In this document: positions 1 through 64,000 of the stretch, piece after piece
Position numbering within the stretch: the stretch's first letter is position 1
Layout of the letters: every line of letters begins with the position of its first letter
From: Prochilodus magdalenae
Taxonomy: Eukaryota > Chordata > Actinopteri > Characiformes > Prochilodontidae
Assembly (NCBI GenBank): GCA_024036415.1
Contig: JAMWET010001089.1
Coordinates: forward strand, 1,436,897-1,500,896
Length of the DNA stretch: 64,000 nt
Reading direction: 5' to 3'
The notes under the pieces: model-generated
What the model was told of the DNA's origin: nothing
Databases searched by the model: none
What the model saw: the letters and a program-made list of their open reading frames with translations, nothing else
Translations under genes and position numbers: made by a program

Positions 1-1264
1 GGCCACTCCCGTCTCCTTTTGCGGAGATGGGCAGACACAGAGACTCTGATAGATTGTCCTTATTTTGCACTCAGGAATAACATTTAGTCCTTTTTTCCTT
101 TCTACACTCCTTCCCTTCCTCACCCACCAACCACCCTCAAAGGTCCTTGGCCCCCTTAGCTCTGTGGGTCCCCTGCGCATGGTTGAACACTGCTGGAGCT
201 AAAACCACTGTGCTTTCTCCCCCATTACCTCCTCCTCTGCATCAACAGCAAGAGAGATCCGGAAAAGTTTAGGCCAAATGGTACGAAGCAAATGAGCAGC
301 GAAACTGCAGTTGACTGCAGCGATCTCCAGCTTAACAAGACTGCGTCAGCCATGGCCATCAGGGGGTAATGGGAAATTCATTGGAATGCATTCTTTGGCT
401 TTCAAAGAGAAACTTTTTTTCTACATTTTAAGTCTTCCTGAAGAACCTGACTGAAAAAAACACACAGCTTTAGTGCTGTCATGGCCTCTGATTTTTTTGT
501 ATGACATAAAATGGAGATTTTTACATAGATGTTACTTTTCTTACAGAAACACCAACAGCAAAGAAATCTTTACAAGAAATGTGCTGGCAAAGAGTAACTT
601 GCAAGTACGCTTTCATGATGGTCATCCAGTAGGGTTTTTTTTTTTATTATAATTATTTGCATTTTGTGTTTGTTTAGCCCGACGCTAGTCGCTACTTCAT
701 AATGTCGTTCAACACTGCTGTGTCCTTTTTGTTTATCGCACAAGTACTCTTCAGTGTAAAGTTGGCATTTTTGTCTTTCTATTGAGATGTTTATTTGTTT
801 TAAACACTTACCTCCAGTGAGCCTCTTAATACAGTTTCGCCTACAGAATGCCTCACAAAGATGCTACCGTTTCTGGATGTTTAGTGAATGGCAGTCATTT
901 GAGAAGCATTATATACGCATGGCCTTGTTGCTGTGGTTGCTGGTAGATCATTTGAAAAAGTTGGCAAACAGGCATTTTAAACATGTTAAAGAATTAGTTT
1001 TGAACCTAATTTGTATCTGCAGCATTTGTAGCATGTATGTGATTACATGGGACGATATTTATCTGTATTTAAAATAGAGAGAAAGACTTCTGGTGCTTCT
1101 GCATCCACCCATTGGCTTTTATTATAAGCCTGTTCTTTTAGAAGTTAACAAGTTTGCTTTGACGAGTACAGGGAAAGTGCTGAAATCAATAAGTGTGTTT
1201 TACATGCGATTCATTATATGATTATAATTGGATTTCTGCAGTTATCTAAGTATTCAAGTGGTAA

Positions 1265-1775
1265 GCAGCATACTCAGATCAGATTAAGGCCTAGAAATCT
1301 GATTAAGAAATCTGATCCAGAGAGCTGGGTTTTAGCTCAGTAATCGGGTTTCCCTTTACTCGGATTTCTTTCATTTTTCTTAGTCTGCGCATGTTTGAAA
1401 GAAGATGGTGGTACCAGAAATACACATGCAGCTAGCGCAAGACGGCAATAAAAGCACTTTTAGAGTGACGCTGAAACCAACTACATACCTAGAGAAATGG
1501 AGAGCTTAAATGTTCTTCATAGCTGACGCATGTTCACATTTTGAGGTAAAGGGAACGCGGCATGAAGCATGTGTTTGCATTTACAACTTGTCGTCTTTTG
1601 TGAGTTTACTGGTCGTTTGGAAAACAGAAATCCCATTACTGCTTAACTCATGTAGACCTGGAGTTTGCCTATTATCTGATTACTCGAGTGCATGTAAACG
1701 CAGTTAACAGATTACTACATAATCTGACTTCCTCCAGATTATATCAGGTGCATGTAAACACAGTCAGTCTCTGTG
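1265..1775. repeat. Short non-autonomous DNA-transposon-like repeat in the 3' UTR region
   Basis: The two ends carry related words in opposite orientation. Near 1,275-1,365 are several AATCTGATTAAG-type and CAGTAATCGGG words; near 1,670-1,760 are ATCTGATTACTCGAGTGCATGTAAACG and a second GCATGTAAACACAG copy, split here only by position. Such TAATC/GCATGTAAAC ends are common in teleost MITE-like elements. Boundaries are approximate and no target-site duplication was verified. If the UTR call is right, this is an insertion within that UTR. Confidence 0.4.
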
Positions 1776-3949
1776 GTAACCATATGCAACAAAAGCTGCA
1801 GATAGAGAGGAGGTTGTAAAACACTGTACTCCTTTAAGGTAACCTCATTATATGAAACTTTTGTTACATGCTAGCAGGCACAGGCCTTTTCAGATCAGTC
1901 CACTTTCAGATCGAACACTGTTTCCACTCCCTTACACTACCATATGGTCGAAATGCCAACATCCTGATGACAGTCTATCTTCTTTACAATTTACTTTGAA
2001 GTAGTTTTGTAGGACAGTCTGTTTCAGGTTACGTTACATTTCAGAATTTAGAAGCCACGAGCCTTTTAAGTGAGAGCAGTGTTTCTTCTCGTATGCCTTT
2101 TCTTCTTTTCTCTTCAATGGATCTCTTTAAAAAAAAGCTGCGTACTTACATCTGATAGTAATAACTCTCCGCTATTCTGTTCACATATACTGTCTAGATT
2201 AAAGATCATTTCTTAGATCAGAAGTTACATGTCCCAGATATTCCACAAGTGTGTTGTGCAACATCTTTATAGATACAGTTATGTAAACTGCTTAAATGAA
2301 TATGGTTTCAGTACAGTGTGCGTGGTACGATTAGGGCCAGTTCTGATAGACGGCTTTCTTAGGGCTAGACATAGACCAACATCCAGCTACCAATCTCGCT
2401 TTTCATGCCAAAACCTCCCTCCTTCACCGGACTTGCACTATAGGACTCGCAGCACTTAGCCAAGTGGCTTTTCATTTCGGATTATTTATACGTGTATATG
2501 GTTTTATTTATTGGTTTGTACGTTTTACATTGCTGTATATATTAAGCGTTACTGTAGAACACAAACTGTAGCATAGGCGGCATGTTACTTGCAAGTTACT
2601 TTTTTTTTTAAGATAAAGATAAAAGTGTACATAGAACAAACGTTTTTAAAAGCGTAAGGAAAACTGCTTCACAGAAACTTGAATCTGGCTTTTAAAGTAA
2701 TGATTTTGTTAAACCTTTTTATTATTATTATTATTAATTAATAATATTATTATTTAAGTTTTGTGCCATGTTATTATTTTTTTTTCTTTTTCTTCTTCTT
2801 TTTTTGTTCCTCACCAAATGACCTTACCTGTTCTGCTGTTCTGGATTTTGTTTGTCTCTGTTTACAGACATGTATTTATTATGCTGTACATATTGTAATG
2901 TTTGATGTAAATGATAACCAGTTCTTACTCTATCATCCCTAATGGCGATGGTGTTGCTGTATTTGGTAAACTCTTGTTGAGAGAATGTTTATTATCAATA
3001 TTATACAATGTAAAAAAAAAAAGAAACAGAAAATGTAAAAACAGTCACCTTTGAGCTTGTTTATGGAGAACCAGGGGAAAGCCAAACAATATGAAACAGA
3101 CACCACTGGTGTTTGGCCCCAGGGCTGTGCCTTAACTTATATCAGTGTCTTTTTATTTGTCCGTCCGTTCGTCCATGTCCCTACTCCCTCTTCCTGTATT
3201 AGACAGTAGTTGTGTACACTGGGAAAATTTGACCCATTTTGCTGCCTGATTATCAGGACATAATAAGTGCTACGTTGTGAAGCTAAAGCTTAGAACATAT
3301 ATTTCAGTATGCTGCTGCAGTTTCTGAACGAGAGTGGCACAAAAGCAAACTGTTGGTCGGCTCCATGGGTTCGATTGCCACATGCAGTGCAGCTGAATGC
3401 AATAGACCCACACGCCAAGTCCGCGTGAGAACGGTTGGCTGATAGGTGCTTGCTGGCTGAATATATCGACTAACTTCTTACGTTCACGCTGTTCCAAAAT
3501 TTGTTCAGGTACCGTCTGCTACCTTTGTCTCATCCAGCCTTGTAGATGTGCTTGTGCACTAAACAAAATCTATATATATACTTAGAGTTTGTATGTTAAG
3601 AGAGCCTATTTTCTGACACGCATACTGTAGATTTTAGCAGCCCTGGACCAAAGCCAATGGTGGCTATTAATATAATTATTATTAATATTATTATTATTAT
3701 TATTACTTGTATTTTTTTCAGTGTCATTAAAGGGATACATAAACTGATACTTCAAGATTTGATTCATTAGGTTACATCTTTCAATGACCTTAAACTTTTT
3801 ACACTTCTTTCACTGGATACGTTGTCTCTTACAAAGTATCTCTTTGTCTTTTGACAGTACTGTAGATCCTGCTCCAACCGGTTTAAACGCTATAAAATTT
3901 CAAGATGGAAAGGAAAAAGAAAAAAAACATTTTTATATGCAACGGAGAA

Positions 3950-3955
3950 AATAAA
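3950..3955 (+). terminator. Poly(A) signal AATAAA of the plus-strand gene at the left edge
   Basis: AATAAA is followed within 20-40 nt by a T- and GT-rich stretch (GATTTTGTGTTGCATGTGTG), the usual downstream element. Cleavage would fall near 3,970-3,978. It is the best-formed poly(A) site in the first 5 kb. Confidence 0.6.
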
Positions 3956-3975
3956 AGCATGGGTTGATTCTGATT

Positions 3976-5073
3976 TTGTGTTGCATGTGTGCATTTGTAG
4001 AAATAATGACGACTCATAGCTCCTGTAGATACTTTACATTTTGGACGTAGTGGTCTTCTGAAGGTAAGGCGGATTGGATTATCACCTGATGACGTTTAAA
4101 AATGTACCCTCCCTCCATTAAGCTGCCTCACACCTACACTGCCATCTTGTGGTAGCTGAGGGAACCAAGCTGCCAACACAAAATATTAATTAAAGCCAGT
4201 GATCTCGAACCGCAGTCCTGGAAAGCTAGTTTACTAGAGAGCTTAGATCCACCCTTATCCACTAGACGCGCCTGCCACTTATTTAACTGATAATGCATCT
4301 GCTCCAGCCAGTCGGGGACTTGATTAGCTTGATAAGCAGGTGCGTCAAACTGTGGTTGAAATTAGATACTACAGGAGGAGTGCTGAAGACCAATGCCAGG
4401 GCAATATGTAACAATACATTGAATAATTATTTATAAAAAAATCTTTATCCTTATATATGATCACTTCTTTAAAGACTAGTGCTACTGTATTTGCACTGTT
4501 TACAAAATTAAACATAAACTGATTAAGCCTGTTGGTAACATAAAAAAGATTGTTCAGTACTGGGATGATCTGAATAGCCAAGACAAAAGAAAATGTGTTA
4601 TTCATCATAATTTAGTCTGCCCGTGTTGAATGGATATTCAAGATTTCTGCTACTTGCCACGAGCTGCAAATGAGTCTCAAGCGGTGGAAAGCAGCACCAC
4701 TGTTGACTCTTTTATATCTATTTTTAACGATTTATTCGCTTGCCGAGTGTGAATTCTTGATGCAAGGAGCAGTGGTGGACATTATAAAGGTAATTTACCA
4801 TGAGCTTCAACCATCACTGTGTTAAAAGTGCTCATAAAGAAATTAATTTTATTTTCAACAACTGATTGCATACTGCATACTACAGTTGTATGTACTGCAT
4901 GCTGCTCCTTGTGTGTAAAATATATAGTGGCATGTTAATACAGTCACATGACCAGTTACCTCAAATTTACCTCAGAGCTGTTATTAATGTATGCACTGTT
5001 TAGAGCTAACTGCTGCTAAACTGCTAACTTGAAATACGTTTAGCCTAACTGTTAGCTAGCCTTGGCTATTTCA
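3976..5073. other. Intergenic stretch before the minisatellite
   Basis: No gene is visible. About 4,170-4,370 resembles a dispersed fish repeat (AAACTGTGGTTG end and runs of short clauses), but this is a weak impression. The remainder is unremarkable AT-rich sequence. Confidence 0.5.
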
Positions 5074-8000
5074 CCTACAGGCGCCTACAGGTAATATCCT
5101 CACAGGGCCTACAGGTAATATCCTCACAGGGCCAATAGATAAAATCCTCAACACTGCCTACAGGTAAGACCATCACAGGACCTATAGATAATATCCTCAT
5201 AGGGCATACAGGTTATATCCTCACAGGGCATACAGGTTATATCCTCACAGGACCTAGTTACAGGTAATATCCTCCTCACAGGACCTAGTTACAGGTAATA
5301 TCCTCACAAGGCATACAGGTAATATCCTCACAGGGCATACAGGTAATATCCTCACAGGACCTAGCTACAGGTAATATCCTCACAGGACCTAGCTACAGGT
5401 AATATCCTCACAAGGCATACAGGTAATATCCTCACAGGGCATACAGGTAATATCCTCACAGGACCTAGCTACAGGTAATATCCTCACAGGACCTAGCTAC
5501 AGGTAATATCCTCACAGGACCCAGCTACAGGTAATATCCTCACAGGACCTAGCTACAGGTAATATCCTCACAGGACCGAGCTACAGGTAATATCCTCACA
5601 AGGCATACAGGTAATATCCTCACAGGCATACAGGTAATATCCTCACAGGACCTAGCTACAGGTAATATCCTCACAGGACCTAGCTACAGGTAATATCCTC
5701 ACAGGACCTAGCTACAGGTAATATCCTCACAGGACCTAGCTACAGGTAATATCCTCACAGGACCTAGCTACAGGTAATATCCTCACAGCGCCTACAGGTA
5801 ATATCCTCACAGCGCCTACAGGTAATATCCTCACAGCGCCTACAGGTAATATCCTCACAGGACCTAGCTACAGGTAATATCCTAACAGGACCTAGCTACA
5901 GGTAATATCCTAACAGGACCTAGCTACAGGTAATATCCTCACAGGACCTAGCTACAGGTAATATCCTCCTCACAGGACCTAGTTACAGGTAATATCCTCA
6001 CAAGGCATACAGGTAATATCCTCACAGGGCATACAGGTAATATCCTCACAGGACCTAGCTACAGGTAATATCCTCACAGGACCTAGCTACAGGTAATATC
6101 CTCACAAGGCATACAGGTAATATCCTCACAAGGCATACAGGTAATATCCTCACAGGGCATACAGGTAATATCCTCACAGGATCTAGCTACAGGTAATATC
6201 CTCACAGGACCTAGCTACAGGTAATATCCTCACAGGACCTAGCTACAGGTAATATCCTCACAAGGCATACAGGTAATATCCTCACAAGGCATACAGGTAA
6301 TATCCTCACAGGGCATACAGGTAATATCCTCACAGGATCTAACTACAGGTAATATCCTCACAGGATCTAACTACAGGTAATATCCTCACAGGACCTAGCT
6401 ACAGGTAATATCCTCACAGGACCTAGCTACAGGTAATATACTCACAGGACCTAGCTACAGGTAATATCCTCACAGGACCGAGCTACAGGTAATATCCTCA
6501 CAGGACCTAGCTACAGGTAATATCCTCACAGGACCTAGCTACAGGTAATATCCTCACAGGACCTGGCTACAGGTAATATCCTCACAGGACCTAGCTACAG
6601 GTAACATCCTCACAGGACCTAGCTACAGGTAATATCCTCACAGGACCTAGCTACAGGTAACATCCTCACAGGACCTAGCTACAGGTAATATCCTCACAGG
6701 ACCTAGCTACAGGTAATATCCTCACAGCGCCTACAGGTAATATCCTCACAGCGCCTACAGGTAATATCCTCACAGGACCTAGCTACAGGTAATATCCTAA
6801 CAGGACCTAGCTACAGGTAATATCCTAACAGGACCTAGCTACAGGTAATATCCTAACAGGACCTAGCTACAGGTAATATCCTCACAGGACCTAGCTACAG
6901 GTAATATCCTCACAGGACCTAGCTACAGGTAATATCCTCACAGCGCCTACAGGTAATATCCTCACAGGACCTAGCTACAGGTAATATCCTCACAGTGCCT
7001 ACAGGTAATATCCTCACAGGACCTAGCTACAGGTAATATCCTCACAGGACCTAGCTACAGGTAATATCCTCACAGGACCTAGCTACAGGTAATATCCTCA
7101 CAGGACCTAGCTACAGGTAATATCCTCACAGCGCCTACAGGTAATATCCTCACAGCGCCTACAGGTAATATCCTCACAGGACCTAGCTACAGGTAATATC
7201 CTCACAGCGCCTACAGGTAATATCCTCACAGGACCTAGCTACAGGTAATATCCTCACAGGACCTAGCTACAGGTAATATCCTCACAGCGCCTACAGGTAA
7301 TATCCTCACAGGATCTAGCTACAGGTAATATCCTCACAGGACCTAGCTACAGGCAATATCCTCACAGGACCTAGCTACAGGCAATATCCTCACAGGACCT
7401 AGCTACAGGTAATATCCTCACAGGACCTAGCTACAGGTAATATCCTCACAGGACCTAGCTACAGGTAATATCCTCACAGGACCTAGCTACAGGTAATATC
7501 CTCACAGCGCCTACAGGTAATATCCTCACAGGACCTAGCTACAGGTAATATCCTCACAGGACCTAGCTACAGGTAATATCCTCACAGGACCTAGCTACAG
7601 GTAATATCCTCACAACGCCTACAGGTAATATCCTCACAGCGCCTACAGGTAATATCCTCACAGGACCTAGCTACAGGTAATATCCTCACAGGACCTAGCT
7701 ACAGGTAATATCCTCACAGGACCTAGCTACAGGTAATATCCTCACAGGACCTAGCTACAGGTAATATCCTCACAGGACCTAGCTACAGGTAATATCCTCA
7801 CAGGACCTAGCTACAGGTAATATCCTAACAGGACCTAGCTACAGGTAATATCCTCACAGGACCTAGCTACAGGTAATATCCTCACAGGACCTAGCTACAG
7901 GTAACATCCTCACAGGACCTAGCTACAGGTAATATCCTCACAGGACCTAGCTACAGGTAATATCCTAACAGGACCTAGCTACAGGTAATATCCTCACAGG

Positions 8001-8390
8001 ACCTAGCTACAGGTAATATCCTCACAGGACCTAGCTACAGGTAACATCCTCACAGGACCTAGCTACAGGTAATATCCTCACAGGACCTAGCTACAGGTAA
8101 TATCCTCACAGGACCTAGCTACAGGTAACATCCTCACAGGACCTAGCTGCAGGTAATATCCTCACAGGACCTAGCTACAGGTAACATCCTCACAGGACCT
8201 AGCTACAGGTAATATCCTCACAGGACCTAGCTACAGGTAATATCCTCACAGGACCTAGCTACAGGTAGTATCCTCACAGGACCTAGCTACAGGTAATATC
8301 CTCACAGGACCTAGCTACAGGTAGTATCCTCACAGGACCTACAGATAACATCTTTACAGGACCTACAGGTAATATCCTCACTGGACCTTC
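5074..8390. repeat. 3.3-kb minisatellite with alternating 28-bp and 24-bp units
   Basis: This is an uninterrupted head-to-tail array of roughly 120 units. Every unit contains the core ACAGGTAATATCCTCACA, followed by one of three tails: GGACCTAGCT (28-bp unit, the majority), AGGCAT/GGGCAT (24 bp), or GCGCCT (24 bp). Unit types occur in runs and in repeated higher-order blocks, such as the GCGCCT units near 5,790-5,850, 6,725-6,765, 6,940-7,010, 7,130-7,300, 7,505 and 7,615-7,640, with few point variants (GTAACATCC, CCTAACAGG). The left edge (5,074-5,300) is more diverged than the centre, as expected when homogenisation is strongest inside. Neither length is a multiple of three and stops are frequent, so it is not coding. 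Confidence 0.98.
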
Positions 8391-8904
8391 AAGTTAAGTC
8401 ATCTGATGTCAAAGTTCATCTACCACCAGAAAGAGACACGTTTGTTTTTTATTTCTCTTAGTATTTAAATCATACACTGGAATATCAGATTGATTGATAA
8501 ACTCCACAATCTCTCTCAATCTAATCTAATCTGAAATGTAATTTCTAGTGAGCATCGTAAATAACATCAGATGAATGATCCCCACAGGGTAATATCCTTA
8601 CAGAACCTACAGGTAACGTCCTTACAAGACCTACATGTAATATCCTTACAGGACCTACCGGTAACAGCCTTACCGTAATATCTTTACAAGACCTACAGGT
8701 AACATCCTTACAGGACCTACAAGTTACGTCAGCTGATGTCAAAGCTAATCTACCACCAGAAAGAGACACGTTAGTTTTTTATTTCGCTTAGTATTTAAAT
8801 CATACACTGAAATATCAGATTTGTTGAAACGCTCTACAATCTCACACAATCTAATCTAATCTGAAATACAATTTCTAGTGAGCATCGTAAATCACATCAG
8901 ATGA
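8391..8904. repeat. Tandem duplication of a ~185-bp segment plus a short minisatellite
   Basis: Bases 8,391-8,574 and 8,721-8,904 are two copies of one segment, both including TACCACCAGAAAGAGACACG, GTATTTAAATCATACACTG and the end AGTGAGCATCGTAAAT, with scattered substitutions. Between them (8,584-8,720) is a short, diverged piece of the same minisatellite (CAGGTAACGTCCTTACAAGACCTA type). The duplicated unit was therefore [minisatellite + flank], about 330 bp. Confidence 0.93.
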
Positions 8905-9700
8905 CCCGAATGCGACCCGAGTCGTTAGTACTAAGCGGACGTTACCCTACCGGCGGTTGCTGAAAACGTACCGGAGTCTCCTCTCCGAACAGCAGCGGCA
9001 GCTCTGTTGGGGTTAATATTAAGACCCTAGTGTTTCCTGAAGCTCATTGCACAGCAGAAACGCTAACTGCAAGGCAGTGCAGCCACGGACTACACGTTTA
9101 GCTCAGTTTCTGAATACTGTTTTGTCTTCTCAGTAACTACACCGTCGATTCGAGGCCAAAGCTAACATGTTAGCTTAACTTACCGTTAGCTATCTTGCTA
9201 ATGTTCTACTAGCCAAAAAGCTTAAAAGACACACTCGCCTACCTTTCTTTGTAGTGACGGGTGAAGGTAGATGTTGTGGTAGTCGGGTCGCTGGTGTTTG
9301 ATCTGCAGACGCTGAATTTTTACCATTTAATTCACAACAAAATCCCTGAGTCCAAACTTCACCGCCTTTCCCGCTTCCATGATACGAGCTCCTCCGTTCG
9401 ATCTGTGATGGTCTCCCGCGTTCTGATAGGTTGCCAGGTTCGCGCGCATTGTAACAGAAATCAACCAAATGCCTTTTAAAAACCTTCTCAAGACAGGTAA
9501 ATTCAAATATTTAATAGGAAATATTATTTCGGGTTGCCTGTCTGAAGTCTAAGCCAAGAACATCAAGTCAAGTCGAGTCTCTTTTTTTTTTTTTTTTTTT
9601 TTTAAATCAGTGTTAGTCAAGTCCTTTGTGACTCGAGTCTGACTTGAAAGGGCCGATTTGACTCAATGCTGTAGTGACTCACTACCCTTGAGGTTCAAGG
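8905..9700. mobile_element. Transposon-derived non-coding sequence (family not assigned)
   Basis: The base composition and wording differ from the surroundings: GC-richer, with ACCCGAATGCGACCCGAGTCG-type words at the left, GTTAGCTATCTTGCTAATG in the middle, and GTCAAGTCGAGTC plus GACTCGAGTCTGACTTG words around a poly(T) run (9,582-9,603) at the right. Such words are typical of dispersed teleost elements. A 92-codon minus-strand frame (9,190-9,468) has no recognisable domain. I could not define termini, and the minisatellite could be part of the same element. Confidence 0.4.
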
Positions 9701-10650
9701 TGGTAGTACAACACAGAACAGGCCGAGCTAGCTGGTTAGCATAGTAACTTCAGTAGATAATCTCTGCAACATGATGTTATTGGCTTTACAGTGTGAAAAT
9801 AATTTAGTAAATATTGGAATTAATGGTTTAAACATAAAATATGTATAAAATATTACACATGGCTTCTTTAACAGAGTTTAAAATATGTTTCACACCAAAA
9901 CTCTGCTAAAAATAAAACCTGTTTATGTTGTGTTTTGATACTTGTATGCATGATCAAGCTAAGTGACCAGCTAAACCAGCATAGACCAGCTTTAACCAGT
10001 ATGGAAGGCAGGCTGGGATGGGCTGGTTTTTAGAAGGGAACTTTATATGGTCTCTATAGTAAAGCAATTTCTCAGGCATTGGGTCAGTTATTCTGCCAGG
10101 TAGCTTTTGGAGACATTTAACTCTGATCTGCTTCCCATCACCGCACCTGTAAACAATTAAAACTCTAACCTCTCCTATTTCACACCAAAGACCTCTAATG
10201 ACTGTGCTGACCTTTGCCCTTAAATCATGTATACATTTAGGAATGGAAAACCTGAAAAGGAAATGAAGAGAAAGGCAATGCTGCCATCTGGTGGCCACAC
10301 TAATCATCCACTCTCAGTAGGCCGGGGTCCATTGTATGAGTGCCTGTGCAGTGGAGTAGATTTTATTTGTTACATGATGCTGAGCAGGTACATGCTTTAG
10401 GTACACACACTAAGACTGCAATATAGACTATAGAATAATGTTCTCAAATACAGATCTTTATGTGTAATTACATGCGCGTGAGCCGTTTTGGCGGAAAAAT
10501 ATATGCATTGTCATGCTAGTGAGAATATTAGACATCCAACAGGGGGCAGTGTTCTCATACATTCCTACTGACAGAACCCATTTACAAAGATGCCGCAACA
10601 ACTGGAGTAATTAATGTTCCAAATGAAAGTTTCAGTATCAATACAGTTGG
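9701..10650. other. Intergenic stretch with a short ACCAGC repeat
   Basis: Bases 9,955-10,045 carry reiterated ACCAGC words and their complement (GACCAGCTAAACCAGC, then GGGCTGGTTTTT), a common small dispersed repeat of cypriniform and characiform fish. A related piece lies at 60,140-60,170. The rest shows no gene. Confidence 0.5.
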
Positions 10651-10654
10651 TATG

Positions 10655-13600
10655 TTTATTGGCATTTTCAATAGTAATTATAACACATTTGTCATACGTT
10701 CATCACATACAAACAGAACAACCAGTCCAACAGTAACTCCTACATACAGTACAACAAAATATAATGAGCCACTGTGCAATGATGTATTAACTCCATCTTG
10801 TGGATTGTACCTATAGCTCAGGGGGTGGGATCAACATATACCATACAACGGAACTCTGTACAGAATCTACTCCTTCAGGGTTGTTTTACAGTGTAAACCG
10901 AACTTTCTCTTGTTTCCTAATAGTTTATAGTACAGATAAGTGATTGCACTATAGGTTACATGGACATACTGACTATGATGGCTACTGGTACAAAAACAGA
11001 ATGTGTTTCATCATTTTTCTAAGACATCATTCAGGGTCAGTAATGACAATGTGGCTAACAATGAAGGTAAAGTTTCATCATAGCTAGTGATGTTGAATCA
11101 CTCTAGTGGAGCGTTCGTGTGGCTACCGTATGAATGCCACGGAAGGTCCTACAGTCTTCTTATAATGGAGCAATCTCAGTACAGCAATACACTTTACATG
11201 CACCAGTTCTCTACAGTCATACACACACATACCAAACTTGAGAGAATTTACAGGCAAGAAGCTCGTTTTTAGTCTCATTCAAACATACACACAAATACAG
11301 CCACACGTAGGGTTCTGTGCAAAAGTCAGAGACCACCCGCTTTATTTCATCTCTGGTCAAAACAACCATTAAGTACAAGGTACTAACTATTCAGTAGATT
11401 AGATATAAAGTGATCTACATACAAAACAGGAGTGTCCAACACAGGAATTCACAGAAGAGAGGCTATAGATAAAAGGGGATTCCTAACAATCATGCATGAT
11501 CAAATCTGTCAGATCAACTGCACTTAAAGCATTTGCCTTTGAGACAGAGGTCATAAACAGTGTTTGGGATTGCTTGCGATACACTCAACCCACAAGTCGG
11601 TTTGATTTATCATACAGGGTCGAAAATTTAGTATTTCCTCTGTATTTTTAATAAAATTCAATTGAATTTTTTTTTACTATATTCATGTTGCTGCCCTTTG
11701 TAACTACACTTGATTTCTGAGGTTGTAGGAGTGTTGAGCCAAGGTGCTGAGTGGTGTTGAGTGCCTAAAACTTTGGTGTTTAACCAGTGCAGCTGCACTA
11801 GATGGCATAATCAACAGAATGCATCTGAAACCCACACGATGCACATTGTTCACAGTTTTACTTTGTGACATCACTATTTCATGATGTATTGCTATACTCC
11901 TAATTAAGGTGCAACCAACTTCTATGACTGAACTTTGGAAGTGTGGAAAAATGTTGCTGGAGAAAGCTGAAAACAAGACTGCTGGAAAGAACGAAGCTGT
12001 CGTGAAGGTGGACACACTAAACACCCTGCATGTTTTCTCTGCTCTTCCTGATGATGGAAAATGACACTGACTGCTTTGACTGGAAACCAAATAAATAAAT
12101 AAATGAAGTGTGGTCTCCTGACCTTAACACAGAACTGAACATACTTGCCACGCGGTACGTTAGTCATATCTTTAGCACAAATAATCAACACATCATTATC
12201 AACACAACAGGAGATTTCTAAACATTGGAATGGAATGTGCAAAAACAGCATTGCCCATTTACAGGATACACTGTCTACTATTACACACAAAGTAGTGAAC
12301 TACTCACTTACACCAACCTCTCGTTCACTCACAACGTGATCTGTTTCTCTCACACGCCCTCACACACAGTTCACACACCCTTATACATCTACAGTATATA
12401 CAAGAGACAGGGTTTCAAAATATTGCACTTATTGGCCCATTGCAGCCCACATACCGTAGGATGCAGAAATAAAATGACTATATAGATACAGCTCTCTAAA
12501 TATAGATGTCTCACAATTTCATGCAAGTGTAATGCTAAATGTTTTAGCTGCAGAAAACTTTCACTTCTCGTCCGTTTCCTATACGCAGGTTACACATCAG
12601 CGATGCGTAGGGATCATTTGGCATTACACACACTGGCCTACTTGCCTCTGACACAATATATATAACTGCATTTATTTTTTGCTTATGTCAAAATGACTAC
12701 CTACCATTTTAGATCTCTTTTTACATAATACACTCACAATAACCACAGAACGTGATCAAAACCACACTCAACACCATTTTCATTTAAGGGCTACATTTTA
12801 TCTTTATAATTTAACTTTATCATTAAAGTAAAGGGAATCTATCAGTCCACCCAAACACATTCTTTCATAGCAGCCGGTTGTACAAGCTTTACAGTATGTC
12901 TGTACAGTAATTCAAAGGTTGTCTGCTTTGCTTTGTGACCAGCAGTCTGCATGGCGATCTTCAGAAATCAGAGCTAGCATTTACATAGGAATTTTAGAGA
13001 CCAGTTATTGCTACAATTGTGTTATGATGACCGTGTGTTATGATGCTTAGCATGCTTTAATTTACAGCAAAGACAGATTATTTTATGTTTACTAAAAATC
13101 TGTTTTCTATGAAGCTGCAAGCTGCAATGAGACCCCTCCTCTAGGCCTTCTGCAACTCCAAAATGCAGCATTTGAATGTGCGCAGAAATGAGCATTATCG
13201 TTGGTGTGGGTTTGTTTCCTTTTATATTTGAGTTTAACATTTATGGGATCAACCGACGTTCAAGGTTCGTTTCTGACAATAGCTAAGCTTACACCCAAAG
13301 AATTATTATTATTTACTTATTTATTTATCTTACAAAAACCATTGACAACAATTACTCATTAAGTCGAAGAGGATTTTTCACCCATGTTCTGTAAAGCTTG
13401 TCCAACTTAAGGGCAGCTACAAAAGAACTCATTTTAGCATGAATGTCAGTTTGCAGTATATTGGCGGGCAATCACAGAACCACAGACTCAGCTTACAGAC
13501 AGGTGCCTAGTGGTGGTGAGTCACAAAACAGGAGGCATAAACAAGCTCGTTATTTATAATCCAAAAAGTCATATCAGGTTTCCCGCTGAAATATTGATAG

Positions 13601-14893
13601 ACTGACTCACGCTGCAGAAATAGCTGCCTGGGACCTTTCCTTGAGTATTGCGGCATTCTCTCTCAGCAGACAGCTCACTCCACTCACGCTTCGCTTTCAG
13701 TAAGAAAACAGGAAAAATCAAAACGTCACAAAAGCCTCTCTTGGGCTAGGAGCACAGACTGAGATGCCAGTTGAGATGGGAGACACTGAAAGGCTCTGCT
13801 TTTTCCACAAAGTGCCTTTTTTGCCAGCAGAGATAAAGATACATCGTGATAAACGCAAAGAGAAGGGGACACTGCGGCCACATGCAGTCATTTTATAATG
13901 ATCAAATATCAAACAAGCCAGATGTCTGAAGATGTCTTTTCTTCTTATTTTGAACGTTCTGAGCAGGTTTACATTAAATACACACATAAATAAATCTGTT
14001 AAATCAGGTAAAAAGTCTTTGATGATTTCTCTGAAAAACTACTAGATAATAGAAACATTTGTTAATATAGTATGTATGTCCCTGTATAGCTAATTCTCTT
14101 AACATCTCTAAATTCGAACTACTGAGGTATTTACAATAATATATTGAAGATATTTCTAAATGAATTGAGGTGCACGCACTGCGCCAGCCTCCTCACAGAT
14201 AGATCAGTGTGTTGAAGGGCTAATAGAAAAGCAGCTGAAGCCCTACAAAAAAAAATCCCATCAATCCAGATTTAAGAGGAAATGAACCGCTCCTACTTTG
14301 GAAGAGCTACATATACCGTCTTCTTATGAAGAGGCCTAAGGCAAGCTAACTGACCACATGCTCAAATCAATTCTACAAATTGGTTACATGCATGTTGGTG
14401 AGACTTAAACCAGCCATGTAACAATGCAAGAACACAGTGACTTTGATCTGCTCAAGAGAGTAGGAAAAAAAAAATGAGTGTGAAAATAAAAAAGAACCAG
14501 GCACTGCACATCAGACAGTCAGATATGGGTGTGGTACAGAGGTGCCGGAGCAGAATAAGCAAACATATGCTGAAAAAACAGCCTAGTGCTTGCCATCAAT
14601 AGCTCTGATTTTTTAAAAGATTTTTTTTCACCACACAGAAGCTTCCTGGAACTGTCGAAGCCTTGTTTTAGCTTTTCTTAAACAAAAAAGAAAAGTAGAT
14701 TCTAATGCAGGACAATAGTGGGGCTGGGGCAGAGCTTAAGAGGGTCACATCACTCAGGACATGCCATCCTAGTAAGGACACCCTTGTTCCGGCACCCGTC
14801 ATCCACAAGGTTAAAGGTTAAATGCCTCAACTTAAAGGAGCTAAGTAATCTACAAACAGACACGCGCTGGGCTACGATGCACTAAGCAGAACA
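10655..14893 (-). other. rab3c: Candidate long 3' UTR of rab3c
   Basis: The sequence follows the rab3c stop codon on the minus strand with no other gene before the next poly(A)-competent region. Minus-strand AATAAA hexamers occur at 10,655-10,660 and, in tandem, around 13,310-13,330. Either could end the transcript; the sequence alone does not decide. The right half (12,500-14,890) is plain UTR-like sequence, while the left half carries transposon debris around 11,310-12,100. Mammalian RAB3C also has a long 3' UTR, but the extent given here is inference. Confidence 0.35.
11309..12100. mobile_element. Degenerate Tc1-like remnant
   Basis: The left part begins with GGTTCTGTGCAAAAGTCAGA and GACCACCCGC, a terminal-repeat wording shared by many fish Tc1-like elements. 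The stretch around 11,550-11,580 (GTGTTTGGGATTGCTTGCG) and 11,920-12,060 looks like decayed transposon interior. No intact frame remains and the right end is not defined. Confidence 0.4.
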
Positions 14894-39351
<24,458 letters not shown>

Positions 39352-39560
39352 GCTGCGAACCCCAATTTTTTGGCCCTAATAGCTTTATTAAACCCAGTGA
39401 TGCTCCAGCTCCTCCGCGCCCTCTGTGGAGCAGCAGCTCCGTCCTCCTCTTTCAAAGCCACAGTGCCACGTGACCGAGCGCGCTCGCGCAAAGACCCTGC
39501 GTCACCTGCTGGGATTTGTAGTTTTTTTTTTAAGACTACAACTCCTCATGCTGTAATCCG
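39352..39560 (-). promoter_or_regulatory. rab3c promoter region with E-box and two ZNF143-type sites
   Basis: A GC- and CpG-rich block directly upstream of the rab3c start codon. It contains CACGTG (39,467-39,472, in CACGTGAC, a USF-type word), a CGTCAC half-CRE near 39,500, and two inverted SBS/ZNF143-like words: minus-strand ACTACAAATCCCAGCAGG ending at 39,522, and plus-strand ACTACAACTCCTCATGCTG at 39,535-39,553. A poly(T) run separates them. Known SBS elements occur in bidirectional and housekeeping promoters. Confidence 0.5.
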
Positions 39561-41151
39561 CTCGGTGTGCGATTTGTTTTAAGGGTTCAAAGTACGAAGT
39601 TAACATTTGCAGCAAAATGACGGCACTGTTAGACGTGTTCTTGGTCATATTTTAAGGTTTAATGACCCCAGCTCGCCTGTCTTAGACTTTATTATTTGAT
39701 GTTCAAGAACGTGTAACAGATAAACACACCGATATGTAAACGAATGTTCAGCTGCTATTGTCTGACATGGAGGACCAAAAGCCAAGGAAACAAACGCTTG
39801 TCGTCTAGAGTTCCGATGCTCTGTGACCTGACGGGCGCAATAAATCAATCGGCCGAGATCGACTTATCACAGATTCTGCACATTCTGATTTCCGCCCGTA
39901 GCCTGCCAACTAAGGTAAAATCAGATGAGTAGAGCCATAGCATGTCACTAGTGGAATTGAATTTAAACGCCTCCATTTATGTCAATTTATGCCATAAGAT
40001 AACGCTTAGGAGGCGGGAGTTGGCTTCGCATTTTCTGTTCCACCTTAAATGGTGCAGCGGTTAGCCTATATACTGGCGCTTGCGAGTAGACGCAAAACTG
40101 ATGCACCATTTAAGGTAGGACGGCGAGCAAAAAGCTAAAGCTTAAGGTAGACTTAAGAAGGTTCGGTTTGCACTTTGTCCTGGGGCGTGTTTAAAGGTAC
40201 CTTCTGTTTTTAATGTGTTGGTAATTAAATAGTGTATGGACTTAACATGATCTACATACACGTCACACGCCGCAGCCTTTACCTTGAATAACCCTCTGTG
40301 CAAGATCCCCTTACCGCTGCCGGTGTGCGACCTCTGCTGGTGGTTTGAATTTGAAGTTTATACAGACCGAAACGTTCACTGCCATATCAGGACTGAGTCA
40401 GCTTTTAATATTTTCCTTAATTGCTGGAGATTTTAGGAGTTAGTAGTACTGGGTTGTGGTCATGTGTATTGTGATAGGAGACCCAATGTCTCTTTCAGTG
40501 CATGTAAGCTGATTTTTTTCCTCGTCAGGCTTCTAGTCTTTTCTTTCGACTTCTGGCAGTAACTTGTTTACCACAGGTTTTGTTTGCCCCCTATAGTGGC
40601 TTGACTTTGAAGCTAGTTTTTGTCTTGACCAGAGTACGATGGGTTCCCCTTTTGAGTATTAGGTTCCGCTCAAGAGTTCTTCCTCTTGGTCATTTTGGTC
40701 TGATTTTCTGTAGAACTACTTTGTGACAAATAAATAAATAAACCTAAGTGTTAAAGTTAAGTGTTAATGGGGCTGTTCAGGCCTCAAACTAGCATTTAAA
40801 GCTATTTTTCTGTTATGCAGGGTTCAGCCTTGCGTCCCTTGGCCTAGTTTTAAAGCATTCCGATATTCTGTCATTTTTGGAATTTCCTCTATCAGTGTTT
40901 CCTCATTATAATACACAGCTTACACTGCGCAAATATGATTCCCCCCGCCCCCCAATGATACAGAAATACACTATTGTAGAGACTACCAAAGACCCTACCT
41001 AGTAGTACTACCTGTAACCTCCGTCTGGCTTTGTGTGTATGTGTGTGTGTGTGTGTGTGGGCGCGCTAACACAGGCTTGCAGTTATCTCCTGTAAACAGT
41101 GGGAGCCCAGCCTGAACTCTTTCGGACTGCCTGTATTTATCCAGAGCTGAT
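39561..41151. other. rab3c-antkmt head-to-head intergenic region
   Basis: No gene. 40,037-40,056 (GTTCCACCTTAAATGGTGCA) and 40,102-40,121 form a near-perfect 20-bp inverted repeat, a short family B derivative. A (TG)n run lies at 41,032-41,059, about 95 bp upstream of the antkmt start codon. Confidence 0.55.
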
Positions 41152-44100
41152 ATGGAGGACTCTATCGAGGTCATTCTCCAGGACCAGAACTCCAAATTAC
41201 TTCACCGTTACCGGGACAACCGGATCCTCACCTTGGTGACGGGAGCTGTCTTCTCCGGGGTCTACGGGCTCTGGGCCATGTTTTGCATGCCTGGGCTAAA
41301 AGTGCCTTTGCGACTAAAGGTGCCCTTCTTGCCCTCCACGAACATTCAGACAGAGAATGTGATGAAGCTGCTAGATGGACGGCAAGGCCGGCTGGCTGAC
41401 CTGGGCTCAGGAGATGGAAGACTGGTGTGTTTCCAGCCAAGTACATTCATATTAAAGTGTTTGCACTAGGCCATGTAATTAGATGTAGTGTACTATTAAG
41501 AAGGAAGGGTTTTTCTCCAGCGTTAGTATAGTTCTAGATACAGTGGGGTGCGAAAGTTTGGGCAGGGTTGTTAATTTTCCTGATTTACCTTTATAAAGCA
41601 TTGATTGTTTGGATAAAAAAATTGCGTTAAATATATCATATAGGGGAAACACAGTGATATCTGAGAAGTGAAATGAAGTTTATATGATTTACAGAAAGTG
41701 TGCAATAATTGGTTAAACAAAAGTAGGCAGGTGCATTAATTTGGGCACTGTTGTCATTTTATTGATTTCAAAACCTTTAGAAACCTTTGGTTTGGTAAGT
41801 TCAGTGACCCTTGACCTCCAAAAACAGGTGACTCCAATTATGAGAAAGGGTATTTAAGGGGGGCAATTGTAAGTTTTTCTCCTCTTTGCATCTTCTCTGA
41901 AGAGTCGCAGCATGGGAATCTCAAAACAACTTTCAAATGACCTGAAAACAAAGATTGTTCACCGTCATGGTTTAGGGGAAGGATACAGAAAGCTATCTCA
42001 GAGATTTCAGCTTTCAGTCTCCACTGTGAGAAACATTGTGAGAAAATGAAAGACCACAGGCACAGTTCAAGTCAAGGCTCGAAGTGGCAGACCAAGAAAA
42101 ATCTCGAATAAAAATAAGCGAAGGATCTTGAGAACAGTGAGAGTCAACCCACAGACCAGCACCAAAGACCTACAACATGATCTTGCTGCTGATGGAGTCA
42201 CTGTGCATCGTTCAACTATTCGGTGCACTTTACACAAGGAGATGTGTATGGGAGAGTGATGCAGAGGAAGCCTTTTCTCCGACCACATCACAAACAGAGC
42301 CATTTGAGGTATGCTAAAGCACATTTGGACAAGCCAGCTTCATTTTGGAATAAGGTGCTGTGTTATTTGGGCATAACAAGGGCCTTTATGCATGGAGGAA
42401 AAAGAACACAGAATTCCAAGAAAAACACCTGCTACCTACAGTAAAATTTGGTCGTGGTTTAATCATGCTGTGGGACTGTGTGGCCAGTACAGGGACTGGG
42501 AATCTTGTTAAAGTTGAGGGACGCATGGATTCCAATCAATATCAGCAGATTCTGGAGACCAATGTCCACGAATCAGTGACAACGCTGAAGCTGCGCCGGG
42601 GCTGGATCTTCCAATAAGACAACGACCCTAAACACTGCTCAAAATCTACTAATGCATTCATGCAGAGGAACAAGTACAACGTTCTGGAATGGCCATCTCA
42701 GTCCCCAGACCTGAATATTATTGAAAATCTGTGGTGTCACTTAGAGAGCTGTCCATGCTCGGAAACCATCAAACCTGAATGAACTAGAGATGTTTTGTAA
42801 AAAAGAATGGTCTAAAATACCTTCAGCCACAATCCAGACTCTCATTAGAAGCTATAGGAAGCGTTTAGAGGCTGTTATTTCTGCGAAAGGAGGATCTACT
42901 AAAGGTTTTTTTTTTTTTTTGGTGCCCAAATTTACGCACCTGCCTACTTTTGTTTAGACAATTATTGCACACTTTCTGTAAATCATATAAACTTCATTTC
43001 ACTTCTCAAACATCACTGTGTTTGTCCCCTATATGATATATTTAACATAATTTTTTTTATCCAAACAATCAATGCTTTATAAAGGTAAATCAGGAAAATT
43101 AACAACGCTGCCCAAACTTTCGCACCCCACTGTAGTTTCTCAGGTCAGATCTTTTATATAGTGGTGGTGATGGGAACCAACAGTTGCAGTCTACATTATA
43201 TATAGGCATGTTTTCTTATTTGAAAATGTCTGAGGTTTTAGATGTAATGTTGATTTAAACTGACCAGTGTCTGAGGTTTTAGATTTAATGTTGATTTAAT
43301 TGTGGTAAAATGATGTTCTTCTGGTGAGGTAGCTACTACAGGCATTAAATGCCTCAGACCTCTGGTTCCTATCACCACCGCTGTGAGCAACTGTGTGTTT
43401 CACTAGAATTTCTTATCACTCTGAATGACTTTGTTTACATCTTAACAAAGTAAACAGTTTCAAATGTGCAAGATTAATATCTTAATCTTTAAACTGTAAT
43501 ATCTAAATGATACTCTAGAAAAACCAAAAGCTTGTGAAATATCATGATCTTTCACTGTAGGCACTATGCACTGTTATTCTCACAGTAAAGTCTTACACAG
43601 TGGAGGCACATTATTTTGACCACTTTTGATGGTGGCAGTGCGTAACTCATAAAGGAAGTCGTTGAATTCTCTGGGCCCACTCATCCATCTCTTAACTGAT
43701 TTAGGGACAAATCCAAATCACAGACACCCATACATGCTGATTGGTTGTAAGAGCATGACCAAGACTTTTAAGTACTACACTGGCCCCCATATTAACCAGG
43801 CTTGAAACTCAGTTGAGCATCTGTGGGATCACCTTGATTGTCATGTTCACTTTATGGATTCTGAGGAGGACCACAGAGTCTAGGATGTCATTGGTGACAG
43901 GCCCTTTGCACTCTCTGGCCTGCAGGCTACTATATGTAGTGGAAAGGGGGAAGAGCCAGCATAGGAAGTTTGGACAAAATGCCAGATGGTCAATGATGTG
44001 CATACATGGGAGGCGAGACTAAAGTGTAATTTTTAAACTCATATGGTTGGGATAGACTTGTCATGCAAGCTATGGACTTTTGAAGCCATGCGTCATTCTG

Positions 44101-45843
44101 AGTCTGCTAAGTCTGCATCATGCTCATATTATGAACTCCTAATAGATCAAAGCAGAGTTTCTCCATGACAAAAATTAACAGCGGTTTTAAAAATCAAGAC
44201 TGTCACATTCTGTGGTAAAACTGTGGTCCAAAGTTGCTATTAATTTTTTCCCTGTACTGTCTCCTGTGAATTACAAGGGGTTTTTTTTGTACTTAAGGGG
44301 AACACTATTATGTACTCACACCAGCTACTCAAGACTAATGCTAAAGAAATTTAGCAACCACATTTAAAAAAGCTGGCTGGTTTTTGTAGGGTATTTTGTT
44401 GTGGTTGCCAGTCTTATGACACATATGGCCAGTTATGTTTCTTCTTCCGTCTGCTGAGCCGCTAACTCAGAAAACACCAAAAAAAAAACAAAAAAAAAAC
44501 CTTGACACAAAATGGCTCCGCAACAGCTAACAGGCCAAATATGCTACAGAGTGGTAGCATTTTGTGGTCTTTGAGTCTTTAACTTTAATTGGGTGATCTG
44601 AGCTTTATTTTGCTGGAACTGAGCCTGCACTGTGGTGGGTGGAAACTTTAGCATTAGCATTAGCCTAGTCAAAAAGGCTGCAGCTCAAAACACTACAATA
44701 CTGATTCAGTTGAGGTTTCCGTCACTCCAGACTGCTAATTAAGCAAACTAGGCTGAAGGAGCCTAACTGCAATGGTACTGAATAGAACGGAGCAGGTTCA
44801 GTTTGGGTTTTTTGTCCTTCCAAAAGCAGCCATCAGCAAAAAGCCACATTGCATCATTCCAACGAATGGTTTGGTAACCCTGAGCAAGGTTAGCCAACCA
44901 TGTTGAGTAAACCTAAGCATGGTTTGAGAGCGCACCATGTCGAACAGCGTCTGTGTGGAAATGCAGCTGAAGTGGTCTGTTTCCTGCTTAGAACTACTTG
45001 GCCTTGCAGTAGAAAAGAGGCCTGTGTTGAAATACCTATTTTTTTTCATTGGACCAAAAAATGGTTACATACATTACTGCTATATCTCTGCCAGAAGTGG
45101 CGCAGATGTGCCTTAAAACGTGGGCCAATTAAGCATGCCTTAATGTGGGCTAGTTTTGCAGTTTGCCAGAGCCCATATGTTTGCCAGAAGTGGTCCCCAT
45201 CAGCATGCTATCTGGGTAGCATGATTTGAGATCATGCCTGCATAAAACAAATCCAGTCACTAGACAGCGAGGTGCACATATAATAGATCAATATAGTGCA
45301 TAGTGCCTGAACTGAGACACAGCGTAGAACTCACTTGAACAGTCACTTAACCAAATCGATGATTTAAAGCTCTGAACTCAGAATGCCTGTTATTTCAGCA
45401 GCATCTTTTGGTTGTAGGTGTTTGCTGGATGCTCTGCAGGATTTCAGTGCACTGGATTTGAGATCAATTCCATGCTGTTAGCCTACTCTAGAGGCAGAGC
45501 GTGGTGGAGAGGGCTTCCGCACAGTAAAGCTGCCTTTGTTAAACAGGACTTCTGGAAGGTACCCATGATGTCTGTAGATTTAAAACTTGGTTAGATTCAG
45601 TGTTTGGCTATTCTTTGCTATGTTTTTATTACTGTAGGCTCTGTCTTTATGCAGACCGACCTGTCAAACTACATGAACGTGATTGCATTTCTGGCACCCG
45701 CTGTGGTAAGTTACTGCTAGAGGGCACCATTAGGCTTTTTATTGTTTAGTGGGGCCACATGGGGGCGCAATAGGCCAGCGTGTGTAGTTTTAAGCATTGC
45801 CGTAATACTGTTTTTGAGCCAAACTGTTTGATTACTCAGATAC

Positions 45844-45920
<77 letters not shown>

Positions 45921-46738
45921 ATTCTTTACAGAAAACCTTTTGCTTTAACAATTTTGACATGATAAAAATCAGATTTACATTTTTTTATTTGCACAATTAA
46001 ATCCACATAAATCAAATATTTGGTTTTTGGTTTTTAAATTTTTGCACATGGAGATTCCAACAAGTATTGGAAGCCGAAAGGTCTTAGATTATCGTAGTGC
46101 AGTCTGCATGCCTCATTTACCAAACCACATTGGGTTGTTAAGTTGGTAATGGTTTCCGACACTGCACTACACAACATACTGTTGACATGTATCGAGCATG
46201 GACGAAAGTGGGCAACTGCTACTGACATTTAGACATTCAATTTTGTTAACCGGTGACTGTAGCCTTTCATGAGCCCTCATAGTATCTTCTGTTCAAAGCT
46301 GATAAAACACCAAACACCAACCTTTTGACACCAAACATGCATCAACTGATCATCTACACTTGTGTGGTTGAGAGGAAATTGTGTAAGCCCCATGTTCGGC
46401 CAGTCCCACTCTGTAAGAGACAGTGTGACACTGTGTAGGTTGGTGCCACATTGTGATGACTTTTGTGCTTCATTGCTGCTGACAAACATAGTCTAGCGCA
46501 GCAGTCTTGTTGCATAGTTCAAACAACATGTTGTTTTTTGTCTCATCAGATGCAGGATCTGGAGGAGAAGTTGCTGAAAGAGCTTCCTAGGGATGCCCGA
46601 GTCATAGTGTGCCGTTTTCCTTTTCCTAGCTGGCCCCACAGCTGTACTAGAGGCTCTGGGATGGACCAGGTCTGGGCTTATGATGTCTACACAGTGCGAG
46701 ACAGCACCAGCACTTCCTCTTTGAAACCTCAGGGCTAA
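41152..46738 (+). CDS. antkmt: FAM173-family protein lysine methyltransferase, antkmt-like
   Basis: Members methylate mitochondrial proteins: ANTKMT modifies the ADP/ATP carrier, ATPSCKMT the ATP synthase c subunit. Exons 41,152-41,424, 45,418-45,558, 45,655-45,705 and 46,550-46,738 have GT-AG junctions and join in frame to 217 aa. An N-terminal hydrophobic segment (about 25-46) serves as membrane/mitochondrial anchor. Motif I is DLGSGDGR (83-90), followed by [16 protein letters not shown] and the post-motifs FLAPAV and CRFPFPSW...VWAYDV. The FLAPAV and VPLRLKVPF wording favours ANTKMT (FAM173A); DARVI.CRFPFP is closer to ATPSCKMT (FAM173B), so the paralogue is not certain. The family's usual E-L-N-P-W after motif I reads E-I-N-S-M here. 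Intron 1 contains a Tc1-like element. The start is the only in-frame ATG that gives the expected N terminus. Confidence 0.85.
41541..43132 (+). mobile_element. Complete but dead Tc1-like transposon with IR/DR ends
   Basis: 1,592 bp flanked by TA on both sides (41,539-41,540 and 43,133-43,134), as expected for Tc1/mariner. The termini CAGTGGGGTGCGAAAGTTTG and its complement head long inverted repeats of about 210 bp. Each ends in an inner copy of the same word (GTGCATTAATTTGGGCAC near 41,732), giving the outer/inner direct-repeat layout known from Sleeping Beauty-type elements. The transposase starts at 41,913 (MGISKQLS...) and is broken by an in-frame stop after the first helix-turn-helix and by later frameshifts. 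[34 protein letters not shown] and [11 protein letters not shown] remain readable. Confidence 0.93.
43160..43382. repeat. Small inverted-repeat element, family D
   Basis: AGTGGTGGTGATGGGAACCA (43,160-43,179) and its inverted partner (43,363-43,382) bound a 223-bp segment in antkmt intron 1. Inside, GTCTGAGGTTTTAGAT and the following 15 bases occur twice in tandem (about 43,226 and 43,268). The terminal word recurs at 48,451 and 49,486. Confidence 0.7.
43590..44020 (+). pseudogene. Transposase-like relic
   Basis: Bases 43,780-43,850 in shifting frames resemble a DDE C-terminal block: TGGCCCCCATATTAACCAGG followed by GAGCATCTGTGGGATCACCT, the usual codons for WPP.. and EHLWDHL. The opening word CAGTGGAGGCACATTATTTT also looks terminal-repeat-like. 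No frame survives and the family is uncertain. Confidence 0.4.
44021..45417. repeat. antkmt intron 1, right part, with TGGCCC-type repeat copy 2
   Basis: About 45,060-45,225 consists of degenerate CCAGAAGTGG/GTGGGCCAATT/TGTTTGCCAGAAGTGG words and ends in CATGCTATCTGGGTAGCATG. It is the inverted counterpart of 30,121-30,330. The preceding part (44,760-45,060) is probably the same element. The rest of the stretch is ordinary intron. Confidence 0.6.
45850..45915. repeat. (TA)n microsatellite
   Basis: About 33 TA units in antkmt intron 3, 145 bp after exon 3. Confidence 0.98.
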
Positions 46739-46912
46739 AGTGCGCATTGCTTAATTAGACATATTGTTGCATAGAAGTGAAGTGTGTTCACATGCTACTG
46801 TAAAAAGCACAGTGTGGTCTTAACCTGAAGTAGTTACCAGCCCGATGATGTTGATGAGGATATTTCTTTTGCTACTAGATGATGTCTTGTTAAACTACTT
46901 GTTAATATTTAG

Positions 46913-46921
46913 TTTATTAAA
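46913..46921. terminator. Overlapping poly(A) signals of antkmt (+) and gapt (-)
   Basis: The 9-mer TTTATTAAA reads as ATTAAA on plus (46,916-46,921), about 180 bp after the antkmt stop, and as AATAAA on minus (46,918-46,913), about 75 bp after the gapt stop. A second plus-strand ATTAAA follows at 46,928-46,933. The two 3' UTRs would overlap. Confidence 0.55.
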
Positions 46922-46991
46922 ACATGCATTAAAACAAGTAGGCTTGAATTAGATCCGCAGTTGTAAATTGTTGTTTATACATATACTTGGT

Positions 46992-47486
46992 CTATTCATT
47001 GTCATCCACGTGAGGCTCATAATTAACGTAAATGTCAGTGACGTCTATTGAAGTGCATGATAAGTAAATGTCCTCTGTATTGCTCTTCCTCAGGGAGCCT
47101 CCTTGCATCTCTTGGCAATTAGGTTGAGGAGACACATTCACATAGTCATTTTCAGAGTCTTCATCAGTTTGGCCGTCTTGAATTTCATAGTCCTGATTAG
47201 AGTCTCTGTCCTGGTGAGATTCATAATCATGTTCAGAATGTCCATCTTGGTGGCTACCTTGAAATTCGTAGTCATGCTCGGAACATCTGTGGTTTTCATG
47301 TCGAGGTTTGGGAGACGAAAGCTGAAAATCACCAATCCTCTGTCTGCGCTTCCAATACCAAGCCATGAATCCAATACTGAGGCCCAGCACTACAGCTGCT
47401 GCTACTGTTCCACCAGATATAGCCATCGTCATGTCACCATTATTATCAGCATTGCTTGTGTTATTTGAAGAAGTGGAGTTTGACAT
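46992..47486 (-). CDS. gapt: GAPT-like transmembrane GRB2-binding adaptor
   Basis: GAPT is a small leukocyte transmembrane adaptor that binds GRB2 through phosphotyrosines. This frame encodes 164 aa (human 157). It has a short extracellular N terminus with two N-glycosylation sequons (NST, NNT), a transmembrane helix at about 22-45 ending in WYWKRR (human: W-HWKHR), then an acidic cytoplasmic tail with tyrosines at 73, 88, 100, 115, 141, 153 and 156. Y115 (YVNV) and Y153 (YVNY) fit the GRB2 SH2 rule YxN; the first three are in repeated (H/Q)DYE units. I chose the Met at 47,486 because a splice acceptor (CTGTCTCAG) lies at about 47,536, so the frame's upstream extension is probably 5' UTR or intron. 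Position between rab3c and plk2 and orientation match mammalian GAPT. Overall identity is low; synteny carries much of the call. Confidence 0.78.
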   Translation of the reverse strand: MSNSTSSNNTSNADNNGDMTMAISGGTVAAAVVLGLSIGFMAWYWKRRQRIGDFQLSSPKPRHENHRCSEHDYEFQGSHQDGHSEHDYESHQDRDSNQDYEIQDGQTDEDSENDYVNVSPQPNCQEMQGGSLRKSNTEDIYLSCTSIDVTDIYVNYEPHVDDNE

Positions 47487-47534
47487 GGCTGACGATCTGG
47501 CAATGGCTTGTTGGCTTTGACAGCTGATGACGAA

Positions 47535-47950
47535 ACTGAGACAGAATAAATACAAGCAGTTCTGAAATGTGTATTCTTTCCATATGTTAATGAAAAGCTT
47601 AACATTCTTTGCAGCTGCTGTTTTGGTTTTTGGGTTTTTCCACTCTTGTGGAAGCTAAATCGAACCACAGAACAGCAGAAAGTCATTTCATATGCAGTCT
47701 TGCGTTTAAAATGAAAGCATTTCATTAAATTCGTACAAATTGAGGCCTGATGAATGAACATCCACAGTGATCAGTTTTAATTGTTGCAGTGAATTCCATG
47801 TACTAGTCATATACATTAGCTGCACAGTAAAAGAAGAGCTTTACCTTAATCTTCTCGGACGAGAACTGTAGTCTCCTTGAGTGCAGGAAGTCGAGTGGTG
47901 TAAAGTTTGCTTTGCGTGTGATATTTAAGTGTGTGGTCTTAGCGCTGCAG
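47535..47950 (-). other. gapt: Probable 5' UTR exon and intron of gapt
   Basis: Minus-strand donor AAGATTAAG|GTAAAG at 47,845/47,844 can pair with the acceptor CTGTCTCAG at about 47,536, joining a non-coding exon (about 47,845-47,950) to the coding exon. Exon start is not defined. Confidence 0.4.
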
Positions 47951-50279
47951 ATGACTCAAGCTGGATGGCCTCTAAAGCCACATGTCAGTGTATGGGCTCC
48001 TTATTCACTGTAAAGAGATTGTAACCTGGGCCTTTTGAGTTTACTTGTTCAAGCTATACCTGTCGTCAGGTTAGGAGTTTTTGAGATAATTCAGCAGAGA
48101 GTTCTAAAATGATTTCCTCTGTTTATGTAGCTTATACTAGAGGTCGATAATGTTGTTTTCCAGAGGAGAGTGATGGATGATGTTTGGAGAAAATGTGCTT
48201 TTTTGCTCTTTTTAAGGAGCCTCCTTAAGAAAACAGCACGAATATTGCAGATAAATGACCGTAAATCAACTGGAGTCCTGTATTGTACAACAAGAAAGTG
48301 CATTATTGATTTATTTACTGTTTGGGCCAGTTTTAATGAGAATTCGGTCACCCAAAGAAAGACTTTACTGGGGTTTCAAAATCTTAGCAAAAATCTGTCA
48401 AGTGGTTTCATGTGAAGTGGTAAATTGTAGACTATCTTGCATCTCTTTATAGCGGTGGTAATGGGAACCAGGGGTCCCAGTGTGAACAAAACACCATTTT
48501 ATTAACCATCCAAAACCATCAGTGAGCTCATGTGTCTTTTCAGTTTTTATGTGCAACTTTGATGATGGTAAATAGTCATAAATATGAATAGTCATAAATA
48601 TGGTTTTTTTTGGTTTTTTTCATGTGTGTGGACTATTTTGCCTCACAACACCTTGCATATATCCCTCTGTCACGAAGGTGTTGAAATAAACGGATTCACA
48701 GCACATCTTGGGCCATAGCTTTATTCCAGAACTACTACAAAACAAGGTCTCGGAGACCATGCATCATATTAATAACTGTTTGTGTGATAGCGTTCTCTGA
48801 GGGAGCTTTTGGAGGCATTGAACTTGCAAGACGTGTGGTTCCTAACACTGTGAACACATTTGACTTTTTAGAATGAAGCGTCTCGCACCAACAGCTCGGA
48901 ATGACTTTCTCTTTATCTTTTCGGTTTCTTGTAAACAGCCTTTACAGAGCTAGTGGTTAGTGTGGAGATGTTGGGTAGGGTAGCGTACCACAAGGGTGCG
49001 CTGAAGTTCTTTCAGATCCTTACCAAACCCAGTCTTCTCACAACGCTTGTTTGTCACAGAGAGAGAGTAAAACACAAAGACATTTGCTTGCAAATAACAC
49101 ATTCTAGGACTCGTCTCACGTTTCCAGAGTCTTATGTTCTATATCGGAATAGCTTGCCATGTTGTGTTTAGCATCTCTTCCGATGAATATGTTACTTTTC
49201 ACTTTAGAGTGAATATAATAATTTTAGACGTACAAAGAATGACAGAACTGAATGTGTTTATCGTTTCATAAAAATTAGAGCACATGACATAACAGAATGC
49301 AATAATCATGAGAGCATAACCGCTGTTTATCATTCCGAGAGTGCTTTTAATGGTTAAGGAAATTCCATTACAGGGAAACTGTGCGCATAGTTAAATGGCT
49401 AACATACCAGCACAGTCATTCAGAGAGTTTTTGTGTGACATACTTAGTTCGGGAGAAACTTACAGAGCCAGAAACTGCTCACAGCAGCGGTGATGGGAGC
49501 CAGGCCTCTGAGAAGTTTTAGTGCCTCTAGGAATGAGCTTCCTTTTGCAGGAAGTTATTCCACGGAATTATCTGAATACCCTGCCTGATGACATTGTTTC
49601 GTGATAAAGTTTTGGTCTGGAGCGTATCTAAATCTACAAGTGGTGGAGAGATACGTGATAGGTGTTCTAAGGCAAAGTAGTCCCCAAAGCAAAGTCATGC
49701 TTGCTATTATTCTATATTGTTTTCTCATCATTAACATTACATATAGAAACTCAGGAGACATGTGTAGGCTCATTGGTAGTTTTGAAGATATGATTTTTTC
49801 CCCTTGTTTCCTTATAGCATCCTACATGTATCCCTTTGCCATAAATCCAGTACAAAAAATGCATTATTTCATTTATATTAACTTAATAGAATATTATTAT
49901 TAGTATTACATATAGGACACCTGTCCAGGGTGTTTCGTGCCTTCCACCCAGGGGCGACTGAGATAGGCTTCAGCATCCTATGCATGACCCAGGAGGATAA
50001 GCAGCTTGGATGTTGAATGGATGAAAGAACATTAGATGTATATAACATATTTACAATGTATATAAACTCAGAAGACGGGGTTAGACAAAAATGAACATTC
50101 AGCAAAAAGGGCATATGTAAACTGTTGACTGAGGACCCATCTAAAATTGCTGTTTGGGAATCTTGAACCTTTAAAGGGACTCTAACGTCTCTGGCGTTGT
50201 TAACTGTGAAAACAATAGAGGGTAAAAGTAGGAAATGTGTTCCTGTTCTTTATGTATTCCTGTGTGTTCTAAATAATAC
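47951..50279. other. gapt-plk2 divergent intergenic region
   Basis: No gene. It holds two family D terminal words (48,451-48,470, 49,486-49,502). At 49,905-50,030 it also holds a repeat tail (CACCTGTCCAGGGTGTTTCG, then GGAGGATAAGCAGCTTGGAT), a wording very common in fish genomes. Enhancers of plk2 could lie here, but none is evident. Confidence 0.5.
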
Positions 50280-50419
50280 CTTTCACTGAAAACAGAGAGA
50301 GAGAGGTCATTTGCATTCAGCTCGTGCAGAGGCGGGACAATAAAGGGGCGGGGCTTAGGCTATAAGACTCGGAGCGCTCCAGTCTGCCCTCAGAGTGGGT
50401 TGAGGAAGTCGGAGCGAGC
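50280..50419 (+). promoter_or_regulatory. plk2 core promoter and 5' UTR
   Basis: In order: octamer ATTTGCAT (50,309-50,316), GC-rich AGGCGGGAC (about 50,329), GC box GGGGCGGGGC (50,345-50,354) and TATAAG (50,361-50,366). Transcription should start near 50,390, giving a short 5' UTR. The start codon context AGCATGG is favourable (A at -3, G at +4). A TATA-like box suits an inducible gene. Confidence 0.65.
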
Positions 50420-54420
<4,001 letters not shown>

Positions 54421-55025
54421 ACACGCATGACTCTGCATGGGCCTTATTGATGGACTCACTGACCTCCATTGACCACCGTTCACTGGATCTCCAGTTAGGG
54501 CTATACACCTACATGAGTGTGGTGATGGATATGAGGTACAAACGCTGGTCCTCTCACAAAGGAAGCGACAGACTATGACTAAGGACTTACGAACAGATCA
54601 GGAGAACTGGGCTGGAACCAGAAGAGACCATTAAATGGACTTGAAGTATAAATAACGTTTTAGTGTTTTCTGTACATAAATATATATACAAAGGCGCAAC
54701 CTTGCTATGCTGAAGCTTGTCTGGGATGTCGGATGTGGAATCGGCTTCAGCGGGGCAGGGTGATATGTAGCTCTCTTTAGAGCAGACCACTGTAAAACTG
54801 TGAATACATTCCACAACATGAAGTGGGCTCCACGGTGATGTATCCTAGAACCAATGCCATAGTTCTGTCCCCCATAATCACTGTTTGGTGCAAGGATAAG
54901 GATCCGGGCCACTTCTTTAACGTTGACTGGAGAGACATACTACACTAGCCATGTGCCATGGATGTAACTTATTTGACAGGAACCCAGTATTTATTTATTT
55001 AAATAAAGATAACATTGAAATGATG
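54421..55025 (+). other. plk2: plk2 3' UTR with AU-rich element and poly(A) signal
   Basis: About 600 bp after the stop. 54,988-55,003 is a reiterated TATTTATTTATTTA class II AU-rich element, as expected for an immediate-early mRNA with fast decay, and it runs directly into AATAAA at 55,002-55,007. A TG-rich stretch (GTGGCTTGTGAGTGATTG) follows. ARE and poly(A) hexamer overlap. Confidence 0.8.
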
Positions 55026-56732
55026 AGTGGCTTGTGAGTGATTGTTTCAGCTGAATTTCCCAATGCTTTAATGACCTTGACTGAAGTTCTAATGGCTGCA
55101 CAAATGTACAGTCCTTGGCGCGACAACAGCAGATGTGTTATGTCGTGCATTCAAGCAGGACAAACAATAGTTGCTACTGTGGTAGTGCCGAATCATGGAG
55201 ATATTTCTCTGCTGCTGTCCCTTCTGTCTTGTAGAGCTAAATACGAGCCTCTGCAGCTGACATGGATAAATCTCTAGAGGCCTGGGGAAGTGGCCACATA
55301 AATACAAGCCAGCAGTAACGGGAGTGGGGAGCGAAACTTGCCTAATGTTTTTGTTGCCTAGGCTTCAGGACTGAGTTTTTTTTTTTTTTGTTTTTTTTCA
55401 CCCTCATTAAATTAAGATGGAAGGAAAACTGGGAAGAAGAGAAAAGTGCAGCTTGCCTGCTTATACATCATGTAATGGTTTGAGCTGAGTCACAATCATG
55501 AAAATACCTTTCTAAAGAGTCCCTCCCTTGATCGCCTTGACAACGGAGCCTATACTTCTTCCAGTGCACCTTTTATCCTTTAGATAACAATCACATTAAC
55601 GTGCGAGATAACGGCTTACTGAGACAGCAGTAAAAGCACGAGGGATACTGAAGTGCCGTGCGTTTGATGAAAAGATTGACTCGGTTCTATTTTGGGCGCA
55701 AGCTGTCCTGCGCCATGTTTGACAGCTCAATCAAAAGTCTACTTTGTGTGAACTTTAGTAACCTACGGGCTCCTCCCTACACATGGAAGTACTGTGCTAA
55801 AGGGACAAACCTAGAAAATGTATTTATGGAGATTAGCACAGAAGCTTCGCCAAACTGATAAGTTTATCAGTATTTAGTGTTCCCACTGTTTTGCCTGTAT
55901 TACAACTTTAATTCTTTTCCAACTCAGTGATGTAGAAGGGTGGGCTCTTGTGTGGTCAGTACTTTGTAATGGCAAAGTCTTGCTGCATTAGCAGGACAAG
56001 GCAGTAGACAAGACTACTGTAAAGCTGTTGAATACTGGACTCAGTGGTGAACAGTGTCATAGGTCTGTCCCCCCATAATCACTGTTTGGTGATTGGTGTG
56101 CCAAATATCTGCCTTTATTACAGCTTCCATTCTTCCATTCCATTATACCACATCTTTAAAATTCGGCCTTGTTGGTCGATGTTGTTTGCACTTGACTTAT
56201 TTAATGATGTACTCAGCGACTGAACTCTTGGGTGGTCAATCCATCGTTCTTAGAATGCCAGCAGTTTCTCTACGTTGGCTTTGCCAATTTCCCTCTGTGA
56301 TGTCAATTTCCCTCTTCAGTAACAGCTTCTTGATAGCTACTCATCCTTAAGACCCATAGCACTGAGCTGTCCTCGCACAGTAGATGAATAGACCGAAACA
56401 CCAGTGGATTTTTCAGTAGAACAGGGGTAGAGCTTGACTTCTCCACTGTGTGTCAGAGATGAAAGTTTTATTAGTATTGATGATAATCTAATGGCGACAG
56501 TTTTGGTGGTCTACCAGCTTGCCAAGAGTCCCACTTCACAAATTCTTTGAACGCTCAGTTTTCAAATCGCATGTTTTATCACATATTTTCTATTGACCTG
56601 CCACTTTCATAGGCCAGTGGATTGCTTCATATCTAATCATCTCAGGAAAATAATTTTGAGGGCCGTTTTGACTTGAAAGTAAATAAATGAAACGTGCTGA
56701 CCTTTTTTACAGTACTGATAAGCAGAATAGTC
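55026..56732. other. Downstream of plk2: repeats and one candidate element
   Basis: No gene. 55,520-55,780 is repeat-free and complex (contains TTTGACAGCTCAATCAAAAG), a candidate regulatory element. 56,000-56,095 resembles part of the plk2 3' UTR (see findings). 55,377-55,398 is poly(T). Confidence 0.45.
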
Positions 56733-57985
56733 AAGCTGCATGGGATGGATTATCACAGGACACTGTAAGAAACCTCTACAACTCAAGAGACGTCTGGCAT
56801 TGTGGCCTGAGGCCATACTGAGAGTCACTTCTTCTGTATGTGTACCTTAATAAATATTGCCCAATAAATAAATATATCAGTCTTTATATCAACTTTTATT
56901 GTTCCTGTTAATCTTTATCTTCCTTTCCAATAGCATTGTAATCTGACACTTGCTTGTGGGTGCACCTATTCTTTTGATGACACGTGTAATTATGGCTTCG
57001 GAGACTTGCTATGACCTTTATAGGTACAAGGCAAAGCTGTCCACAGAAAGACAGATCAGCACTAACAAAAAGAATACATCAGTGGATTCAACAGACTGTT
57101 TGCTAGTGCTTCTAGTGACTTGTTGAATACGAATGGGCTAAAATTAATAGCTAGATATATATAGAAAAAAGAGGGGTTACATTATGTCACTCAGTTACCA
57201 TGTCAACATGTGATGGCTTCGGAAATGTTCTCCCTGTTTGTCCAACTGGCATCTCCTGATTTGGCTGTGATCAAGAAACTTTTTGGAACCAGAATGAAAA
57301 GAAGTTCAGTTCGTAAGCCACAGTCCAACAGAATAGCCCTAGAGTTGGCATACTGAAGTTCCTACTCACGCCATCTGGTGCTATGAAATGTAGGCCGTTT
57401 CGTCTCTGATGACTCAAGGCTGGATTACTTAATAGGCTGAATTAACAAAATAAGACTTTGGCCGTTATATAATTCTCCCATCTCTTCAGATGGCAGGATT
57501 GAACCAAGCACGGAAAATGACAGCAAGCTCGAGCTCTTCGAGGCATACAGGCATACTGCCCTGTATATGCAAAGTGTGCCAAAAGGGTATTTTGCATCAA
57601 ATCAAAAATGCAAATAATAAACGCTCTGCAAACCATCACACCAAAACTTAAGGTCTCCAGTTCGCTAACTTGCAAACGCTTACTGTGTCTCGCAAATACA
57701 GTCATACCACATAAAGACTGTCTCCAAACCACTTGATGGATACGCAACCCAAAAAACACCCAGTGATCTGTCAATAACCCACAAACAATATGCACTCATC
57801 ATCAAAAATATAGATGCGCCTAGAAGGAAGTGTCAGATTACAATACTATTGGGAAGGAAGGTAAAGGTTACCAGGAACAGTAAATGATGGTAAATTTAGA
57901 CTGATATGGGGAATATTTATTGAGCTACACATACACATACTGTCTCTCAGTATGGTGTTGGGCCACCATGTTTGCTCATGTAACC
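56733..57985. mobile_element. Two facing right ends of Tc1-like family A
   Basis: 56,733-56,985 (plus) starts with CAAGCTGCATGGGATGGATT and runs to the terminus TGGGTGCACCTATTC. 57,810-57,985 (minus) is the inverted counterpart, from GATGCGCCTAGAAGG to GGGCCACCATGTTTGCTC. The arms share AATATTTATTGAGC-type sequence with the 28-kb copy. The 820-bp interior is unrelated, so this is either a fold-back arrangement or two independent insertions. Confidence 0.65.
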
Positions 57986-58254
57986 CCTCTCAAACTTCTC
58001 CAGCTGCTCGAATTGTTTACAGTGCGATAACATGTGGATCACATTGGCCTGATCCCAATATGAACCAGATACCAAAGGCACATGAAGTGACAAGCTGTGA
58101 GTGCAGTCTTTCAGACCCAAAATGGTAAGAATGTTTGTGGCTACTGTGCATTCATGTAAAAACAATAAATTCCCACATGACTAAGAAAGCCTACAACACT
58201 GAGAAAAAATAGAGTCAGAATACCTCATATCTGCAATGTCTGCAATGTCTCAGG

Positions 58255-58370
58255 CTGATAATCAATATTCATTCAATCGATATTTATTTGCATAGCGCTC
58301 GTTACAACTAACGTTGTCACAAAGCAGCTTCACAGAAAAGCAGATTATGTAAAGGAAAAGAAAAACACAG
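58255..58370. repeat. Common fish repeat with ATAGCGCT core
   Basis: The wording TATTTGCATAGCGCTCGTTA followed by GTTGTCACAAAGCAGCTTCA is a frequent dispersed repeat in otophysan and other teleost genomes. The family is not assigned. Confidence 0.55.
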
Positions 58371-60744
58371 ACATTGTTTTTTTTTTTTAATCACTTTATA
58401 ACTTTTTACCACTACAACTTTCCAAAAACTTGAAATACGAGAATAATAACGTTTTCTGATAAAGCTAAATCATGGGCTAAGGTTGTATGAAGTAGCAGCA
58501 ATTGTAAGTATAGCAAGTGATTCTTAACTTTTTAAAGGTAGTGTAGATCTAAAGGACTTGAGCTCTGACTTCTTTTCAGACAGGTTAGTATACATAGCCG
58601 AAATGACTTTTAATCACCTCCCTAACCGTTCACAATGACAAGGCAATGTTCTTCGAGAACGTTCTGTCCTTTTTAAGCGGATTAGAATAACAGTTATTGC
58701 GTTCTTCTCTAAGAATGTTTCAGCACAAATGAAAACACTGAAAGACGCTCTGAAGACAAAAGTTCCAACCCTTGATATAGGAATGATCAACAATAATCAA
58801 ACCTGATACTAATTGTAACAGCTGAAACTGAATGAGTGCCAGATTGCTGTCTAGCAGTTCCTGTTCTCATGATGTATCAGGAAGACATTAGGTCAAACAA
58901 AGGCTGCTTGGAAAAACACAGTGACCCATTCATGCACAGTTGCACTCTGACGTTGTAGGCGATGGAACCTGCCTTCCACACATGTATGCCTGCAGTAAAT
59001 GTTTAATAATGCCCAATAGCCTAATAGTTAAAACCTCTTATTAGGAGCACTGTCACTGAGCACTAAGATCACCATTACCTAAATAAGGAATGCACATGGG
59101 TACTTAAGTTCTCTGTTAGCCATTCGAGGCTCACAGGCTACTAAAAGCTAGATACTACAGTTAAATGAGAACATCATGGAGAACGTATAGTGGTGTCCTA
59201 CTACTGGCTCATGTGACACTACTGGCACTACATAGGACACATGGAGGCTCATGGGAAGCACCGGACTTACAGTGAGATTTGTTGTTGGATTGGTGTGAAC
59301 ACTGTATGTGCTTGCGTGTGCTATTTCCTGCTGGGCTATGGGGTTGGTTGTGTAGCTACCAGGGCCTGGAGTTAGGTGACTGTTATGGGCTATATTCTGC
59401 AGCGCCGAATGGAGGGGTTCTGTCTGCTGTTGGTTCAGTAAAAGAGCAGTCGTCTATATTTGTTTCCCTTCTTCTTTCAATATTTCAATATTTATAGGCC
59501 ACAATTCAGTAAACTTCCTGTTATATTTAAGAAGGCCTGTCAAGCCACGCAGTATATGTAATTAAAAAAGTTAAGTATGGATTAAGCACACAATTTACTT
59601 AGTGTTGCCACTGATGTGTTAGTCAGGATGTGACTGAGAAGGCAGAGATAACAGCTAGGCTGACATTAGCTAGAACCCAATACACTAAAGATATATTCTG
59701 TTCTTTGTGTTGCTTTGATATCTTTCACTGAGGAGAACAAAACTCTACAGTGGTGTAGAGTGCACTGGTGTTAGCATTAGCCCGTTTACTCTTACAGTTC
59801 CATCTCAAAATTCCCATTTTCACTGCTGATTTTGTTTGGGCTTTTAGCAACAGTGCACCTGTTTATCATGTTGTGTTACTGCTCTGCTAAAATAAATGAA
59901 GAACTGAATGGATAGGGCTGCCAACTTCTGCAGGCAAGTGTGCTCATTGCCCCCTAGTATGTGTTCTCTAGTGTGTGTGTGTGTGTTTGTGTGTTTCACC
60001 GCACAGATGGATAAATGAATTAGACAAAGTCCTCTATCTGCAAACACAAAAGGCAAATGGTTCCAAATCTAATCTAATTCTAGTCTTGAATCTGATCCTG
60101 ATTCTAATTCTAACACTAATTTGGGACAGCAGTACGTTCATACTGGTCAAAGCTGGTTTTAGCTGGTTTAACAGACTGTCCCCAGAATAAATTGATGGTC
60201 AGCATACAGTAGATCAGTGCACCAGCATTAATTCTTTCTGGTCACAGTCTGTTCTGTTCTAAGCTTTTTTCTAGCATGGTTTACAGTTATATCAGGCAAT
60301 AAGCTTACTTTTGTTATATATATGCAGTTAACTGAATATCCAGAAGTTCATATCTGAAAGCACATCCCTTCCCAACGTGCACTCAATCAACAGAGACTAT
60401 AACCAGTATCAATATTTGATTGAGGTCCATTTTGCTCGTTTATGACCTACAACACATAATTAATACGATCCAGCTGCAAATATAAAACTGATCGACTCTC
60501 AGTTTCTTTTACTCACCTCCTTCTGCTCCCACTGATAACTGTTATGTACCCTTTCTTTTCATTGTTACGTTCGGCCCCTATGTTTGCTATTAAGAACTGA
60601 TTTGACTCACGACACGTTTCAATTTATTTCATTAAATTTTAAAAGGAATTTACTTACATATTTATTTTCAGCTGACAATACACCTTGGATCCTATATGCA
60701 ATAAATTACATTCCATTTATTAAATTTAATTTACCTCATACTTT
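58371..60744. other. Intergenic, no gene seen
   Basis: 58,560-58,740 is repeat-free and contains a consensus heat-shock-element word at 58,652-58,664. A short ACCAGC-type piece lies at about 60,140-60,170 and a GT-rich run at 59,971-59,996. Nothing else stands out. Confidence 0.45.
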
Positions 60745-61030
60745 ACCTTTCTCTCTCCCTCTTTCTCTCTCTGTGTCCATCTCTTCCCTCTATCTTCCTC
60801 CTTCTATCTATGTGTCTCTCTGTCTTTCTGTTTCTCTCTGTCTGTCTCTCTCTCTCTCTCTGTTTTTCTCTCTTCCTCTCTGTCTTTTATACCCCTCTGT
60901 CTTTCTATATGTATTTCTCTCTTTCTTTCTCTCTTTCTCTGTCTGTCTCTCTCTCTGTTTTTCTGTCTTCCTCTCTGTCTTTTATACCCCTCTGTCTTTC
61001 TATATGTATTTCTCTCTCTCTCTGAATTTC
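60745..61030. repeat. CT-rich polypyrimidine tract with internal duplication
   Basis: Nearly pure pyrimidine (plus strand) with TCTCTC/TCTGTC words. A roughly 94-bp block that includes TCTTTTATACCCCTCTGTCT occurs twice (from about 60,863 and 60,956). The Leu/Ser-rich and Arg/Glu-rich frames on the two strands are low-complexity translations. Confidence 0.93.
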
Positions 61031-62859
61031 CTGAATTTCTCATCTAATCACTATCTGAAATAAGGAGCTAATAAGATCATCTGCTACTGAACCTGCAGTA
61101 AAGCATAGAGTTAGCTAGCAGCATGAGTGACTGGGTAGAACTGTAGTACCCATGGCTGTACCTGAATGGCTTTCTGCTTTACACCTCGTGAACAGAGATG
61201 AAGGCCATGGACCAGCTAAGACATATTTGTGGTCTGAAGTTTCTTTAGCTCGCACTTGACCTCAGATATGGACAATTCATGGTACTCTGTAAGGTACTTC
61301 TGATCATTTTAAAGGATAACAATGTACATACAATATATATACAATATACTGGCATACAGCGTCAGAAGTGTTGGTTTATAAGTTGCTAGATACATTAGCC
61401 TCATAACCCAATACGAAGGGACCAGACACCAGCTTTGGGTAAGGGGTAGCCTGTCTAAAAGTCTATTCCTTAAATAATTCCATGGAAGAAGACACCTATG
61501 CTGAATGTTCTTCTTCTGCACCTCAGTGTACAACTCAAAAGTGAGCATTCAAAAATAGCTCCTGAGATGAGCTATCAGTTAAGATTTCAAAATGAAATGT
61601 CACTGCAGGTCACCTTTGATAGACCCCTATCATATAGAGGGAACAGGAGAAGGCTGACTGCAGCCCAACAGCATTGTTCCTCTCTCACAGCAGCACAAAG
61701 TGAAAAGCTTATATAAATCACTTTGGGAATGTTATAGGAGCTCAGGTACTGTCTTCTGTGGGAGAGGTCAGTTACCTCATAACTCTGTCTAATGACGTTT
61801 ACCTGCACACTGATACAGGAACTCTGCTTCTTTAACTGCCGCTCTGTAATGTGAGAATGCACCAGATGGGTTAATTTTGGTCCAAGCAGGCTTTGAGGCC
61901 ACTCCTCTGAACGAATTACGTTAATTCTGTTCATTAGGCTGCACATATAATCGCTGGAATTGTTCTCTCTGTTATGAATGGAAATTAATCAACCATGTGG
62001 AATATTTTACTGTCATTGTGTGAGGTGTGTGCATGCTTCCTAAGACGCTGTGTTATACTGAAGCCATAGAACACAAGAGAGTGTTATCGCAAATAACAGC
62101 ACGGCTGTGAGTCGGCCTTCCTCTCGTGTTCTAATACTTTGACAGAACTGTTGAATAGAGAAAGAGGGCAAAACAAAGAACACCCAGACACAGTTCCAAG
62201 CATCCCATTGCTGTCCAAATGATGCATCAGGTCATAACAAGAAGGCAAGCCAAACAGATAAGCACTTAGTAAGGAAAAGCAGTGGCAATACTTCACACCA
62301 TGGAGACAAACAAACTGGCTTATATACCAAGGAAAACAGTAGTGAATATTTACAAATCTGGTGACTGAGAGCTGATTGGAGGGTTGGGTCACATGACTGG
62401 TGAATGAATGCATTATGGGAAATGGAGTCCATGGAATTTACTTGCTGATTGCTGATTTACCAGGAAGTGTGACAGCCAAGCAGTGTTAAGGGCAGCTGCT
62501 GGGCTTAAATTATTAGTCAACTGTTTATTCACCTTTGGGCCTGTTAAAAAAGATAAACAAATAACTGTTATTCCTAAACAGTTAAACCCATGGAATTAAA
62601 GCCGTGTTGTACATTGTGTAAAATCACCAAAAATTGTGACACTGTCCATGTACATCTGGACCTGGCTGTATGTTATACTGTTTTGGTTCTAATGCATTAA
62701 TTTATTCATAAATATGATTAAAGGTTAACAGCAGCTTGGCTTGACCATAGTTTTTATATAGCACCTGGTGTTCAGCAATTAGAATCAAGAATCAACATTC
62801 AATATCTTAGTAAGTAACTTGGTGGTCTCTGAAACTGCAACGGAAGGATACCACAGCAT
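61031..62859. other. Intergenic, no gene seen
   Basis: 62,080-62,430 has the feel of a dispersed element (long non-coding phrase ending GCATTATGGGAAATGGAGT at 62,410-62,428, whose complement resembles an SBS/ZNF143 word). This was not confirmed. The remainder is ordinary. Confidence 0.4.
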
Positions 62860-63720
62860 TAAGAGATATTAATAAAAGATATTCTTTCACTAATTGTTTT
62901 AATGGTTCTGTAGAGTGGTCCCACAGTTGAGGGTGTTAAGGGTGGCTTGAGATCTGGGGACTGTGAACACCATAGCAACCTATTCCTAACAATTTTCAAA
63001 ACGTTTCTACTGCATTTGGTGAATCCTTGTGTCCTGCAGATGGGGTGAATCGTCATCCTGGTGGAGACTATTCCCATTAGGATAGAAATGTTCCATCATA
63101 AGATTTAGGTGATCAGTCAGAATATCGTTGTATTGATTTGCTGTTACTCTTCCCTCTAAGGACATAATGGAACCAAGCCATGCAAGACAAATACCTCACC
63201 ATAGCACAAGAGCTATCTGACCCATTGACTGTACAGTATTCAGACCTGAACCACTGCTTGTGGAGAAAACGGTGAAGGATGACTAATCTGACCCTATCAC
63301 TACTTTCCACCTCTCTGCAGACCAGTGCTAATGGTTTTAGCACCAGTGAACTCTTAAATGTGCATTTGTCTTTGTAATGACCGGTTTTGTGCTCTGCAAC
63401 CCGACACTAATATCCCTGTCTCTGTAGTTCTGGAAGGACTGATCTTGCTCACAGTCTGACCATGTCCTGCTCTAGCATTCCCCTGAGGAACAGTTCATAT
63501 TCCGTCATTCTTACACATTGCTACAATGCATCACTGGTATGAAATGCATGCTCCCAATCACAATTTCCGACCCTATTTACTGATTTCCTGATAGAAGCAT
63601 CTAAATGACGGACGTCCATGCAGATGTCACTTTAGTCACTAATTCTATTGTAGCAGTAGCCAGTTGTCATTAATTCAAAAGTAACGAACCTTCTTTCATC
63701 TTTTCCGCTTGATCCAAAAT
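62860..63720 (-). repeat. Possible degenerate transposon (class unknown)
   Basis: The minus-strand frame at 62,930-62,965 reads SQSPDLKPP, reminiscent of the Tc1 SPDLNP block, and upstream sequence (63,040-63,350) is phrase-like non-intergenic text with broken frames. No terminal repeats were found. A decayed Tc1-like element is the best guess. Confidence 0.35.
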
Positions 63721-64000
63721 CAATGACCTCAGACCATGCTCAGCATTTTAATACATGCTACAGAACATGGTAGGATGTTAAAAGCTTCATAGTGCTATAC
63801 ATTACAATCTATCTGGAAATGGGGACTCATAATCTGGTACCCATCTGTATATTAATATTCTCAGTAAGACCTCATTGGGTTAGCATTTGCAAGTTCAATT
63901 TGTCTGTTTACCTTCTGAGGCGAATGCTAATGAAAACATAAGCAAATGCATGTAAATCAAGGTTCATGCATATAAATCAAAAGGATATGACCTTTCCATG

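Follow-up and report, generated by a model that had tools for sequence, protein, structure and literature searches.

GAPT is an adaptor which binds GRB2 and is expressed in B and myeloid cells, and the YxN motif is the established site of the GRB2 SH2 domain. Among other adaptors, LAT and LAT2/NTAL carry YVN or YEN sites for GRB2, and SIT1 is characterized by a short sequon-bearing outer part and by ITIM-type sites. In the cited passages of PMC4861716, mammalian GAPT was described as having a short extracellular part, a membrane helix and several Grb2 motifs. According to the same passages, the protein was not tyrosine-phosphorylated after Fc-epsilon-RI triggering, and its loss in mice raised both B-cell proliferation and antibody. 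The knockouts of TRAPs, GAPT among them, were characterized as mild in the cited part of PMC5033326. No publication on a fish GAPT stood out among the matches listed, which does not prove that none has been published.

The window, i.e. the whole stretch of 64,000 nucleotides that was analyzed, was located at the end of contig C1080 in a fish genome of 1.18 Gb. An open frame of 164 amino acids was found on the minus strand between positions 47486 and 46992, with the ATG at 47486 and the stop codon at 46992-46994; the plus-strand reading of 46992-47486 (frame 1) was interrupted by stops. The frame had been noticed in the initial annotation and was found to be real, although its strand had not been stated there and proved to be minus. 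The sequons, the single membrane helix, the basic residues, the tail with two YxN motifs and the three (H/Q)DYE repeats described there were all recovered. The parts of the frame were as follows.

46992..47486, minus strand: coding frame of 164 amino acids (ORF translation)
47430..47486, minus strand: residues 1-19, predicted extracellular N-terminal segment with sequons N3, N8 and N9 (sequence motifs)
47361..47426, minus strand: membrane helix, approximately residues 21-42 (hydropathy)
47319..47360, minus strand: juxtamembrane stretch WYWKRRQRIGDFQL, residues 43-56, with the strongest similarity to GAPT (profile and BLASTP)
47139..47282, minus strand: four diverged tyrosine repeats, residues 69-116, three of them (H/Q)DYE and the fourth the YVNV unit
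47136..47144, minus strand: Y115-V-N, predicted GRB2-SH2-type site 1 (motif)
47022..47030, minus strand: Y153-V-N, predicted GRB2-SH2-type site 2 (motif)

The hydropathy of the protein peaked at 1.86 over residues 23-41, and the helix was followed by WYWKRRQR. Three sequons preceded the helix and a fourth one (N117) was in the tail, which contained tyrosines at positions 73, 88, 100, 115, 141, 153 and 156. The (H/Q)DYE repeats were centered on Y73, Y88 and Y100, while the YxN motifs were YVNV at Y115 and YVNY at Y153. The net charge over residues 61-164 was equal to -22. No array was reported inside the coding frame when Tandem Repeats Finder was run on 46900-48100, and no Rfam match at gathering score was obtained over the window.

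The neighbors of the candidate gene were the following.

50872..54417, plus strand: plk2, kinase and polo-box exons, divergent neighbor
41152..46738, plus strand: atpsckmt, convergent neighbor between the candidate gene and rab3c
14906..38181, minus strand: rab3c exons

The order in the fish was thus plk2 (plus), candidate gene (minus), atpsckmt (plus) and rab3c (minus). The gene at 41152-46738 was taken to be atpsckmt by its family; in human, this gene lies on the opposite arm of chromosome 5. A long (TA)n repeat was observed at 45851-45913, before the last exon of this gene. The candidate gene lay between plk2 and rab3c, on the strand of rab3c and divergent from plk2. Mammalian GAPT is arranged in the same way, on the strand of RAB3C and divergent from PLK2. 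As far as the gene lists of human and cattle extend in the parts cited, GAPT was grouped there with PLK2 and RAB3C. The GAPT-like place proposed by the initial annotation was supported, except that atpsckmt intervenes before rab3c.

A second block with plk2, then atpsckmt, then rab3c in identical order was found on contig C1418 (C1418:383001-443000). Its plk2 showed 79 percent identity in the last exon, and both atpsckmt copies were retained in the genome. In the plk2-atpsckmt interval of this block, frames of at least 50 amino acids contained at most one YxN, and no notable match to the GAPT profile was detected. This would place the arrangement plk2-(gapt)-atpsckmt-rab3c before the duplication, with the other copy of the candidate gene either lost or diverged beyond recognition.

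A gene model was predicted which consisted of a non-coding first exon and one coding exon, convergent with atpsckmt.

46992..47535, minus strand: predicted coding exon, acceptor ..TTATTCTGTCTCAG/T, first exon base 47535 (prediction, rank 133 of 4427 AG sites)
47845..47935, minus strand: candidate non-coding 5' exon, donor AAG/GTAAAG, last base 47845 (prediction; 5' limit guessed)
46913..46918, minus strand: poly(A) signal AATAAA, 74 bases beyond the stop codon

The predicted acceptor at 47535 scored 7.1 bits, similar to two rab3c acceptors (6.9 and 7.4), and competes with an acceptor at 47746 of higher rank (101). The donor at 47845 scored 7.0 bits, which was weaker than two rab3c donors (9.3 and 8.8), and ranked 95 of 4295 GT sites on the strand, below the donors at 49024 and 49408 (ranks 48 and 59). 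One rab3c donor and one rab3c acceptor were not recovered in the splice-site calibration. The possibility that the in-frame extension above the ATG (LYLFCLSF...) encodes a signal peptide was considered and rejected, as most of this extension was translated from the pyrimidine tract of the predicted acceptor; the first start codon in it was TTG.

The protein was further compared with the GAPT family. A database search with the human sequence yielded 70 proteins, a profile built from 37 of them yielded 99, and 105 distinct proteins were obtained in total; every relative carrying an organism name was a therian mammal. The human sequence was considered usable because it matched the Pfam GAPT model (PF11770) at 279 bits. 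The fish protein resembled GAPT in its place beside plk2 and rab3c, in the length of the short form, in a single N-terminal helix followed by the conserved WxWK and by F-x-L, and in tail tyrosines set in YxN; a WxW[KRQ]-type pattern was missing from 10 of 103 GAPTs. The same plan and length had been claimed for mammalian GAPT in general, which was correct for the human protein but not for the 28 of 105 fetched proteins with 240-300 amino acids.

Several differences were also recorded. The number of YxN motifs was two in the fish protein, whereas it was 3 to 6 in all 103 GAPTs. The net charge of -22 over residues 61-164 contrasted with -8 for human GAPT from residue 61; the tails of the 103 fetched GAPTs, which were cut differently, ranged from -14 to +6. 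The three DYE repeats set the fish protein apart as well: the remark that they are absent from the human protein was correct, and DYE in the last 130 residues was absent in 89 of 103 GAPTs and single in the remaining 14. The juxtamembrane cysteine, found by a simple pattern in 89 of 103 GAPTs, was absent in the fish protein, which argues against its palmitoylation. The N-terminal stub was rich in sequons, no LRR ectodomain was found upstream and no Pfam match was obtained. The fish protein ended in YVNYEPHVDDNE rather than in the DIYILPD of GAPT, to which EDIYLS at 138-143 was the nearest stretch.

Similarity to GAPT was weak. The Pfam model PF11770, with a gathering score of 21.1 bits, gave no match to the frame at E <= 10 with the HMMER filters on. 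The pairwise local alignment with human GAPT did not score above shuffles: out of 2000 each, 159 full and 317 segment shuffles attained its score; the global score was reached by 22 and 118 of 2000, respectively. A profile of 63 of the 70 GAPTs (length filter) gave 9.7 bits (E 0.034), ranking the frame first of 409 window frames, and 15 of 2000 segment shuffles reached that score. The corresponding values were 11.2 bits and 8 of 2000 for the 37-sequence profile, 12.9 bits and 15 of 5000 for the profile of 103 of the 105 GAPTs, and 14.0 bits and 1 of 5000 for a profile of three marsupial GAPTs, this best figure being flattering because four profiles were tried. No full shuffle out of 5000 reached the score of either of the last two profiles, and with both the fish frame was first among the 409 window frames of at least 50 amino acids. 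Among 20,000 random frames, none reached the 12.9- or 14.0-bit score and three reached that of the 9.7-bit profile.

In BLASTP comparisons, GAPT of brushtail possum was matched with an E value of 2e-7 (single comparison) or 2.9e-5 (against all 105), with AWYWKR and FxL in common, and that of opossum with an E value of 2e-4. The best of the 105 GAPTs scored 34.3 bits, which was reached by 6 of 1000 segment shuffles. This score was reached by 5 of 1000 sequences in which the N-terminal part was shuffled and the tail left intact, and by 973 of 1000 in which residues 1-60 were left intact and the tail was shuffled (142 of 1000 in the comparison with only possum GAPT). Tail shuffles also reached the 12.9- and 14.0-bit profile scores in 321 and 251 of 5000 cases. 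The tail alignment, in which Y115 was paired with the first YENV in the possum protein, is therefore not evidence, because shuffled tails score equally. A weak GAPT-specific similarity above composition was thus located in the membrane and juxtamembrane stretch, to which the tail appears to add nothing clear, and the GAPT claim is carried by the position, the plan and this membrane part. A profile-profile comparison gave a probability of 20 percent and aligned only WYWK and FxL. A search of the whole genome with possum GAPT did not recover the locus and gave one match elsewhere (E 0.29).

LAT, LAT2, SIT1, TRAT1 and LIME1 scored at most 6.7 bits with any of three GAPT profiles (LAT at most 0.6 bits, LAT2 at most 6.7 bits). 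The Pfam models of LAT, LAT2, LIME1 and SIT (PF15234, PF15703, PF15332 and PF15330, all confirmed in Pfam) did not match the frame. The fish protein shares with LAT and LAT2/NTAL a small membrane scaffold, YVN/YEN-type GRB2 sites and an acidic tail, but lacks juxtamembrane cysteines of the palmitoylation type. It likewise shares with SIT1/TRAT1 (Pfam SIT) a tyrosine tail and, with SIT1, a short sequon-bearing outer part, but no signal peptide was found and its motifs were YxN rather than the ITIM type of SIT1.

Two other explanations of the frame were weighed. The frame could have been open by chance, or could be a decayed gene without a protein product. Its length by itself does not exceed chance, as 6 of 60 random 16-kb sequences contained an ATG frame of this length or longer. 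Its synonymous codon choice was indistinguishable from non-coding DNA and counts against coding: the score was -39.6 bits, with a null mean of -37.9 (1132 of 2000 reached it) and a coding expectation of +37.1 (0 of 2000 as low). The codon log-odds of -0.104 per codon was also inside the non-coding range, with 20 of 151 non-coding frames equal or higher. The training comprised 915 codons (3 of 21 exons were left out, lacking a clean frame) from few and conserved genes, so a fast-evolving gene with a GC3 of 0.40, as in this frame, may simply differ from them. No database relatives were found either: a protein search gave 11 word-sharing candidates, none at E <= 1, and detects only relatives sharing 5-residue words; a Pfam scan and a PDB sequence search gave only weak matches without significance, located in the helix region. 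Against chance or decay stands the anatomy, which does exceed chance. Out of 20,000 random 164-residue frames drawn in two base compositions, 1383 had a helix; a basic stretch was present as well in 150 of these, a soluble tail in 60 of the 150, and two YxN in none of the 60, by a criterion chosen after the protein had been seen. In a smaller earlier test, a helix was present in 11 of 102 random frames and a helix with basic residues in none; this latter criterion fits the fish protein rather than the GAPT family, because only 28 of 105 fetched GAPTs passed it. The internal repeat signal of the tail was 58 in the coding frame, compared with 34 and 18 in the two alternative frames of this strand, and was matched by 6 of 1000 shuffled tails. 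Repeat units 1 and 2 kept 10 of 12 residues, 8 of their 12 base differences were at third codon positions and 7 of 9 differing codons were synonymous, an excess which is inflated since the units were selected by residue similarity; in the remaining pairs, synonymous differences were fewer than non-synonymous ones. The frame was also intact, with predicted splice sites and a poly(A) signal. Taken with these points, a chance or decayed frame was judged unlikely.

A real membrane adaptor gene of another or lineage-specific family, settled between plk2 and rab3c and GAPT-like by convergence, was also regarded as unlikely, to a lesser degree. It would account for the tail aligning to GAPT no better than chance, for the silence of the Pfam GAPT model and for the presence of just two YxN, and WxWK-type juxtamembrane stretches could arise repeatedly by chance. 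However, the gene occupies the interval of GAPT, the GAPT profiles prefer the frame over the five other adaptors, and the LAT, LAT2, LIME1 and SIT models do not match it. It was concluded that the frame is, with fair probability, a real and fast-evolving gene and the teleost positional ortholog of mammalian GAPT. The orthology despite little identity, as initially suggested, thus gained support from the position, the plan and the weak GAPT-specific profile match, and it remains a conclusion drawn from them. The protein itself is probably a reduced two-site GRB2-docking variant of GAPT and was not assigned to the Pfam GAPT family.

For such a GAPT ortholog, the following mechanism was proposed. 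If expressed, the product would be a type III single-pass membrane protein whose short N-terminal stub, probably glycosylated, would face the outside and whose acidic, presumably disordered tail would lie inside the cell. Src- or Syk-family kinases of leukocytes would phosphorylate the tail tyrosines, and phosphorylated Y115 and Y153 (YVN) might each dock one GRB2 SH2 domain, which would keep GRB2-SOS or GRB2-CBL complexes at the membrane. Two sites would allow chains via Grb2-SOS1-Grb2 only, as branched networks would need three or more. In the cited passages of a LAT model (PMC3291652), two-site scaffolds cross-linked by Grb2-SOS1-Grb2 formed linear aggregates only, and three sites allowed a gel. 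The acidic DYE repeats may suit Syk-family kinases or other SH2 proteins, and they would supply flanking negative charge of the kind which ZAP-70 prefers at LAT phosphosites, as stated in the cited part of PMC5889215.

The long GAPT forms were also inspected. Twenty-six of them had at least 90 residues before the start of the short form, with N-termini that were signal-peptide-like by eye. LRR_8 matches (E <= 0.005) were found in all five long GAPTs scanned; LRR_8 and LRR_4 exceeded the Pfam cut-off in P0078 only, and a database listing assigned LRR_8 to opossum P0103 too. The matches were in the ectodomain before the helix, and the first residue of the human-type protein of 157 amino acids corresponds to an internal Met immediately ahead of the helix. 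The passages on GAPT in PMC4861716 describe only a short extracellular domain, and a literature search for GAPT, leucine-rich repeat and GRB2 gave a sole match, which concerned breast-cancer stroma. An AlphaFold model of a long GAPT (pLDDT 51.6, pTM 0.29) was set aside. A model of the LRR ectodomain built from the 26 long GAPTs was run against 1658 window frames of at least 25 amino acids and gave nothing significant on the minus strand at 47.5-50.8 kb (best 6.4 bits, E 0.66). A separate observation was a frame at 23252-23500 on the plus strand, within the span of rab3c, which scored 14.5 bits with this model (E 0.0022, 1658 frames), perhaps by chance; it matched no Pfam family.

A wider reading, for which we consider the case evenly balanced, is that GAPT was not invented in mammals but already existed when ray-finned fish and tetrapods diverged, and was masked by a tail which keeps its tyrosine motifs and not its sequence. 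The fish form would then be a GRB2 scaffold with two sites and an acidic tail of DYE repeats, and therian GAPT would carry, or would once have carried, an LRR ectodomain, so that the short form known from human may be a truncated LRR receptor. If true, the GAPT adaptor would be far older than the mammalian-only records found here suggest. A fish ortholog would make GAPT accessible to study in fish, and it would show a GRB2-docking adaptor which kept its place and motif plan while losing nearly all alignable sequence, and would explain why profile searches miss such genes.
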